Assembly: GCF_003335675.1 (NCBI RefSeq)
Contig: NZ_QPHL01000017.1
Location: 124,001 to 188,000, forward strand
Length of the DNA stretch: 64,000 nucleotides
Direction: 5' to 3'
DNA from: Winogradskyella sp. KYW1333
GTDB lineage: Bacteria; Bacteroidota; Bacteroidia; Flavobacteriales; Flavobacteriaceae
How positions within the stretch are numbered: position 1 is the first letter of the stretch; every line of letters begins with the position of its first letter. Shown piece after piece: positions 1 through 64,000 of the stretch. Position numbers and translations under genes: made by a program. Below the pieces are notes generated by a model that was not told where the DNA came from, did no database searches, and was given only the letters and a program-made list of their open reading frames with translations.

Positions 1-121
1 TCACACCTTCGCTTTCTACCTCTTCAATCTTATAATGTGGTTTATCAAAAAGAAGTTCAAAAAGATTGTTTGAGGCTTCGATGTCCTTAACGGCAATACC
101 AATGTGTTCAATTTTTTTCAT
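1..121 (-). CDS. mce: methylmalonyl-CoA epimerase, N-terminal part (runs off window)
   Basis: The first 40 codons are present; the rest lies left of the window. The start MKKIEHIGIAVKDIEAS and the following HYKIEEVESEGV resemble the vicinal-oxygen-chelate fold of methylmalonyl-CoA epimerase, where the early His is a metal ligand. The family interconverts (R)- and (S)-methylmalonyl-CoA in the cytosolic propionate/succinate pathway. The gene diverges from rbfA. Another glyoxalase-fold enzyme cannot be excluded from so short a piece. Confidence 0.75.
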   Translation of the reverse strand, partial: MKKIEHIGIAVKDIEASNNLFELLFDKPHYKIEEVESEGV

Positions 122-215
122 TAAAACTTTATTTAGTCTCCGAAAGAACGGAAATCTGAAGGTTATAAAACATGATTTTTGTTATATAAAAATACTATTA
201 TCTTTAAATATCATC

Positions 216-223
216 TACTTTTG
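216..223 (+). promoter_or_regulatory. Bacteroidota -7 box for rbfA
   Basis: TACTTTTG fits TAnnTTTG, the -7 element of Bacteroidota housekeeping promoters. The rbfA ATG begins only 5 bases downstream, so the transcript may be leaderless or nearly so. No convincing -33 TTG was found at the usual spacing. Confidence 0.45.
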
Positions 224-227
224 CATC

Positions 228-620
228 ATGGAAAGTAATAGACAAAAAAAAATAGCTACAGTTATACAACAAGACTTAGTTGATGTTTTACAGCGGGCCG
301 CATCTAATGGAGGATTAAAAGGTGTAATTATTTCAGTTAGTAAAGTCAATGTAACAGTAGATTTGTCTGTGGCTAGAGTTTATTTGAGTATTTTTCCAAA
401 CAAGGAGGCAAAGTCTTTGCTAGAAGGTATTAGGTCTAACACACCTCTTATTAGACATGAACTTTCGCAACGCACAAGACATCAATTAAGACGTATGCCG
501 CAATTGGAGTTTTTTATTGATGACTCATTAGAATATATTGATAGAATTGAGCGTTCTCTTGAGGGTGATGACGACCCTATTAACAATCCGGATTTGTTAG
601 GTAAGCGCAAAAAATCTTAA
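228..620 (+). CDS. rbfA: 30S ribosome-binding factor RbfA
   Basis: A 130-residue protein, near the usual family length of about 120-135. RbfA is a single KH-like domain factor that binds immature 30S subunits and helps process the 5' end of 16S rRNA. The centre (VNVTVDLSVARVYLSIFP) and the tail (RHQLRRMPQLEFFIDDSLEY) match the family pattern of two core strands followed by a conserved R-x-P-x-L-x-F. I chose the ATG at 228 because the reading frame upstream gives residues foreign to RbfA and a promoter box lies just before this ATG. The next gene starts directly after its stop, suggesting cotranscription. Confidence 0.93.
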   Translation: MESNRQKKIATVIQQDLVDVLQRAASNGGLKGVIISVSKVNVTVDLSVARVYLSIFPNKEAKSLLEGIRSNTPLIRHELSQRTRHQLRRMPQLEFFIDDSLEYIDRIERSLEGDDDPINNPDLLGKRKKS

Positions 621-1823
621 GTGAATTTCTCTTTATATATAGCGAGGCGATATCTTTTTTCAAAAAGCAGTAACAATGCTATTAATATTATGACTTTGAT
701 AGCTTCTGGTGGCGTAATTATAGCTTCGGCATCGCTATTTATTGTATTGTCAGTGTTTACTGGTTTAAAAGATTTTAGTCTTCAGTTTTCCTCGTTTGTC
801 GACCCAGATATTAAGTTACTCTCACGCAAAGGGAAATCGTTTATGATCACAGAAGAAGATCTGTCTAAACTTATAAAAATTGAAGGAATATATGATTACT
901 CAATGGTTATTGAGGAGCGTGTTATTATTAAGTCTGAAAATAAAAACTTACTAGCGACTCTAAAGGGAATTGACAAGAATTATCTTAAAGTAACAAATGT
1001 AGATTCCATGATGGCTAGAGGAAACTGGATTACATTTGGAAATAACGAAGTGGTCTCTGGGTGGGGAATTTCTAACAAGCTTTCTTTTGGGGTTTTTGAT
1101 TTTTTAAAACCTTTGTCGTTATACGTTCCAAAAGCAGGTAAAGGTCAATTCAGCTCATTAAGAGGTGCTTACAATTCAGTCTATGTGAACAATGTTGGTC
1201 TCTTCGATATTAATGAAGAATTAAATAACGAGTACGTTTACTCCGACATTTCTTTAGCGAGAACTCTATTAAACTATAACGATAATCAGTATACGTCTAT
1301 TGAGCTAAAACTAACCGAAGGAACAGATGAAACTATAGTTAGAGAAGAAATTGAAAATAAGTTTGCAAACACCTTTGTAATTAAAAACAGGGAGCAGCTC
1401 AATGATGCACTCTATAAAATGTTGAATACTGAGAATTTAGCAATCTATCTAATCTTTACTCTGGTAATCATTATTGCGCTATTTAATGTCATTGGTGCCA
1501 TTATCATGATGATATTGGATAAGAAACGCTCTCTAAACACACTATTTAATTTAGGTGCCGAGACCAAATCTATAAAATCTATTTTCTTTTTACAGGGAAG
1601 TTTAATGACAGTAATTAGTGGAATTATTGGTGTAATCTTGGGGCTAGTAGTAGTGTTTCTTCAACAAAATTTAAATCTAGTGATGTTAACACCCGACCTA
1701 CCTTATCCGGTGGGAATCAAATTTTTAAATGTTATCATTGTATTGGTTACAATTTTTGTTTTAGGAATTGTTGCTTCCAGAATTGCTTCTGCACGTATAA
1801 CCAAACAGCTAATTAAGACCTAA
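621..1823 (+). CDS. LolC/LolE-type ABC transporter permease
   Basis: A 400-residue inner-membrane protein. It has an N-terminal membrane segment at about 22-47, a MacB-like periplasmic domain at about 50-260, and a C-terminal FtsX domain with three membrane segments (about 272-298, 318-348 and 365-390). This is the plan of lipoprotein-releasing permeases LolC/E, which extract lipoproteins from the inner membrane. The start is GTG, immediately after the rbfA stop. The ATPase partner LolD is not in the window, so the lipoprotein-release role is from family resemblance. The gene ends back-to-back with dusB, with no space for a terminator. Confidence 0.85.
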   Translation: MNFSLYIARRYLFSKSSNNAINIMTLIASGGVIIASASLFIVLSVFTGLKDFSLQFSSFVDPDIKLLSRKGKSFMITEEDLSKLIKIEGIYDYSMVIEERVIIKSENKNLLATLKGIDKNYLKVTNVDSMMARGNWITFGNNEVVSGWGISNKLSFGVFDFLKPLSLYVPKAGKGQFSSLRGAYNSVYVNNVGLFDINEELNNEYVYSDISLARTLLNYNDNQYTSIELKLTEGTDETIVREEIENKFANTFVIKNREQLNDALYKMLNTENLAIYLIFTLVIIIALFNVIGAIIMMILDKKRSLNTLFNLGAETKSIKSIFFLQGSLMTVISGIIGVILGLVVVFLQQNLNLVMLTPDLPYPVGIKFLNVIIVLVTIFVLGIVASRIASARITKQLIKT

Positions 1824-2816
1824 CTAAACGAATTGATAATCTGAAAATTTTTCTAAAACTTCATCAAAGGAGGCGAATACATCTTCAGAATGATCGCTTG
1901 TAACCATTTTCATTCGATATTCTTTAAAATTTGGAATTCCTTTAAAATAATTGGTGTAATGTCTTCTAGTTTCAAAAACACCAAGTTTCTCACCTTTCCA
2001 ATCTATGGACATTTGAAGATGTCGGCGCGCTGCTTCAACCCGTTCTTGCAAAGTTATTGGCTTTAAATACTCTCCGGTATTAAAATAGTGTTTTACTTGC
2101 TTAAAAAACCATGGGTTACCGATAGAAGCCCTACCGATCATAGCGCCATCCAATCCATATTCATCGCGCATTTCTACAGCTTTTTCGGGGCAATTTACAT
2201 CACCATTGCCAAAAACTGGAATATGCATTCTAGGATTATTCTTTACCGCAGCTATTGGCTTCCAATCAGCATTTCCTTTATACATTTGGGCTCTAGTACG
2301 GCCATGAATTGCTATTGCCTTTATCCCAACATCTTGCAATCGTTCAGCAACCTCAACAATTTTAATAGAATCATGATCCCAACCCAAGCGTGTTTTCACA
2401 GTAACTGGAAGGTTGGTACGCTTAACCATTTCAGCCGTAAGCTTTTCCATTAAACAGATATCCTTCAAAATTCCTGCTCCAGCTCCTTTGGAAACAACTT
2501 TTTTTACCGGACAACCAAAATTTATATCAATTATATCTGGATTAGATTTCTCCACAATATCAATTGTCCGAAGCATGCTATCCATATTTGCTCCAAATAT
2601 TTGGATACCTACAGGGCGTTCCTTTTCGTAAATATCGAGCTTCATCACACTTTTGGCTGCATTGCGTATTAACCCTTCACTAGAAACAAACTCTGTGTAA
2701 ACCACATCGGCACCTTGCTCTTTGCATAATGCCCTAAACGGTGGATCACTTACGTCCTCCATAGGTGCAAGGAGCAATGGAAAATCTCCCAATTCTATAT
2801 CACCAATTTTTACCAA
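1824..2816 (-). CDS. dusB: tRNA-dihydrouridine synthase B
   Basis: A 330-residue FMN enzyme that reduces uridine to dihydrouridine in the tRNA D loop. The TIM-barrel opening LLLAPMEDVSDPPFR is the family signature. Cys102 in DINFGCPVKK is the expected catalytic cysteine. Further markers are GAGAGILKD, the TVKTRLGWD strand, AIHGRTRAQMYKG and the FMN-phosphate region GNGDV...GAMIGRASIGNPWFF. The length is normal. It converges with the LolC/E-like gene with zero spacing. A TAGTTTTG box lies 18 bases upstream. Confidence 0.95.
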   Translation of the reverse strand: MVKIGDIELGDFPLLLAPMEDVSDPPFRALCKEQGADVVYTEFVSSEGLIRNAAKSVMKLDIYEKERPVGIQIFGANMDSMLRTIDIVEKSNPDIIDINFGCPVKKVVSKGAGAGILKDICLMEKLTAEMVKRTNLPVTVKTRLGWDHDSIKIVEVAERLQDVGIKAIAIHGRTRAQMYKGNADWKPIAAVKNNPRMHIPVFGNGDVNCPEKAVEMRDEYGLDGAMIGRASIGNPWFFKQVKHYFNTGEYLKPITLQERVEAARRHLQMSIDWKGEKLGVFETRRHYTNYFKGIPNFKEYRMKMVTSDHSEDVFASFDEVLEKFSDYQFV

Positions 2817-2833
2817 TGGTCAATTTTTTGATG

Positions 2834-2841
2834 CAAAACTA
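2834..2841 (-). promoter_or_regulatory. Bacteroidota -7 box for dusB
   Basis: Read on the minus strand, TAGTTTTG matches TAnnTTTG and sits 18 bases before the dusB ATG. No clear -33 element was found. Confidence 0.4.
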
Positions 2842-2860
2842 AAGCTTTTTAAAAAACTGA

Positions 2861-3979
2861 CTAATAGTTAACATCTATTATACCTACTGACAACGTGAGT
2901 TCTTCGCCCTGAGCACTGATGACAGTTCCTTCAAAAACAGCATTTAAAGAAAAGTTGCTGCTAATAAGTGTGTTAAATCTAAAATTATTTACTCCGGGAT
3001 AATACGGAAAATAGTCAACGCCATCAACTTTTATGACAAAATTCAAAAAAGTATCGATTCCAGTTACATATTCTGGCACTTCAAAGGAGAGGCTGTGGTT
3101 GCCAAAAAGGGCAGATCCATAGACCGAAATTACTTCGTTAGAATAGGAAATTGTTTTGTTCGCAAAATCAATATTCTGCAAGCCTGCCGTAACCCTCAAC
3201 ACATCTGCGGATAATCGTCCACAATTACCTAATTCTTCTATGGTGTCGGATAATCTTCCATCAGGATCTCCGCATTCTACAATCTGATCCTCTAAGGCGC
3301 GTCTATAATCAAGGCATAATTGAATATCCTCATTGCTTTGGTTATAGGCTATTTCAGCTTGGCGTGTGGCATCCCTCAAATCACAAGAAAATATAGTCAA
3401 ATCTTTGATCCAAATTGACGATGTTCTTTTTGTAATCGTTCTTCCTTCTGGAACAGTTGCGTTAGAATCTGTTAATGTTTCATCCTGAAAAAGTATTAAA
3501 GTTTCTCCATTTTCTGAAACAACAAAACTATTTTTCTGTTCCCCTTGTAAATAAAATGTGTTTTCTTCCTGGGTGGTAATGTCAAAAGGGGACTCTTGTA
3601 AAATAATCTCATCATTGTCTACTGAATATCCATAAGTATAATCAACGTCTTCATTGGTATAGAAATTACTCGTGTCTTCTATTCCGTTGATCTTTAACCT
3701 AGAGTTGTAGGTGTATTCTCCGCTTACTCTGAAACTGTTTTCGTCAAAAAATATTGAATAAGCAGAGGAGGTGCTAAATATTCTGGTTTCTGTCGTTGCG
3801 GATTGATTATCAGTGTTAGGTAATGAAGAAACTTCAGAGTCAAACTCTACGAGATACCACTGCCCAAGTAATCTTGGGTTTACATCCAAAGCACTAAAAT
3901 CAAAATCTACGGGTTCATTATCACAATTGAAGGTAGACAATAAAACAAATAGACAGCACAATAACTCTATCTTTTTCAT
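2861..3979 (-). CDS. hypothetical lipoprotein
   Basis: A 372-residue protein of unknown function. The ATG at 3979 gives a compact lipoprotein signal, MKKIELLCCLFVLLSTFNC, with the lipidated Cys at residue 19. A longer reading from a TTG at 4006 would put nine extra residues ahead of it and is unlikely. Residues about 30-190 look like a lipocalin-like or copper-resistance-type barrel as seen in many Bacteroidota lipoproteins (GQWYLVEF start, alternating strands). The C-terminal half has several Cys residues (CDLRDAT, CLDYRR, CGDPDG, CGRL) that may pair. It is probably exposed on the outer membrane or periplasmic. No function is proposed. Confidence 0.75.
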   Translation of the reverse strand: MKKIELLCCLFVLLSTFNCDNEPVDFDFSALDVNPRLLGQWYLVEFDSEVSSLPNTDNQSATTETRIFSTSSAYSIFFDENSFRVSGEYTYNSRLKINGIEDTSNFYTNEDVDYTYGYSVDNDEIILQESPFDITTQEENTFYLQGEQKNSFVVSENGETLILFQDETLTDSNATVPEGRTITKRTSSIWIKDLTIFSCDLRDATRQAEIAYNQSNEDIQLCLDYRRALEDQIVECGDPDGRLSDTIEELGNCGRLSADVLRVTAGLQNIDFANKTISYSNEVISVYGSALFGNHSLSFEVPEYVTGIDTFLNFVIKVDGVDYFPYYPGVNNFRFNTLISSNFSLNAVFEGTVISAQGEELTLSVGIIDVNY

Positions 3980-4045
3980 TTGAAGAAAAGCAATCTTTTT
4001 CTTCAAATTTAAATAAAAATAAGTTATGCCTTTTTTTGGCTATTT

Positions 4046-5290
4046 TTAGAATTTAGCCTTTGTCTCTATCTTCTCCTCTCCTCGGATTATCGTAATGTCT
4101 GCTTCATCTCCTTTGTCAAAAACAGAAAGGGCTCTCATGTAACTCATCATATCTGTCACAGTACTATCGCCAAGTTTTACAACAACATCTCCTTTTTGTA
4201 TGCCAGCGTTGTGTGCTGGAGTATCCTCGCGTGTTCCATCAATACGCATTCCTTTACCATCATACAGATAATCTGGCACCACACCTAAACCAACTTTAAA
4301 TCTTGGTGTTTCTTCGCTTTCATTCTTTGTTTTTCTGAATACGAGCTCTGCATTATCGTCAAGATCGCTTATTATGTCAAAAATATAATCTGAAATAAGT
4401 TTCATTCCCTCATAATTCAATTTATCAGAATCATCGCTTGGCTTATGATAATCTTCATGTTGGCCTGTAAAAAAATGTAATACAGGTATATCAATTAAAT
4501 AAAATGAGGTGTGGTCACTTGGCCCCACCCCACTTTCGTTTTCAATAAGTTTAAATTTTTCATTATTGGCTTTAAGCGTTTGCTTAAACATTGGTGAAGT
4601 ACCTACACCATATACGGCTAAAGTACTATCCGCTTTCATACGACCAACCATGTCCATATTAATCATATAGTTTATCGATTGGGTATCTATAGTTGGGTTT
4701 TTGGAGAAATAATTAGACCCTAATAAGCCCATTTCTTCTCCAGAAAATGCTATAAACAAATAGTTGTTATTGTCTTTAATTTCTGCCTTGCTGTTTTTTA
4801 CTTTCAACCTATCTGCTAAATTTAATAAGACCGCTACACCACTGGCGTTGTCATCAGCGCCATTGTGGATTGCTTTTTCTTTTTCTCTGTGTAACGATCC
4901 CTCACCACCATATCCTAAGTGGTCATAATGCGCTCCAATTACAATTGTTGTCTCAGCATTATTATCTATGTAACCCATAACGTTGTTACCTGTTATTGTG
5001 CTGTCTACATTTTTTGTGAATTCAACCTCCTTGTGTGGGTCTGTTTTTGGTTTGAATGAAAAAGGCTGGAGAAAATCTTTGGTTCCTTTAGCCTGAAGGC
5101 CGATTTCTTTAAATCTCGAAATTAGATATTCAGAGGCTTTTGCTTCTCCTTGCGTGCCTGTTTGTCGGCCCTCAAGCTTGTCATCTGCTAAAAACGCAAC
5201 ATCCTCTTCAATTTTGTTTTGAGCAACCTTAGGCTCATTCTTGCAGGTCCATAATCCTACTAAAACAAATAAAAACACTAATTTTTTCAT
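4046..5290 (-). CDS. M28-family metallopeptidase with C-terminal PDZ domain, lipoprotein
   Basis: A 414-residue exported aminopeptidase-like enzyme. A lipoprotein signal ends at Cys16 (VGLWTC). The two-zinc M28 centre is complete to the eye: H121/D123 in GAHYDHLGYG, D146-D147 in HNGADDNASG, E185-E186 in FSGEEMG, the NMDMVGR Asp, and the distal His in TGQHEDYH. Residues about 330-410 form a PDZ domain (GLGVVPDYLYDGKGMRID...AGIQKGDVVVKLGD). The family cleaves N-terminal residues from peptides in the periplasm. The gene diverges from the TolB-like gene, with a TAATTTTG box upstream. Confidence 0.9.
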   Translation of the reverse strand: MKKLVFLFVLVGLWTCKNEPKVAQNKIEEDVAFLADDKLEGRQTGTQGEAKASEYLISRFKEIGLQAKGTKDFLQPFSFKPKTDPHKEVEFTKNVDSTITGNNVMGYIDNNAETTIVIGAHYDHLGYGGEGSLHREKEKAIHNGADDNASGVAVLLNLADRLKVKNSKAEIKDNNNYLFIAFSGEEMGLLGSNYFSKNPTIDTQSINYMINMDMVGRMKADSTLAVYGVGTSPMFKQTLKANNEKFKLIENESGVGPSDHTSFYLIDIPVLHFFTGQHEDYHKPSDDSDKLNYEGMKLISDYIFDIISDLDDNAELVFRKTKNESEETPRFKVGLGVVPDYLYDGKGMRIDGTREDTPAHNAGIQKGDVVVKLGDSTVTDMMSYMRALSVFDKGDEADITIIRGEEKIETKAKF

Positions 5291-5310
5291 ATTGAAGTCT
5301 TATTTTTACA

Positions 5311-5318
5311 CAAAATTA
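5311..5318 (-). promoter_or_regulatory. Bacteroidota -7 box for the M28 peptidase
   Basis: TAATTTTG on the minus strand, 21 bases before the ATG, fits TAnnTTTG. No obvious -33 TTG. Confidence 0.4.
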
Positions 5319-5351
5319 GGCATTAAATGCCATTTATGATAATTGTTAGAG

Positions 5352-6464
5352 ATGAATAGAATTGCTGTTTTGTTGTTGGTTTTAGTTTCTTTTTCGTCGT
5401 GTAAAAATGATGTCAAAAAATCATCAGAAAATATAATTGGTAAGGAGGTAGATTCGGTTGTCAAAAATCCATTAATTTATCCGGAAGAAACACATTTTAA
5501 GTCTTTACGTCAAGTCACATTTGGAGGTGATAATGCTGAAGCTTACTGGAGTTTTGATGACAAACAATTGGTATTTCAATCTAATAATACTAAATGGGAT
5601 GTGAGGTGCGACCAAATGTTTTTAATGAATATTGATGAAACTTTTATGGACAGTATTGCTCCTCCAATGATAAGTACTGGTAAAGGCAGAACTACATGCG
5701 CTTACTTTTTACCAGACAACGAGCACATAATTTATGCTTCTACACATTTGAAGCAAGACGAATGTCCAGAAACACCTTTACGAAAAAACGGTAAATATAT
5801 ATGGCCAATCTACGATAGTTATGACATTTTTGTTGCAGATCTAGAGGGTAATATTGTAAAACAATTAACCAATGATGTTGGTTATGATGCTGAACCAACA
5901 GTTTCTCCTAAAGGAGATAAAATTGTATTTACCTCAACACGCAGTGGTGATCTTGAGTTATACACTATGAATCTAGATGGGTCTGAGGTTAAACAAATTA
6001 CAAATGAGCTGGGTTATGATGGAGGCGCATTCTTTTCACCAGATGGATCAAAATTGATATTTAGATCGTCAAGGCCAAAAACGGAGCAAGAGATTAAAGA
6101 GTATAAAGAACTTCTTGCAGAAGGATTGGTTGAGCCAACAGAAATGGAACTATACATCTGTAATGCGGATGGTTCTGGCCTGCGCAAACTTACCGATTTG
6201 GGTAATGCAAATTGGAGTCCGTTTTTTCATCCTTCAGGAGAAAAAATCTTGTTCTCGTCAAACTTTGAGGCAGACCGTGGATTTCCTTTTAATCTTTACA
6301 TGATTGATATAGACGGGAAAAACTTAAAAAGAGTTACCCATGGTGAAACCTTTGATGCATTTCCGGTCTTTTCAAATGATGGTAAATATTTGGCTTTTTC
6401 CTCTAATAGAAATAATGGAGGGGGAAGAGATACCAATCTTTTTATAGCCGAGTGGCAAGATTAG
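5352..6464 (+). CDS. TolB-like beta-propeller lipoprotein (PD40 repeats)
   Basis: A 370-residue exported protein. I chose the ATG at 5352, which yields a lipoprotein signal ending at the Cys of FSSC; a TTG three codons earlier is less likely. The body contains repeated PD40/WD40-like blades with the hallmark phrases VSPKGDKIVFTSTRSGDLELY, FSPDGSKLIFRSSR, FHPSGEKILFSSN and FSNDGKYLAFSSNR. TolB-type propellers are periplasmic scaffolds or peptidase partners, but no precise role follows from sequence. The stop codon overlaps that of the convergent TonB-dependent receptor by four bases. Confidence 0.85.
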   Translation: MNRIAVLLLVLVSFSSCKNDVKKSSENIIGKEVDSVVKNPLIYPEETHFKSLRQVTFGGDNAEAYWSFDDKQLVFQSNNTKWDVRCDQMFLMNIDETFMDSIAPPMISTGKGRTTCAYFLPDNEHIIYASTHLKQDECPETPLRKNGKYIWPIYDSYDIFVADLEGNIVKQLTNDVGYDAEPTVSPKGDKIVFTSTRSGDLELYTMNLDGSEVKQITNELGYDGGAFFSPDGSKLIFRSSRPKTEQEIKEYKELLAEGLVEPTEMELYICNADGSGLRKLTDLGNANWSPFFHPSGEKILFSSNFEADRGFPFNLYMIDIDGKNLKRVTHGETFDAFPVFSNDGKYLAFSSNRNNGGGRDTNLFIAEWQD

Positions 6465-8875
6465 TTGAGGTCTTTTAATCTCTCGCGCTCTTCTGCATCA
6501 GTAGTGCGCTCATTTGTAGATAGTTTTGTGTTTCCAAATTTATAACGGAACCCTAGGCGCACGAAACGGTTGTCCAAATTTTGAAATCTTGTGCTAGATT
6601 GGTTTAAATAGGCAATTGAAGTTTCAAAATCTTGATAATTGAAAATATCCTCAACACTTAAGGAGATTACACCTTTATTTTTGAATATAGTTTTTGAGAT
6701 ATTAATAGACGAGATAAGCCTATTCTCTACTGTTTGAAAATCCATTAGATTTTTATTTGACCATTCAAGATTTACATCAATATTTAAACTGTTGTCCTCT
6801 AAAAGTGTCAAATTGTTTTGTAGAATACTATAGTTAGACCATTGCTCCTGCTTTACAAACCCTTCTCCAAAATCAGATTCCTCTGTCATTTTATAAAAAG
6901 AGGTTAGAGCATAAAGGCTCCATCTGTTTGAAATACTATAATCAAAAACCAAGTCTATGCCATAATCTACTTTCTTGTCTAGATTGGTTGGGGTATAAGC
7001 AATAATATTTGTAGTGTTATTTTGTCTTGGAAGCTCAATAATGTCACCGTCATAGTTTATGTAATAGGCTTCTATTGTAAAATGATCCAAGAAATTAACT
7101 CCTAGTTTAAAACTATCAAAGTAAGCAGGCAATAAGTCGGGGTTTCCAACAACAACAGTATTTTCGTTTATAAAAAAAGTAAAGGGATTTAAGCTTTTAA
7201 AATCAGGGCGACCGATGCTTCGTTTGTAGTTGCTGTAAATTGAAAAATTATCAGAAATACTATGAGATACGCTTGCATTGGGAAACCAATTAAAATAGTT
7301 TTGAGTATTCTTTTGAGTCAAAGATAATGATTCGCCATCAATATTTGATTGTTCTACCCTTAAGCCTAAATTTATATCCCAGGCATCCCAAGACTTACTA
7401 TAATTAACATATCCTGCAACAACTTTTTCGTCGTATGTAAAAGCATCAGAGTTGTCAGAACTAACAACCTCCTGGTTGTTGATTATATCAACTCTAGTAA
7501 TGCCGCTGTCGGTTTTTACATTGGAGTATTTTAACCCAAGGTCTAAACTTGAGCTTTCATCGGTTGCAAAATTAAAATCCATGCTTCCTGTAAGAATGTT
7601 TGTATCTTGGTTAGCAAGTGTATTAAATTCCGAATCATTAATAAACGTATTGTTAGCATCAAAAAAATTACTCAATACATTTTGGTCTCTTTCATAGCTG
7701 TACGTCGTATAGTGACCATTTAGTACCATGCTTGCTTTATCACTAAACCGATGGCTAAATATTAAGTCTGTACCAATATTAAATTTATCGTCTCTAGATA
7801 GGTTGTCGGCCGTAAAGCGAGATAGAAAACTTTCTCCGCCATCAAAAATGTTTGTGCTATTTGCAATTTTATATTTAAAATACGGGGTATAAAGCGTTGT
7901 ACTAGTTAGACTAATAGTGCTATTTTCGTTTATAAAAAAATCAAAGTTTAAATTAAGATTGTGATTTTGAGACCAGGTATTTCGATTGACTTTAGACTTC
8001 CAAATTTCATCTATGTCATTGTTAGTGTCAAGGAAGTTCACTTTATCATCTTGGTCTCTGTTAATCTTATTCTGTGAATAACTATAATTAAGGTTGAAGT
8101 TGATTTTGTTATTCTTAAAATAATGGCTAGTGCCTGAATTATATCTTGGAAAAACACCTTGGGTATAATTAGTAAAAATTGAACCTCTATATCCAGTTAC
8201 CAAATTCTTGCTCATTACAATATTTACAACCGACCCACTGTCAGCTTCATAACTGGCGGGAGGATTTGTTATAACCTCAACCGATTTAATGCTGTTTGCT
8301 GGCGAGCTTTCTAATAGTTGAATCAACTCATTGGGTGTTAATTGTACCCTTCGATTATTTATGTATACTGTTGCAGGTGTGTTTTTTATGTTAATACCTC
8401 CTTCGGAAACAATAACTCCTGGTGTGCTTTTTAGAACGCCTAGCGTAGAGCCTTCCGTAAGTGCAGTATTCTCAATATTGAAAATTAAACGATCTGGTTT
8501 TCGCATTACTGTCGGTTTTGTGGCAATGATATCAACCTGCTGTAATGTTTCTGACGACTCATTTAAAACGACTGTCTTTAAATTTAAATTACCTGTTAGA
8601 ATTATTCTTTGCCTGAATTCATTATATCCAATAAAAGAAATGACTAAATCATATGTGTTAAGAGGAAGGTTCCTGAGTTGAAATTTTCCCGAATTATCTG
8701 TTGAGGTTCCATTAACAATATTTCCATTAGAATCGTTTACTACAACATTGGCAAATTCTACAGGGTTATTTTCAGGGTCAACTACAGTTCCTGAAATAGA
8801 AAACTCTTGAGCTTTCACACTGTGAAAACACATCAAAAATATAGTGAACAATAGAATTCTCTGGAGGGCTGTCAT
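6461..8875 (-). CDS. TonB-dependent outer-membrane receptor (CarboxypepD_reg-like, OMP_b-brl_3 type)
   Basis: An 804-residue protein. Residues 1-22 are a signal peptide ending at VKAQ. A carboxypeptidase-regulatory-like beta sandwich follows (about 25-110, ISGTVVDPENNPVEFANVVV), then a plug domain (about 115-220, TPGVIVSEGGINIKNTPATVYINNRR), then a long C-terminal barrel rich in N/S/Y/W strands. This architecture is shared by Bacteroidota TonB-dependent transporters that take up metal chelates, peptides or glycans. There is no SusD partner beside it, so it is not a standard polysaccharide-utilisation pair and the substrate is unknown. It converges with the TolB-like gene. Confidence 0.88.
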   Translation of the reverse strand: MTALQRILLFTIFLMCFHSVKAQEFSISGTVVDPENNPVEFANVVVNDSNGNIVNGTSTDNSGKFQLRNLPLNTYDLVISFIGYNEFRQRIILTGNLNLKTVVLNESSETLQQVDIIATKPTVMRKPDRLIFNIENTALTEGSTLGVLKSTPGVIVSEGGINIKNTPATVYINNRRVQLTPNELIQLLESSPANSIKSVEVITNPPASYEADSGSVVNIVMSKNLVTGYRGSIFTNYTQGVFPRYNSGTSHYFKNNKINFNLNYSYSQNKINRDQDDKVNFLDTNNDIDEIWKSKVNRNTWSQNHNLNLNFDFFINENSTISLTSTTLYTPYFKYKIANSTNIFDGGESFLSRFTADNLSRDDKFNIGTDLIFSHRFSDKASMVLNGHYTTYSYERDQNVLSNFFDANNTFINDSEFNTLANQDTNILTGSMDFNFATDESSSLDLGLKYSNVKTDSGITRVDIINNQEVVSSDNSDAFTYDEKVVAGYVNYSKSWDAWDINLGLRVEQSNIDGESLSLTQKNTQNYFNWFPNASVSHSISDNFSIYSNYKRSIGRPDFKSLNPFTFFINENTVVVGNPDLLPAYFDSFKLGVNFLDHFTIEAYYINYDGDIIELPRQNNTTNIIAYTPTNLDKKVDYGIDLVFDYSISNRWSLYALTSFYKMTEESDFGEGFVKQEQWSNYSILQNNLTLLEDNSLNIDVNLEWSNKNLMDFQTVENRLISSINISKTIFKNKGVISLSVEDIFNYQDFETSIAYLNQSSTRFQNLDNRFVRLGFRYKFGNTKLSTNERTTDAEERERLKDLN

Positions 8876-8989
8876 TAGTTAGGTTTGAGTCGCAATATAA
8901 AGATTGTTTTTTAGTTTTAATTACGGTTTTTACGTAATTCAATATGGTTTAAATGTAGATTATAGTAGCGCTATGCATTATAAATGAAT

Positions 8990-8997
8990 TATATTTG
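8990..8997 (+). promoter_or_regulatory. Bacteroidota -7 box for lepA
   Basis: TATATTTG fits TAnnTTTG exactly and lies 29 bases before the lepA ATG, leaving a short leader. The -33 TTG is not evident. Confidence 0.5.
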
Positions 8998-9026
8998 CAC
9001 CCGATTATTCCTTTAGAGAACGATAA

Positions 9027-10823
9027 ATGAAGAACATACGTAATTTTTGCATTATTGCACATATTGATCATGGTAAAAGTACACTTGCGGATAGGCTTTT
9101 GGATTTTACCGGTTCAGTTACGGATAGAGAGAAACAAGATCAGCTCCTTGATAATATGGACTTGGAACGTGAACGGGGCATAACTATAAAATCCCATGCT
9201 ATCCAAATGGAATACACGCACGAAGGTGAAGAGTATGTCTTTAATCTTATAGACACTCCAGGCCATGTTGATTTTTCTTATGAAGTTTCAAGGTCAATTG
9301 CCGCATGCGAAGGTGCGTTATTAATCGTTGATGCCGCTCAAAGCATACAAGCACAAACTATTTCTAATTTATACCTTGCGTTAGAGAATGATTTGGAAAT
9401 AATTCCGGTCCTTAATAAAATAGATCTGCCTAGTGCAAACCCAGAAGAGGTTACAGATGATATAGTTGATTTACTTGGTTGTGACCCTTCAGAAGTGATA
9501 CCTGCTAGTGGTAAAACAGGTTTGGGTGTAGAAAATATTTTAAAAGCAATTATTGACCGAATTCCTGCTCCTGAAGGAAATCTAGATGAACCATTACAAG
9601 CTCTAATTTTTGACTCTGTCTATAATCCATTTAGAGGCGTGGAAACTTACTTTAGGGTAATTAACGGATCAATTACAAAAGGGCAGCATATTAAGTTTAT
9701 AAACACAGGAAAAACTTATTTTGCAGATGATGTTGGGACGTTAAAATTAAATCAAGTTCCTAAAAAAGAAATTAAGGCGGGTGACGTAGGCTATTTAATT
9801 ACTGGAATAAAAGACGCTAGAGAGGTAAAGGTTGGAGATACCATAACAGATGCTAAAAAGCCTACCACAAATGCTATTGAGGGTTTTGAAGACGTAAAAC
9901 CAATGGTTTTTGCAGGAATTTATCCTGTGGACACAGAAGACTACGAAGAACTTCGTAATTCAATGGAGAAACTCCAATTAAATGATGCATCATTAGTATT
10001 TCAACCCGAAAGTTCTGCCGCGCTGGGGTTTGGATTTAGATGTGGTTTCTTGGGTATGTTGCATCTTGAAATTATACAAGAGCGTCTTGAGCGTGAGTTC
10101 AACATGACTGTAATCACTACGGTTCCAAACGTAAGTTATTACGCATATACCAACAAAAACCCAGATGAGATTGTAATTGTTAACAACCCTTCGGATTTAC
10201 CAGAACCATCGACTCTCAATCGCGTTGAGGAACCATATATTAAGGCTATAATCATTACAAAATCAAATTTTGTTGGTCCTGTGATGAGTTTGTGTATTGA
10301 AAAACGTGGTCAAATCACCAACCAAACCTATCTTACAACAGAACGTGTTGAGCTGAGTTTTGATATGCCGCTTGCTGAAATTGTTTTTGACTTTTACGAC
10401 CGTTTAAAAACCGTTTCAAAAGGCTATGCTTCTTTTGATTATTCGCCAATTGGTATGCGAGCCTCAAAACTGGTTAGGGTAGATATTCTACTAAACACCC
10501 AAACGGTGGATGCGCTTTCTGCGTTGGTACACGCTGACAATGCCTATACTATTGGGAAGAAAATGACGGAAAAATTGAAAGAGCTTATTCCGCGTCAACA
10601 ATTCGACATTCCTGTGCAGGCAGCAATTGGTGCAAAAATAATCGCTAGAGAAACCATTAAAGCGCTTCGTAAAGACGTAACAGCAAAGTGTTATGGAGGT
10701 GATATTTCGCGTAAACGAAAACTGCTTGAAAAACAGAAGAAAGGTAAAAAGCGTATGCGCCAAGTTGGTAATGTAGAAATACCTCAGCAGGCATTTATGG
10801 CGGTGCTAAAGCTAAATGACTAA
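9027..10823 (+). CDS. lepA: elongation factor 4 (LepA)
   Basis: A 598-residue translational GTPase that acts on stalled or misplaced ribosomes. The G domain has G1 AHIDHGKST, the switch region [15 protein letters not shown]3 DTPGHVDF and G4 NKIDLP. Domain II and the EF-G-like domains III and V follow, and the LepA-specific C-terminal domain ends in [20 protein letters not shown], a hallmark of the family. Length is typical. The TAA stop overlaps the stop of the convergent antiporter gene. Confidence 0.98.
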
Positions 10824-12646
10824 TTCACCTTACTTCCTAAATAAACAATTTTACTGTTCGAATCTATTTCGTTCTCTATTTGATAATCAATAGATGGTAT
10901 AATATGGATTTCACCCTTTCTGGTTTTAAGGAATAATGGAATTTGAGCTTTGTTTGATTTAATGTTCTCTAGTAGTTTATTATAATCCTCAACATCCTTA
11001 ATCGCTGCTTCATGGATTTCAGGAAATTCTTCAACAACCTTCATTAAATTATTGAAATCGTCAGACAAAGTAAAGAGTCCGTTTTGGGGAGAGATTTCTC
11101 TCCCTTCAAGTTCTTTCTTAGAGGCTAATCTAAACGAGCCATTTTCACCAAATTGTTTCCCAAATTTCTCAACGGCATACCTGTTAATATCAGCATTACC
11201 CGTAAGAGCCAACAAATAACCGACATCATTAAGCTCAACGTTATCCGTTAAATTGTCAGAATAAATGTTTTCAGTATAGGCCTCGATTCCGAGGGCTTCT
11301 GCTTTTTGAACGTTGTTTTGATTACTATCTACCAGTACAACATGTCTTCCATTATCAGATAAATATTGGGCTATTAATTGAGACACTTTTGAGGCGCCGA
11401 TAATTATTATACCTTCTGATTTGGTTAAAAACACACCTGATATCCGTGCAAACAATCTTGCTGTTGTAGCATTTAACAATACGGTTCCCAGCACAATCAT
11501 AAAGACCAAAGGTGTAATATATTCTGCCCCAACAACATGTTCTGCGCTCAACTTACTGCCAAAAAGTGAGGCAATACCCGCGGCAACAATTCCTCTTGGG
11601 CCAACCCAGCTTATGAACAGCTTTTCATTGATTTTTAATTTCGAGTTCGACGAGCTTAAAAACACAGCAATTGGACGTATGATAAAGGCTAGTGCAAAAA
11701 ATAACGCAGCTGTTTCCCAACGATATAACAACAGTAAATCTTCGTAATTAATATTGGCTGCCAAAAGAATGAACAAGATTGAAATAAGTAATACGCTTAG
11801 AGACTCCTTGAAATAAAGTAATTCCTTAATGTTGTCTAGCTTGCTATTTCCAACTACCATTCCCATCACAACTACAGCTAAAAGACCAGACTCGTGTGCA
11901 AATATTTCAGACTCCACAAAAACCAATAAAACAACGGAAAGGGAGACTACATTTAACAAATAGTGGGGAATAAATTTTCTGTTTATTGCAAAAACCAGAG
12001 CGTGGGCAAATGTAAAACCAAAGGTGGTTCCGAATAAAACAATCTTTCCAAATTCTACAAGTGCAGTTTTGGTAAAGCCCACTTCCCCACCTACAAAAAT
12101 AAACTCAAACACCAATACAGCTACCAAAGCACCAATTGGGTCTATTAGAATTCCCTCCCATTTAAGAACTGTTGAGACGTCTCTTTTTAAAGGTATATTT
12201 CTCAAAATTGGAGTTATAACAGTTGGCCCAGTAACAATTATTAATCCCGAAAATAAAAAACACAAGTCCCAAGTCAGTCCAAACAAATAATATGCTAATA
12301 CAGCCCCTCCAAAAAAAGTAACGCCAGCCCCTAGAGTAATTAACTTTGTGATAACAGGCCCAACGTTTCGTATCTCGCTTCGTTTTAATGTAAGCCCTCC
12401 TTCAAATAAAATTATACTAATTGCAAGAGAAACAAAATAAAACAACCCTTCTCCGGGGAATAAGCCCTTTTTGCCATTCCAGATGGGCTCAATCCACTTT
12501 GCGCCATCCTCACTTAAAAATTCTGCAGCTATTGGGCCAACCAATAGCCCTATTAAAATAAGGGGTAATATGGCTGGAATCTTAAACTTCCAAGCTACCC
12601 ATTGTGCTAAAATCCCCAATATAATAATGCCTGCTAATTCAACCAT
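10820..12646 (-). CDS. CPA-type cation:proton antiporter with C-terminal RCK/TrkA-N domain
   Basis: A 608-residue inner-membrane protein. The first ~390 residues hold about twelve hydrophobic segments of a Na+(K+)/H+ exchanger, including [17 protein letters not shown] and the [17 protein letters not shown] segment that is characteristic of NhaP/CPA1-type exchangers. A Rossmann-type TrkA-N domain starts at about 412 ([18 protein letters not shown]), followed by an Asp-containing nucleotide loop (VLVDSNQNN). Such regulatory domains bind NAD(H) or nucleotides and gate transport. The protein probably exports Na+ or K+ for pH and salt homeostasis; ion selectivity cannot be read from sequence. Confidence 0.88.
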
Positions 12647-12760
12647 TTATTGTAGTTTTTGATATACCCGAAAATAGGATTTTTTTTTCCAACTCTAAAA
12701 ACCCTAATAAAACCTAAACATTAAAGGTGATTAAATACTATTTTGGTAAATTGCGCAATT

Positions 12761-13621
12761 ATGACATTATACCCCATAAATGCCGGTAACTTCAAGCTTG
12801 ATGGTGGCGCTATGTTTGGCGTTGTGCCTAAGTCTTTATGGCAACGTACAAATCCTGCCGATAGCAATAATATGATTGATATTGCGGCACGTTGTTTGTT
12901 AATTGAAGATGGAGATCGATTAATTTTAATTGACACGGGGATGGGAGACAAACAAAGTTATAAATTTTATAGCTACTATTATCTTTGGGGAGATGACACT
13001 TTAGATAAATCATTATCTCAATACGGATTTAATAGGGAAGATGTCACAGACGTTTTTATGACACATCTTCATTTTGATCATTGTGGGGGCAGTATTCAAT
13101 GGAACAAAAATAAGGAGGTATTAGAGCCGGCCTTTAAAAATGCTTATTTTTGGAGCAACGCAGACCATTGGAAATGGGCCACGCAACCAAATAAACGTGA
13201 AAAAGCGTCATTTTTAAAAGAAAACATTCTACCGATGGAAGAGTGTGGTCAACTAAAGTTTGTTGATCTTCCCAGCCATAATATTTTAAACGACTCATCT
13301 CTAGGTTTTGATATTTTTTATGCAGATGGTCATACAGACAAACAAATGATTCCCATGATAACCTACAAGGGAAAAACCATTTGTTTTATGGCTGATTTAT
13401 TACCTACAGCTGGTCACTTACCAATTCCTTTTGTGATGGGATATGATACACGTCCACTCTTAACGCTTGATGAAAAAGAGAAGTTTCTCAATTTAGCCGC
13501 AGATAATAATTTTTATCTTTTTTTAGAGCACGATGCTCACAACGAAATAATAACAGTACAACATACCGAGAAAGGCGTTCGTTTAAAAGAAACCCTTTCT
13601 TGTAACGATATATTTAACTAA
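12761..13621 (+). CDS. metallo-beta-lactamase-fold hydrolase
   Basis: A 286-residue enzyme. I chose the ATG at 12761 (MTLYPINAGNFKLDGG); an upstream TTG would add six residues. The zinc motif THLHFDHCGG is intact, with a preceding DTGMGD, a third His in ADGHTDKQMIP, a bridging Asp in MADLLPTAGH and a final His in LEHDAHNE. The layout matches lactonase and hydrolase members of the superfamily rather than beta-lactamases. Substrate unknown. The S8 peptidase gene begins five bases downstream, so the two are likely cotranscribed. Confidence 0.87.
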   Translation: MTLYPINAGNFKLDGGAMFGVVPKSLWQRTNPADSNNMIDIAARCLLIEDGDRLILIDTGMGDKQSYKFYSYYYLWGDDTLDKSLSQYGFNREDVTDVFMTHLHFDHCGGSIQWNKNKEVLEPAFKNAYFWSNADHWKWATQPNKREKASFLKENILPMEECGQLKFVDLPSHNILNDSSLGFDIFYADGHTDKQMIPMITYKGKTICFMADLLPTAGHLPIPFVMGYDTRPLLTLDEKEKFLNLAADNNFYLFLEHDAHNEIITVQHTEKGVRLKETLSCNDIFN

Positions 13622-13626
13622 AAACA

Positions 13627-15243
13627 ATGTTTATGAATTTAAGTAAGAGCAAGAAGCTTATTGGATCCTTAATGTTAATGGCGACGATAGTATTGGGTTG
13701 TGGTAGCACAGCAGATATTTTGTCTACACCGATTGAAAATATCGACACTTCTCCATTAAAAGTTACTGAACTAACAGAGTCAGAAAAGAAAAATTGGGGC
13801 CACCTAGATTTGGAAAGAGACACTATTCCTGGTATGGCGGTTGACAGGGCATATACTGAAGTTATTAAAAACAAAAAGGGGCAAAAGGTTATTGTTGCTG
13901 TAATTGATTCTGGTATTGATATTGACCATGAGGATTTAGATGATGTTATATGGACAAACAAGGGCGAAGTCCCTAACAACGGAAAAGACGATGATAAAAA
14001 CGGATATGTTGACGACATACATGGTTGGAATTTTTTAGGTGACACCTACAATGAACAATTAGAATTTGTAAGATTAATCGCTTCTGGTGACACATCAAAC
14101 CCAAGATTTGAAGAGGCCAAAAAACAGTACGAAGAAGATTATCAACTGTGGACAAATAGAAAAATTCAATATGATCAAATTGCTCAAGCAGTAAAAAACG
14201 CTGATGAAACACTGGTAAAAGTTCTGGGCAAGAAGGATTACACTATTGACGAGGTAAATGCAATTAAGTCTGAGGACAAAAATGTTATGCAGGCTGTGCA
14301 GATAGCAAACAACATTAATGCGAACGGGTTAAAAATGCAGGACGCAAAAACAGAAATTGATGGCGCCCTTGTGAGCATTAATGAACGCCTTAATTATAAC
14401 TTAAATAAAGACTTCAAAGGAAGAAAATTAAATGATAACATAAACGATTTGTCAGATACTGGTTATGGTAATGGTAATGTAAAACCAATGGTGAAAGACG
14501 AATCACACGGTACTCATGTTGCGGGTATTATTGCTGCCGAAAGAAATAATGGTCTTGGCGCAAATGGTGTTGCTAACAACGTAGAAATAATGGCCCTCAG
14601 GGTGGTACCAAACGGTGATGAATACGATAAAGATGTTGCACTTGCGATACGTTATGCTGTAGATAATGGCGCAAAAGTTATTAACGGGAGTTTTGGCAAA
14701 TCATTTTCGCCTTATAGTGAATGGGTAAGAGACGCGATTAAATATGCGGGGGACAATGATGTAGTTTTTGTTCACGCGGCCGGAAATGATAGTAATAATG
14801 TTGATGTAGAACCAAATTTTCCTGATGATAATGTGAACTTTGTTGAGGTGTCGGATAATTACATACGGGTAGGTTCATTAACTCAAAATTATGGGTCAAA
14901 AATGGTGTCTGGTTTTTCAAACTATGGTAAGAAAAACGTTGATGTTTTTGCGCCGGGTTCATCAGTTTATTCAACAACACCAGAAAATGAATATGACTTT
15001 AAGGGTGGCACCTCTATGGCTGCTCCGGGAGTTGCTGGAATAGCTGCCTTAATTAGGTCACAATACCCTAATTTATCGGCCTCACAAGTTAAACAAGTAA
15101 TACTAGATTCTGGCCTACCCTTAACCACAAAAGTGGTTGTGGGTGGAGACGCGTCTAATGTAAAGGCGTTTTCAGAATTATCAAAGTCGGGTAAAATTGC
15201 TAACGCGTACAATGCGTTAATAATGGCCTCAAAACTAAAATAA
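13627..15243 (+). CDS. S8-family serine peptidase (subtilisin-like), lipoprotein
   Basis: A 538-residue exported protease. The signal ends in VLGC, so it is probably lipidated at Cys25. The catalytic triad is complete: Asp94 in VIDSGIDIDHEDL, His294 in SHGTHVAGIIAA and Ser463 in GTSMAAPG. The gap between Asp and His is 200 residues, far more than the few tens typical of plain subtilisins. The extra part is charged and helical in character (about 145-280, with EEAKKQYEEDYQLW) and may be a lid or membrane-proximal insertion. Length and triad support an active enzyme. It lies between an MBL-fold gene and an M1 peptidase gene, all closely spaced. Confidence 0.93.
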   Translation: MFMNLSKSKKLIGSLMLMATIVLGCGSTADILSTPIENIDTSPLKVTELTESEKKNWGHLDLERDTIPGMAVDRAYTEVIKNKKGQKVIVAVIDSGIDIDHEDLDDVIWTNKGEVPNNGKDDDKNGYVDDIHGWNFLGDTYNEQLEFVRLIASGDTSNPRFEEAKKQYEEDYQLWTNRKIQYDQIAQAVKNADETLVKVLGKKDYTIDEVNAIKSEDKNVMQAVQIANNINANGLKMQDAKTEIDGALVSINERLNYNLNKDFKGRKLNDNINDLSDTGYGNGNVKPMVKDESHGTHVAGIIAAERNNGLGANGVANNVEIMALRVVPNGDEYDKDVALAIRYAVDNGAKVINGSFGKSFSPYSEWVRDAIKYAGDNDVVFVHAAGNDSNNVDVEPNFPDDNVNFVEVSDNYIRVGSLTQNYGSKMVSGFSNYGKKNVDVFAPGSSVYSTTPENEYDFKGGTSMAAPGVAGIAALIRSQYPNLSASQVKQVILDSGLPLTTKVVVGGDASNVKAFSELSKSGKIANAYNALIMASKLK

Positions 15244-15247
15244 AACC

Positions 15248-17053
15248 ATGAAGAAATTTTTTATGTGTCTTTTTTGCGCTACAATAATTTTTGTTTGTGA
15301 CGCAGATGTAGACAGTTTAAACAGGGCTCACCAAATACAGCCATCCAATTCAGGATATTGGCAACAACACGTAGATTATTCTATGGAAATTGATATGGAT
15401 GTTAATTCTTATCAGTATACAGGCAAACAAACTTTAGTGTATACTAATAACTCTCCAGAAGTACTAAACAGGGTTTACTATCACTTGTTTTTTAATGCCT
15501 TTCAACCCGGAAGCGAAATGGATGTGCGCTCTAGAACTATTGCAGATCCAAGCACTAAGATCGGTGATAGAATCAGTAAACTAAAACCTAATGAAATAGG
15601 ATACATAAAGGTAAACTCACTAGAGCAAAATGGGAATTCCGTTCAATTTGAAACCGTGGGCACTGTGTTAGAGGTGGATTTAAATCAGGCAATTAAACCA
15701 GGAGAAAAAGTTACATTTTATATGGAATTTAATGCCCAGGTTCCTGTACAAATCCGTCGTTCTGGAAGAAACAACAAAGAAGGCGTGGCCCTTTCTATGG
15801 CGCAATGGTATCCTAAAATGGCTGAATATGATGATGAAGGTTGGCATGCGGACCCATATATAGCAAGAGAGTTTCATGGTGTTTGGGGAGATTTTGATGT
15901 AAAATTGGCAATTGACGCTAATTACGTTGTTGGCGGAACCGGTTATTTACAAGGTGCGCCAAAAAGTAAAGGCAATAAAAAAGAATATCATTTCATAGCG
16001 CCAAGAGTTCATGATTTTACTTGGGCTGCAGATCCTGATTTTCAGCACGATATATTTGAAATGCCAAATGGTCCAAAGCTTCATTTTTACTATAAAAAAA
16101 CAATGAGTAAAAAATATCTGGACAACTGGAAGAAACTTCAGCCCGACACCGCAAAGCTAATGAAGTTTTTTAGTGAAAACGTCGGTAAGTATCCTTACGA
16201 TCAATATTCTGTTATACAGGGAGGTGATGGCGGTATGGAATACGCCATGTGCACTTTAATAACTGGTGAGCGAAATTACGGAAGTCTACTTGGTGTTACA
16301 TCACATGAAATGGCGCACACATGGTTTCAGTTTTTACTGGCTAGTAACGAAGCAAAGCACGAGTGGATGGACGAAGGGTTTACAAGCTATATTTCAACAT
16401 TGGCTATAAATTCATTAAAAGGCAACACCGGAAAAAATCCGTTTAAAAATTCTTACAGGCGATATGTATCTTTAGCTAATTCAGGCTATGAACAGCCTTT
16501 GACTACTCATGCAGACAGGTACGCTTACAATCAGGTATACGGAACCGCTGCATACAGTAAAGGCTCGGTGTTTTTGTCTCAACTTGGATATGTGATTGGA
16601 GAAGAAAATCTTAAAAAAACGATTAAAAAGTATTTTGATGATTTTTCATTTAAACACCCTAAACCCATGGATATTGTGCGAACAGCCGAGCGTGTTTCGG
16701 GTTTAGAGCTTGATTGGTATCTCATTGATTTTGGGCAGACCACAAACACAATTGATTATGGTATAAAGTCCGTTGATGGTAATATAATCGTTTTAGAGCG
16801 TATTGGGTTAATGCCTATGCCTATTGATTTGACGGTTACCTATGTTGATGGTTCGCAGGAAGCGTTCTATATACCGCTTCAGATGATGAGGGGTGAAAAA
16901 CCGACTGATGCTACAGTAGCTTCTGATTGGGCCTGGGCCATACCCACCTATAGCCTTAAAACAAATAAAAATGTAAAAGTTGTTGAAATTGACAGCTCTG
17001 AATTTATGGCAGATGTAAAAAGAGAAAACAACACGTACGGCTTAGAAAAATAA
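15248..17053 (+). CDS. M1-family zinc metallopeptidase, exported
   Basis: A 601-residue enzyme. A hydrophobic leader (MKKFFMCLFCATIIFVC) suggests export and possible lipidation. The gluzincin site is HEMAH (His353, Glu354, His357) with the third ligand Glu376 exactly 18 residues later, in MDEGFTSY. The exopeptidase motif GGMEYAMCT precedes it. The N-terminal ~220 residues form the M1 beta-saddle. The family removes N-terminal residues from peptides. It starts five bases after the S8 gene, making a small secreted-protease operon. Confidence 0.93.
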   Translation: MKKFFMCLFCATIIFVCDADVDSLNRAHQIQPSNSGYWQQHVDYSMEIDMDVNSYQYTGKQTLVYTNNSPEVLNRVYYHLFFNAFQPGSEMDVRSRTIADPSTKIGDRISKLKPNEIGYIKVNSLEQNGNSVQFETVGTVLEVDLNQAIKPGEKVTFYMEFNAQVPVQIRRSGRNNKEGVALSMAQWYPKMAEYDDEGWHADPYIAREFHGVWGDFDVKLAIDANYVVGGTGYLQGAPKSKGNKKEYHFIAPRVHDFTWAADPDFQHDIFEMPNGPKLHFYYKKTMSKKYLDNWKKLQPDTAKLMKFFSENVGKYPYDQYSVIQGGDGGMEYAMCTLITGERNYGSLLGVTSHEMAHTWFQFLLASNEAKHEWMDEGFTSYISTLAINSLKGNTGKNPFKNSYRRYVSLANSGYEQPLTTHADRYAYNQVYGTAAYSKGSVFLSQLGYVIGEENLKKTIKKYFDDFSFKHPKPMDIVRTAERVSGLELDWYLIDFGQTTNTIDYGIKSVDGNIIVLERIGLMPMPIDLTVTYVDGSQEAFYIPLQMMRGEKPTDATVASDWAWAIPTYSLKTNKNVKVVEIDSSEFMADVKRENNTYGLEK

Positions 17054-17149
17054 TACCTAAAAAATATAAACCACATCTAATAGGGGTTCGGTTATCCAAT
17101 ATTATTTTACTTGTTTTTTTAATTTCTTTTTGCCCTTTTTGTTGACTTT

Positions 17150-17482
17150 TTATAGTAAATCTTCAAATTTTTTTTGGAGTTTATAAAAACAGTTGCCTTC
17201 ATGTTTTATGGGGTCTGAATTAATCTCTAGATTGTGTTTTTCTATTTCTGTAGTGAAATGATCGTCATTTATAGCCTCTAAAATTTCAATATTATTGTTC
17301 TTTGGAAAATAACATTCAGACACAATACAGAATTCTTGTTCTGCACCAATTCTAATAGGCTCTTCTTCAATCAATCCTTTATTTAACATAATATCTAAAG
17401 CTTACAGATCTTTTACTAAATGGTGAATATATAATGCTTTATCTTTAGGGCTTTTAAGTTGTTTGACGTTTAAATGTCCCAT
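17150..17482 (-). pseudogene. truncated glutamate-cysteine-ligase-like (GCS2) gene remnant
   Basis: The frame from an ATG at 17482 reads MGHLNVKQLKSPKDKALYIH and on to VKDL, then meets an in-frame TAA at 17402-17404, and resumes with ALDIMLNKGLIEEE, RIGAEQEFCIVSECY and NDDHFTTEIEKHNLEINSDP, ending at a stop at 17150. The resumed part resembles the N-terminus of the carboxylate-amine ligase (GCS2) proteins of Flavobacteriia, which run to several hundred residues. Only about 110 codons remain and the ATP-grasp-like body is missing. So the gene has both a nonsense mutation and a large 3' deletion. The family name comes from memory of the motif RIGAEQEF, not from a search. Confidence 0.68.
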
Positions 17483-17621
17483 TTTTAAGGTGAGCTATTG
17501 ATTAACCTATGTAATTTAGTCTAATTAAAAGACTTAAACATGATTTTTATTGTGGCTGACCTACAAACCTATTTGATAAAACAAATTACAATTCTATTTT
17601 TACAACCAATAATTCCTTGTA

Positions 17622-17996
17622 ATGTCCTTAAAATACGGTAAAAAAGACAAGTTGAAAAGTAAAAAAACCATCGAGCGCCTCTTTAATGAAGGTAGGTCGA
17701 TTACGGTTTATCCTTTGCGCTTGGTATATTTAGAAACCGAATTCAAGGATAGTAGTATCCTTAAAACAGGGGTTTCTGTAAGTAAAAAACACCACAAAAC
17801 AGCAGTTTCTAGAAATAGAATTAAAAGACTTTTAAGAGAAGCTTACAGGCTTAACAAGCAAAAATTCTTTAACAATAGTTCAACATCTTATGCGTTTATG
17901 ATTTTGTACCTTAGGAAGGAAGGAACAAATTCTGCAGATATTAATAATGCTATGAAAATGTTGTTTCAAAAATTTCTTGATAAAACCTCAAACTAA
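17622..17996 (+). CDS. rnpA: ribonuclease P protein component
   Basis: A 124-residue basic protein that binds the RNase P RNA and assists 5' maturation of tRNAs. The start region LKSKKTIERLFNEG, the central strand with KTGVSVSKKHHKTAVSRNRIKR (the RNR-type basic helix) and LLREAYR fit the family. rpmH is not adjacent, as is usual in this group. Its stop overlaps the ATG of the S41 peptidase by one base (TAATG), so the two genes are probably translationally coupled. Confidence 0.93.
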   Translation: MSLKYGKKDKLKSKKTIERLFNEGRSITVYPLRLVYLETEFKDSSILKTGVSVSKKHHKTAVSRNRIKRLLREAYRLNKQKFFNNSSTSYAFMILYLRKEGTNSADINNAMKMLFQKFLDKTSN

Positions 17997-19630
17997 TGAA
18001 AAAAAATCTACACAAAAGATTAATAGTACCAGGCTTGGCATTGGTTTTGTTTGTGAGCACCACAGCATTTAAGAGTGACTTTTTCGAAATTGCTAAACAA
18101 ATTGAGATTTTTACTACTCTTTTTAAGGAACTCAACATGAACTATGTTGATGACACCAACCCTGGCGATCTTATGGATACGGCAATAAAAAGCATGTTAG
18201 ATGATTTAGATCCGTATACACAATTCTACAACGAACAAGATGTAGAGGCTTCTAGAATAAATAATGATGGAGATTATACTGGAATAGGTGCGAAGGTATT
18301 AACGCTTAAAGATAAACTAGTAATTATAGAACCTTATAAAGGCTATGCGGCTGATAAAACTGGTCTCAAAGCTGGTGATGAAATTATTAAAGTAGATAAT
18401 GTTATAGTTTCTGATTTTAAGGACGATATAGCTAATTTGTTACGAGGTGCTGCTGGTACTGAGGTAATGATAACCTATAAACGCCAAGGACAAACCAATA
18501 CTGTAAAAATTATTCGTGAATCACCAGAAATTAAAGCTGTGCCACACTACTCTATGGTGGATGAGAAAACGGGCTATATAGTGTTGCGTAAGTTTAACGA
18601 TAAAGCATCTTATGAAACCATAGGTGCATTAAGAGCTCTAAAAAATCAAGGTGCTTCCCGATTAATTCTAGATTTACGAGGAAATCCAGGCGGACTATTA
18701 AACGAGGCGGTTAATGTCACAAACATATTTGTGCCAAAAAATCAATTGGTGGTAACAACTAAATCTAAGGTTAAAAAGTATAACAAAACCTATTACACCA
18801 GACGGGATGCTGTTGATACGGAAATTCCTTTAGTTGTATTAATTAACGGTAGTAGTGCTTCCGCAAGTGAAATTGTGTCTGGTGCGCTGCAAGATGTTGA
18901 TCGCGCGGTTGTAGTTGGTACTAGAAGTTTTGGAAAAGGATTAGTTCAAAGGCCAAAGGCACTTACCTATGGAACACAAATGAAAATAACCATTTCTAGA
19001 TATTACACACCTTCTGGCCGTTGCATACAAGCTCTTGATTATTGGAATAGAGATGAAAGCGGTAACGCTACAAGGGTGAAAAAAGAAAACTACAATACCT
19101 TTACAACACGTAATGGGAGAAAAGTCTTTGATGGTGGTGGTATTGAACCAGATATAGAAGTTAAATTTACTAAACAAACACCATTAACAAAAGCAATATT
19201 AAATGAAAACTTGATTTTTAATTTTGCTACGGATTATTATTATAAGAATACATTAAATGACCTAAATACCTATAAGTTTCCCGAAACTGAATTTAATAAA
19301 TTCAAAAACTATCTAAAAAATTCAGGGTTTGATTTTGAAACTGAGACAGAAAAGGCGCTTAATAAAGCTATGGTTGTTGCTGAAGGGGAAGAATTAGATG
19401 GCGTAGTTGATTCCGAATTTCACAATATCTCCGCTGCTATCCAAGCCTATAAGTCAAACGCCATTGATGCAAATAAAACACAATTAAAATCACTTTTAAC
19501 AGACGAAATTATTAAAAGATATTTCTACAGTGAAGGATTATATATATACTACAAGGCTAATAATCCTGAGATAAAAAAAGCTTTAAGTATTCTTAATAAT
19601 CCTTCGCAATACGCTAGTATTTTGAGATAA
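17996..19630 (+). CDS. S41-family C-terminal processing peptidase
   Basis: A 544-residue exported protease with an N-terminal membrane/signal segment (about 8-26). A PDZ domain spans about 95-170 (GIGAKVLTLKDKLVIIEPYKG), followed by the S41 core. The catalytic Ser lies in the NGSSASASEI cluster (residues 284-293) and the Lys partner is Lys314 in SFGKGLVQ. The C-terminal ~140 residues are an extra helical region seen in Bacteroidota members. The family trims or degrades periplasmic proteins at their C-termini. Overlap with rnpA suggests one operon. Confidence 0.93.
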   Translation: MKKNLHKRLIVPGLALVLFVSTTAFKSDFFEIAKQIEIFTTLFKELNMNYVDDTNPGDLMDTAIKSMLDDLDPYTQFYNEQDVEASRINNDGDYTGIGAKVLTLKDKLVIIEPYKGYAADKTGLKAGDEIIKVDNVIVSDFKDDIANLLRGAAGTEVMITYKRQGQTNTVKIIRESPEIKAVPHYSMVDEKTGYIVLRKFNDKASYETIGALRALKNQGASRLILDLRGNPGGLLNEAVNVTNIFVPKNQLVVTTKSKVKKYNKTYYTRRDAVDTEIPLVVLINGSSASASEIVSGALQDVDRAVVVGTRSFGKGLVQRPKALTYGTQMKITISRYYTPSGRCIQALDYWNRDESGNATRVKKENYNTFTTRNGRKVFDGGGIEPDIEVKFTKQTPLTKAILNENLIFNFATDYYYKNTLNDLNTYKFPETEFNKFKNYLKNSGFDFETETEKALNKAMVVAEGEELDGVVDSEFHNISAAIQAYKSNAIDANKTQLKSLLTDEIIKRYFYSEGLYIYYKANNPEIKKALSILNNPSQYASILR

Positions 19631-19692
19631 AACTTAAAATTATTTATATTTAACATTATAGAATTTCTGAATATTAAAGAAAATCAAACGAA

Positions 19693-20532
19693 ATGAAATA
19701 TGTGACCGTTTTAATATGCCTTTGTTTCCAGCTCTCTTTTTCCCAAAAAGAGTTGAAGCATCAGGTATACTTTGAAACGGATAAATATGAGGTACCTGAA
19801 ACAGAACATAGTAGATTGCTACTGTTCTTGTCTAATATTGAAAATCTAGATATTGAAAAGGTATCGATTTATGGATTTTGTGACGATAGAGGTAGTGATT
19901 CTTATAATCTTGTTCTTTCTCAGCAACGAGCAGACGCTATAAAAGAAATATTCTCTAACAATGAATTTGATGAGTCAAAAATTACAAATGTCGATGGTAA
20001 GGGTGAAATATTAGTAAATATTGTTCACGAAGAAAATTTAAATAAAATACGAGGACTAAACCGTAAAGTAGAAATTATTGTGCAGCCGTATGATCCTCCA
20101 AGACAACTAGTTTCTAAACCAGTCAAGAAAACAACTGAAGAAAAACTACAGGGTGATTTAAAAGAAGGAGATAAAATCCTTTTAGAAAATATCTTGTTTA
20201 AAACAGGTTACAGTTATTTAACAAAAGAGTCTAAAATTCGTTTAGATAGAATCGCTGATGTACTTGTAGAGAGGAAAGATATATATTTCACCGTAGAGGG
20301 TCATGTGTGTTGTACTTATGGAGCTCGTGATGCTATAGATAGAAAAACTAAAAAGCGAAATTTATCTGTGGCAAGGGCTAAAACAGTCTATGATTTTCTT
20401 GCTAGAAAAGGAGTAAGTAGATCTAGAATGCGTTATGTGGGTTTAAAACGGAAATATCCACTAGGTGGAGAACCTGCCTATGATAGACGTGTAGAAATAC
20501 AAGTAACACAAATAAATAAAACTACTAATTAG
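19693..20532 (+). CDS. exported protein with two OmpA-like peptidoglycan-binding domains
   Basis: A 279-residue protein with a signal peptide (MKYVTVLICLCFQLSFSQ). It carries two successive OmpA-C-like units. Unit one is about 24-135 (VYFETDKYEVPETE...YGFCDDRGSDSYNLVLSQQRAD...NRKVEIIV). Unit two is about 160-275 (ILFKTGYSYLTKESKIRLDRIA...VEGHVCCTYGARD...KRNLSVARAKTVYDFL...DRRVEIQV). There is no barrel domain. OmpA-C domains bind meso-diaminopimelate in peptidoglycan. Both units show the terminal R-K/R-V-E-I strand. It overlaps the convergent ElaA-type gene by eight bases. Confidence 0.8.
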   Translation: MKYVTVLICLCFQLSFSQKELKHQVYFETDKYEVPETEHSRLLLFLSNIENLDIEKVSIYGFCDDRGSDSYNLVLSQQRADAIKEIFSNNEFDESKITNVDGKGEILVNIVHEENLNKIRGLNRKVEIIVQPYDPPRQLVSKPVKKTTEEKLQGDLKEGDKILLENILFKTGYSYLTKESKIRLDRIADVLVERKDIYFTVEGHVCCTYGARDAIDRKTKKRNLSVARAKTVYDFLARKGVSRSRMRYVGLKRKYPLGGEPAYDRRVEIQVTQINKTTN

Positions 20533-20971
20533 TTTTTAACATATTAATATGCTGTATACCATCTTCAAGGTACTCCTCTCCTACTTCTATAAATCCTAAA
20601 TTATTATAGAAACTCTTTAAATAGGTCTGTGCAGAAATTCTAATTTCTGAGACATTATACTTTTGTAAAACAGCTTGTATTGAAACTTCCATAATATAAT
20701 TACCGTACTTATGATGTCGTTGTGTTTCTTTAACCACTACCCTGCCAATACCTGCTTCTGCAAAATAATCACCTGGTTTAAACATTCTTGTATAAGCAAC
20801 TAACTTATTCTCTATATAACCTAAAACATGTAGTGCTTTCTGGTCTTTTCCATCAACATCTTGATAAACACAGTCTTGCTCTACAACAAATACTTCACTA
20901 CGTAGTTGAAGTAAATCGTACAGCTCTTGTGTTGTTAATTCCTGAAATTTTTTAACTAAAGTTTTAAGCAT
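20525..20971 (-). CDS. GNAT-family N-acetyltransferase, ElaA type
   Basis: A 148-residue single-domain acetyltransferase. The N-terminal LYDLLQLRSEVFVVEQDCVYQD is the ElaA-type signature, followed by HVLGYIENKLVAYTRMF, the acetyl-CoA loop region IGRVVVKETQRHHKYG and a C-terminal SFYNNLGFIEVGEEYLEDG. Substrate unknown. It sits three bases downstream of the CDF exporter gene on the same strand, and overlaps the convergent OmpA-like gene. Confidence 0.87.
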   Translation of the reverse strand: MLKTLVKKFQELTTQELYDLLQLRSEVFVVEQDCVYQDVDGKDQKALHVLGYIENKLVAYTRMFKPGDYFAEAGIGRVVVKETQRHHKYGNYIMEVSIQAVLQKYNVSEIRISAQTYLKSFYNNLGFIEVGEEYLEDGIQHINMLKTN

Positions 20972-20974
20972 AAT

Positions 20975-21889
20975 TTAATCTTGAACAATAACATCTTTAG
21001 CATCGCATTTACCATATTCTGGTTGAATATTAATATGGTTAATATCATACTTATGGTAAATTAATTCTTCAATAGAATTTAAAATTACATCAAATTGTGA
21101 TAATGTAATATCCTCTTTAAAATCAATATGAGCTTCGAGATGAATTTCTTCCTCATTTAATTGCCATATATGCACATGATGTACATTTTTTACAGCATCA
21201 ATAGTTTGAATATCCTCTACTATAGATTTTACCGAAGTTGAATCTGGTGTAAATAACATTAGTACTTTAAACGAATTTTTTAATAAATCCCATCCCATTA
21301 CAACCAGGTAAACTGCTATTGCTAATGTTAACACACTATCTATCCACCAGATTTCATAATATTTCATCAATAATCCACCTATAAGAACTGCAACACTTGC
21401 TAACATATCTGTTAACAAATGAAGGTAAGCACTCTTGAGATTCATATTGTTATCTGCATTCTTTTTAAGTAATAAAACACTAAAACCATTACCTAAAATC
21501 GCAATAATAGATAACCATATAACAAGATTAGATTCTATTTCTTGAGGGTTTCTAAAACGTTCAATTGCCTCAAAAATTAATAAAACCGCCACAACTATTA
21601 ATGTCGCAGCATTAATAAAAGCAGCTAAAATTTCAGCTCGTTTATAGCCGAAAGTACGTTTTAACGAAGCTTTTTTCTTAACTAATTTATTAGCTATCCA
21701 ACTAATAATTAAAGATATAACATCACTAAAATTGTGAAGCGCATCACTTAATAAAGCTAAACTACCAGAAACTATCCCACCAATTACTTGAGCTACAGTA
21801 ATAGTAATATTTAGAAATATAGAAATTAATAAATTTCGACTATTTAGATCGTGGTGGTGGGAATGGTTATGAGAGTGAGAATGACCCAT
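20975..21889 (-). CDS. cation diffusion facilitator (zinc-type) transporter
   Basis: A 304-residue inner-membrane exporter of divalent cations by proton antiport. It has a His-rich N-terminus (MGHSHSHNHSHHHD), six hydrophobic segments in the first ~210 residues, and the paired metal-site motifs LLSDALHNFSD and AYLHLLTDMLAS in TM2 and TM5. The cytosolic C-terminal domain (about 215-295) is ferredoxin-like and includes VKNVHHVHIWQL. His-rich tails and this HxxxD-type site favour zinc over iron or manganese. It is directly adjacent to rpiB with no gap. Confidence 0.92.
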   Translation of the reverse strand: MGHSHSHNHSHHHDLNSRNLLISIFLNITITVAQVIGGIVSGSLALLSDALHNFSDVISLIISWIANKLVKKKASLKRTFGYKRAEILAAFINAATLIVVAVLLIFEAIERFRNPQEIESNLVIWLSIIAILGNGFSVLLLKKNADNNMNLKSAYLHLLTDMLASVAVLIGGLLMKYYEIWWIDSVLTLAIAVYLVVMGWDLLKNSFKVLMLFTPDSTSVKSIVEDIQTIDAVKNVHHVHIWQLNEEEIHLEAHIDFKEDITLSQFDVILNSIEELIYHKYDINHINIQPEYGKCDAKDVIVQD

Positions 21890-22324
21890 CTAACATGATA
21901 ATGGGATTTTATCTATACGTCTTTTATGACGACCTCCTTCAAATTCTGTTTCTAAAAATACATCTACCATTTTAATAGCTTGTGGTATAGAAGTAAACCT
22001 TGCTGGTATACAAATTATATTAGCATTATTATGCTGTCTAGCTAATTCGGAGATTTCACTATTCCAACATACACCTGCTCTAACATTTTGATATTTATTA
22101 GCTGTCATACCAACACCGTTAGCTGTACCACAAATTAAGATCCCTAGATCCACCTTTCCGTTATTGACATCACTTGCAACAGGATGAACAAAATCTGGAT
22201 AATCTGCACTATCATTTGTATCTGTACCATAATTTTTTATAGTATATCCCTTAGTTTTAAGGTGCTCTATAATTGCAGATTTATACTCTGGTCCTGCATG
22301 ATCGTTACCAATTGAAATAGTCAT
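21890..22324 (-). CDS. rpiB: ribose-5-phosphate isomerase B
   Basis: A 144-residue RpiB/LacA-type isomerase that interconverts ribulose-5-phosphate and ribose-5-phosphate in the pentose phosphate pathway. The start MTISIGNDHAGPEYK at 22324 is the canonical N-terminus; a longer reading adds nine unlikely residues. The catalytic Cys lies in LGILICGTANGVGMTANK, and NNANIICIPAR follows. Length is normal. It heads a minus-strand group (rpiB, CDF, ElaA) and diverges from rnr across the AT-rich gap. Confidence 0.93.
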   Translation of the reverse strand: MTISIGNDHAGPEYKSAIIEHLKTKGYTIKNYGTDTNDSADYPDFVHPVASDVNNGKVDLGILICGTANGVGMTANKYQNVRAGVCWNSEISELARQHNNANIICIPARFTSIPQAIKMVDVFLETEFEGGRHKRRIDKIPLSC

Positions 22325-22348
22325 TTTTTCACTATTAATTATAAAGCA

Positions 22349-22356
22349 CAAATTTA
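22349..22356 (-). promoter_or_regulatory. Bacteroidota -7 box for rpiB
   Basis: TAAATTTG on the minus strand, 24 bases before the rpiB ATG, fits TAnnTTTG. No clear -33 TTG at standard spacing. Confidence 0.4.
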
Positions 22357-22840
22357 CAATTTTTTAAAACTGGTTAATAGAATATATCATTACATGTTAA
22401 TAACTGTTTACAACTATTTAAAATATTAATTAGGAATATTTAATAATTTTTTCAAACTAAAACTTAATATTAATAACCAAATAAGTTAGCTATTATTTTA
22501 AATGAAGTTATCAATATATCAAATAAAGGAAATGAACAAAAACTATGAGAAATATTATCAATAAAAACTATTAACATCTATTATCAACAGATGTTTACAA
22601 TAAATAAAAATAACCTATTAATCAATTAGTTAATTATAATTAATGTGTTAATTACAGACTAATAAAGTGTAAACTAAATTCTTTCAAAATAAAATTTATA
22701 AAACTTATACGCACTATTAACAGACTATAATAACCATTATTTATTTTTTAAAATCTTAAAAGAAAAATGATAATAGTATATATAATTGTGGATAAGTGGT
22801 TTTAAGTTTTTAAAATTTACTAAATACTATCTAATATTAT
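22357..22840. other. very AT-rich intergenic region, candidate replication origin
   Basis: Between rpiB and rnr lie roughly 600 bases with no credible gene. The first full line (22381-22440) has only 9 G or C in 60. It contains a perfect DnaA box (22787-22795), a one-mismatch box TTATCAACA at 22581-22589, TTATACGCA at about 22705-22713, and the repeated word TGTTTACAA at about 22405 and 22592. These are features expected of a bacterial origin, and two parS-like sites lie about 16-18 kb away. dnaA is not in the window, which is not unusual for Bacteroidota. The AT-richness could also simply reflect a double promoter region. Confidence 0.4.
22787..22795 (-). other. perfect DnaA box
   Basis: TGTGGATAA, the reverse complement of the consensus TTATCCACA. 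I noticed no other exact copy in the window, though a systematic scan was not possible. Confidence 0.6.
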
Positions 22841-22845
22841 TAATG

Positions 22846-22853
22846 TAGCTTTG
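22846..22853 (+). promoter_or_regulatory. Bacteroidota -7 box for rnr
   Basis: TAGCTTTG fits TAnnTTTG. It would give a leader of about 90 bases before the rnr ATG, longer than for its neighbours, so a second promoter could exist closer to the gene. Confidence 0.35.
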
Positions 22854-22946
22854 TAAAGAACTTAATATCTTCACTTCCACCTATATTAAGTTTAAAATGA
22901 AGAATTCCTAACACTTTTTAGGAAATGAATATGATTATAAATTTAA

Positions 22947-25151
22947 ATGACAAGAAAGAAAAAAAGGAGATCTAGAAACAATAAGATTTCCAACCTTACA
23001 AATACGATTCTAAGTATTTTAAAAAAAGAAAGAAATAAGACTTTTAATTATAAACAAATAGCTTCAAAACTCGGTGTAAATGACGCGAGTAGTCGAAACC
23101 AAATTATCAAAAAACTAGCCCAATTAAAGGTAAAAGGTGAGATAGAAGAAGTAGATAGAGGAAAATTTAAAGCTATTGTCAATACTGAGTATCACATTGG
23201 AATATTAGATTTATCTGCTAAAGGAAATGGTTATATAATTAGTGATGACTTTGAAGATGACGTTTTTGTGGCTTCTAATAATATTAACAAGGCTTTAGAT
23301 GGAGATGAAGTAGAATTTTACGCCTATAGAAGAAAGCATCGAGGTAAACAAGAAGGTGAGATCACCAATATTATCAAACGAGCAAAATCAGATTATGTAG
23401 GTACTATCCAAATTCAGAATAGTAAAAAGTTTGCATTTGTAGTAGCTGATAGTCCAAAAATGTATACAGATATTTTTGTACCTATAAATAAAATCAAGAA
23501 GGCTGAGGATGGAGATAAAGTTTTAGTAAAACTTACTGACTGGCCAGAAAATGCAAGTTCTCCTTATGGTAAAGTAACTGAAGTATTAGGTAAACCAGGA
23601 GAGCACAGTACTGAAATACATTCTATTTTAGCTGAGTATGGATTACCACACCAATTCCCTCTAGAAGTTGAATCCTATGTTAATAAATTAGACACTTCTA
23701 TTACTGAAGAAGAAATTGCAAAACGTAGAGATATGCGTAAGGATTTAACCTTTACGATAGACCCAAAAGATGCAAAAGATTTTGACGATGCACTTTCATT
23801 TAAGGATTTAGAAAACGGACTTTATGAAATAGGGATTCATATTGCAGATGTATCACATTACGTTAAACCAGATACGGTTTTAGATGACGAAGCTTATGAA
23901 AGAGCTACATCAATATACTTAGTAGATAGAGTAGTACCTATGCTACCAGAGATTTTATCAAATGGTGCATGCTCCCTGCGACCACGTGAAGAAAAATATA
24001 CCTTTTCTGCAGTGTTTAAAATGAATGATAATTGCGAAATTAAGGATCAATGGTTTGGTAGAACCGTAACTTATTCCGATGCTAGATTTGCATACGAAGA
24101 AGCACAGGCGATAATTGAAACAAAAAACAGTGTTATACCTCAAGAAGTTTCTTTAACTGGTGAAACCTATAACACGGATCAGTCAATCACAGAGGCTATT
24201 TTAAAATTAGATGAATTAGCTAAGAAAATGCGTACCAAAAGAATGCGTACTGGTGCAATTTCATTTGATAAGGTTGAAGTTAAATTTAATCTAGACGAGC
24301 AAGCAAATCCAGTAGGTGTATTCTTTAAGACTAGTAAAGATGCGAATAAGCTTATAGAAGAGTTTATGTTATTGGCAAATAAAAAAGTAGCTGAGTTTAT
24401 TGGTAAGCAGAATCCTAAAAAGACATTTGTTTATCGCGTACATGATGAACCAGATGATTCTAAACTTGCTCAATTACAAACTGTTGTTGGTCGTTTTGGA
24501 CATAAGTTAAATTTTAAGGACAGAAAAAGTGTTGCCTCTTCCTTAAATAAACTATTAACAGATGTAGTTGGTAAAAAAGAACAAAACCTTGTAGATACTT
24601 TAGCTATAAGGACTATGTCTAAGGCAGAATACACAACACAAAATATTGGCCATTATGGTCTTGCGTTTCAGTATTACAGTCATTTTACATCACCGATAAG
24701 GCGTTATCCAGATGTTATGGCACATAGATTATTACAACACTATCTCGATGGTGGTAAGTCAGCAAATGAAGATATCTATGAAGAGAAATGTAAGCACAGT
24801 AGTAATATGGAATATTTAGCAACTAAGGCTGAAAGAGATTCTATCAAATACATGCAGATTAGATTTATGCAAGACCACCAAGATGAAGAATTTTTAGGTG
24901 TAATTTCAGGTGTTACCGATTGGGGAATTTATGTAGAAATTATATCAAATAAATGCGAAGGTATGGTGAGCGTTAGAGATATGAAAGATGATACATATGA
25001 TTTTGATCAGGACCATTACGCTATGATTGGTCGTTATAACCATAAAATGTATCAACTTGGAGAAGAAGTTATTGTTAAAGTTAAGAATACAGATTTAGTA
25101 AAAAAGCATTTAGATTTTTATCTAGTTGGAAAAGCAGTTAATGAAGATTAA
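22947..25151 (+). CDS. rnr: ribonuclease R
   Basis: A 734-residue processive 3'-5' exoribonuclease that degrades structured RNA. It has a basic start (MTRKKKRRSRNNK), a helix-turn-helix-like region (about 15-70), cold-shock-type OB domains (about 80-230), and the RNB catalytic domain (about 245-575) with the metal-binding Asp cluster DPKDAKDFDDAL. GHYGLAFQYYSHFTSPIRRYPDVMAHRLL is the second conserved RNB block, here abbreviated by its key residues H, T, S, P, R, R. A C-terminal S1 domain starts at about 645. Length is usual for the Bacteroidota form. Confidence 0.96.
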   Translation: MTRKKKRRSRNNKISNLTNTILSILKKERNKTFNYKQIASKLGVNDASSRNQIIKKLAQLKVKGEIEEVDRGKFKAIVNTEYHIGILDLSAKGNGYIISDDFEDDVFVASNNINKALDGDEVEFYAYRRKHRGKQEGEITNIIKRAKSDYVGTIQIQNSKKFAFVVADSPKMYTDIFVPINKIKKAEDGDKVLVKLTDWPENASSPYGKVTEVLGKPGEHSTEIHSILAEYGLPHQFPLEVESYVNKLDTSITEEEIAKRRDMRKDLTFTIDPKDAKDFDDALSFKDLENGLYEIGIHIADVSHYVKPDTVLDDEAYERATSIYLVDRVVPMLPEILSNGACSLRPREEKYTFSAVFKMNDNCEIKDQWFGRTVTYSDARFAYEEAQAIIETKNSVIPQEVSLTGETYNTDQSITEAILKLDELAKKMRTKRMRTGAISFDKVEVKFNLDEQANPVGVFFKTSKDANKLIEEFMLLANKKVAEFIGKQNPKKTFVYRVHDEPDDSKLAQLQTVVGRFGHKLNFKDRKSVASSLNKLLTDVVGKKEQNLVDTLAIRTMSKAEYTTQNIGHYGLAFQYYSHFTSPIRRYPDVMAHRLLQHYLDGGKSANEDIYEEKCKHSSNMEYLATKAERDSIKYMQIRFMQDHQDEEFLGVISGVTDWGIYVEIISNKCEGMVSVRDMKDDTYDFDQDHYAMIGRYNHKMYQLGEEVIVKVKNTDLVKKHLDFYLVGKAVNED

Positions 25152-25173
25152 TTTTGTGTAACAATCCATTATT

Positions 25174-25474
25174 ATGATTTTAACAACAACAAAATCTATT
25201 AAAGGTTATAAAATAGCTAATTACCTTGGTATTGTCACCGGCGTAGCAATAAATAAAAAGAAGTTAGCTATGGGTTTCAGTATTTCTAAGTATTATTAAG
25301 CAGTACAATCTAGTATTGATGAATTTAAAGAAAATGCGTTTCAAACACTAACGGAAAATGTCAGAAAATTAAACGCTAATACTGGTCGTTGGTATAAAAG
25401 TTGAAATAGAATTAACAACAAGTAATTATGCAATGGTCTCAGTAACCGGAACCGCTGTAAAAGTCTCAGAATAA
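25174..25474 (+). pseudogene. broken YbjQ/UPF0145-family gene
   Basis: Reading from the ATG at 25174 gives MILTTTKSIKGYKIANYLGI and VTGVAINKKKLAMGFSISKYY, then an in-frame TAA at 25297-25299. The frame continues as AVQSSIDEFKENAFQTLTEN and RKLNANT. A one-base shift near 25383 is then needed to recover VVGIKVEIELTTSNYAMVSV and TGTAVKVSE before a stop at 25472-25474. Joined, this is a full-length ~100-residue YbjQ-like protein (the conserved ANAVVGIxxE pattern is visible). Two independent lesions make a sequencing error unlikely. It follows rnr by 22 bases. Confidence 0.78.
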
Positions 25475-25492
25475 AATATAAATTTAGCTATT

Positions 25493-26164
25493 ATGAAAAA
25501 ATTCGCATTAATCCTATCCCTTGTTTTTAGTATTACACTGTTTGCTCAAGATACTGTTGAGAAAACAATTGGAGAATTCACGACCGTAAAAGTTTATGAT
25601 TTAATAAACTTAAACATGATTCAATCAAAAGAAAACAAAGTTGTTATTTCTGGTAAAAACAGAAAAGATGTAGAAGTAGTAAATAAAAACGGAAAACTTA
25701 AAATAAGAATGAATATTGAGGAAATTTATGATGGCAATGATACTGTTGTAAATCTATATTACACCTCAATTGACGAGATTGATGCTAATGAAGGAGCTAA
25801 AGTCGTTGTTAAGGACACTATAGAACAATTTGAGATTGAATTAAGAACTCAGGAAGGTGCTGAAATTACTGCAGAATTAAAAACGAGTTTTGCAACAGTT
25901 AGGGCAGTAACAGGTGGAATAATTAATGTTACTGGCCAATCTAAAAATCAAGATGTATCTATTTATACAGGAGGTATTTTAAATGGTGAGGAATTTGTAA
26001 CAGAAAAAACGGATGTAAGTGTAAATGCCGCAGGTGAAGCTTACATAAATGCTATAGAATTTGTTGATGTTAGAATAAGAGCGGGTGGAGATGTTTTTAT
26101 TTACGGAAACCCTAAAAAAGTAGATGAAAGCCGTGTATTTGGCGGTCGTATTAAACGCATGTAA
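25493..26164 (+). CDS. secreted GIN-domain (DUF2807) protein
   Basis: A 223-residue protein with a clean signal peptide (MKKFALILSLVFSITLFAQ). The mature part begins with FTTVKVYDLINLNMIQSKENKVVISGK and continues as a repetitive beta-helix-like region (EGAEITAEL, GGIINVTGQ, GGILNGEEF, AGGDVFIYGNP). This is the head-GIN/DUF2807 pattern, common in Bacteroidota periplasmic or surface proteins. Function is unknown. It begins 18 bases after the broken ybjQ gene. Confidence 0.8.
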   Translation: MKKFALILSLVFSITLFAQDTVEKTIGEFTTVKVYDLINLNMIQSKENKVVISGKNRKDVEVVNKNGKLKIRMNIEEIYDGNDTVVNLYYTSIDEIDANEGAKVVVKDTIEQFEIELRTQEGAEITAELKTSFATVRAVTGGIINVTGQSKNQDVSIYTGGILNGEEFVTEKTDVSVNAAGEAYINAIEFVDVRIRAGGDVFIYGNPKKVDESRVFGGRIKRM

Positions 26165-26179
26165 TCCTATAAGATTTAT

Positions 26180-26187
26180 TACTTTTG
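26180..26187 (+). promoter_or_regulatory. Bacteroidota -7 box for the LysE-type exporter
   Basis: TACTTTTG matches TAnnTTTG and is 19 bases before the ATG. A -33 element is not obvious. Confidence 0.4.
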
Positions 26188-26206
26188 TTGAAACAGCAAT
26201 GTTTAC

Positions 26207-26902
26207 ATGATCGATGATATATTAACAGCAATTCCTTTTGGTATAATACTAGCCTTTACAATTGGCCCAGTTTTTTTTGTTCTATTAGAAACAGGAGCAA
26301 CCAAAGGATTTAAAAGTGCTGTTATTTTTGATTTGGGCGTAATTTTCGCTGATGTTGTTTTTATTGCCTTAGCCTTTTTTAGTACTAATAAACTTGTAGA
26401 TAAAATAAAAGACGATCCCAATTTTCTCATTTTTGGAGGAGTGTTATTGGTCGTTTACGGCATTATATCTTTTATTAAAACCTCAAGATCCTTTCGTTCT
26501 ATAGTTAAAGAATATAGTAGGATTGAATTACCCAAAAAGGACTATGGTAGACTTTTTATAAAGGGATTCTTATTGAATTTTATAAATATTGGAGTGCTTT
26601 TAGGGTGGTTAGGATTTATAGTTGTTGGCACTTCATTAACAACTTCAGAGAATGGCGTAATTATTTTTATTTCCACTATGTTGCTTACGTATTTTTTAAC
26701 AGATTTAGTAAAAATTGCATTAGCTAAGAGACTTAAAAACAAGTTAACACCGAGACGTGTATTCAAGACCAAAAAAATAGTAGCCCTGGTAATTCTAGGC
26801 TTTGGGGTTTTATTATTGAGTCAGGGTCTATTCCCTGAGCTTTATGAGAAAAGTAAAGAGCGAATCGAAAGGGTTAAACCTAAAGATCTCAACATAAATT
26901 AA
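26207..26902 (+). CDS. LysE-family translocator
   Basis: A 231-residue inner-membrane protein with about six hydrophobic segments. The opening IPFGIILAFTIGPVFFVLLETGATKGFKSA is the LysE/RhtB family pattern (G-P-x-F, then G), abbreviated here by its key residues. These proteins export amino acids or related metabolites by proton exchange. The substrate cannot be inferred. A short secreted-protein gene starts five bases later, suggesting cotranscription. Confidence 0.85.
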   Translation: MIDDILTAIPFGIILAFTIGPVFFVLLETGATKGFKSAVIFDLGVIFADVVFIALAFFSTNKLVDKIKDDPNFLIFGGVLLVVYGIISFIKTSRSFRSIVKEYSRIELPKKDYGRLFIKGFLLNFINIGVLLGWLGFIVVGTSLTTSENGVIIFISTMLLTYFLTDLVKIALAKRLKNKLTPRRVFKTKKIVALVILGFGVLLLSQGLFPELYEKSKERIERVKPKDLNIN

Positions 26903-26907
26903 ATATT

Positions 26908-27555
26908 ATGAAAAAGAGTTTATTAATAACCACATGTACCCTTTTTGTTTTTAGTGGATTCTCACAAAGTAGAACAGAACATTATGTGTTGCCAGAATTT
27001 ACAGAAGGCATTGTACTTTTAAAAAATGGCGAAAGGAGCAAAGGTATTTTAAACTACAATGCCCTAACAGACAATATTATTATACAGAAAGAAGGTAAAT
27101 TAGTGCCATTAAATAATAACCTCGCGAGAAATACGGATACACTTTATGTAAGCAACCATAAGTTTGTGAATAGACACGGCAAGTTTATGGAGCTTTTATT
27201 AAACGCTAATGGCGCTTTGTTAGTTGAATATTATTGTGTTTTAAAGTCAAACACAGAAGATAGAAATGCCTATGGAAGCTCAAGTCAAACCAGCACAACT
27301 GTTGTAGCCTCACAAGTTAGAAACCAAGGCGTGTTGTATAATCTTGAATTACCAGAACTATATGTTGCAGAATTAAAGTTGCGCTACCACTTTATCAAAG
27401 ATGGTAGGGAATCGGGTTTTGAAACAATAAGAGACATAAAGAAGTTTTATGCAAACCGTAAAAAAGAATACAATTCTTTCAAGAAATCAAATAAGGTGGA
27501 TTATAAGAACCCTAAGAGCGTTGCCGAATTGGTTTCATATCTAAACTCTTTATAA
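26908..27555 (+). CDS. hypothetical secreted protein
   Basis: A 215-residue protein with a signal peptide (MKKSLLITTCTLFVFSGFSQ). The mature start (YVLPEFTEGIVLLKNGERSKGILNYNALTD) suggests a small beta domain as in other Bacteroidota exported proteins of unknown function. The C-terminal third is lysine- and tyrosine-rich (KKFYANRKKEYNSFKKSNK). No catalytic motif is visible. It lies five bases after the LysE-type gene and is followed by a clear terminator. Confidence 0.7.
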   Translation: MKKSLLITTCTLFVFSGFSQSRTEHYVLPEFTEGIVLLKNGERSKGILNYNALTDNIIIQKEGKLVPLNNNLARNTDTLYVSNHKFVNRHGKFMELLLNANGALLVEYYCVLKSNTEDRNAYGSSSQTSTTVVASQVRNQGVLYNLELPELYVAELKLRYHFIKDGRESGFETIRDIKKFYANRKKEYNSFKKSNKVDYKNPKSVAELVSYLNSL

Positions 27556-27560
27556 TAATA

Positions 27561-27589
27561 AAAACCCCTTTATTAAAGAGGTTTTTTTT
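27561..27589. terminator. bidirectional intrinsic terminator
   Basis: An inverted repeat built on AACCCCTTTA and TAAAGAGGTT is flanked by A and T runs. It can end the secreted-protein gene on the plus strand and tRNA-Cys on the minus strand. Confidence 0.7.
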
Positions 27590-27590
27590 G

Positions 27591-27661
27591 AGGCGTCTAG
27601 CGGATTCGAACCGCTGTACAAGGTTTTGCAGACCTTTGCCTAGCCACTCGGCCAAGACGCC
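27591..27661 (-). tRNA. tRNA-Cys (GCA)
   Basis: The reverse complement folds as a cloverleaf. The acceptor arm is GGCGTCT with AGACGCC, the anticodon loop reads CTGCAAA with anticodon GCA, and the T arm holds GGTTCGAATCC. The discriminator base is U, as expected for tRNA-Cys. No CCA is encoded. It sits downstream of a TATATTTG box on the minus strand. Confidence 0.95.
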
Positions 27662-27675
27662 TTTTATAAGGTGAG

Positions 27676-27683
27676 CAAATATA
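27676..27683 (-). promoter_or_regulatory. Bacteroidota -7 box for tRNA-Cys
   Basis: TATATTTG on the minus strand, 14 bases before the mature 5' end of tRNA-Cys. Confidence 0.45.
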
Positions 27684-27694
27684 AAAATTATAAG

Positions 27695-28057
27695 TTATTT
27701 TTTGCGTTTCTGTGACATTTTTATAGTCACCATCTCAACATCTCCGCCTATAGGAGGATTAATTTTACTAACACTCACAGTAGCTTTTTTTACTAGTTGA
27801 TCTTCATTAATTATTCTATCGAGTATTCTTTTAGCAACAGTTTCCAGTAATTTAGACGGAATAGACATTTCTTCTCTCACAATTTTATTTAAAAAAACAT
27901 AATCAACCGTGTCGTTGAGTTTGTCTGATTTTGCCGATTCTGAGAGGTCTGCACTTACTTCTAAATCCACTCTGTAGTCACTACCAATTACGGCTTCTTC
28001 TTTTAAACAACCATGGTTGGTAAAAACCCGAATATTTTCAACTTTAATAGTTCCCAT
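27695..28057 (-). CDS. folB: dihydroneopterin aldolase
   Basis: A 120-residue enzyme of folate synthesis that splits dihydroneopterin into hydroxymethyl-dihydropterin and glycolaldehyde. The start MGTIKVENIRVFTNHGCLKEEAVIG matches the FolB pattern, with the Tyr/His-Gly region FTNHGCLKEE. DTVDYVFLNKIVREEM and LLETVAKRILDRI follow, and PPIGGDVEMVTI near the end carries the late conserved strand. Length is normal for the family. Confidence 0.92.
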   Translation of the reverse strand: MGTIKVENIRVFTNHGCLKEEAVIGSDYRVDLEVSADLSESAKSDKLNDTVDYVFLNKIVREEMSIPSKLLETVAKRILDRIINEDQLVKKATVSVSKINPPIGGDVEMVTIKMSQKRKK

Positions 28058-28104
28058 GAATCAAAAATACTATGATACTATTAAATATCCTTTATCTCAA
28101 ATGA

Positions 28105-28305
28105 TTAGTTTGTGAAGAAATCAAAAATGTTGCTAATAGCACTGGTTTTTGTCTTAAAAAATTCTGTGTAGGTACACTTTTTACATGTTACTGATGTGAA
28201 TTTCTGGTTTTGCACATCAAAGATTTTTGAGAGCGTACCACCAGTCGCTCTCATTTCTCCGACATTATAAGTTGTGTTGTCACACTTTGGGCATTTATAA
28301 CTCAT
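28105..28305 (-). CDS. small zinc-ribbon protein
   Basis: A 66-residue protein with two CxxC pairs, YKCPKCDN near the start and VTCKKCTYTEFF in the middle. This is a one-zinc ribbon of the kind predicted to bind nucleic acids (zinc_ribbon_13/COG3478-like). The spacing and the GEMRATGGTLSKIFDVQN linker support the family. Function is unknown. It is on the same strand as folB, 47 bases upstream of it. Confidence 0.8.
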   Translation of the reverse strand: MSYKCPKCDNTTYNVGEMRATGGTLSKIFDVQNQKFTSVTCKKCTYTEFFKTKTSAISNIFDFFTN

Positions 28306-28396
28306 TATTTTTTGGTATTGGTTTTGTCTATTCTATAGGTAGGCAATAGTGCTTTAATGTTACAATTTGTTTAATTTTACGGTTTAAAATTTTGAG

Positions 28397-30403
28397 ATGT
28401 CAGAAGATATAAAATCACTCAACTTTATTGAGCATATCATAGAAGAAGATTTAGCTAATGGTTTGCTAAAAGACAAATTAAGATTTCGTTTTCCGCCTGA
28501 ACCAAACGGTTATTTACACATTGGCCACACCAAGGCTATCGGAATTAGTTTTGGCCTGGGCGAGAAGTATGGTGCACCTGTAAACTTGAGGTTTGATGAC
28601 ACTAACCCAGCCAAGGAAGAACAAGAATATGTTGATGCAATTAAAAGGGATATTGCCTGGCTTGGCTATAAATGGGAAAACGAACTCTATTCATCTGATT
28701 ACTTTGACAAGCTTTATGATTGGGCTGTAAAAATGATTAAAGACGGGAGGGCATATGTAGACAGCCAAACATCAGAGGCTATGGCAGAACAAAAAGGAAC
28801 GCCAACCCAACCCGGAACTAATAGTCCATATCGAAATAGAAGTATTGAAGAAAACTTGGATTTATTCAATAGAATGAAAGCAGGAGAATTTCCGGAGGGC
28901 ACCCATGTTTTAAGAGCCAAAATAAACATGGAAGATCCTAATATGTTGATGCGAGACCCTATTATGTATCGCATTTTGTATGCACACCACCACAGGACGG
29001 GAGATAAATGGTGCATTTACCCAATGTATGATTGGACGCATGGTGAAAGCGACTATATTGAACAAATATCTCATTCACTCTGCTCTCTTGAATTTAAACC
29101 GCACAGAAAGCTTTATAACTGGTTTAGGGATAATGTTTATGAATATTCGAGCGATTCATTACCTCTACCGCCAAAACAGAGAGAATTTGCGCGTTTAAAC
29201 CTTAGTTATACTATTATGAGCAAACGCAAGCTCTTGCGTTTGGTTAACGAAGGATTGGTGTCGGGCTGGGACGACCCTCGAATGCCTACGATTTCTGGCT
29301 TAAGACGCCGTGGCTATACGCCAAATTCAATAAAAAACTTTATTGAAAAAGTTGGTGTGGCAAAACGAGAAAACATTATAGATGTGTCCTTGTTGGAGTT
29401 CTGCATACGAGAGGACCTAAACAAGACCGCAAACAGGGTTATGGCGGTTTTAAAGCCCTTGAAAGTTGTTATAACAAACTATCCTGAAAATAAAGAGGAG
29501 TTGCTTGAAGCAGAAAATAATCAAGAGGATGAATCTGCAGGGTTTAGAAAAGTTCCTTTTTCAAGAGAAATTTATATTGAAAAGGAAGATTTTAAAGAAG
29601 AAGCCAACAAGAAATTTTTTAGATTAAAATTAGGCGGAGAGGTAAGGCTCAAGAATGCCTATATAATAAGAGCCAATAGTGTTGTTAAGGATGATAATGG
29701 CGAAATAATGGAAGTGCATTGCACTTACGATACTGATACCTCAAAAAGAGTTAAGGGTACACTACACTGGGTGTCAATAAAATATGCAATTACAGCAGAA
29801 ATAAGAGAATACGATAGGTTATTTATGCATGAGTCTCCAGATGGAGATAAGGAAAAGGATTTTATAGGGTTTTTAAACCCAGAATCTTTAAAGATTAAAA
29901 CCGGCTACTTGGAGCCAAGCCTTTCTAGAGCCAATATTGGAGATAGGTTCCAGTTTCAAAGATTAGGGTATTTTGTGGTAGATAAAGACTCAAAAGATAA
30001 CAGATTGGTTTTTAACAAAACCGTTGGGCTAAGAGACAGCTGGGCAAAACAAAAGCCAAACCCCCAAAACAATAATCAAAATAAACCAAATCAGCCACCA
30101 CAGAAACGTTCTGCGATAAGTCTTCTTCAACAATTAGGTAAAAAGTATACAAACCTTCCTAAAGAAAAACAACTTAAAGCAAAAGCACAGATTCTCAATT
30201 TAGCAAAAGAAATCTCATATGAAGAATTAGAACCGCTTTTCGGTACGGCCGTTAAAAAGTCTGGTACTCGAATCGCAACAATGATTGTTTTAAAGGAATT
30301 ACTAAAAAAGGGCTTATCAAAAAACGACAGCATCGATGAGTTTATTGCCAAAGCGCTTGAAGACAAGAACCAATTACTGGTTTCTGAGGCAAGTGAAATA
30401 TAA
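28397..30403 (+). CDS. glnS: glutamine--tRNA ligase fused to a YqeY domain
   Basis: A 668-residue class I synthetase that charges tRNA-Gln. PPEPNGYLHIGHTKAIGISF holds the HIGH motif, and YTIMSKRKLLRLV is the KMSKS-like loop. The anticodon-binding barrels span about 345-555. After a short low-complexity linker (QNNNQNKPNQPPQKR, about 555-572) a YqeY/GatB-tail-like helical domain occupies about 575-668. This fused form is known in Bacteroidota. GlnRS presence implies direct charging of tRNA-Gln rather than only the transamidation route. A strong terminator follows. Confidence 0.96.
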   Translation: MSEDIKSLNFIEHIIEEDLANGLLKDKLRFRFPPEPNGYLHIGHTKAIGISFGLGEKYGAPVNLRFDDTNPAKEEQEYVDAIKRDIAWLGYKWENELYSSDYFDKLYDWAVKMIKDGRAYVDSQTSEAMAEQKGTPTQPGTNSPYRNRSIEENLDLFNRMKAGEFPEGTHVLRAKINMEDPNMLMRDPIMYRILYAHHHRTGDKWCIYPMYDWTHGESDYIEQISHSLCSLEFKPHRKLYNWFRDNVYEYSSDSLPLPPKQREFARLNLSYTIMSKRKLLRLVNEGLVSGWDDPRMPTISGLRRRGYTPNSIKNFIEKVGVAKRENIIDVSLLEFCIREDLNKTANRVMAVLKPLKVVITNYPENKEELLEAENNQEDESAGFRKVPFSREIYIEKEDFKEEANKKFFRLKLGGEVRLKNAYIIRANSVVKDDNGEIMEVHCTYDTDTSKRVKGTLHWVSIKYAITAEIREYDRLFMHESPDGDKEKDFIGFLNPESLKIKTGYLEPSLSRANIGDRFQFQRLGYFVVDKDSKDNRLVFNKTVGLRDSWAKQKPNPQNNNQNKPNQPPQKRSAISLLQQLGKKYTNLPKEKQLKAKAQILNLAKEISYEELEPLFGTAVKKSGTRIATMIVLKELLKKGLSKNDSIDEFIAKALEDKNQLLVSEASEI

Positions 30404-30422
30404 GTCAAGTTACGACCGATTG

Positions 30423-30456
30423 AAAACCCTTAAGATTTCCTCTTAAGGGTTTTTTT
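30423..30456 (+). terminator. intrinsic terminator of glnS
   Basis: AAAACCCTTAAGA, a TTTCC loop region and TCTTAAGGGTTTTTTT form a stable hairpin with a T tract, 20 bases after the glnS stop. Confidence 0.85.
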
Positions 30457-30493
30457 GTACCTTAGAGACACTAACTATAAATCAATTTTAATT

Positions 30494-30985
30494 ATGGAAC
30501 TACCTATTAATCCAATTGCGATAGGTGTCGCGGCGGTTACCGCATTGCTTATTGGCTCTGTTTGGTACAATCCAAAAATGGGCTTCGGAAATGCTTGGAT
30601 GAGAGAATCTGGAATGACCAAAGAAAAAATGAAAGGCGGAAATATGGGAATTATTTTTGGCTTAGCTCTAGTTTTTGCTGTTATGCTAAACTTTTTATTA
30701 ATGCAATTTACAAACCATCAATGGGGTGCTTTAGGCATGATTGGAGGCGATCCGGAAAATGCAAAAGCCTCGTTTGAAGCTTTTATGGCTGATTACGGTC
30801 ATGCGCATAGATCTTTTGGGCACGGCGCACTACACGGTGGAATATTTGGTGTTTTTGGAGCATTGCCTATAATTGGCACAATTGCTTTATTTGAACGAAA
30901 AAGTGCCAAATACATATTTATTAATGCGGGCTATTGGATAGTCACCCTAGCTGTTATGGGCGGTATTCTTTGTACATGGCACTAA
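30494..30985 (+). CDS. DUF1761-family membrane protein
   Basis: A 163-residue inner-membrane protein with four hydrophobic segments (about 8-27, 47-70, 112-135 and 140-160). The opening NPIAIGVAAVTALLIGSVWYNPKMGFGNAWM is the DUF1761 signature (conserved W-Y-x-P, F-G-x-x-W), cited here by its key residues. I chose the ATG at 30494; an upstream start would add residues outside the family. Function is unknown. It is a monocistronic unit between two terminators. Confidence 0.82.
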   Translation: MELPINPIAIGVAAVTALLIGSVWYNPKMGFGNAWMRESGMTKEKMKGGNMGIIFGLALVFAVMLNFLLMQFTNHQWGALGMIGGDPENAKASFEAFMADYGHAHRSFGHGALHGGIFGVFGALPIIGTIALFERKSAKYIFINAGYWIVTLAVMGGILCTWH

Positions 30986-30994
30986 AATTAAAAC

Positions 30995-31018
30995 CCCGAA
31001 GCTTAACTTCGGGATTTT
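30995..31018. terminator. bidirectional intrinsic terminator
   Basis: CCCGAAG, a five-base loop and CTTCGGG, with A and T runs on either side. It separates the convergent DUF1761 and SPFH genes. Confidence 0.8.
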
Positions 31019-31022
31019 ATTT

Positions 31023-31949
31023 CTATTTTGGTTTTTTAGATTGAGCATTTTTCATTGCCTCACCAATCTGGTTACTAGCAGTAAAACTTGCAACCATGTC
31101 GTTAAGCATGTTACTGCCCGCCTGAGGTGAATTTGGCAATAGAATTAAATTACTATTTGTTTCACCACCGATTGCCTGTAAAGTGTCATAATGTTGTGTA
31201 ACTACAATTAATGCCGAGGCTTCTTGAGAGTTAATCCCAACTTTATTTAAGACTTCCACGGACTCTTCCAGTCCACGTGCAATTTCGCGTCTTTGATCTG
31301 CAATACCTTGACCTTGTAAACGCTTACTTTCAGCCTCTGCTTTAGCTTTTTCAACTATAAGTATACGCGCTGCATCACCCTCAAACTGGGCGGCAATTTT
31401 TTCGCGTTCTGATGCATTTATACGATTCATTGCGGCCTTAACCTGGGCGTCTGGATCTATATCAGTAACTAATGTTTTTATGATGTCGTAGCCATATTCA
31501 GCCATATATTGTTGTAAATCTCGTTTAACGGCAATTGCTATGTCATCTTTTTTTACAAATACATCATCTAATTTCATTTTTGGAACTTCTGCGCGGACCA
31601 CGTCAAAAACAAATGAAGTAATTTGATCATGAGGATATTCTAGTTTATAAAAAGCATCATAGACATCATTTTTTACTACCATAAATTGAACCGACACCTT
31701 TATTTTTACAAAAACATCATCAAGTGTTTTGGTTTCAATTAGAACATCTAGTTGTTGAATCTTTAGGCTTAGCCGCCCAGCAATTCTATCTACTAAAGGA
31801 ATTTTCATTTGTAACCCCGACTGTCTTATGCTTTGGTACTTTCCAAAGCGTTCTATTATAGCCGCTGTTTGTTGTTTTACAATGAAAAATGAAGAAATTA
31901 AAATAACAAGTCCGAAAAAGATAATCGGAACCAGAATAAATTGGCCCAT
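31023..31949 (-). CDS. SPFH/Band 7 (stomatin-like) protein
   Basis: A 308-residue protein with one N-terminal membrane segment (about 3-24). The SPFH domain (about 25-200) starts with KQQTAAIIERFGKYQSIRQSG and includes VQFMVVKNDVYDAFYKL. A helical region rich in E/A/R (about 175-240, EREKIAAQFEGDAARI) suggests oligomerisation. Such proteins organise membrane microdomains and protease complexes. No NfeD partner is adjacent. The C-terminal tail is Ser/Asn-rich. Confidence 0.9.
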   Translation of the reverse strand: MGQFILVPIIFFGLVILISSFFIVKQQTAAIIERFGKYQSIRQSGLQMKIPLVDRIAGRLSLKIQQLDVLIETKTLDDVFVKIKVSVQFMVVKNDVYDAFYKLEYPHDQITSFVFDVVRAEVPKMKLDDVFVKKDDIAIAVKRDLQQYMAEYGYDIIKTLVTDIDPDAQVKAAMNRINASEREKIAAQFEGDAARILIVEKAKAEAESKRLQGQGIADQRREIARGLEESVEVLNKVGINSQEASALIVVTQHYDTLQAIGGETNSNLILLPNSPQAGSNMLNDMVASFTASNQIGEAMKNAQSKKPK

Positions 31950-32056
31950 AGCATTATTGTTTTAGGTTAGTGAATATGAATTATTAAAAGTAAGTAATAT
32001 TAAATTATTTTAGTTAGGTTTGTTTAATTAGCCGTAATCTCCATGAACAACCCCAA

Positions 32057-32320
32057 TACATCCTATTAGTAGTAATTTACCTATCATTTGTTACACTTGT
32101 TAACGCCCAGCATAGACGTTATGTTATCAAAAATGGAATAGCAATCGGCGCAACATTAGGTTTGGGTGCATTTAAGTTTAGGGCTCAATATGTCTATGGC
32201 TTTACCAATATTTTGAATAAACTTAATGGGAACGAAGCTGAGTTTGGACCTCATTCTGGCAATACAGACTTTAAAGGAAATCAGGCCATGATTAACTTTA
32301 TGGCCTTAATTACTTTTTAG
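32057..32320 (+). pseudogene. fragment of an outer-membrane beta-barrel protein gene
   Basis: A continuous frame without an ATG reads YILLVVIYLSFVTLVNAQ, a signal-peptide-like stretch. HRRYVIKNGIAIGATLG, FKFRAQYVYGFTNIL and NFMALITF follow before a TAG at 32318-32320. The final strands and terminal Phe resemble the end of a small outer-membrane barrel. Only about 70 residues follow the putative signal cleavage site, too few for a barrel, so this looks like an internally deleted, start-less relic. It lies between the SPFH gene and gltX. The assignment rests on strand pattern only. Confidence 0.5.
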
Positions 32321-32324
32321 ACCC

Positions 32325-33839
32325 CTAGAAGGATTCAACAGCAATTTCAATCCTTTTAATGGTTTCGTCTCTGCCTATCATAAACATTATGTCAAACACA
32401 TCAGGGCCCTTTAAGGCTCCAACCAAGGCTAAGCGTAAGGGCATCATCACTTTGCTAAAGCCAATTTCTTTAAAAGTGATCCAGTCTTTAATTGCAACGC
32501 TAAGTGATTCAGCCGAAAAGGCTTCGGTTCCTTCTATTACAGAAACCAATTCTCGCATTAGTTCGTCCGTGTCTTCCTTCCAGGCTTTTTTTGCCGCTTT
32601 TTCGTTATACCCTTCTGGTGCTTTAAAAAAGAAATGGCTCAAGTCCCAAAAATCGTCAACAAAAGTTGCCCGCTCTTTAACTAAACCAACAACAAGTGCT
32701 ATATAGTTTATGTCAATTTGCTCAAGAGTGTCGTGAGAAGCCTTAAATTCTTTGGCTAACTCAAGATCTAATTGCTCTTGCATATAGTGGTGATTAAACC
32801 ACTTGGTCTTATCTGGATCAAAACGCGCACCGGCTTTGTTAACTCGCTTTAAATCAAATTCACTTACAAGCTGGTCAAGGTTGAAAATTTCTTGTTCAGT
32901 ACCCGGGTTCCAACCTAAAAAAGCAAGGAAATTTATTACAGCTTCCGAAAAATACCCATCTTCCCTATATCCTCTTGATGCCGATCCGTCAGGCGCGACA
33001 TATTCTAGAGGAAATACAGGGAAACCCATTTTATCACCATCACGTTTACTTAATTTTCCCTTTCCGGTTGGCTTTAGTATTAAAGGAAGGTGAGCAAATT
33101 GTGGTGCTTTCCACCCAAACGCATCATAAAGAAGCTGATGCAATGCCAATGACGGAAGCCATTCCTCACCCCTTATCACGTGGGATATTTCCATTAAATG
33201 ATCGTCTACAATGTTAGCTAAATGATAGGTTGGCATACCGTCACTTTTAAACAGTATTTTGTCGTCTAAGACATTGGTATCAATAGTTATTTCACCACGA
33301 ATAATGTCTTTTAGATTCAAAGTTTTATCCTGCGGGGATTTAAACCTCACCACATAGTCTTCGCCGGCACCAAGTTTTGCTTTAGTCTCTTCTTCTGAGA
33401 GAACCAAAGAGTTAACTAGTCGACCCCTTTCCCTGTTGTGCCAATTATAAATAAAGGTTTTACCTTTTGCCTCGTGATCTTTTCTGTGTTTATCTAATTC
33501 TTCTGAAGTGTCAAACGCATAGTAAGCCTTTCCATCCTCAATTAATTTATCGGCATATTGTTTATAAAGGTGTTTGCGCTCACTTTGTCTATATGGACCA
33601 AATTTTTCGTTTTTGCCAGGACCTTCATCAAAGGGAATGCCGCACCAATTTAATGCGTCAACAATATATTGTTCCGCACCTTCGACATATCTGTTTTGGT
33701 CAGTATCTTCAATCCGAAGAACAAATGCACCACTGTGTTTTTTGGCAAATAAATAATTGAAAAGAGCAGTTCTTACACCGCCTATATGCAATGGGCCTGT
33801 TGGGCTTGGCGCAAAGCGCACACGAACGTTTTTAGACAT
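32325..33839 (-). CDS. gltX: glutamate--tRNA ligase
   Basis: A 504-residue class I synthetase that charges tRNA-Glu. The N-terminus has RFAPSPTGPLHIGGVRTALF (HIGH motif) and LKPTGKGKLSKRDG contains the KMSKS loop. RIEDTDQNRYVEGAEQYI and HVIRGEEWLPSLALH are typical of GluRS. Length is normal. A well-formed promoter (TTTG, 19 bases, TATCTTTG) lies upstream. Confidence 0.97.
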   Translation of the reverse strand: MSKNVRVRFAPSPTGPLHIGGVRTALFNYLFAKKHSGAFVLRIEDTDQNRYVEGAEQYIVDALNWCGIPFDEGPGKNEKFGPYRQSERKHLYKQYADKLIEDGKAYYAFDTSEELDKHRKDHEAKGKTFIYNWHNRERGRLVNSLVLSEEETKAKLGAGEDYVVRFKSPQDKTLNLKDIIRGEITIDTNVLDDKILFKSDGMPTYHLANIVDDHLMEISHVIRGEEWLPSLALHQLLYDAFGWKAPQFAHLPLILKPTGKGKLSKRDGDKMGFPVFPLEYVAPDGSASRGYREDGYFSEAVINFLAFLGWNPGTEQEIFNLDQLVSEFDLKRVNKAGARFDPDKTKWFNHHYMQEQLDLELAKEFKASHDTLEQIDINYIALVVGLVKERATFVDDFWDLSHFFFKAPEGYNEKAAKKAWKEDTDELMRELVSVIEGTEAFSAESLSVAIKDWITFKEIGFSKVMMPLRLALVGALKGPDVFDIMFMIGRDETIKRIEIAVESF

Positions 33840-33856
33840 AATTCTAAATTATACCG

Positions 33857-33887
33857 CAAAGATAGTTTGATAAGACGTGACAACAAA
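33857..33887 (-). promoter_or_regulatory. Bacteroidota promoter for gltX
   Basis: On the minus strand, TTTG (33884-33887) is followed after 19 bases by TATCTTTG (33857-33864), 17 bases before the gltX ATG. This fits the -33 TTG / -7 TAnnTTTG arrangement. Confidence 0.6.
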
Positions 33888-33899
33888 GCGATTAACAAT

Positions 33900-34943
33900 C
33901 TAAGAAACCATCATTTCTTTTGGTATGCGCTTGTTCATAATTTTAAACCAAAGCGGCGGCAGCATTGCCAAGACCATTGACGTTGGATAACCAAAAGGCA
34001 TCTGGGGACTTTCTTCATGGCAATCTAAAACCTGATATTTTTTTGAGGACTTATAGTGATGATCGCTGTGTCTTGTTAATTCATATAGTACAATTCTACC
34101 GACAACGTGGTTAGAATTCCATGAGTGTACCTCTTTAACACGCTCATAGCGCCCGGATTTGGTTTGCTGACGCAACAGCCCATAATGTTCAATGTAGTTT
34201 ACGGTTTCAAGAAGTATAAAGCCCACAACTCCTGTAGCAACAGCAAAAACAAACGTTGTAATGCTAAATAATGAAAATACAGCTAATAAGTAAGCTAGCT
34301 GTAAAATTGTAAACCAGAGCATATCGTTTTTTAAAGAAATAAATGAAAGATTGTTGTTTTTTAGCAGTTTGATTTGAATTTTCCACGCACTGAAATATTG
34401 TCTAATGGTTGATGTAAACCAAAAAGAATAAACAGACTGATTGAACCTTGCTGTCGCTGGGTCTTCTGGTGTTGCGGCATGCAGATGATGACCGTAATTG
34501 TGTTCTATGTAAAAATGCATATAAAAAGACGGCAGGAGCAAAGCCTTACCAATGAACCTTTCGTTTGTGGTTTGTCTATGTCCCAATTCGTGCCCAACAT
34601 TTATGCCGTTTACACCCAATACTATACCAACAGAGACGATCAAGCCAATAATCTCATATGTTTCAAGAGGTGATATTGAAACCAACAGTAGACCATATAT
34701 CAAAATGCTATATACAACAGGAAGGTTAAAATAAAGCAACCAATCAAAAATGTTTTTTTTTAATTTAGTATCAATTTCATTGGGCTCTAAGTTTTTATTG
34801 TCAATCGGAAAAACCAATTCCAAAACTGGTATACAGACGAACGCAAATATCGGGGTTGCCCATACCCAAACACCTTTAAATATAAGCCCAATAATAGCCA
34901 TTAATGGAATTGAAAACGCTGCCAGATACTTCAGATCTTTCAT
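33900..34943 (-). CDS. alkB: alkane 1-monooxygenase (AlkB-type, integral membrane)
   Basis: A 347-residue di-iron hydroxylase that oxidises terminal carbons of alkanes or fatty-acyl chains using rubredoxin electrons. It has about six hydrophobic segments and the complete His-box set: HELGH, HNYGHHLHA and HSDHHYKSS, plus the AlkB-specific NYIEHYGL and WNSNHVVGR. Membrane desaturases share the His boxes, but the NYIEHYGL block favours AlkB. No rubredoxin or alkane regulon gene is nearby. The presence of one alkB in a marine flavobacterium is plausible for hydrocarbon or lipid use. Confidence 0.9.
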   Translation of the reverse strand: MKDLKYLAAFSIPLMAIIGLIFKGVWVWATPIFAFVCIPVLELVFPIDNKNLEPNEIDTKLKKNIFDWLLYFNLPVVYSILIYGLLLVSISPLETYEIIGLIVSVGIVLGVNGINVGHELGHRQTTNERFIGKALLLPSFYMHFYIEHNYGHHLHAATPEDPATARFNQSVYSFWFTSTIRQYFSAWKIQIKLLKNNNLSFISLKNDMLWFTILQLAYLLAVFSLFSITTFVFAVATGVVGFILLETVNYIEHYGLLRQQTKSGRYERVKEVHSWNSNHVVGRIVLYELTRHSDHHYKSSKKYQVLDCHEESPQMPFGYPTSMVLAMLPPLWFKIMNKRIPKEMMVS

Positions 34944-34983
34944 CTATCTTAACAAATTAGAACTTTAATTAACAGAATCTTAC

Positions 34984-34991
34984 CAAATTTA
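34984..34991 (-). promoter_or_regulatory. Bacteroidota -7 box for alkB
   Basis: TAAATTTG on the minus strand, 40 bases before the alkB ATG. No clear -33 TTG. Confidence 0.35.
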
Positions 34992-35042
34992 CGGAAATAC
35001 CAATTAAAATAAAATTGTAGATTAGTAAGTTATTATTACCAT

Positions 35043-38000
35043 ATGAGTAATTTTGAAACCATAAAAAGCAAGCTTGAGGCATTCATTAAGAAGTTTTACA
35101 CGAATGAACTTCTTAAGGGCACTATACTATTTTTTGCAATAGGAATGTTTTATTTAATAGTGGTTCTTTTTGTAGAGTATATGTTGTGGCTTAGTTCAGT
35201 CGGAAGGACCATTTTATTTTGGGCATTCATAGCTGTTGAGTTGGGACTGTTTATAAAATTTATAGCTATTCCCTTAGCCTATTTATTTAAACTTAGGAAA
35301 GGCATTAATTATGAAACAGCCTCAAAACTAATTGGAAGTCATTTCTCTGAGGTAAATGACAAACTACTCAACATCCTACAGCTAAACCAAAACCCAATAC
35401 AGTCTGATTTAATAATTGCAAGTATCGAGCAGAAAGCTATAGAGCTTAAGCCCATTCCTTTTCAGTTGGCCATAAATTTTAAATCAAATCTTAAGTATTT
35501 AAAATATGCGACTATACCAATTACTATAATAGCTTTATCCTTTTTGTCAGGTAAACTAAATTGGTTTAGTGATAGTTACGAACGGGTCGTAAACTATAAT
35601 ACGGCATATGAACAACCAGCACCATTTCAATTTTTTGTTGTAAACGAGTCGCTTGAAGCAATAGAAAATAAAGGTTTTAAATTAAGGATTAAGGTTGCTG
35701 GAGAGGTGATTCCAGAAAACGCACAAATTAATTTTAGTGATCAATCCTATTTTTTACAACCAGTAGCAACGGGTGAGTTTCAATTTGTATTCAACCTATT
35801 AAAGCAGGACACAGAATTCATACTGTCAGCCAACGGAGTTACCTCAAAACCATATAGTATAAACGTGCTGAATACGCCTAATTTGGTGAGTTTTAATATG
35901 GAATTAGATTATCCAGCATACACTAAAAAACAAGACGAGATATTAAAAAGTAGTGGGTCAGCAATAATACCAGAAGGCACAAAGGTTACTTGGAAAGCGT
36001 CAACAAAATCAACTACCGAGGTTAATATTTATGCAGAGGACACCTTGAGGTTTACAAAAGAAGAAAGTGGTTTCAGCGCACAGAAACGCCTGTTTAATAA
36101 CTATAACTATAGCATCTCTACGAGCAACAATCAACTAAAAGACCATGAAAATTTAGCCTATAGTATAAATGTTGTGAAGGATGCTTATCCCGAACTAAAG
36201 GTTGAAGTCCAGAAGGATACTTTAGGTGATCAAACGCTTTATTTTTATGGACAAGCGAGTGATGACCACGGGCTCAGTAAGCTACAACTAGTCTATTATC
36301 CATTAAATAATGAGTCAAATAAACACACAGAACCAATTTCTATTTCAAATTCTAATTTCAGTGAGTTTATAAGTTCGTTCCCCGATCAATTAGAATTAAA
36401 AGAAGGTGTTGGTTACCAGCTTTACTTTGAGGTTTTTGATAATGATGGTATAAATAGATATAAACGCACCAAAAGTAGTGTATTTAATTATAGAAAATTA
36501 ACTGCAGAAGAAGAGGAACAAAAGCAATTACAAGAGCAGAATAAGACTATAAACGATATTAGTAAAACGTTTGAAAAACTTAAAGAACAGGATAAGATAT
36601 TAGAAGAATTTTCAAAAACACAAAAGGAAAAAGATCAACTTAATTTTAATGACAAAAAGAAATTTGAAGAATTTCTGAAACGACAAAAGCAACAGGAGGA
36701 GCTGATGAAAAACTTCAACAAAAAACTACAAGACAACCTTGAAGAATTTCAGAACGAAAAGAAAGAAGAAGATCAGTTTAAAAAAGAATTACAAGAACGC
36801 CTAAAAGAAAATGAAGAAAAGCTTAAACAAGACGAGGAACTATTAAAAGAACTTGAGGAATTAAAGGATAAGATAAACAAAGAGGAATTCACTCAAAAGC
36901 TTGAAGAACTTGCAAAGCAAAACAAAAACAAAAAACGCAGTATGAAACAGCTGTTGGAGCTCACAAAGCGTTTTTATGTTATGAAAAAGACCGAAAAGAT
37001 TGCGAATCAATTGGAGGATTTAGCAAAAAAACAGGAAGAGTCAGTTAAAAAGAAAAATGAAAACACAAAAGAAAACCAAGAGAGGTTAAACGAGGAATTT
37101 GAAAAAATTCAGAAAGATATAGACGCGCTAAAGCGTGACGACAGAAGGCTTCAGAAGCCTATGAGTGTTCCAAGGGACGAATTCATAGAAAGCGAAATTA
37201 ACTATGACCAAAAAGAGGCCAAGGAGTCTTTAGAAAAAAAGGAAGAAATTGAAGGTGAAAAGGGTGAGCCAACACCAGAATCGGAACAGGAGCTTAACAA
37301 AGCGGGAGAGCGTCAAAAAAAGGCCTCCAAGAAAATGAAACAGCTGGGCGACATGATGAAACAGTCATTATCTGGAGGTGGAGGCGGTGGCGACCAAGCT
37401 TCTGAGGATATTGATATGTTGAGGCAAATTCTCGAAAACCTCTTGTTGTTTTCCTTTGACCAAGAGGCATTAATGAACACATTTGAAGAAATAAATATTA
37501 ACAATAATAAATACGGGAAATATATAATTGAACAGAGCAATTTAAGAGAGCATTTTGAACATGTTGACGACAGTTTATTCGCATTATCACTAAGACAACC
37601 TAAGATTTCAGAAAAGGTTAATACACAAATAACAGAGGTTTATTTTAACATTGATAAATCTTTAGATCAATTAACCGAGAACAGATTATATCAGGGGATT
37701 GCCTCTCAGCAATATACGATTACCGCTAGTAATGAAATATCTAGCTTTTTGAGTGATGTATTGGATAATATGGAAATGGCCATGAACCCTTCTCCTGACT
37801 CTGGAGGTGGTCAGGGAGAACAGTTGCAGGATATTATCATGTCGCAAGAGGAGCTAAACAAACAGATGGAGGAGGGCGTAAAGAAGAATGAAAGTGGAAA
37901 GCAAGGCGAAGAAGGTAGAGAGGGTGAGGGTGAAAAAGAAGGCGAAAAAGGAGATAAAGGACAAAAGGGTCAGGGAGAAAAGGAAGGAAAACAAGGTAAA

Positions 38001-38627
38001 AGTGGTACGGAGGGTCGGTCGGGTGAACAAGGCAACCAAAATGGGGGCCAACGTAAAAATGGTGCTGTTGGACAACAGAACGGTGAAGGAGACTCAAACA
38101 ATAACATGGAGGGTGAGAGCGGTAAAGATGTTAAAAACGGTAAATCAGGTAATAGTGGAAATGGTACAGAAGAAAAGAATGATGGCTATGGAGAGGGCGG
38201 TAATGAAGAACAAAACGCGGAGTTATTTAAGATTTATCAACGCCAGCAACAGTTAAGACAGGCACTAGAAGATAAAATTGTAAAAGATGGAGAAATACAA
38301 TCTGCAGGAGAGTTAATTAAAGAGATGGAGGAAATTGAATTGGATCTTCTAAATTATGGTTTTACAAATCAAACATTACAGAAAATGATGGATCTTCAGC
38401 ATCAGTTACTTAAACTTGAAAACGCTACTTTTTTACAAGGCCAGGATTCTAAGCGAGAATCTAAAACAAATACAGAAGATTTCAATAAAACGAACATAAA
38501 TCAAATCCCAACAGCAAAACAATATTTTAACACTACAGAAATATTGAACAGGCAAGAACTACCTTTGCGAAATCATTTAAAGATGAAAATTCAAGAATAT
38601 TTTAAAAGCACAGATGATAAATTTTAA
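35043..38627 (+). CDS. large DUF4175-family membrane protein with coiled coil and Gly-rich tail
   Basis: A 1194-residue protein, the largest in the window. Membrane segments lie at about 25-48, 55-80 and 150-172. A beta-rich extracytoplasmic region follows (about 175-490). A highly charged K/E coiled coil spans about 495-760, and a Gly/Glu/Lys-rich low-complexity stretch about 945-1060 (EGEKEGEKGDKGQKGQGEKE and more). A Gly run (SGGGGGGDQ) sits at about 780. The last ~100 residues (QQQLRQALEDKI...GELIKEMEEIELDLLNYGF) are helical. This matches DUF4175/ATPase-associated proteins of Bacteroidota, of unknown role. The stop overlaps the ybeY start by 14 bases. Confidence 0.85.
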   Translation: MSNFETIKSKLEAFIKKFYTNELLKGTILFFAIGMFYLIVVLFVEYMLWLSSVGRTILFWAFIAVELGLFIKFIAIPLAYLFKLRKGINYETASKLIGSHFSEVNDKLLNILQLNQNPIQSDLIIASIEQKAIELKPIPFQLAINFKSNLKYLKYATIPITIIALSFLSGKLNWFSDSYERVVNYNTAYEQPAPFQFFVVNESLEAIENKGFKLRIKVAGEVIPENAQINFSDQSYFLQPVATGEFQFVFNLLKQDTEFILSANGVTSKPYSINVLNTPNLVSFNMELDYPAYTKKQDEILKSSGSAIIPEGTKVTWKASTKSTTEVNIYAEDTLRFTKEESGFSAQKRLFNNYNYSISTSNNQLKDHENLAYSINVVKDAYPELKVEVQKDTLGDQTLYFYGQASDDHGLSKLQLVYYPLNNESNKHTEPISISNSNFSEFISSFPDQLELKEGVGYQLYFEVFDNDGINRYKRTKSSVFNYRKLTAEEEEQKQLQEQNKTINDISKTFEKLKEQDKILEEFSKTQKEKDQLNFNDKKKFEEFLKRQKQQEELMKNFNKKLQDNLEEFQNEKKEEDQFKKELQERLKENEEKLKQDEELLKELEELKDKINKEEFTQKLEELAKQNKNKKRSMKQLLELTKRFYVMKKTEKIANQLEDLAKKQEESVKKKNENTKENQERLNEEFEKIQKDIDALKRDDRRLQKPMSVPRDEFIESEINYDQKEAKESLEKKEEIEGEKGEPTPESEQELNKAGERQKKASKKMKQLGDMMKQSLSGGGGGGDQASEDIDMLRQILENLLLFSFDQEALMNTFEEININNNKYGKYIIEQSNLREHFEHVDDSLFALSLRQPKISEKVNTQITEVYFNIDKSLDQLTENRLYQGIASQQYTITASNEISSFLSDVLDNMEMAMNPSPDSGGGQGEQLQDIIMSQEELNKQMEEGVKKNESGKQGEEGREGEGEKEGEKGDKGQKGQGEKEGKQGKSGTEGRSGEQGNQNGGQRKNGAVGQQNGEGDSNNNMEGESGKDVKNGKSGNSGNGTEEKNDGYGEGGNEEQNAELFKIYQRQQQLRQALEDKIVKDGEIQSAGELIKEMEEIELDLLNYGFTNQTLQKMMDLQHQLLKLENATFLQGQDSKRESKTNTEDFNKTNINQIPTAKQYFNTTEILNRQELPLRNHLKMKIQEYFKSTDDKF

Positions 38628-39021
38628 TTTCGAAACTATTTTACATCTAGAAGAAGAAAAGAGATTGAAAGAATGGATTGCTGAAGCAGTAGCTGCGGAG
38701 GGATTTCTTGTAGGCGAAATAAATTACGTGTTTTGTACAGATGAATACTTGCACAAGATTAATCTTCAGTATTTAAATCACGATACGTACACAGATATTA
38801 TTAGCTTCGATTATAGAGTAGGAAAACAGCTACACGGTGACATTTTTATTTCTGTAGATCGAGTTAAGGAAAACGCCACGAAATTTGAGGTTGATTTTAA
38901 TTCTGAATTATTACGCGTTTTGATACATGGTATTCTACATTTTTGTGGCTACAAAGATAAGTTAGATAATGAGGTCAACGCTATGCGGGCCAAAGAGGAT
39001 TACTACGTTGCTCGGTATTAG
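38614..39021 (+). CDS. ybeY: endoribonuclease YbeY (rRNA maturation)
   Basis: A 135-residue metallo-RNase that matures 16S rRNA and supports 70S quality control. The strand YTDIISFDYRVG and GDIFISVDRV are family hallmarks. The metal site normally reads HGxLHxxGYDH; here it is HGILHFCGYKDK, so the third metal-binding His is replaced by Lys or Asp. I believe this variant is common in Flavobacteriia, so the protein is probably still functional. Its start lies inside the end of the DUF4175 gene, pointing to coupling. Confidence 0.92.
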   Translation: MINFNFETILHLEEEKRLKEWIAEAVAAEGFLVGEINYVFCTDEYLHKINLQYLNHDTYTDIISFDYRVGKQLHGDIFISVDRVKENATKFEVDFNSELLRVLIHGILHFCGYKDKLDNEVNAMRAKEDYYVARY

Positions 39022-39041
39022 TGTTTATTAGCTTTTCAATG

Positions 39042-39049
39042 TATATTTG
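39042..39049 (+). promoter_or_regulatory. Bacteroidota -7 box for mnmG
   Basis: TATATTTG fits TAnnTTTG. It lies 58 bases before the mnmG ATG, with the first parS-like palindrome between them, so ParB binding could in principle influence the transcript. Confidence 0.5.
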
Positions 39050-39075
39050 CAAAATTTTTATTTAGAACTAATTTT

Positions 39076-39091
39076 TGTTCCACGTGGAACA
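39076..39091. other. parS-like ParB-binding site 1
   Basis: TGTTCCACGTGGAACA, a perfect 16-base palindrome. It matches the widespread bacterial parS consensus TGTTNCACGTGAAACA except for a G in place of A in the right arm, which here preserves perfect symmetry. Located between the mnmG promoter box and its ATG. Confidence 0.82.
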
Positions 39092-39107
39092 GTTTAACCA
39101 GAAAAGA

Positions 39108-40979
39108 ATGTTTAGTGATGTTTATGATGTTATAGTTGTAGGTGCGGGTCATGCAGGAAGCGAGGCGGCGGCTGCGGCGGCTAACATGGGAAGCAAAACC
39201 TTGTTGATTACAATGAACCTTCAAAACATTGCTCAAATGTCATGTAATCCCGCAATGGGTGGAATAGCCAAAGGGCAGATTGTTCGAGAAATAGATGCTT
39301 TGGGTGGTTATAGCGGTATTGTTTCTGACACATCAGCCATTCAATTTAAAATGCTTAATAAATCTAAAGGCCCCGCCATGTGGAGCCCCAGAGTGCAAAG
39401 TGACAGAATGCGTTTCGCGGAAGACTGGAGGTTGTTGCTTGAGAAGACACCTAACTTAGATTTTTATCAAGAAATGGTTTCCGGGCTTTTATTAGAGGGT
39501 GACAAGATTGTTGGTGTTAAAACCTCTCTTGGAATTGAGGTTAAGGCTAAATCTGTCGTACTAACCAATGGCACCTTTTTAAATGGATTGATTCACATAG
39601 GCGACAAGAACTTTGGTGGTGGTCGTGCCGGAGAAAGGGCCGCAACGGGAATAACGGAAGAGCTTATAGAAATTGGTTTTGATTCTGGACGAATGAAAAC
39701 AGGCACACCCCCTCGAGTTGATGGTCGTTCTTTAGATTATTCTAAAATGATAGAACAACCTGGCGACAAAGACCCTGAGAAATTTTCCTATTTAGATATT
39801 ACAAAACCACTGACAAAACAAAGGTCTTGTCATATGACTTATACTAGCACAGAGGTTCACGATTTGTTGAGAGAAGGTTTTGATCGTTCACCAATGTTTA
39901 ATGGCAGAATTAAAAGTGTGGGTCCTAGATATTGTCCTTCCATTGAAGACAAAATAAACAGATTTGCCGACAAGGACAGGCACCAGTTGTTTGTTGAGCC
40001 CGAAGGTTGGAATACTGTTGAGGTTTATGTAAATGGTTTTTCAACCTCTTTGCCAGAGGATGTGCAGTTTAAGGCATTAAAATCAGTTATTGGTTTTGAG
40101 AATGTGAAATTTTTTAGGCCTGGTTATGCAATTGAGTATGACTATTTTCCACCAACCCAACTAAAACAAACTTTGGAAACAAAGTTGGTTGATGGGTTAT
40201 TTTTTGCTGGGCAGATAAATGGAACAACAGGTTATGAAGAAGCGGCTTCGCAAGGTCTTATGGCGGGAATTAATGCTAGCTTACAGGTGCAGGAAAAAGA
40301 CCCCTTTACCTTAAAAAGAGATGAAGCATACATTGGTGTACTTATAGATGATTTAATCACAAAAGGAACAGAGGAGCCCTACAGAATGTTCACCTCAAGA
40401 GCAGAATACAGGACATTGCTTAGACAAGACAATGCAGATTTTAGATTAACACCAAAGGGGTATGATCTTGGCTTGGCATCAGAAAAGAGGCTAGAGCGAA
40501 TGGAGGAGAAACAAAAGAAATCAGATGCCTTTGTTCAGTTTTTTAGAGAAACAAGCGTAAAGCCTGAAGAGGCAAACCCTGTTTTAGAATCAAAAAATTC
40601 TGCACCCGTAAAACAACAAGACAAGATGTTCAGGCTTTTTGCTAGACCGAATATTACAATTGAAGATGTTAGAAAGTTCAAAGCAGTAGATCAATATATC
40701 CAAGAAAACAATTTAGATCTTGAAGTTATTGAGCAGACAGAAATTCAAGTTAAGTATGCGGGTTATATTGAAAAGGAAAAAAACAACGCTGACAAACTGA
40801 ATAGGCTAGAAAATCTTAAGATCCCTAAAGGGTTTGATTATTCAAGATTAAAATCTATGAGTATGGAGGCTAGGCAAAAATTAACAGAAATTCAACCAGT
40901 AACCATTTCTCAAGCGTCAAGAATTAGTGGTGTATCACCAAACGACATTTCTGTTTTATTAGTTTATTTAGGGAGATAA
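39108..40979 (+). CDS. mnmG: tRNA uridine-5-carboxymethylaminomethyl modification enzyme MnmG (GidA)
   Basis: A 623-residue FAD enzyme that works with MnmE to modify U34 of tRNAs. I chose the ATG at 39108 (MFSDVYDVIVVGAGHAG). A TTG at 39075 would add 11 residues encoded by the parS palindrome and is unlikely. The FAD motif GAGHAGSEAAAAAANMG, the SCNPAMGGIAKGQIVREIDALGG region (key residues C, G-G-I-A-K-G) and GTTGYEEAASQGLMAGINA are diagnostic. The C-terminal MnmE/tRNA-binding domain ends normally. It is bracketed by two parS-like sites. In many bacteria gidA lies near oriC, which agrees with this setting. Confidence 0.96.
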   Translation: MFSDVYDVIVVGAGHAGSEAAAAAANMGSKTLLITMNLQNIAQMSCNPAMGGIAKGQIVREIDALGGYSGIVSDTSAIQFKMLNKSKGPAMWSPRVQSDRMRFAEDWRLLLEKTPNLDFYQEMVSGLLLEGDKIVGVKTSLGIEVKAKSVVLTNGTFLNGLIHIGDKNFGGGRAGERAATGITEELIEIGFDSGRMKTGTPPRVDGRSLDYSKMIEQPGDKDPEKFSYLDITKPLTKQRSCHMTYTSTEVHDLLREGFDRSPMFNGRIKSVGPRYCPSIEDKINRFADKDRHQLFVEPEGWNTVEVYVNGFSTSLPEDVQFKALKSVIGFENVKFFRPGYAIEYDYFPPTQLKQTLETKLVDGLFFAGQINGTTGYEEAASQGLMAGINASLQVQEKDPFTLKRDEAYIGVLIDDLITKGTEEPYRMFTSRAEYRTLLRQDNADFRLTPKGYDLGLASEKRLERMEEKQKKSDAFVQFFRETSVKPEEANPVLESKNSAPVKQQDKMFRLFARPNITIEDVRKFKAVDQYIQENNLDLEVIEQTEIQVKYAGYIEKEKNNADKLNRLENLKIPKGFDYSRLKSMSMEARQKLTEIQPVTISQASRISGVSPNDISVLLVYLGR

Positions 40980-40983
40980 TTAA

Positions 40984-40999
40984 TGTTCCACGTGAAACA
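40984..40999. other. parS-like ParB-binding site 2
   Basis: TGTTCCACGTGAAACA matches the parS consensus TGTTNCACGTGAAACA at every position, and symmetry extends one base on each side. It lies five bases after the mnmG stop. Confidence 0.87.
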
Positions 41000-41021
41000 T
41001 TTAAACTTATATGTTTAAAAA

Positions 41022-41885
41022 ATGAATGGAAAAATGAACCGATTAACTTATTTAAAGGTAAAAGACCATTCAGTTTCTGGAGAAGAATTTCAATTGATTT
41101 TTAATGAGGACACGGAAATACTTGAAACCTTTCCAGCGCCAAATGAGGATCAATTATCTAAATACTATAAAAGTGAAGATTATATTTCACACACGGATTC
41201 TAAGCGAAATTTATTTGAGCGTGTATACCACATAATTAGATCCAGAGCCTTAAAAAAGAAATTGCGGTTAATCAATTCCTTTGGAAATGAATCAAAACAA
41301 CTTTTAGATGTTGGATGTGGCACGGGCGATTTTTTAAAAATTGCGTTAACAGATGGCTGGACAGTTACTGGAATTGAACCTAACGAGCAAGCAAGAAAAA
41401 TTGCAAATGTCAAAACCAATCAAAACGTTTTTGAAATTGACCACCTTGACAATCTGAAAGAACACACCTTCGATGTTATTACGCTTTGGCATGTCTTAGA
41501 GCATTTGCCGAAATTAGATACTCACATTCAACTTTTTAGAAAGCTGTTAAAACCAAACGGATTATTGATTATAGCAGTTCCCAATTATAAAAGTTATGAC
41601 GCTGCCCACTATAAAGAGTTTTGGGCGGCATATGATGTTCCAAGACACCTGTGGCATTTTTCAAGAAAATCAATCAATAAATTATTTCAGAAGGAGAACT
41701 TTACACTTATTAAAACTATACCATTAATCTTTGACGCCTATTACGTTAGTTTGCTTTCTGAAAAATATAAGACAGGATATATGAATCCGTTAAAAGCATT
41801 TTGGGTTGGTCTGAAATCTAATTACCGGGCAAGGCACAATAATGACTACTCTTCTTTAATTTATGTCTTAAAACAAACCAATTAA
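41022..41885 (+). CDS. class I SAM-dependent methyltransferase
   Basis: A 287-residue protein. Motif I LLDVGCGTGDFLKIA, the acidic strand VTGIEPNEQARKIA, and the post-motif VITLWHVLEHLPK are classical for the Rossmann-fold methyltransferase_11/23 group. An N-terminal ~90-residue part (YLKVKDHSVSGEEFQLIFNE) is a small domain of the type that precedes such methyltransferases, here without the zinc Cys residues. The substrate is unknown, possibly a small molecule or glycan. It lies just after mnmG and parS site 2. Confidence 0.82.
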   Translation: MNGKMNRLTYLKVKDHSVSGEEFQLIFNEDTEILETFPAPNEDQLSKYYKSEDYISHTDSKRNLFERVYHIIRSRALKKKLRLINSFGNESKQLLDVGCGTGDFLKIALTDGWTVTGIEPNEQARKIANVKTNQNVFEIDHLDNLKEHTFDVITLWHVLEHLPKLDTHIQLFRKLLKPNGLLIIAVPNYKSYDAAHYKEFWAAYDVPRHLWHFSRKSINKLFQKENFTLIKTIPLIFDAYYVSLLSEKYKTGYMNPLKAFWVGLKSNYRARHNNDYSSLIYVLKQTN

Positions 41886-42068
41886 CGCTAAAGAATCATT
41901 TTAATGGCTTTTTAGCCCCACCAGCAACACGTTAACCGCCCAATTTAAAAAGGGGTGTTAAACAGCTTTATTTGGCCCCAATTTTTATTGAAATTATTAA
42001 TAAGGAACTTAATATTTATTGATTTTGTATATAGTTGTAAAAAAGTCTATTTCACACTCTAACTTTTT

Positions 42069-42076
42069 TACATTTG
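42069..42076 (+). promoter_or_regulatory. Bacteroidota -7 box for the OmpH-like gene
   Basis: TACATTTG fits TAnnTTTG, 25 bases before the ATG. Upstream, 41886-42068 holds no gene that I could support. Confidence 0.45.
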
Positions 42077-42101
42077 CAAAGATTTATACGAAAATGAAAT
42101 T

Positions 42102-42629
42102 ATGAAAAATTTAATCCTTTTATTGTTTATTACCTTGACAACTATGGCTTGTCAAGAGGAACAAAAAATAGCTTTTGTAGATAACGCTAAAGTTGTTAAT
42201 GAATATCAAAAGAAAAAAGACTTTGAGGAGAAATTCAAAGCGAAAATAGAAACCTTTAATAAAAAAGCTGACAGCTTGCAGCAAGCAATTCAAGTTGAGG
42301 CACAATTGTTTCAATCGCGCGCCTCTAAAATGAAACAAAACAAAGCAGAGGAAGAGTACAATGCACTAGTTCAGAAAAAACAAATGCAGGATTATCAACT
42401 TGGTAATGAGGAAAAGCTATTACAGGCAGAAGGACAAAAGGAAATTGATACTCTGGTTAAACAAGTAAAAACGTTTATAAAAGACTACGGAAAACAAAAT
42501 GGATATACGTTTATACTAGGCGCCAATGAAGCGGGTAGTGTTCTCTATGGGTCTGACGCTAAGGATATTACAGATAAAATTATAGCAGAACTTAATAAGG
42601 AAGAGGATAGTTCTGGCACAAAAGAATAG
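42102..42629 (+). CDS. OmpH/Skp-family chaperone, lipoprotein form
   Basis: A 175-residue protein with a lipoprotein signal (MKNLILLLFITLTTMAC, Cys17). The mature start IAFVDNAKVVNEYQKKKDFEEKF resembles the Skp/OmpH N-terminal strand, followed by a long charged coiled coil (about 45-125) and the returning strand GYTFILGANEAGSVLYG. Skp-like proteins hold unfolded outer-membrane proteins in the periplasm. A lipid anchor differs from the soluble E. coli Skp. A strong terminator follows. Confidence 0.85.
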   Translation: MKNLILLLFITLTTMACQEEQKIAFVDNAKVVNEYQKKKDFEEKFKAKIETFNKKADSLQQAIQVEAQLFQSRASKMKQNKAEEEYNALVQKKQMQDYQLGNEEKLLQAEGQKEIDTLVKQVKTFIKDYGKQNGYTFILGANEAGSVLYGSDAKDITDKIIAELNKEEDSSGTKE

Positions 42630-42650
42630 ATTAAGTTTATATAAAATTAA

Positions 42651-42676
42651 AGCCAAGCTTATGCTTGGCTTTTTTT
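42651..42676. terminator. intrinsic terminator between ompH-like gene and holB
   Basis: AGCCAAGC, a four-base loop and GCTTGGCT, followed by a T tract. It ends the OmpH-like gene and overlaps the last codons of the convergent holB gene. Confidence 0.85.
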
Positions 42677-43816
42677 ATGAAGTAGTCGAGTTAATTTAAT
42701 AGACAAGTCCATAAGAATTATCTTAGAATTTCCATTTCGCTCAATATGGTATACAGCATCTTGAATTTCTTTTGAAATTTCCAAAATATTATTATCGTGG
42801 ACAAAAGGAGCAAATTTCTCTAATTTGAAGTTTTCAGATTTTGGTTCAAGATATACCAACTCATTTACTTTGTAATTAAGCAATAAAGCTTGCCTAAAAT
42901 AATTCAGACAAAACCTTAGAAACTTTTTTTGTGTTTCCCTACCGGTTTTGGCTATTTCCTCTGACCATGATATAAGATCATGGATAGCACTTTTATTTCC
43001 TTTGGCTTTAAAAGCAGATCGAATCCAAACAACAAACCACTTTTCAAACTGAATATCTTCACTATCTTGGTAAATTAAGTCACAAGCCTTGTTATAATTA
43101 CCGTTTGATTGGTGGGCTATTTTTGAAGCTACTGATTTTTCAATATGAAAGTTTTTTACCAAACCGCTGGCAATAGTTTCTTCTGGTAACAAAGGAAAAT
43201 GTAGAACTTGGCATCGCGACTTTATGGTGTTGATTATTTGTTCTTCATCTTCTGCGATCAATATAAAAACAGTCTTTTCTGGCGGTTCTTCTATAAGCTT
43301 TAATAATTTATTTGCACAAGCTGTATTCATTTTCTCAGCCATCCATATTATCATTACCTTATAACCACCCTCATATGATTTTAATGATAGTGATTTAACT
43401 ATTTCATGAGCCTCATCTACACCAATTTGCCCCTGTTTATTGTCTACACCCAATAGATTATACCAATCAAATAAATTACCATAAGGTTGTTGTTCTAATA
43501 ATTGTCTCCATTCTTCTAGATAGAAGTTAGAAACGGGTTTGCTTTTAACTTTATGGCTTGTAGTTACAGGAAAAGCAAAATGTAGATCAGGATGAGAAAA
43601 GTTGTTAAACTTTAGATTGCAGGACTCATTACCCCCTAAATTTTCACCCCGTACATTTCCACATAGTAAATATTGAGCATAAGTTAATGCCATGGGCAAG
43701 GTGCCTGAACCTTCTGGCCCAACAAACAATTGTGCGTGTGCAATCCTCCCCTCATCAACGCTTTTTGTTAAGTGACTTTTAATATGTTCCTGCCCTAAAA
43801 TATCTGAAAATAGCAT
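42659..43816 (-). CDS. holB: DNA polymerase III subunit delta prime (clamp-loader subunit)
   Basis: A 385-residue AAA+-type clamp-loader subunit. FSDILGQEHIKSHLTKSVDEGRIAHAQLFVG is the typical opening (key residues G-Q, H-A). GPEGSGTLPMA replaces the Walker A GxxGxGK[ST], so the lysine is missing, as expected for a non-ATPase delta prime. The later YKVMIIWMAEKMNTACANKLLKLIEEPP block is diagnostic, and the sensor-1 region IINTIKSRCQVLHF follows. It acts in the replisome to load the sliding clamp. Its 3' end carries the shared terminator. Confidence 0.9.
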   Translation of the reverse strand: MLFSDILGQEHIKSHLTKSVDEGRIAHAQLFVGPEGSGTLPMALTYAQYLLCGNVRGENLGGNESCNLKFNNFSHPDLHFAFPVTTSHKVKSKPVSNFYLEEWRQLLEQQPYGNLFDWYNLLGVDNKQGQIGVDEAHEIVKSLSLKSYEGGYKVMIIWMAEKMNTACANKLLKLIEEPPEKTVFILIAEDEEQIINTIKSRCQVLHFPLLPEETIASGLVKNFHIEKSVASKIAHQSNGNYNKACDLIYQDSEDIQFEKWFVVWIRSAFKAKGNKSAIHDLISWSEEIAKTGRETQKKFLRFCLNYFRQALLLNYKVNELVYLEPKSENFKLEKFAPFVHDNNILEISKEIQDAVYHIERNGNSKIILMDLSIKLTRLLHKKSQA

Positions 43817-43944
43817 GAAACAAAACTATGCATTTTTTCTACTAACCAAAATTTTAAAAGCATTGATATAATAGTGAATTCAAATTTTTTTAAAAACCTT
43901 AAAATGCTTGATGTTTATTATAGGTTTTTATTGGTTCTAATCTT

Positions 43945-43952
43945 TATATTTG
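43945..43952 (+). promoter_or_regulatory. Bacteroidota -7 box for pgk
   Basis: TATATTTG fits TAnnTTTG, 18 bases before the chosen pgk ATG. No -33 TTG at the standard spacing was identified. Confidence 0.5.
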
Positions 43953-43970
43953 TTTCTTAAACAATATAAA

Positions 43971-45158
43971 ATGAAGACATTAAAAGATTTTAATTTCCAA
44001 GATAAAAGAGCATTAATAAGAGTAGACTTTAACGTACCGCTTAATGAAAATTTTGAGGTAACAGATGCCACGAGAATTGTTTCTGCCAAACCAACAATCA
44101 TTAAGATATTAGAAGACGGAGGAAGTTGTGTTTTAATGTCTCATTTAGGAAGGCCAAAAGGTGTGCAAGCCGAATTTTCGTTGAAACACATTATAACAAA
44201 AATTGAAGATGTTTTAGGGGTGGAGGTGAAGTTTGCTGAAAATTGTGTTGGCGAGGAAGCTGAAGCTATGGCTAACACACTTCAGCCTGGAGAAATATTG
44301 CTGCTGGAGAATTTACGATTTCATGAAGAGGAAAAAAAAGGCAATTTGGAATTCGCTGAGAATTTATCAAAGCTTGGTGACATTTATGTTAATGATGCAT
44401 TTGGTACAGCTCATAGAGCCCATGCCTCAACAACTATTGTGGCCCAGTTTTTTCCTGAAGCAAAATGCTTTGGGCACCTTTTGGCAAAGGAAATTGAAAG
44501 CATTAAAAAGGTATTGGAAGATGGAGAAAAACCAGTGCTTGCAATATTAGGTGGCGCTAAGGTTTCATCAAAAATCACGGTTATTGAAAACATTTTGGAT
44601 AAAGTAGACCATCTTATTATTGGTGGCGGAATGACATTCACCTTTGTGAAGGCCCAAGGCGGAAGTGTTGGTGAGTCTATTTGCGAAGATGATAAAATGG
44701 AACTTGCACTAGATATATTGAAACAAGCTGAGGCCAAAGGAGTAAAAATTCATTTACCAATAGATGTTGTTGCGGCAAACAGCTTTAGCAATGATGCAGA
44801 TACGCAAGTAGTAGATGTAAAGAGCATTCCTGATGGCTGGCAGGGATTAGATGCGGGGCCAAGATCTTTAGAGAATTTTGACAACGTAGTTAATGAAAGT
44901 AAAACTATTCTGTGGAATGGACCGTTAGGGGTTTTTGAAATGGAAACATTTTCCAAAGGAACAATAGCACTTGGCAACTCAATAGCCAAGTCAACAAAAG
45001 GCGGCGCTTTCTCTTTAGTGGGTGGAGGAGATTCAGTAGCGGCAGTAAAGCAATTTGGGTTTGAAAACAAGGTAAGCTATGTAAGTACTGGTGGTGGAGC
45101 AATGTTAGAAAGCCTTGAAGGAAAGACGTTACCGGGCATAGTTGCAATACTGAATTAA
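43971..45158 (+). CDS. pgk: phosphoglycerate kinase
   Basis: A 395-residue glycolytic enzyme that makes ATP from 1,3-bisphosphoglycerate. I chose the ATG at 43971 ([20 protein letters not shown]). The upstream extension overlaps the promoter. [44 protein letters not shown] and the nucleotide loop GGGDSVAAV are all family signatures. Length is normal. Confidence 0.97.
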
Positions 45159-45219
45159 AATTCCAACACTATACTATAGTAAAAACGCGTTACATTTAAT
45201 GCGTTAAATAATTTGAACC

Positions 45220-46773
45220 ATGAAGATAAAGGGTAATATTACAATCTACATGTGCTTTATTGTGTGCGTGACATATGCTCAAGTAGATAGTACAGCAACA
45301 AGCAAGAATGTACCCTTAAGGATTGGTGATTCTATTATAGATGGCAGAATAATAAGCACACAAAACAAAATCCCAGCTGAATTAGATTCCCTTGAAATTA
45401 AGAACCTGCAAGACTTGACCGAAGCCAAGGAATTAGATCAGAAATGGTTGGGGGAACTGTATAGTAACTCGCTTTATGATACAATTTACAAATCTGTTTC
45501 AGAATTAACCTACGAACCTATTGATTATCCCGAATTGACAACGGACACATTGAAGGCAAGGCTTGAGCGACTCAACGCTAGAACACCATTCAATATAGAG
45601 TACAATCCCTCTTTAGAAAGTGTAATTAGGCGTTTTTTAAAACAAAGAAGGTCCTCGGTAGAACGACTTATGGGGCTAAGTCATTTTTATTTCCCAATGT
45701 TTGAGCAAGAATTTGACAATTATAACATTCCGCTAGAAATGAAGTATTTGGCAATTGTTGAATCCGCATTAAAACCCAGAGCACGATCCAGGGTTGGCGC
45801 TACAGGGCTTTGGCAATTTATGTTTGCAACCGGAAGGGAATACAAATTAGATGTTAGCAGCTATGTAGACGAGCGGAGCGATCCGATTAGATCTACAACA
45901 GCAGCGGCACAATACTTATCTAGATTATATAAAATATTTGGTGATTGGGACTTAGCATTAGCGGCATATAATTCGGGACCTGGTAATGTTAATAAGGCAA
46001 TAAGACGATCTGGTGGTTATAAAAATTATTGGAATATAAGATCTAATTTGCCAAGAGAAACAGCTGGGTATGTCCCATCTTTTTTAGCCATTATGTATAT
46101 TTTTGAATACGCAGAAGAACACGGATTTAAACCCGAGAGACCAGCTTTTCAGTATATTGAAACAGACACTGTACATGTAAAGCAAATGATTAGTTTAGAC
46201 CATGTTTCTGAGGTGACCGGAGTAAATATTGAGGAGCTTCAATTTTTAAATCCATCATATAAATTAGATATAATTCCAAAAGTAGAGGGCAAAACTTACG
46301 CACTCAGATTGCCTCGAGAAGCCATTGGAGTGTTTACGTCTAATGAGGATAAAGTTTATGCTTTCGCCCAAGCGGAATTTAATAAACGTGAAAAACCACT
46401 ACCTCAACTTTTTAATCAAGATTCTAAAATTAGGTATCGTGTAAAGAGTGGAGATTATTTAGGAAAGATTGCAAGACGATATGGCGTTAGAGTAAGCCAG
46501 ATAAAACACTGGAATGGACTAAGAAGCAATAATTTAAAAATAGGCCAACGACTTACCATATACCCAAGAAATCCAGTTGCAACACCACCGCCAAAGACCA
46601 CTAAAAAACCAACAGAAACTAAGGGTAGAATAACTTATAAAGTAAAAGAGGGTGATTCCCTTTGGAGTGTTGCGCAAAAATTTTCTGGAGTTTCTGTAGA
46701 GAATCTTAAAGATTGGAACGATATTAGTGGTAGTAATCTTAAAATAGGAATGACGCTAATAGTGTCTAAATAA
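45220..46773 (+). CDS. MltD-like lytic transglycosylase with two LysM domains
   Basis: A 517-residue exported murein hydrolase with a signal peptide (about 1-20, ending TYAQ). The SLT domain (about 150-300) has the catalytic Glu181 in AIVESALKPRARS, then GATGLWQFM and ALAAYNSGPGNVNKAI. LysM repeats are at about 407-450 (YRVKSGDYLGKIARRYGVRV) and 470-515 (YKVKEGDSLWSVAQKFSGVS). The family cuts glycan strands to release anhydromuropeptides. It starts 61 bases after pgk, and the DUF4837 gene follows by 21 bases. Confidence 0.93.
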   Translation: MKIKGNITIYMCFIVCVTYAQVDSTATSKNVPLRIGDSIIDGRIISTQNKIPAELDSLEIKNLQDLTEAKELDQKWLGELYSNSLYDTIYKSVSELTYEPIDYPELTTDTLKARLERLNARTPFNIEYNPSLESVIRRFLKQRRSSVERLMGLSHFYFPMFEQEFDNYNIPLEMKYLAIVESALKPRARSRVGATGLWQFMFATGREYKLDVSSYVDERSDPIRSTTAAAQYLSRLYKIFGDWDLALAAYNSGPGNVNKAIRRSGGYKNYWNIRSNLPRETAGYVPSFLAIMYIFEYAEEHGFKPERPAFQYIETDTVHVKQMISLDHVSEVTGVNIEELQFLNPSYKLDIIPKVEGKTYALRLPREAIGVFTSNEDKVYAFAQAEFNKREKPLPQLFNQDSKIRYRVKSGDYLGKIARRYGVRVSQIKHWNGLRSNNLKIGQRLTIYPRNPVATPPPKTTKKPTETKGRITYKVKEGDSLWSVAQKFSGVSVENLKDWNDISGSNLKIGMTLIVSK

Positions 46774-46794
46774 ATACCAAAAAATTTAAAAGAT

Positions 46795-47775
46795 ATGAGA
46801 GCAGTCTATACTGTATTAATGTGTATGCTTTTTCTAACTTGTGGCGAAGGCAAAAGCGATGGAAAGAAAGTTTATTTGCCAGCGTCTAACGGAAATTTAA
46901 ATACAATATCTGTGGTGGTAGATAATTTGCTCTGGGATAATAAGGTTGGAGAAAGTATAAGAAACATTTTTGCCGCACCTTTAAATGGATTGCCAGTAGA
47001 CGAACCATTATTTAAACTTCATCAAATCCCAACTCAGGTTTTTGATGGTTTTACTACTCGAAGCAGAATTGTTCTTAAAATAGAGAAGGGTAATTTGCAA
47101 CCAACGACCGAAATCGTTAATGAAGCTTTTGCAAAACCACAAACAGTTGCGGTAATTAGAGGCAAAACAGATGCAGAAATAATTAATCAACTTCAAGAAA
47201 ATAAGGATAAAATTATTGATGCATTTAACAAAGAAGAAGTAAAAGAAAAACAAAGGCGAATAAAGCTGTCTTTACTTGTCGATGAAAAAATAGAGGAAAG
47301 TTTAGGTTTTACAATAAACATACCTTCTGCATACAGAATAAGCAAAGCAACAGATGATTTTTTCTGGGTAAGAAAAAATATAAGCAACTCAAAAACAATG
47401 GAGTTTATGTTTTATGAAATTCCATTGGAAACAATTTCAAAGGGAGATAGTACGATTGTTGATATTGTTAAAATGAGGGATCGTGTATCAAAAACGAAAA
47501 TACCTGGAGAAGACAATATTTACATGAAGGTGGAAGAAGCATATGCACCCTCAATGTTTAACACCATAATAGACAACAAACCAACATACGAGGTTAGAAG
47601 TGTTTGGACAATGAATGAATATCCAATGGCCGGGCCATTTATCACCTACTTAATAGAGGACAAAATTAATAGCCGTTATTTGGTTGCAGATGGTTACGTA
47701 TATGCACCATCTCTTAGTAAACGAGATTTAGTGTTCGAGTTAGAATCGATAATAAAATCAATAAAGATTAAATAA
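46795..47775 (+). CDS. DUF4837-family lipoprotein
   Basis: A 326-residue protein with a lipoprotein signal (MRAVYTVLMCMLFLTC). The start of the mature part, LPASNGNLNTISVVVDNLLWDNKVGESI, and the later DFFWVRKNISNSKTMEFMFYEIPL are the DUF4837 pattern as I recall it, known mainly from Bacteroidota. No enzymatic motif is visible. Its position behind a murein hydrolase gene, with a shared terminator, suggests an envelope role, but this is inference. Confidence 0.8.
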   Translation: MRAVYTVLMCMLFLTCGEGKSDGKKVYLPASNGNLNTISVVVDNLLWDNKVGESIRNIFAAPLNGLPVDEPLFKLHQIPTQVFDGFTTRSRIVLKIEKGNLQPTTEIVNEAFAKPQTVAVIRGKTDAEIINQLQENKDKIIDAFNKEEVKEKQRRIKLSLLVDEKIEESLGFTINIPSAYRISKATDDFFWVRKNISNSKTMEFMFYEIPLETISKGDSTIVDIVKMRDRVSKTKIPGEDNIYMKVEEAYAPSMFNTIIDNKPTYEVRSVWTMNEYPMAGPFITYLIEDKINSRYLVADGYVYAPSLSKRDLVFELESIIKSIKIK

Positions 47776-47782
47776 AATAAAA

Positions 47783-47810
47783 AAAGCCAGCTAAGATGCT
47801 GGCTTTTTTT
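47783..47810. terminator. bidirectional intrinsic terminator
   Basis: AAAGCCAGC, a six-base loop and GCTGGCTTT with A and T runs. It separates the DUF4837 gene from the convergent tatA gene. Confidence 0.88.
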
Positions 47811-47823
47811 GTGGTGTTATTTT

Positions 47824-48003
47824 TTATTCTTTTTCCTCGTTTGAAGATTCATCTTTGCTGGCATCCTTAAACTCTTTCAATCCACTGCCCAGCCCTCTCA
47901 TTAATTCAGGAATTTTTCTCCCACCAAAAAGGATTAAAATTACTACCGCTATTAATACCACTTGGGGCCACCCAATAGCTAAGGGTATTGTAACAAAACT
48001 CAT
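47824..48003 (-). CDS. tatA: Sec-independent translocase subunit TatA
   Basis: A 59-residue protein. It reads [20 protein letters not shown], then [20 protein letters not shown] and [13 protein letters not shown] with an acidic tail. A single membrane segment is followed by the FGGRKIPEL hinge and an amphipathic helix, the TatA/E hallmark. TatA oligomers form the passage for folded proteins across the inner membrane. tatC is not adjacent. A good promoter (TTG, 18 bases, TAACTTTG) precedes it. Confidence 0.93.
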
Positions 48004-48021
48004 AATTTTTAATTTAGGCTA

Positions 48022-48050
48022 CAAAGTTAATAATTAAACTTAAATAACAA
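48022..48050 (-). promoter_or_regulatory. Bacteroidota promoter for tatA
   Basis: On the minus strand, TTG (48048-48050), 18 bases, then TAACTTTG (48022-48029), 18 bases before the tatA ATG. This is among the best-formed promoters in the window. Confidence 0.65.
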
Positions 48051-48103
48051 CGTTGTTTAGCTAACTTTAGCACTTAATAACAATAAGGTTTCAGTATTTT
48101 AAC

Positions 48104-48111
48104 TAATTTTG
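48104..48111 (+). promoter_or_regulatory. Bacteroidota -7 box for the M23 peptidase gene
   Basis: TAATTTTG, five bases before the ATG at 48117. As at rbfA, this spacing would give a leaderless or near-leaderless transcript. Confidence 0.45.
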
Positions 48112-48116
48112 TTTCG

Positions 48117-48983
48117 ATGGCAAAAAAGAAAAAAAAAGAAAAAAAATTAGCCAAAAAATTACTACATCAGTATCGACTTGTAATCTTAAATGAAGATACT
48201 TTTGAAGAGCGCTTTGCTATAAAGCTTACCAGGTTAAATGTCTTTGTTTTGACGTCAATTTCTGCTATTGTATTAATCTTCTTCACCACCTTACTTATTG
48301 CGTTTACACCTCTAAGAGAATATATTCCAGGATATTCTTCTGCAAGATTAAAAAAAGAAGCCTCCTTATTAAACTATAAAACCGATTCGCTAGTAAGAGA
48401 GCTTGAGCTGAACAAACAATATTATTCCTCAATCAGAAAGGTGCTAACAGGAGATATTGCCTCTGTTGAATTTAATAGAGATTCAATAATGGAACTCGCA
48501 AAGAATGATTTAGATTATTTAGAAGTAGAGAAGAACAAAGAGGACTCCATTTTGAGGGCAAAAGTAGAAAAAGAGGATAAATATAATTTATTCGAATCCT
48601 CAATTGACCCATCCAATTTTGTGCTATTTCCACCAGTTAACGGAACAATTTCTGATGATTACGATATAAAAGAAAAACATTATGCAGTAGATGTTGTTGT
48701 CGCAACAAATACACCAATTAAAGCAGTTGCCGATGGCACTGTGATTTTTGCAGAATGGACAGTAGAAACAGGGTATGTGGTTATTATGAAGCATAATCAG
48801 GAATTAATTTCGGTATATAAGCACAACTCTGCCATTACAAAATCACAAGGTGATTTAGTAAAAGCGGGCGAAGTAATTGCTATGTCAGGTAATACAGGCG
48901 AATTGAGCACAGGTCCACATTTGCATTTTGAGCTATGGAGTAAGGGCTATCCGGTTAACCCAACCAATTTTATTGATTTTTAG
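48117..48983 (+). CDS. M23-family (LytM-type) metallopeptidase
   Basis: A 288-residue protein. A lysine-rich cytosolic start (MAKKKKKEKKLAKKLL) precedes one membrane segment (about 42-65) and a coiled region (about 75-165). The C-terminal LytM domain starts near 180. The zinc residues are visible in HYAVDVVVATNTPIKAVADG (H and D) and GPHLHFELW (second HxH). The central HNSAIT fits the family. It either cleaves peptidoglycan cross-links or regulates amidases. GH3-family gene follows by two bases. Confidence 0.92.
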   Translation: MAKKKKKEKKLAKKLLHQYRLVILNEDTFEERFAIKLTRLNVFVLTSISAIVLIFFTTLLIAFTPLREYIPGYSSARLKKEASLLNYKTDSLVRELELNKQYYSSIRKVLTGDIASVEFNRDSIMELAKNDLDYLEVEKNKEDSILRAKVEKEDKYNLFESSIDPSNFVLFPPVNGTISDDYDIKEKHYAVDVVVATNTPIKAVADGTVIFAEWTVETGYVVIMKHNQELISVYKHNSAITKSQGDLVKAGEVIAMSGNTGELSTGPHLHFELWSKGYPVNPTNFIDF

Positions 48984-48985
48984 TA

Positions 48986-50488
48986 ATGTCTTCTATAAAA
49001 GAAAAACTTTCCAAACCATTTGCTAGCCTGGTGGCAAAGCGTATAGAAAAATGGGCTAGAAATCCTGAAAAAACTCAACAAAAGGTATTTCGAAATTTAA
49101 TTAGCTCCGCAACAAACACATCATTTGGTAAAGACCATAATTTTAAAAAGATAAACACCTATGAGGATTTCAAGTCCAATGTACCAATAAGAGATTATGA
49201 AGACCTGAGACCTTATGTGGAAAGGATAGTGAAAGGAGAAGACAATGTGCTTTGGAAAGGAAAACCGTTGTATTTTGCCAAAACATCAGGGACTACTTCT
49301 GGCGCTAAATATATTCCTATTACCAAAGAGAGTATGCCAACTCACGTTAAAGCAGCAAGAAATGCGATTCTCATGTATATTCACGAAACCGGCAACACTC
49401 AATTTGTAGATGGTAGAATGATATTCTTACAGGGAAGCCCGATTCTAGAAGAAAAAAACGGGATAAAACTTGGACGCCTTTCAGGTATTGTTGCTCATTA
49501 TGTTCCAAAGTATCTTCAAAAAAACAGAATGCCTTCGTTTGAAACCAACTGCATTGAAGATTGGGAGGCAAAGGTAGAAGCTATTATTGATGAAACGCTG
49601 AGGGAGGACATGACTATTATTTCAGGTATCCCATCTTGGGTACAAATGTATTTTGAAAAACTGATTGAAAAAACAGACAAGAAAGTAGGTGAAGTCTTTA
49701 AGAACTTTAGTCTATTTATTTTTGGAGGAGTTAATTATGAACCATATCGCGCAAAGTTTGAAAATTTAATAGGACGAAAAGTAGATAGTATAGAATTGTA
49801 TCCTGCAAGCGAAGGTTTTTTTGCATTTCAAGACAAGCAAGATGAAAAAGGGATGCTTTTGCAGCTTAAGTCGGGTATTTTTTATGAATTTGTAGAGGCA
49901 GATAGATTTTATGATGAAAACCCCGAGCGAATTACAATTAAAGACGTAAAACTTGAAGTAAATTATGTTATGATAATATCTTCAACCGCAGGATTATGGG
50001 CATATAATATTGGTGACACCGTGCAATTCACCTCTTTAAAACCCTACCGTGTCATAGTTAGTGGTAGAATTAAACACTTTATATCAGCATTTGGAGAGCA
50101 TGTTATTGGTAAAGAGGTTGAGCAAGCATTTAAAGAGGCAACAGAAAACACAAGTATTACAGTAAATGAGTTTACTGTAGCGCCACAAATTAATCCTAGT
50201 AATGGCCTACCTTATCATGAATGGTTTGTTGAGTTTGAGAATTTACCCGAAAATGAAGCGAAGTTTATAGAAGCTTTGGACAATTCATTACAGCAACAAA
50301 ACAGTTATTATTACGATTTAATAGCTGGTAAGGTGTTACAACCACTGAAACTAACTAAGATTAAAAAGGACGGTTTTCAAAATTATATGAAATCTATTGG
50401 GAAACTAGGAGGGCAAAACAAAATACCTAGACTTTCTAACGATCGTAAAATTGCGGATAAGTTATATGAACTTCAATTGACTAAATAA
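48986..50488 (+). CDS. GH3-family acyl-adenylating protein
   Basis: A 500-residue protein of the GH3 auxin-responsive family, which belongs to the ANL adenylating superfamily. The nucleotide loop KTSGTTSGAKYIPIT lies at about residues 98-112. LYPASEGFFAFQ and YNIGDTVQFTSLKPYRVIVSGR (key residues G-D, R) match the later ATP/AMP motifs, and FISAFGEHVIGKEVEQA is typical. Plant members conjugate acyl groups to amino acids; the bacterial substrate is unknown. It lies two bases after the M23 gene. Confidence 0.87.
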   Translation: MSSIKEKLSKPFASLVAKRIEKWARNPEKTQQKVFRNLISSATNTSFGKDHNFKKINTYEDFKSNVPIRDYEDLRPYVERIVKGEDNVLWKGKPLYFAKTSGTTSGAKYIPITKESMPTHVKAARNAILMYIHETGNTQFVDGRMIFLQGSPILEEKNGIKLGRLSGIVAHYVPKYLQKNRMPSFETNCIEDWEAKVEAIIDETLREDMTIISGIPSWVQMYFEKLIEKTDKKVGEVFKNFSLFIFGGVNYEPYRAKFENLIGRKVDSIELYPASEGFFAFQDKQDEKGMLLQLKSGIFYEFVEADRFYDENPERITIKDVKLEVNYVMIISSTAGLWAYNIGDTVQFTSLKPYRVIVSGRIKHFISAFGEHVIGKEVEQAFKEATENTSITVNEFTVAPQINPSNGLPYHEWFVEFENLPENEAKFIEALDNSLQQQNSYYYDLIAGKVLQPLKLTKIKKDGFQNYMKSIGKLGGQNKIPRLSNDRKIADKLYELQLTK

Positions 50489-50490
50489 GC

Positions 50491-50498
50491 TATATTTG
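50491..50498 (+). promoter_or_regulatory. Bacteroidota -7 box for the DUF6909 gene
   Basis: TATATTTG fits TAnnTTTG, 16 bases before the ATG. It lies just after the GH3 stop, so the DUF6909 gene probably has its own promoter. Confidence 0.5.
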
Positions 50499-50514
50499 CA
50501 GGTTAAACAAAACA

Positions 50515-52206
50515 ATGAGCAAAAACAATAAAAATCATAAAAGAACTAGAGCCCAAGAAAGTTCTAATGCCATAGAGCGCATGTATATTACAATGCGCCA
50601 TTTGTTTAATCGCGGTTTTTACAAACCAATGGGTGTTTCTGGAGAGACTTTGAGAGAGGCCCTTCTTTTATTAAGGCCCGAAATTTACGGCTCAATAGCT
50701 GATGAAAAGGCAGAATTAGAAGGACTACTTTACGTAATTGATAGGTTGCCTCAAGGAATTGAAGAATGCTCATATATTAATTTAACAAGTGATGAAGGCT
50801 ATGCTAATTCGCATTTCACGCCGATAATTCCTGAAAAGCGAAGAAGAAATTGTTATCGTATTGATGACGAACAGATGAACATTGAGATTACCAGGGGGCG
50901 ATCTGAAATATATGATATTTTAACACACTTAACATTTTTGTTTGTTGAATCTCACAAAATTAGTGAGCGTGTATTAATTAATGAACGCGGTGATACGACT
51001 CGAGATTGGAAAAAGTTGGAGAAAGCAGTAATATCAAATAAAAAGCTTATCCAAAAAGAACGTGAGATTGCCATTACACACACGGCAAACATCTTAGGAC
51101 GGACCTTTAATGAGTTGACCGAGGCATATCCTAATTTTGCTTCAGAGGGTCAGCCTGAGCGATTATTACATATAATTTATTGGTTGGGAAAATTAGCAAT
51201 CGAAGAAAAAATTAACAACAACAAAAGAACAATCACGTTTAGTCCAGTATTAAGAGAACGGCTTGGGCACCATATACATGGAGAAATATGGGCAGACAAG
51301 ATAAAAAGTGTTTTACATAAAAACAACTTACTTGAAAGGCCTATTCATATCATAAGCGCAAATATGCACAGCGTTATGAATTCTTTTTTTGCAAAATCTA
51401 CGCTTAAGACCAAAGATTCTAAGAAGGATATTTTCGGCTATTATGAAGCTTTAAGCAATTCTAAAAACGGTGAAATGCGCAATAAAGTTGAGAAAACAGC
51501 GTTGCAAAACGGAATGATTTATATAGAAGATAAATCAGGCACCAACATTGATGTTCAGATTTTTGATACGGATAAAATAGATTTTTCTAAAACAGGATTT
51601 ACCTATTCAGAGGCAGATAAAAATAACAAAGCAGTTATATTTGTAATGGACTATGCATTTGGAGAGCAAGCCTATGAAACTTTAGATGAATTTCTTAAGC
51701 CAATAAAGGTGAATGGAAAGAAAGTTCATTTAGATGTAAAATCTATTTCAATTATGGGTAAGGCAGGTATTTTAGAGGGCGAAAAAGGAGATGTCATGAT
51801 TCCTTCGGCGCATATATTCGAAGGTACTGCAGATAATTATCCGTTTAAAAATGAACTGAACAAGGAAGATCTTGCGGATTGTAGTGTAAATGTTTATGAG
51901 GGCACAATGGTTACAGTTTTAGGGACTTCTTTACAGAATAAAGAGATTTTGAAATTTTTCAAGAACTCAACCTGGAATGTAATTGGATTGGAAATGGAAG
52001 GCGCTCATTATCAAAAAGCAATTCAATCAGCTTCAAAAGTGAGAGGAAATATTAATGGAGATGTGAAGGTTAGATATGCCTATTATGCCAGCGACAACCC
52101 TTTAGAAACAGGTAGTACTTTGGCGTCAGGAGGACTGGGAACATCTGGTGTTAAACCAACATACGTAATTACAAATAAAATTTTAGAACAAATATTTAAT
52201 TCATAG
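50515..52206 (+). CDS. DUF6909-family protein with nucleoside-phosphorylase-like C-terminal part
   Basis: A 563-residue cytosolic protein. The first ~270 residues are helical and unfamiliar (SNAIERMYITMRHLFNRGFY, LLLLRPEIYGSIADEKAELEG). From about 340 the sequence takes on the look of the purine-nucleoside-phosphorylase / AMP-nucleosidase fold: AVIFVMDYAFGEQAYE, IMGKAGILEGEKGDVMIPSA and VIGLEMEGAHYQKAI. The EMEGAH motif (residues 493-498) resembles the ribose-binding loop of that superfamily. I believe the family is annotated as DUF6909 in Bacteroidota. A nucleotide-related role is inference. A two-TM protein gene starts three bases later. Confidence 0.65.
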   Translation: MSKNNKNHKRTRAQESSNAIERMYITMRHLFNRGFYKPMGVSGETLREALLLLRPEIYGSIADEKAELEGLLYVIDRLPQGIEECSYINLTSDEGYANSHFTPIIPEKRRRNCYRIDDEQMNIEITRGRSEIYDILTHLTFLFVESHKISERVLINERGDTTRDWKKLEKAVISNKKLIQKEREIAITHTANILGRTFNELTEAYPNFASEGQPERLLHIIYWLGKLAIEEKINNNKRTITFSPVLRERLGHHIHGEIWADKIKSVLHKNNLLERPIHIISANMHSVMNSFFAKSTLKTKDSKKDIFGYYEALSNSKNGEMRNKVEKTALQNGMIYIEDKSGTNIDVQIFDTDKIDFSKTGFTYSEADKNNKAVIFVMDYAFGEQAYETLDEFLKPIKVNGKKVHLDVKSISIMGKAGILEGEKGDVMIPSAHIFEGTADNYPFKNELNKEDLADCSVNVYEGTMVTVLGTSLQNKEILKFFKNSTWNVIGLEMEGAHYQKAIQSASKVRGNINGDVKVRYAYYASDNPLETGSTLASGGLGTSGVKPTYVITNKILEQIFNS

Positions 52207-52209
52207 AAC

Positions 52210-53262
52210 ATGAGTGAAAATTTACCAAAAGGACCACAAAACGAAGAAGTAGATTTAGGGCAACTTTTTAATGCAATTGGAGGGCTTTTCGAACGACTAT
52301 TTACTTTTATTGGAAAAACCCTAAAAGGAATATTTAAGGCTATAATATACGCTTTAAAACCTTTTGTAAATAACTTTAAAGTTATATCCATAATTTTATT
52401 TATCGCTACCATACTGGGTTTTACAACAGAAAAATTATCTGGCCCAACGTATGTTTCAGATATGTTAGTTAGGCCATATTTTGACTCAAAATATCAATTG
52501 GCTAATAATGTAGACTATTTTAACGCATTGATTGAGGCAGAAAATTTTCAAGAATTATCACAGATATTTGAAATTGACACAATTAAGGCCAGTCATCTTA
52601 AAGGTTTTGAAATGGAAATAGGGCCAGAAACAGAAAATGATTTATTGCAACAATATGATAACTATATAAAAACAATTGATAGCACACTGGCTTTAGATGT
52701 GACTTATGAGGAATTTATTGAAAATAGAGATATTTTAGCGGCGTCTATTTTTTCAATAAAGGCAAGATCAAGCACTCACGATATATTTCCAAGTCTTGAA
52801 CAAGGTTTCGTTAAAACATTTGAGAATGAATATTCCAGGAAGCTTAAAAGAATAAGAGATTCGACAGTTATACTTAAAAAATCTTATCACCAAATAGAAC
52901 TTAGACGTGTAGACAGCCTACAAAAGGTTTACTTGAATATTTTAGAAAAGGAATCGGATAAAGACCAATTATCTATGGGAGAAGGCGGTTTGTTTCCAAT
53001 AACACAAGAACGATCTGTAACAAGGGAGTACGAGCTGTTTCAGGAAGAACTTAAGGCAAGAAATGCTATAAGTAATTTAGATCAAAAATTGATTGAAGAA
53101 AGTGACTTTTATGATATATTATCAGGATTTGAAGAAGTGGGAACAGAGGATAAGGATATATTTGAAAAATACTCTATTATATTTCCATTGACAGTACTTG
53201 CCCTTATGATTATTACTTTTTTATTGTTTAGAGTTTTTAATTTCATTAAAAAGTATGAATAA
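52210..53262 (+). CDS. two-TM membrane protein, possible Wzz-like chain-length regulator
   Basis: A 350-residue protein with a cytosolic N-terminus, a first membrane segment at about 55-75 (VISIILFIATILGF), a ~260-residue periplasmic part with helical/coiled segments (about 205-280), and a second membrane segment near 322-344 (IIFPLTVLALMIITFLLF). This is the topology of Wzz/PCP co-polymerases that set polysaccharide length. It directly precedes the rfb genes and its last eight bases overlap rfbB. No conserved PCP Pro motif was recognised, so the assignment rests on topology and neighbourhood. Confidence 0.55.
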   Translation: MSENLPKGPQNEEVDLGQLFNAIGGLFERLFTFIGKTLKGIFKAIIYALKPFVNNFKVISIILFIATILGFTTEKLSGPTYVSDMLVRPYFDSKYQLANNVDYFNALIEAENFQELSQIFEIDTIKASHLKGFEMEIGPETENDLLQQYDNYIKTIDSTLALDVTYEEFIENRDILAASIFSIKARSSTHDIFPSLEQGFVKTFENEYSRKLKRIRDSTVILKKSYHQIELRRVDSLQKVYLNILEKESDKDQLSMGEGGLFPITQERSVTREYELFQEELKARNAISNLDQKLIEESDFYDILSGFEEVGTEDKDIFEKYSIIFPLTVLALMIITFLLFRVFNFIKKYE

Positions 53263-54313
53263 TCACAGAAAGAAAATCTTAATTACTGGAGGAGCGGGTT
53301 TTATTGGTTCTCATGTTGTTAGATTGTTTGTTGAAAAATATCCAGATTATCACATCTATAATCTTGACGCTTTGACCTACGCAGGAAATTTAGAAAATCT
53401 TAAAGATGTTGAAGACAGGCCAAATTATAGCTTTATTAAGGGAGATATTAATAACGAAACCTTTATTAACACTATTTTTAAAGAGAGTCGATTTGATGGA
53501 ATTATTCATTTAGCAGCAGAGTCTCATGTAGACAGATCTATTACAGATCCATTGGCATTCGTACGAACTAACGTTTTGGGAACCATGAATCTTTTAAACG
53601 CATTTAAAAACACATGGGATAATAATTATAAAAATAAATTATTTTACCATATAAGCACAGATGAGGTTTATGGTTCTCTAGGAGAATCAGGTTTGTTTAC
53701 AGAAATCACATCATACAACCCAAATTCACCGTATTCAGCCTCTAAAGCAAGTTCAGATCATTTTGTAAGAGCATATGGCGAAACTTATAGATTGCCTTAT
53801 ATTATTTCAAACTGCTCAAATAATTATGGGCCTAATCAATTTCCAGAGAAGCTGATCCCTCTGTTTATCAATAATATATTAAATAAAAAACCACTACCGC
53901 TTTACGGAGATGGTAATTACACAAGAGACTGGCTTTTTGTTTTGGACCATGCAATAGCTATAGATTTAATTTTTCATAAGGGTAAACTAAAGGACACCTA
54001 CAATATTGGAGGGTTTAATGAATGGAAAAACATCGATTTGGTAAAATTGCTATGTGAACAAATGGATAAAAAAATCAATAGAGAAAAAGGGTCTTCCGAA
54101 AAACTTATTACATATGTTAAGGATCGTCCCGGACATGATTTAAGATATGCAATAGACGCATCCAAAATAAACAAGGAGTTAGGATGGGAACCATCGGTTA
54201 CTTTTGAAGAAGGTCTTTCCAAAACAATAGACTGGTATTTGTCCAATGAAAACTGGCTAAAGAATGTTACTTCTGGAGATTATCAAAAGTATTATCTAAA
54301 ACAGTATAGTTAA
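53255..54313 (+). CDS. rfbB: dTDP-glucose 4,6-dehydratase
   Basis: A 352-residue NAD-dependent short-chain dehydrogenase-type enzyme, the second step to dTDP-L-rhamnose. NAD motif TGGAGFIGSH, AAESHVDRSI, catalytic HISTDEVYG (Thr-Asp-Glu) and YSASKASSDHFVRAY (Tyr-x-x-x-Lys) are all present. NYGPNQFPEKLIPLFI and GDGNYTRDWLFVLDH are also diagnostic. Overlap with the upstream gene and an immediate rfbA start (next base after the stop) show an operon. Confidence 0.96.
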   Translation: MNNHRKKILITGGAGFIGSHVVRLFVEKYPDYHIYNLDALTYAGNLENLKDVEDRPNYSFIKGDINNETFINTIFKESRFDGIIHLAAESHVDRSITDPLAFVRTNVLGTMNLLNAFKNTWDNNYKNKLFYHISTDEVYGSLGESGLFTEITSYNPNSPYSASKASSDHFVRAYGETYRLPYIISNCSNNYGPNQFPEKLIPLFINNILNKKPLPLYGDGNYTRDWLFVLDHAIAIDLIFHKGKLKDTYNIGGFNEWKNIDLVKLLCEQMDKKINREKGSSEKLITYVKDRPGHDLRYAIDASKINKELGWEPSVTFEEGLSKTIDWYLSNENWLKNVTSGDYQKYYLKQYS

Positions 54314-55177
54314 ATGAAAGGAATCATACTTGCGGGTGGATCTGGAACTAGATTACACCCTTTAACCTTAGCCGTAAGCAAGCAGTTAATGCCTATTTAT
54401 GATAAACCTATGATTTATTATCCATTGTCTACTTTAATGTGGTCAGGAATAAGGGATATTCTTATTATTTCTACACCTCAAGATTTACCATTATTCGGCC
54501 AACTTTTAGGAGACGGTAAGAAGTTTGGTTGTAACTTTGAATATGCTGTACAAGAAGAGCCAAATGGTTTAGCCGAGGCATTTATTATTGGCGAAAAATT
54601 TATTGGCAACGAAAAAGTAGCGTTAATATTAGGCGATAATATCTTTTACGGAACAGGATTGTCGAAACTGTTACAAGACAACAATAATCCAGATGGAGGT
54701 GTAATATACGCTTACCATGTTCATGACCCTGAGCGCTATGGAGTTGTTGAATTTGATAACAGCGGAAAGGTTATTTCTTTAGAAGAAAAACCTGATGTCC
54801 CAAAATCAAATTTTGCAGTTCCAGGCATATATTTTTATGACAATTCTGTTGTGGAAACAGCTAAAAACACACAGCCTAGTCACCGAGGAGAGCTTGAAAT
54901 AACAGATGTAAACAAGGAATACTTAAAACAAGGTAAATTAAAAGTAAGTGTGTTAGATAAAGGGACCGCTTGGTTGGATACAGGCACCTTTAATTCGCTT
55001 ATGCAAGCCTCACAGTTTGTTCAGGTAATAGAAGAGAGACAAGGGCTTAAAATTGGAGCTATTGAGGAAGTCGCTTATAGAATGGGTTTTATTAATAGAG
55101 ATCAATTTAGAGAGCTTATTAATCCACTGATTAAAAGTGGATATGGTAAGCATTTATTAAGTATACTAGAGAGATAA
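54314..55177 (+). CDS. rfbA: glucose-1-phosphate thymidylyltransferase
   Basis: A 287-residue nucleotidyltransferase that forms dTDP-glucose from dTTP and glucose-1-phosphate. The nucleotide loop [22 protein letters not shown], with [25 protein letters not shown] and [17 protein letters not shown], are family hallmarks (cited by key residues). It starts on the base after the rfbB stop. Confidence 0.97.
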
Positions 55178-55180
55178 AAA

Positions 55181-55726
55181 ATGAACGCAACAGAGACCAA
55201 ACTTAAAGGGTGCTATATATTGGAGCCAAAAGTTTTTAATGATGACAGAGGTTATTTTTTGGAAAGTTTTAATTCTAAAAAATTTAATGAGTTACTCGGT
55301 GTGGATATTAAGTTTGTTCAAGATAACGAGTCATTCTCGTCAAAAGGTGTTTTAAGAGGCCTTCATTATCAGCTGGGACAGCATGCCCAAGCAAAATTAG
55401 TCAGAGTAGTAAAAGGCGAGGTCTTAGATGTTGCTGTTGACATTAGAAAGAAGTCTAAAACATTTGGTCAATATATTTCAGTTGTACTTTCTGAGAATAA
55501 TAAAAAACAACTATTTGTCCCTAGAGGGTTTGCCCATGGTTTTATTGTCCTGAGCGAAACCGCAATTTTTTCTTACAAATGTGATAACCACTACAATAAA
55601 CAATCAGAAGGTGGCATCATATATAACGACCCTAAATTAAATATTGATTGGAAATTGCCAAATAATGAGTTTATTCTTTCAGACAAAGATTTACTTTTAC
55701 CCACCCTTGATAACGCAACGTTATGA
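55181..55726 (+). CDS. rfbC: dTDP-4-dehydrorhamnose 3,5-epimerase
   Basis: A 181-residue cupin-fold epimerase. FVQDNESFSSKGVLRGLHYQ includes the catalytic His, GEVLDVAVDIRKKSKTFG and PRGFAHGFIVLS are characteristic. Length is usual. The ATG of rfbD overlaps its stop by four bases. Confidence 0.96.
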   Translation: MNATETKLKGCYILEPKVFNDDRGYFLESFNSKKFNELLGVDIKFVQDNESFSSKGVLRGLHYQLGQHAQAKLVRVVKGEVLDVAVDIRKKSKTFGQYISVVLSENNKKQLFVPRGFAHGFIVLSETAIFSYKCDNHYNKQSEGGIIYNDPKLNIDWKLPNNEFILSDKDLLLPTLDNATL

Positions 55727-56607
55727 TAAATATATTGGTAACAGGATCAAATGGCCAATTGGCATCTAGCATTAAGGGATTGGCGACAAAATATGATAAC
55801 TTAAACTTTATATATACGGATTATCAAGAATTAGACATCACTGACTATCAGAAGTTGCGGATATTCTTTTACCAATCTGAAGGAATTGATTATTGCATAA
55901 ATTGCGCAGCATACACAGCTGTTGATAAAGCAGAGGAGGAAGAAAAATTGACAGATGAAATAAATTCTAAAGGCGCAGGCAACCTTGCTCAAGTATGTAG
56001 CGAAAGCAATACTACTTTAATCCACATATCGACAGATTTTGTTTTTGACGGTGAGAATAATCGACCGTATGATGAAGAAGATACTACAAACCCCTTGAAC
56101 GTTTACGGTAAGACTAAATTGGATGGAGAAATTAAGGTTTCAAATAGTAGTTCGAAATATTTTATAATTAGAACATCTTGGCTTTATTCTGAGCATCAAA
56201 ATAACTTTATGAAGACGATGCTGGAGCTTGCCAAAAACAGAAAAGAACTAAGTATTATTTCAGATCAAATAGGCACACCTACTTATGCCTTGGATCTAGC
56301 CACTGCTATTTTAAATATTATTATCTCTAAAAATAAAGACTATGGCACATACCATTACAGCAATGAGGGTGTAGCCAGTTGGTATGATTTTGCAAAGGCA
56401 ATATTCGAAATTAATAATGTAAAAGTAACTTTAAACCCGATAAAAACTGAAGCATATCCAACGCCTGCCAAGAGACCCCATTACAGTGTTTTAGATAAAA
56501 CAAAAATCAAAAGTAAATTAAAGTTAGATATTCCATATTGGAGGGATAGCCTAATAACCGCATTAAAGAGACACAATGAATCAAGACATTCTTCATACAG
56601 CAATTAA
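55723..56607 (+). CDS. rfbD: dTDP-4-dehydrorhamnose reductase
   Basis: A 294-residue NADPH-dependent SDR that completes dTDP-L-rhamnose. NILVTGSNGQLASSI, NCAAYTAVDKAEEE, ISTDFVFDG and the active-site YGKTKLDGE are as expected. Its 3' end overlaps the cysQ start by 32 bases, an unusually long overlap that ties rhamnose synthesis to the sulfate-activation genes in one transcript. Confidence 0.96.
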   Translation: MINILVTGSNGQLASSIKGLATKYDNLNFIYTDYQELDITDYQKLRIFFYQSEGIDYCINCAAYTAVDKAEEEEKLTDEINSKGAGNLAQVCSESNTTLIHISTDFVFDGENNRPYDEEDTTNPLNVYGKTKLDGEIKVSNSSSKYFIIRTSWLYSEHQNNFMKTMLELAKNRKELSIISDQIGTPTYALDLATAILNIIISKNKDYGTYHYSNEGVASWYDFAKAIFEINNVKVTLNPIKTEAYPTPAKRPHYSVLDKTKIKSKLKLDIPYWRDSLITALKRHNESRHSSYSN

Positions 56608-57373
56608 GGCCTCATTGAGTGCAGGAAACGCCATAATGGAGGTTTACAACTCAGTAATTGAAGTAGAATTTAAAGATGATAAATCTCCTCTAACAGAGGC
56701 AGACAAAAGAGCAAATGACATAATTAATTCATATTTGAAACCAACCAATATTCCTATTATTTCAGAAGAAAACAAACAAATTGATTTTGAAGAAAGGAAA
56801 AGTTGGGAAACATGTTGGATTGTAGACCCTGTAGATGGAACAAAAGAATTTATTAAACGAAATGGAGAGTTTACAGTGAATATAGCAATGGTGAATGAGG
56901 GTTTGCCCGAGTTTGGAGTTATTTATGTCCCAGCGACAAAAACAATTTATTTTGCAGAGGTTAAAGAAAAAAAGGCATTTAAATCTACTATAAAATCTCA
57001 TAACGCCTCTATAGATGATGTGATTTCGAATTCAAAACTGATAAAACCAAAAAAGCAATCAAACACTATAGAAGTTGTTGGCAGCAGGTCACATATGAGT
57101 CAAGAAACTATGGATTTTGTTGAAGATTTGAAATCTTCCGGGAAAGAAGTAGAAATCGTTTCAAAAGGGAGTTCCTTGAAGTTCTGTATTGTGGCTGAAG
57201 GTAATGCCGATATATATCCTAGATTTGCACCAACTATGGAATGGGATACTGCGGCAGGACATGCAATATGTAATGCAGTTGGGTTAGAAGTAATTTCAAA
57301 GGAAACCAATAAGCCTCTATTATATAACAAAAAGAACTTGTTAAATCCCTGGTTCATAGTCTCAAAAAGATAA
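56576..57373 (+). CDS. cysQ: 3'(2'),5'-bisphosphate nucleotidase CysQ
   Basis: A 265-residue Mg-dependent phosphatase of the inositol-monophosphatase fold. SPLTEADKRANDII, ISEENKQIDFEERKSWE, the metal motif WIVDPVDGTKEFIKRNGEFT and WDTAAGHAICNAVG are diagnostic. It degrades PAP, the toxic product of sulfotransferases using PAPS, to AMP. That fits the downstream sulfotransferase genes. Confidence 0.95.
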   Translation: MNQDILHTAIKASLSAGNAIMEVYNSVIEVEFKDDKSPLTEADKRANDIINSYLKPTNIPIISEENKQIDFEERKSWETCWIVDPVDGTKEFIKRNGEFTVNIAMVNEGLPEFGVIYVPATKTIYFAEVKEKKAFKSTIKSHNASIDDVISNSKLIKPKKQSNTIEVVGSRSHMSQETMDFVEDLKSSGKEVEIVSKGSSLKFCIVAEGNADIYPRFAPTMEWDTAAGHAICNAVGLEVISKETNKPLLYNKKNLLNPWFIVSKR

Positions 57374-57380
57374 AACTAGA

Positions 57381-57836
57381 ATGACAACCTACAAAAAAGA
57401 ATCACATATACGAAGCCTTTTAAAAGGCATATCGTGGAGGATAATTGCGACTGCAGACACAATACTTATTGTGCTTCTCATAACATGTCTTCAGGGTCAT
57501 TGCAGTATCGATCACGCTATTAAGATTGGCTTAGTTGAATTTTTGTTGAAACTAGTGGTCTATTATGTGCATGAACGAATTTGGCAAAGAGCCTTGAGTG
57601 ACGGTGTTGTCACCAAAAAAGAGACTCTTTTCAAAACAATTTCCTGGCGAATTATTGCTACAACAATGACCTTTTTAATATCTGGGGCAATCCTAAATGC
57701 CTATGATGAAATAGCTCTATATATTGCACTTACAGAATTATTCACGAAATTTATGTTGTATTATTTACATGAAAGACTTTGGCTTAAATTACCACTAGGA
57801 AGAATTAGAAAATACCTTTTTGGAAAAAAGAAATGA
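57381..57836 (+). CDS. tandem DUF2061 membrane protein
   Basis: A 151-residue membrane protein made of two similar units, about 10-75 and 76-143. Each has LKGISWRIIAT or FKTISWRIIAT at the start, one or two hydrophobic segments, and YYVHERIWQR or YYLHERLWLK at the end. The DUF2061 family is small and of unknown function; I recall it as frequent near sulfate-activation genes. It lies between cysQ and cysC, seven bases after the former and one base before the latter. Confidence 0.85.
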   Translation: MTTYKKESHIRSLLKGISWRIIATADTILIVLLITCLQGHCSIDHAIKIGLVEFLLKLVVYYVHERIWQRALSDGVVTKKETLFKTISWRIIATTMTFLISGAILNAYDEIALYIALTELFTKFMLYYLHERLWLKLPLGRIRKYLFGKKK

Positions 57837-57837
57837 T

Positions 57838-58440
57838 ATGTCAGAAAATATTATTGAACACAACTATCATATATCACAAATAGACAGATCAAAAGGCAAC
57901 AACCACAAGCCTATTTTAATATGGTTTACGGGCTTATCGGGCTCTGGTAAATCTACAATAGCAAATTTGGTTGAATATACACTTTTTAATGAGGGAATAA
58001 AAACCTATTCATTAGATGGAGACAACATAAGAAAAGGAATAAATAATGACCTTAGTTTTTCGCCAGAGGATCGAATGGAAAATATTAGGCGAATAGCAGA
58101 AATAGCTAACCTAATGATTGATGCAGGTTTGGTGGTCTTAGCTGCATTTGTGTCTCCCTATAAAAAAGACAGAGAGAATATTAGAACTATCGTTAAAGAT
58201 GTTAACTTTGTCGAAATTTATATTAACACTAGTCTAGAAGAGTGCGAGCGTAGAGATGTTAAAGGACTTTACAAAAAAGCAAGACTTGGAGAAATAAAGA
58301 ATATGACTGGTATTTCAGCCCCATATGAAGCGCCTGAAACACCAGATTTAGAAATCAAAACTGAAAATGAAAACATCGATGCTTCTGTTAAAAGAATAGT
58401 CGATTTTATAAAACCTAAACTAAATCTCGAAGATGAGTAA
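57838..58440 (+). CDS. cysC: adenylylsulfate kinase
   Basis: A 200-residue P-loop kinase that phosphorylates APS to PAPS. I chose the ATG at 57838; a TTG 18 bases earlier lies within the DUF2061 gene. ILIWFTGLSGSGKSTIANLVE (Walker A, key residues G-L-S-G-S-G-K-S-T), YSLDGDNIRKGINNDLSFSPEDR, AAFVSPYKKDRENIR and KGLYKKARLGEIKNMTGISAPYE (key residues K-G-L-Y) fit the family. It overlaps cysD by eight bases. Confidence 0.96.
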   Translation: MSENIIEHNYHISQIDRSKGNNHKPILIWFTGLSGSGKSTIANLVEYTLFNEGIKTYSLDGDNIRKGINNDLSFSPEDRMENIRRIAEIANLMIDAGLVVLAAFVSPYKKDRENIRTIVKDVNFVEIYINTSLEECERRDVKGLYKKARLGEIKNMTGISAPYEAPETPDLEIKTENENIDASVKRIVDFIKPKLNLEDE

Positions 58441-59338
58441 ATATTATTTAAATTATTTAGATGAATTAGAAAGCGAGGCAATTTTTGTCTTACGAGAAGT
58501 ATGGGCCCAGTTTGACAATCCTGTGATTTTATTTTCAGGAGGTAAAGACTCCATAGTTGTGGCCCATTTAGCGAAGAAAGCTTTTCACCCATCTAAGATT
58601 CCATTCCCGTTAATGCATGTGGATACCGGTCATAATTTCCCTGAAACGATTAAGTTTAGAGATGATACTATAAAAAATTTAGGTGTTCAACTTATTGTTG
58701 GATCTGTCCAAGAATCAATTGATCAAGGAAGAGTGGCAGAAGAAAAAGGTAAAAACGCTACAAGAAATGCTTTGCAAATTACGACACTTTTGGACGCAAT
58801 TGAATACAACAAAATTGATTGTGCAATTGGAGGTGGTAGAAGAGATGAAGAAAAAGCTCGTGCAAAGGAGCGCTTCTTTTCACACAGGGATGACTTTGGG
58901 CAATGGGACCCTAAAAATCAGCGACCAGAACTTTGGAATATTTTTAATGGGAAACATTTTGAAGGAGAACATTTTAGAGCATTCCCAATAAGTAATTGGA
59001 CTGAAATGGACGTTTGGAATTATATAAAAAGAGAAAACATAGCCATTCCTTCTTTGTACTTCGCCCATGAAAGGGAGGTGGTTTGGCGTCAAGACAGCTG
59101 GATTCCAAATTCTGAATTTTTAATCTTGGAAGATCACGAAGAAATTGTTACAAAAAAAATACGTTTTAGAACCTTGGGCGATATCACCATTACTGGCGGC
59201 ATTGAATCAGATGCAGATACCTTAGAAAAAATTGCTGATGAAGTCTCCAGCATGAGAAAAACAGAACGCGGTAACAGAAGCGATGATAAACGCTCTGAAT
59301 CGGCAATGGAAGACAGAAAACGTCAAGGATATTTTTAA
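58433..59338 (+). CDS. cysD: sulfate adenylyltransferase subunit 2
   Basis: A 301-residue PAPS-reductase-fold protein that makes APS from ATP and sulfate with CysN. PVILFSGGKDSIVVAHLAKKA is the PP-loop (cited by S-G-G-K-D-S). GGRRDEEKARAKERFFSHRD and the tail GDDKRSESAMEDRKRQGYF are diagnostic. Length matches. Confidence 0.97.
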   Translation: MSKYYLNYLDELESEAIFVLREVWAQFDNPVILFSGGKDSIVVAHLAKKAFHPSKIPFPLMHVDTGHNFPETIKFRDDTIKNLGVQLIVGSVQESIDQGRVAEEKGKNATRNALQITTLLDAIEYNKIDCAIGGGRRDEEKARAKERFFSHRDDFGQWDPKNQRPELWNIFNGKHFEGEHFRAFPISNWTEMDVWNYIKRENIAIPSLYFAHEREVVWRQDSWIPNSEFLILEDHEEIVTKKIRFRTLGDITITGGIESDADTLEKIADEVSSMRKTERGNRSDDKRSESAMEDRKRQGYF

Positions 59339-59348
59339 AAAATATAAC

Positions 59349-60602
59349 ATGTTAGATAATAATCAATTACTTAGATTTACTACGGCAGGTAGCGTAGATG
59401 ATGGGAAGAGCACCTTGATTGGCCGTTTATTATATGATTCTAAATCGATATTTGAAGATCAATTACAGGCAATCGAAAATACAAGTAAAAAGAAGGGCCA
59501 CGAAGGTGTGGATCTTGCTCTTTTTACCGATGGACTGAGAGATGAAAGAGAACAAGGCATAACCATAGATGTTGCCTATAGATATTTTACCACTCCAAAA
59601 CGAAAGTTCATTATTGCTGATACTCCCGGACACATTCAGTATACCAGAAACATGGTTACAGGTGCATCAACAGCGAATGCGGCAATTATTCTTGTAGATG
59701 CTAGACACGGTGTAATAGAGCAAACAAAGCGACACTCTTTTATAGCTTCATTACTGCAGATTCCACATGTAATTGTATGTATCAATAAAATGGACTTAGT
59801 TGATTATTCAGAGGGGGCCTACAACAAAGTTATTGAGCAATTTGAGGAGTTTTCTTCTAAAATGCTTGTTAAGGATGTTAGATTCATACCAATTAGTGCA
59901 TTAAATGGAGACAATGTTGTAAACCGATCTGAAAATATGGATTGGTACCAAGGAGCGCCATTATTACACACTTTAGAAACAATGCACATTAGTAGTGACA
60001 TCAATAAAGTAGATACAAGATTTCCAGTACAAACAGTGCTTAGGCCTCAAAGTGAGGAACATAGAGACTACAGAGGATACGCAGGAAGAGTTGCTAGTGG
60101 TATAATACGAGTAGGAGATGAAATTACTGCATTGCCATCAGGATTTACCTCTAAAATTAAATCTATAGACACCTTTGATGAATCTTTAGACGAGGCATAT
60201 GCACCAATGTCTGTTTCTATAACACTAGAAGATGATATAGATATAGGTAGGGGCGACATGATTGTTAGAACCAAGAATCAACCAGAAACATCCCAAGATA
60301 TTGAAGTTATGTTGTGTTGGCTTCACAACAATCCTGCTAAACCAAGAGCAAAGTACACTATTAAGCATACCTCAAATGATCAGAAAGCAATGATAAAGGA
60401 GGTTATTTATAAGTATGATATTAATACATTAGACAGGGAAAAAGAAGATAAGCAACTCAACATGAATGATATCGCTAAAGTAAAAATAAGAACTACAAAA
60501 CCAGTGATGGTTGACCCTTATAGAGAAAATAGAACTACAGGTAGCCTTATTTTGGTTGATGACACAACCAATGAAACTGTTGCCGCTGGGATGATCATAT
60601 AA
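59349..60602 (+). CDS. cysN: sulfate adenylyltransferase subunit 1
   Basis: A 417-residue GTPase that drives CysD. The ATG at 59349 is preferred; a longer frame reads back into cysD. G1 TAGSVDDGKSTLIGRLLYDS, DEREQGITIDVAYRYF, G3 ADTPGHIQYTRNM and G4 NKMDLVDYS are all present. Two EF-Tu-like barrels follow. There is no CysC fusion, in keeping with the separate cysC upstream. Confidence 0.96.
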   Translation: MLDNNQLLRFTTAGSVDDGKSTLIGRLLYDSKSIFEDQLQAIENTSKKKGHEGVDLALFTDGLRDEREQGITIDVAYRYFTTPKRKFIIADTPGHIQYTRNMVTGASTANAAIILVDARHGVIEQTKRHSFIASLLQIPHVIVCINKMDLVDYSEGAYNKVIEQFEEFSSKMLVKDVRFIPISALNGDNVVNRSENMDWYQGAPLLHTLETMHISSDINKVDTRFPVQTVLRPQSEEHRDYRGYAGRVASGIIRVGDEITALPSGFTSKIKSIDTFDESLDEAYAPMSVSITLEDDIDIGRGDMIVRTKNQPETSQDIEVMLCWLHNNPAKPRAKYTIKHTSNDQKAMIKEVIYKYDINTLDREKEDKQLNMNDIAKVKIRTTKPVMVDPYRENRTTGSLILVDDTTNETVAAGMII

Positions 60603-60615
60603 ACAACACTATTAA

Positions 60616-61152
60616 ATGAGAAAATTAATCACCATATTAACTTTCGCTATCATTAGTCTTTCGTGTAATAAGTCAGAAAAGAAACACTCTAGTCTTGCTG
60701 AAATTAATACTGATAGTCTGTTGAAAAAAAGCCTAAAACTCGAGTTTATTTATAGAACAAATAAATCAGACGTTTTTAAAATAATGATGAATAACATAGA
60801 GGTGGATGAATTACAAAAAAAACATATTCATATATCTGAGAATGTTGAGCCATCAAGTAATGATGATTATATCATTGCTAAATTTGACCCAGACAATCTC
60901 TCAAAACAAATAGTTATTTCCTTAGGAAACAATAATGAAAAGGAAGTCATTATTAAAAGTATTATTGTTTCTTATGGAGACAAACAATTTAATTTAATAA
61001 GTCCTGAAGACTTAAATTCTAATTTAGTGTTTAATAAATTTATTATTAGAGACTCTACATCTAACGTTATTTCTACAAAAAGAATACAAGGTAAACTCAA
61101 CCCAACAATTAGACTAAAAAACAGTCTAATAAATCAATTAGAAAGAGAATAG
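60616..61152 (+). CDS. small hypothetical lipoprotein
   Basis: A 178-residue protein with a lipoprotein signal (MRKLITILTFAIISLSC). The mature part is short, with a repeated strand-like pattern (SDVFKIMMNNIEVDE, QIVISLGNNNEKEVIIKSI), and gives no recognisable fold. It is in the sulfation cluster, 14 bases after cysN and 53 bases before the flippase, so it is presumably cotranscribed. A role in surface-glycan handling is possible but unsupported. Confidence 0.65.
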   Translation: MRKLITILTFAIISLSCNKSEKKHSSLAEINTDSLLKKSLKLEFIYRTNKSDVFKIMMNNIEVDELQKKHIHISENVEPSSNDDYIIAKFDPDNLSKQIVISLGNNNEKEVIIKSIIVSYGDKQFNLISPEDLNSNLVFNKFIIRDSTSNVISTKRIQGKLNPTIRLKNSLINQLERE

Positions 61153-61204
61153 TATAGTATTTAATTTTAGCTTAAATTAGAGACACAATACATTTCAATG
61201 CGTA

Positions 61205-62518
61205 ATGACCTTTAACACAACTAAACTTAAAAATATTCTTGTAGATTCTGATTTTAAAGAAATTTTAAGTAAAGGACTTTCTTACATATTAATAAGAGGT
61301 TTTGGAATTGTAATTAGTTATGCATTTACAGCGTATATAACGAAAAATTTTGGAGCTTCTATTTTCGGTTTGTTTTCAATTGCAATTTCAATTTTTATGA
61401 TTGCAAGTGTTGTAGGTCGCCTAGGAGTTGATATCCATTTAGTTAAGTTTTTTTCAGTTAAGGATAATTTAAATGATACCGGCCTTTTCTATAAGTCATT
61501 ACTTAAATCTTTTTTTATTTCTGGGCTTATCAGCATAGTAATTTACCTCCTCAGGTTTCAAATTGCTAACGAATTGTTTAAAGTTCCCAAACCAGAGGTT
61601 ATTCCTTATTTGAATTGGATTTTGTTGAGCATTCCTTTTTGGTCCATCACCTTGATTAGTTCTAGTGTTTCAAGAGCTCAAAAGAACATTAAGTGGTTTT
61701 CGTTTATAAGCCTGGTGAGCCGATTCCTATTTAGTTTTATTGTGTTGTTAGTTTTAGTGAGTTTTACTTCGGATCCTATTATTGTAGCTAAAGCTCATTT
61801 TTGTGGCATAGCAATTACGTCTGTACTTTCGATTATTCATACCGCAAATAGCCTTAAGACAATTTCAATTAAATCCAAAACGAATTCTTGGGCTTTTTTA
61901 AAAGATTCACTGCCAATGATGCTTTCGTCTTCAATATTAATTTTTTTAGGATGGATGGATACATTTGTAATGGGTGTTTTTGAATCCGAGAGCAATGTTG
62001 GAATTTATAATGTATGCATAAAAGTAGCCACAATCACAAGTTTTACTTTGCTTGCTATCAACTCGATCCTGGCTCCAAAAATCGCTAATAGCTATGCTGA
62101 AAAAGATGAAGATAATTATAAAAAACTCATTCGTTTTTCAACCAAATTAAATTTTTTGGTTAGCTCATTTGTTCTCTTGGGGATTTTAGTTTTCAACAAG
62201 TTTTTATTATCCATTTTTGGCGAGGAATTTATCACCGGCCAAGCAGTATTATTCATATTATGTGGAGGCCAAATTGTCAATTCCTTTGCGGGTTCTGTTG
62301 GAATTATTTTACAAATGATAGGTAAACAAAGGGTTTATCAAAACTTTGTAATTACAGCACTATTAATTAATTTAATATTGACTATAATTTTAACACCCAT
62401 TTATGGAGGGGTAGGAGCCGCGATAGCAACTGTAATAAGTATGGCCTTTTGGAATTTAGGATGCGCGATATATCTTAAAATCAAATTACAAATTACTTCT
62501 TATTACAATCCGTTTTAG
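61205..62518 (+). CDS. Wzx-type polysaccharide/oligosaccharide flippase
   Basis: A 437-residue inner-membrane protein with about twelve to fourteen hydrophobic segments. ILIRGFGIVISYAFTAYITKNFGASIFGLFSIAIS is the polysaccharide-synthesis/MATE-like entrance (key residues K-N-F-G-A, F-G-L-F). Wzx flippases move lipid-linked glycan repeats across the inner membrane for Wzy-dependent polymerisation. No wzy is in the window. It follows the sulfate-activation genes and precedes a sulfotransferase. Confidence 0.88.
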   Translation: MTFNTTKLKNILVDSDFKEILSKGLSYILIRGFGIVISYAFTAYITKNFGASIFGLFSIAISIFMIASVVGRLGVDIHLVKFFSVKDNLNDTGLFYKSLLKSFFISGLISIVIYLLRFQIANELFKVPKPEVIPYLNWILLSIPFWSITLISSSVSRAQKNIKWFSFISLVSRFLFSFIVLLVLVSFTSDPIIVAKAHFCGIAITSVLSIIHTANSLKTISIKSKTNSWAFLKDSLPMMLSSSILIFLGWMDTFVMGVFESESNVGIYNVCIKVATITSFTLLAINSILAPKIANSYAEKDEDNYKKLIRFSTKLNFLVSSFVLLGILVFNKFLLSIFGEEFITGQAVLFILCGGQIVNSFAGSVGIILQMIGKQRVYQNFVITALLINLILTIILTPIYGGVGAAIATVISMAFWNLGCAIYLKIKLQITSYYNPF

Positions 62519-62529
62519 CGCGAATTTGA

Positions 62530-63444
62530 ATGAAAATGAAAAACAACACGATAGATTTTTTTTTAGTCGGGGCAGCAAGATGTGGCACAACAACACTATA
62601 TAATTATCTTAATAATTCTAATGATGTTTTTTTACCAAGAGTAAAAGAGCCGAACTTTTTTTCTGAAGTGGACTCTCCAAAGACTGAAGATTTTAAACCT
62701 CCAGTTCCAGGGATAAAATACCATGCAAAAATAATTAATGACGTTAATGTGTATAATGAATTGTATACAGAAGCATCAAACACACAATTAAAAGGAGATA
62801 CATCACCATCTTATATATGGGACACGAATGTTGCTAAAAGAATATTTAAACACAACCCCAAGGCAAAATTAATTATAAGTTTAAGACACCCAGTAGATAG
62901 AGCTTACAGCCATTATATAATGAACTATTATACAGGTGTTGAAAACGCAAGTTCATTTGAAGAAGCTCTCGATGCTCCGAAGAACCTTGTTTGGGGAAGT
63001 TGTAATCAATATCTCGAAATGGGACGCTATTACAACCAGGTAAAGGCGTATTATGATGTTTTTCCTAAGGAACAAATTAAGGTTTTAATTTATGAAGAAT
63101 GGACAAAAAATTTGGAATCTGAAATAAAAGAACTTTTTAATTTTTTAGGATTAATGGCTGAAGATTCTGTTTTTAGAACTCCTGTTGATAGCAATAAAAT
63201 AGAACCATTAAAGAAAAAGGCTCTGTTAAATGTTCTTAGACAGAATAAGATAAAAGCTTTAATAAAAAACGTGATTAGTCAAGAACGAATAGACGCATTA
63301 AAGTCTAGTTTTTTTGGTGACAATTCCAAAAAAATTGAGAAAATTAATCCAGAATTAAGGCAAGAATTAAGCTTAAAATTTAAAGAAGATATCCGACAGT
63401 TAAGCGAATTAACAGGAGTTGATTTCAGAGAAAAATGGCAATAA
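62530..63444 (+). CDS. sulfotransferase (PAPS-dependent)
   Basis: A 304-residue protein of the sulfotransferase fold. The PAPS 5'-phosphosulfate loop is DFFLVGAARCGTTTLYNYL (G-x-x-x-C-G-T-T-T). The 3'-phosphate loop is KLIISLRHPVDRAYSHYIM (R-H-P, then S). This pattern is shared with carbohydrate sulfotransferases. Because it follows a PAPS-producing operon and a flippase, I infer that it sulfates a surface glycan. The predicted acceptor is unknown. It converges with a second sulfotransferase gene after eight bases. Confidence 0.88.
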   Translation: MKMKNNTIDFFLVGAARCGTTTLYNYLNNSNDVFLPRVKEPNFFSEVDSPKTEDFKPPVPGIKYHAKIINDVNVYNELYTEASNTQLKGDTSPSYIWDTNVAKRIFKHNPKAKLIISLRHPVDRAYSHYIMNYYTGVENASSFEEALDAPKNLVWGSCNQYLEMGRYYNQVKAYYDVFPKEQIKVLIYEEWTKNLESEIKELFNFLGLMAEDSVFRTPVDSNKIEPLKKKALLNVLRQNKIKALIKNVISQERIDALKSSFFGDNSKKIEKINPELRQELSLKFKEDIRQLSELTGVDFREKWQ

Positions 63445-63452
63445 TTTTAAGA

Positions 63453-64000
63453 CTATTCTGGAAAACTATAATTAAATTCTTCAAGCTCCCATTTATACCT
63501 TTTATATACTATTTTTTTTGACTTTTCTGAATAATAATCGACCACACTTTTTTTCCTTTTTCTAACATTTTTTTTTACCACTTCAAAATCTGTAGGCAAA
63601 TCAATATTTAAGGCTTCAAAAAGTTTAGGGATTTCTTCATTAAAATTTTCTAAGCAAATAATTTTATCAACAAGAATAATTCCATCGTCATCACTAACAT
63701 AATTTTTTAAGGAATAAGTGCCATACATTCTCCATCGATCATAGTTTTTTCCACCACCACCCTTACCTTTTGTCCTGGTAGATTTTAGCCAAATGTCAAA
63801 AGGAGGTTTAACAGGCCATTTTCTAAAAATCATTTCATACAGAGACACTAATCTATTAAATGGGTTTCTAGTACAAACAATTTTGTAATATTCATCAAAG
63901 TCTAACCCCTTATCAGTAAATATTTTCTTTACTTCTAATGGGCTTATATGAGAATAAAAGGGGTTTTCTTTAGTTGTCTCTTTATACGTAACATCTAAAA
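63453..64000 (-). CDS. sulfotransferase family 2 protein, C-terminal part (runs off window)
   Basis: The open frame extends to the window edge, so the N-terminus, with the 5'-phosphosulfate loop, is missing. What remains includes ENPFYSHISPLEVKKIF, then FDEYYKIVCTRNPFNRLVSLYE, the conserved 3'-phosphate loop of the sulfotransfer_2 group (R-N-P, then S). A GTG internal start would cut this loop off. C-terminal residues (KNVRKRKKSVVDYYSEKSKK) fit the family. At least 181 residues are coded here. Confidence 0.75.
   Translation of the reverse strand, partial: LDVTYKETTKENPFYSHISPLEVKKIFTDKGLDFDEYYKIVCTRNPFNRLVSLYEMIFRKWPVKPPFDIWLKSTRTKGKGGGGKNYDRWRMYGTYSLKNYVSDDDGIILVDKIICLENFNEEIPKLFEALNIDLPTDFEVVKKNVRKRKKSVVDYYSEKSKKIVYKRYKWELEEFNYSFPE

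What the first reader, a model, noticed from the sequence alone, without database searches (positions are those of the whole stretch)
39076..40999. Two parS-like palindromes bracket mnmG
TGTTCCACGTGGAACA (39076-39091) and TGTTCCACGTGAAACA (40984-40999) lie on either side of mnmG. The second matches the bacterial parS consensus TGTTNCACGTGAAACA fully. The first is a perfectly symmetric variant and sits between the mnmG promoter box and its start codon. ParB-parS complexes normally mark the origin-proximal part of the chromosome. A pair tied to the gidA/mnmG gene is a testable clue to origin position and to ParB control of a tRNA-modification gene.
Basis: partly seen in the sequence, partly recalled or inferred. 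Interest (0 to 1): 0.72.

Follow-up and report, generated by a model that had tools for sequence, protein, structure and literature searches.

The report
Centromere sites bracketing one tRNA-modification gene
The two palindromes on either side of the tRNA-modification gene mnmG are the only two exact parS (bacterial centromere) matches in this genome assembly; sites beside mnmG recur in relatives across its phylum, and in one genus the sites and mnmG have parted and the sites sit by the next gene instead, so they are likely where the protein ParB grips the chromosome for segregation and probably not switches for mnmG.

Summary
TGTTCCACGTGGAACA (39076) and TGTTCCACGTGAAACA (40984) are the only exact TGTTYCACGTGRAACA sites in the 2.81 Mb assembly, which also encodes a chromosomal-type ParA-ParB. 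In 80 named mnmG loci, 75 carry a site (<=2 mismatches) on both sides of mnmG. In 100 Flavobacteriaceae genera, 93 genomes have 1-3 exact sites; 71 of the 75 listed lie within 500 bp of mnmG. Other classes of the phylum also have sites beside mnmG; in three loci read, rsmG follows (gidA-parS-gidB). parB and dnaA are far away (at least 0.21 of the genome in 18 of 18 genomes). The telling case is one genus where mnmG and the sites have parted: in 15 of 15 genomes with exact sites these sit by the methyltransferase that normally follows mnmG, and 0 of 15 fetched mnmG loci have one. So they are best read as the chromosome's centromere, not as mnmG operators. GC skew puts them within 0-12% of the chromosome from the origin in three of three sampled genomes, not at it. 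ParB binding is untested. The 2007 parS survey could not be read, so novelty is provisional.

The parts
39076..39091 (.). left parS, TGTTCCACGTGGAACA, perfectly symmetric; 5' of mnmG, with 19 bases between it and the ATG
   Evidence: a site <=2 mismatches within 500 bp upstream of mnmG in 78 of 80 named loci, median offset -35
40984..40999 (.). right parS, TGTTCCACGTGAAACA, 4 bases after the mnmG stop, in the mnmG-methyltransferase gap
   Evidence: a site <=2 mismatches within 250 bp after the mnmG stop in 76 of 80 named loci
39111..40979 (+). mnmG (gidA), the bracketed gene
   Evidence: TIGR00136, E 1.2e-257
41022..41885 (+). class I methyltransferase gene; conserved downstream neighbour, and the gene that the sites sit by in genus g18
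   Evidence: Methyltransf_23 E 6.3e-31; synteny
38614..39021 (+). ybeY, conserved upstream neighbour in most Flavobacteriales loci
   Evidence: YbeY E 9.2e-28
42102..42629 (+). OmpH/Skp-like gene, next downstream neighbour
   Evidence: OmpH E 1e-23
39042..39049 (+). TATATTTG, possible -7 promoter box of mnmG (the Bacteroidetes TAnnTTTG box is recalled, not from a call)
   Evidence: not enriched in relatives

Best explanation
The two palindromes are the only exact parS matches in this genome assembly and are likely the ParB-binding sites of its chromosomal ParABS system, that is, a predicted minimal, origin-proximal centromere kept beside mnmG. Predicted working (taken from the known family): ParB, made from the distant parAB operon, loads as a CTP-dependent clamp at the two sites, slides over mnmG and its neighbours, and ParA then moves this complex so that newly copied origin regions separate. 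Shown here: sequence, number and placement of the sites; a ParB with most expected contact residues; sites beside mnmG in sampled genomes of several classes of the phylum; rsmG after mnmG and the site in three outgroup loci; and a genus where the sites and mnmG have parted. Inferred: binding, segregation, origin proximity in this genome, and descent of the address from an ancestral gidA-parS-gidB neighbourhood.
For: (1) Only two exact sites in 2.81 Mb, 1.9 kb apart. (2) parA-parB operon on another contig; ParB best matches chromosomal ParB/Spo0J structures (E 2.9e-53 to 6.7e-49; Noc structures follow at 4e-46), has GERR, and keeps Q162, G170, K171, R173, N178, G201, R204 by spacing, with K for S at 172; R173 and G201 separate parS-binding ParB from Noc (PMC7383237 passages). 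(3) 80 loci fetched by MnmG, not by parS: both sides 75 of 80; reversed-pattern control 0 near mnmG and 3 elsewhere in 1.6 Mb. (4) 100 genera: exact sites per genome 0/1/2/3 in 7/46/43/4, control 0 in all 100; 71 of 75 listed sites within 500 bp of mnmG; 6 of the 7 genomes without an exact site have the inner 14-mer (0-1 mismatch) on both sides of mnmG (the reversed 14-mer has 0-3 chance matches per genome at 1 mismatch). (5) Phylum sample: site <=1 mismatch within 300 bp of mnmG in 26 of 27 other-class, 11 of 16 same-class, 2 of 2 same-order and 4 of 5 family genomes, control 0. (6) Genus g18: exact sites in 15 of 16 genomes, all 15 by the methyltransferase; 0 of 15 fetched mnmG loci have a site at <=2 mismatches. 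(7) Origin-proximal by coarse skew fit in G062, G094 and G017.
Against: No binding data. GC skew is weak: on the own contig the cumulative minimum is at 37.8 kb, 125 kb from mnmG, but skew is flat from 0 to 150 kb and the contig ends there; in G062 it is flat from 1.01 to 1.33 Mb. Skew is positive on both sides of mnmG in most loci (47 and 54 of 63), so the origin is not at the sites. In G017 both the sites and mnmG are origin-proximal, so that genus does not show which of them holds the origin address. Three of 16 same-class genomes (L200, L206, L210) and one of 27 other-class (L215) have no site within 300 bp of mnmG, and in the same class the sites are upstream only in 12 of 16. Residue 172 differs from Caulobacter ParB.
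Confidence: 0.88

Rival explanations
1. The sites are operators: ParB bound at the 5' site represses or tunes mnmG, coupling tRNA modification to chromosome copy or segregation, and this regulation is why they are kept.
For: The left site lies shortly before mnmG (median offset -35 in relatives), behind a TATATTTG box in this window. Chromosomal ParB bound at parS can lower expression of nearby genes in P. aeruginosa (test plasmid) and S. pneumoniae (passages of PMC7022226).
Against: In genus g18 none of 15 fetched mnmG loci has a site, while the sites sit by the methyltransferase. Of 27 other-class genomes 20 have sites only downstream of mnmG. Promoter boxes are not enriched upstream of the left site.
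Confidence: 0.07
2. The palindromes act as RNA hairpins (leader element and terminator) of the mnmG transcript.
For: A symmetric 16-mer can fold as a 6-bp stem with a 4-base loop, and both lie next to the gene.
Against: Among sites taken at <=2 mismatches the centre CACGTG is 97-100% conserved, loop included, while variation falls at positions 1, 5, 12 and 16, which would be stem; 45 of 76 right sites are not fully self-complementary, the window's own included. No T-run longer than three directly follows the right site. Rfam at its gathering scores finds only a tRNA in the window.
Confidence: 0.02
3. The sites are passive relics of the old gidA-gidB-parAB region, conserved only with the gene block and without current function.
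For: Three outgroup loci have a site between mnmG and rsmG, so the address looks inherited; ybeY-mnmG-methyltransferase synteny is common in Flavobacteriales.
Against: The 16-mer stays nearly exact across the sampled phylum while its distance to mnmG varies (about -18 to -174 bp upstream); relics would decay. A ParB gene is present in 19 of 19 genomes tested. Some Flavobacterium loci have multiplied the sites (13 at <=2 mismatches in L041).
Confidence: 0.03

Closest known systems
Chromosomal ParABS centromere (parS of B. subtilis, Caulobacter, P. aeruginosa)
   Same: 16-bp TGTTTCACGTGAAACA-type palindrome, ParB with GERR and HTH, clustered sites, origin-proximal by coarse skew
   Different: Mostly one or two exact sites per genome, beside one housekeeping gene across a family (on both sides of it in 75 of 80 named loci); parB and dnaA both at least 0.21 of the genome away in 18 of 18 genomes, whereas in many bacteria (recalled) parS, parAB, gidA/gidB and oriC sit together
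parS clusters of gut bacteria located with Hi-C (PMC10197239, including Bacteroides caecimuris and Muribaculum intestinale)
   Same: parS clusters lie in the origin domain, and the origin does not always correlate with dnaA (passages read)
   Different: In that paper the parS cluster itself helped to choose the origin; mnmG and gidA are not mentioned in its main text (0 occurrences); those genomes were not examined here
Noc and its NBS sites
   Same: ParB-family protein on a 16-bp palindrome
   Different: Sites here are parS type; the own ParB has R173 and G201, not Q173 and R201

Membership tests
parS centromere of a chromosomal ParABS system | 16-bp palindrome matching TGTTYCACGTGRAACA | tested here: met
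   two exact sites
parS centromere of a chromosomal ParABS system | genome encodes chromosomal-type ParB with ParA next to it | tested here: met
   ParB_N E 8.8e-34; ParA-type ATPase (AAA_31 E 5.2e-68) directly upstream, frames overlapping
parS centromere of a chromosomal ParABS system | ParB keeps parS-contact residues | tested here: met
   7 of 8, placed by residue spacing; position 172 is K, not S (contact list from PMC7383237)
parS centromere of a chromosomal ParABS system | sites clustered, not scattered over the chromosome | tested here: met
   (own genome); 71 of 75 listed sites within 500 bp of mnmG in the family sample, the other four in clusters too
parS centromere of a chromosomal ParABS system | cluster near the replication origin | tested here: inconclusive
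   skew fits put the origin 0-12% of the chromosome away in 3 of 3 sampled genomes, but the fits are coarse and the own genome is unresolved
parS centromere of a chromosomal ParABS system | ParB binds and spreads from the sites in vivo; loss impairs segregation | not testable with these tools
   needs ChIP-seq, imaging and mutants
Noc/NBS | NBS-type site (TATTTCCCGGGAAATA, recalled) and Q173/R201 in the protein | tested here: not met
   sites have CACGTG centres; own ParB has R173 and G201
RNA hairpin / terminator element | pairing kept, loop free to vary | tested here: not met
   loop among the most conserved positions; 45 of 76 right sites not fully self-complementary
ParB-controlled operator of mnmG | site travels with mnmG | tested here: not met
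   genus g18: 0 of 15 fetched mnmG loci have a site; 15 of 15 site loci carry the methyltransferase. Met in most other genera, so this speaks against need, not against any effect

The most novel reading that the evidence does not exclude
The mnmG flank is the ancestral centromere address of the whole phylum Bacteroidota: parS was set between gidA and gidB before the classes split and has been inherited there ever since, while rsmG, parAB and dnaA went to distant parts of the chromosome. Bracketing a transcribed leading-strand gene is then part of the centromere's design: two ParB loaders face each other across one transcription unit. Where mnmG and the sites parted, in genus g18, a bracket was re-formed around the methyltransferase gene in at least 5 of 15 genomes.
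Probability: 0.3. Interest if true: 0.8.

Novelty: new variant of a known kind. Interest (0 to 1): 0.62.

Why it matters
If true, it gives a one-gene address for the centromere of a large phylum and a sequence-only handle on origin-proximal DNA in draft genomes and metagenomes, where dnaA would mislead (dnaA lies 0.21-0.47 of the genome from mnmG in 18 of 18 genomes). It also offers a natural experiment that separates centromere function from regulation of the neighbouring gene, and asks why parAB sits so far from its own centromere.

Tried and rejected
ParB control of mnmG: rejected as the reason for the sites (genus g18). RNA hairpin: rejected on the conservation pattern. Sites at the parAB or dnaA loci: none at <=1 mismatch in the own genome. 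DnaA-box clusters (3 or more TTATCCACA in 400 bp) to pin the origin: none in C9, in G062 0.97-1.41 Mb or in the other loci then held; led nowhere. Promoter-box enrichment: negative.

Which piece moved in genus g18 is not settled: in 2 of 15 mnmG loci (L277, L280) ybeY is still upstream of mnmG, while the methyltransferase (and in 5 of 15 site loci the OmpH/Skp gene in view) is with the sites. The left-hand site is gone from mnmG there.

Matches outside the mnmG flanks: the real pattern has 35 at <=2 mismatches (5 exact) in the rest of the 80 named loci, 8 of them in the L041 array, the others spread over 25 loci, mostly one each; 9 in the rest of the 50 phylum loci. G099, the only one of 100 family genomes without mnmG, also lacks the sites and a close methyltransferase homologue (best E 1.7e-6, 28% identity): possibly an assembly gap, so not used either way. 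G227 (genus g18) has no exact site and was not searched for near matches; the mnmG locus of G221 was not fetched.

rests on 50 of 118 genomes: all 16 same-class and both same-order genomes, 5 of 12 family genomes (own genome included) and 27 of 88 other-class ones (the 20 best-scoring plus 7 single-contig ones that I picked; 14 of the 27 are one family, f21). The 80 named loci are the best 80 of 590 confirmed. Genome sizes are mostly rounded, and where a genome had two ParB_N proteins (4 of 19) the best was used. Papers PMC10197239, PMC7383237, PMC7333895, PMC7022226 and PMC13342612 were seen as search passages only; Livny 2007 (PMC2168934) is not held. No report of a parS-mnmG bracket showed in the listings of searches (open-licence papers only; one search was for ParB residues).

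Full report
What is there. The window carries TGTTCCACGTGGAACA at 39076-39091 and TGTTCCACGTGAAACA at 40984-40999, on either side of mnmG (ATG 39111, stop ends 40979). The gene order is ybeY - site - mnmG - site - methyltransferase - OmpH/Skp-like. At <=3 mismatches to the symmetric form only these two occur in the window, against 0.18 expected.

Whole genome. In the 2,811,825-base, 17-contig assembly the pattern TGTTYCACGTGRAACA occurs exactly twice, both here; one 1-mismatch site lies elsewhere, inside an open frame that looks like an alpha-glucosidase; the reversed pattern gives none. There is one ParB_N protein, on contig C6, directly after a ParA-type ATPase. dnaA is on contig C8. The protein best matches solved chromosomal ParB/Spo0J structures, with Noc structures next and, counted by spacing from the HTH glycine, keeps Q162, G170, K171, R173, N178, G201 and R204, with K at 172 where Caulobacter has S (contact list from passages of PMC7383237). 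The nearest named mnmG relatives are Winogradskyella (92, 90 and 88% identity).

Conservation in named genomes. I fetched 80 loci by MnmG similarity, so without looking for parS (best 80 of 590). A site with <=2 mismatches lies within 500 bp upstream in 78, within 250 bp after the stop in 76, and on both sides in 75 of 80; at <=1 mismatch 74, 69 and 67. The reversed pattern has no match in these flanks and 3 (at 2 mismatches) in the rest of 1.6 Mb; the real pattern has 35 in the rest, 8 of them in one array. The five loci outside the 75 are L090 (Capnocytophaga MAG, none), L091, L103 and L105 (left only) and L096 (right only). The CACGTG core is 97-100% conserved; variation is at positions 1, 5, 12 and 16. 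Some Flavobacterium loci have arrays: L041 has 13 sites at <=2 mismatches, part of them in a 117-bp tandem repeat.

Conservation in 100 genera. One genome per genus of the family gives 0, 1, 2 or 3 exact sites in 7, 46, 43 and 4 genomes; the control pattern gives 0 in all 100. Of the 75 sites that the tool listed (47 genomes; 144 sites in all), 71 lie within 500 bp of mnmG; the others are three in G017 and one in G056, 1.6 kb off. Of the seven genomes without an exact site, six have the inner 14-mer (0 or 1 mismatch) on both sides of mnmG; the seventh, G099, has no mnmG.

Depth. In a phylum sample a site (<=1 mismatch) lies within 300 bp of mnmG in 26 of 27 genomes of other classes, 11 of 16 of the same class, 2 of 2 of the same order and 4 of 5 of the family; at <=2 mismatches 26, 13, 2 and 5; control 0. 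Of the 27, 14 are one family. In other classes the site is mostly downstream only (20 of 27); in the same class mostly upstream only (12 of 16); both sides in 4 of 27 and 1 of 16. The full bracket is thus mainly a Flavobacteriales feature; the mnmG address is wider. In three other-class loci that I read, L172, L191 and L194, the gene after mnmG and the site is rsmG (GidB in Pfam, E 4e-22 to 1e-35). This points to an ancestral gidA-parS-gidB order; the direction of change is my inference, no tree was made.

Natural experiment. In G017 mnmG (1.277 Mb) and the sites (0.997-0.999 Mb) are 279 kb apart. The sites lie beside the methyltransferase and OmpH/Skp-like genes that elsewhere follow mnmG. 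I then searched 16 genomes of that genus: 15 have exact sites, and in all 15 the site locus contains the methyltransferase with a site (<=2 mismatches) on its 5' side, where the right-hand mnmG site would be; in 5 of 15 (L262, L264, L268, L269, L272) sites also lie on its other side. None of 15 fetched mnmG loci (about 1.5 kb of flank each) has a site. In 2 of these 15 ybeY is still upstream of mnmG, so the break fell between mnmG and the methyltransferase and it cannot be said which piece moved. The sites do not follow mnmG there, and mnmG does without them. This is the strongest evidence against regulation of mnmG as their purpose. G017's mnmG is 80% identical to that of L090 (tblastx), so the genus may be Capnocytophaga or near it (inference).

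Origin. In 18 genomes (17 single-contig, 1 of two contigs) dnaA is 0.21-0.47 and parB 0.21-0.42 of the genome from mnmG. A two-step fit to GC skew in 20 stretches each places the origin at 1.22-1.36 Mb in G062 (sites at 1.006), 1.24-1.56 in G094 (1.236) and 1.00-1.24 in G017 (sites 0.998, mnmG 1.277), that is 0-12% of the chromosome from the sites, with dnaA and parB farther in each. A closer look at G062 shows a flat stretch of skew from 1.01 to 1.33 Mb, and on the own contig the skew is flat from 0 to 150 kb, with its cumulative minimum at 37.8 kb, and rises after mnmG. Skew is positive in the mnmG direction on both sides in 47 and 54 of 63 loci, which fits an origin upstream of mnmG, not at it. 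PMC10197239 reports that in gut bacteria the origin does not always correlate with dnaA; there the parS cluster helped to choose the origin, with coverage in support (passages).

Judgement. The family assignment, parS of a chromosomal ParABS system, passes the sequence tests made; the proximity test is coarse and binding is untested. The mechanism (ParB loading, sliding, ParA-driven segregation) is taken from the known family. What is unusual is the stable one-gene address with parAB and dnaA far off. I found no report of it in the listings of the open-licence library, but the main survey of parS sites (Livny et al. 2007) could not be read.

Noticed in passing
L041 8809-9935 (Flavobacterium sp. 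MC2016-06), upstream of mnmG: A large parS array: six sites 39-51 bp apart followed by a 117-bp tandem repeat, four of whose units carry TGTTCCACATGGAACA (centre CACATG) and one TGTTCTACATGGAACA.
   Followed up: partly
L039 (Kordia), L067, L041, G046: Sites beside mnmG with an off-palindrome CACATG centre recur in separate lineages; ParB there may tolerate or prefer it.
   Followed up: no
G099 (family genome, single contig 2.7 Mb): mnmG, exact parS and a close methyltransferase homologue all appear to be missing together; assembly gap or real loss not decided.
   Followed up: partly
18 family genomes: dnaA and parB both lie at least 0.21 of the genome from mnmG in every genome, as if kept away from the origin-proximal part.
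   Followed up: partly
window 39075-39110: The mnmG reading frame is open through the left parS from a TTG (MFHVEQ...), so gene callers may place the start inside the site.
   Followed up: no
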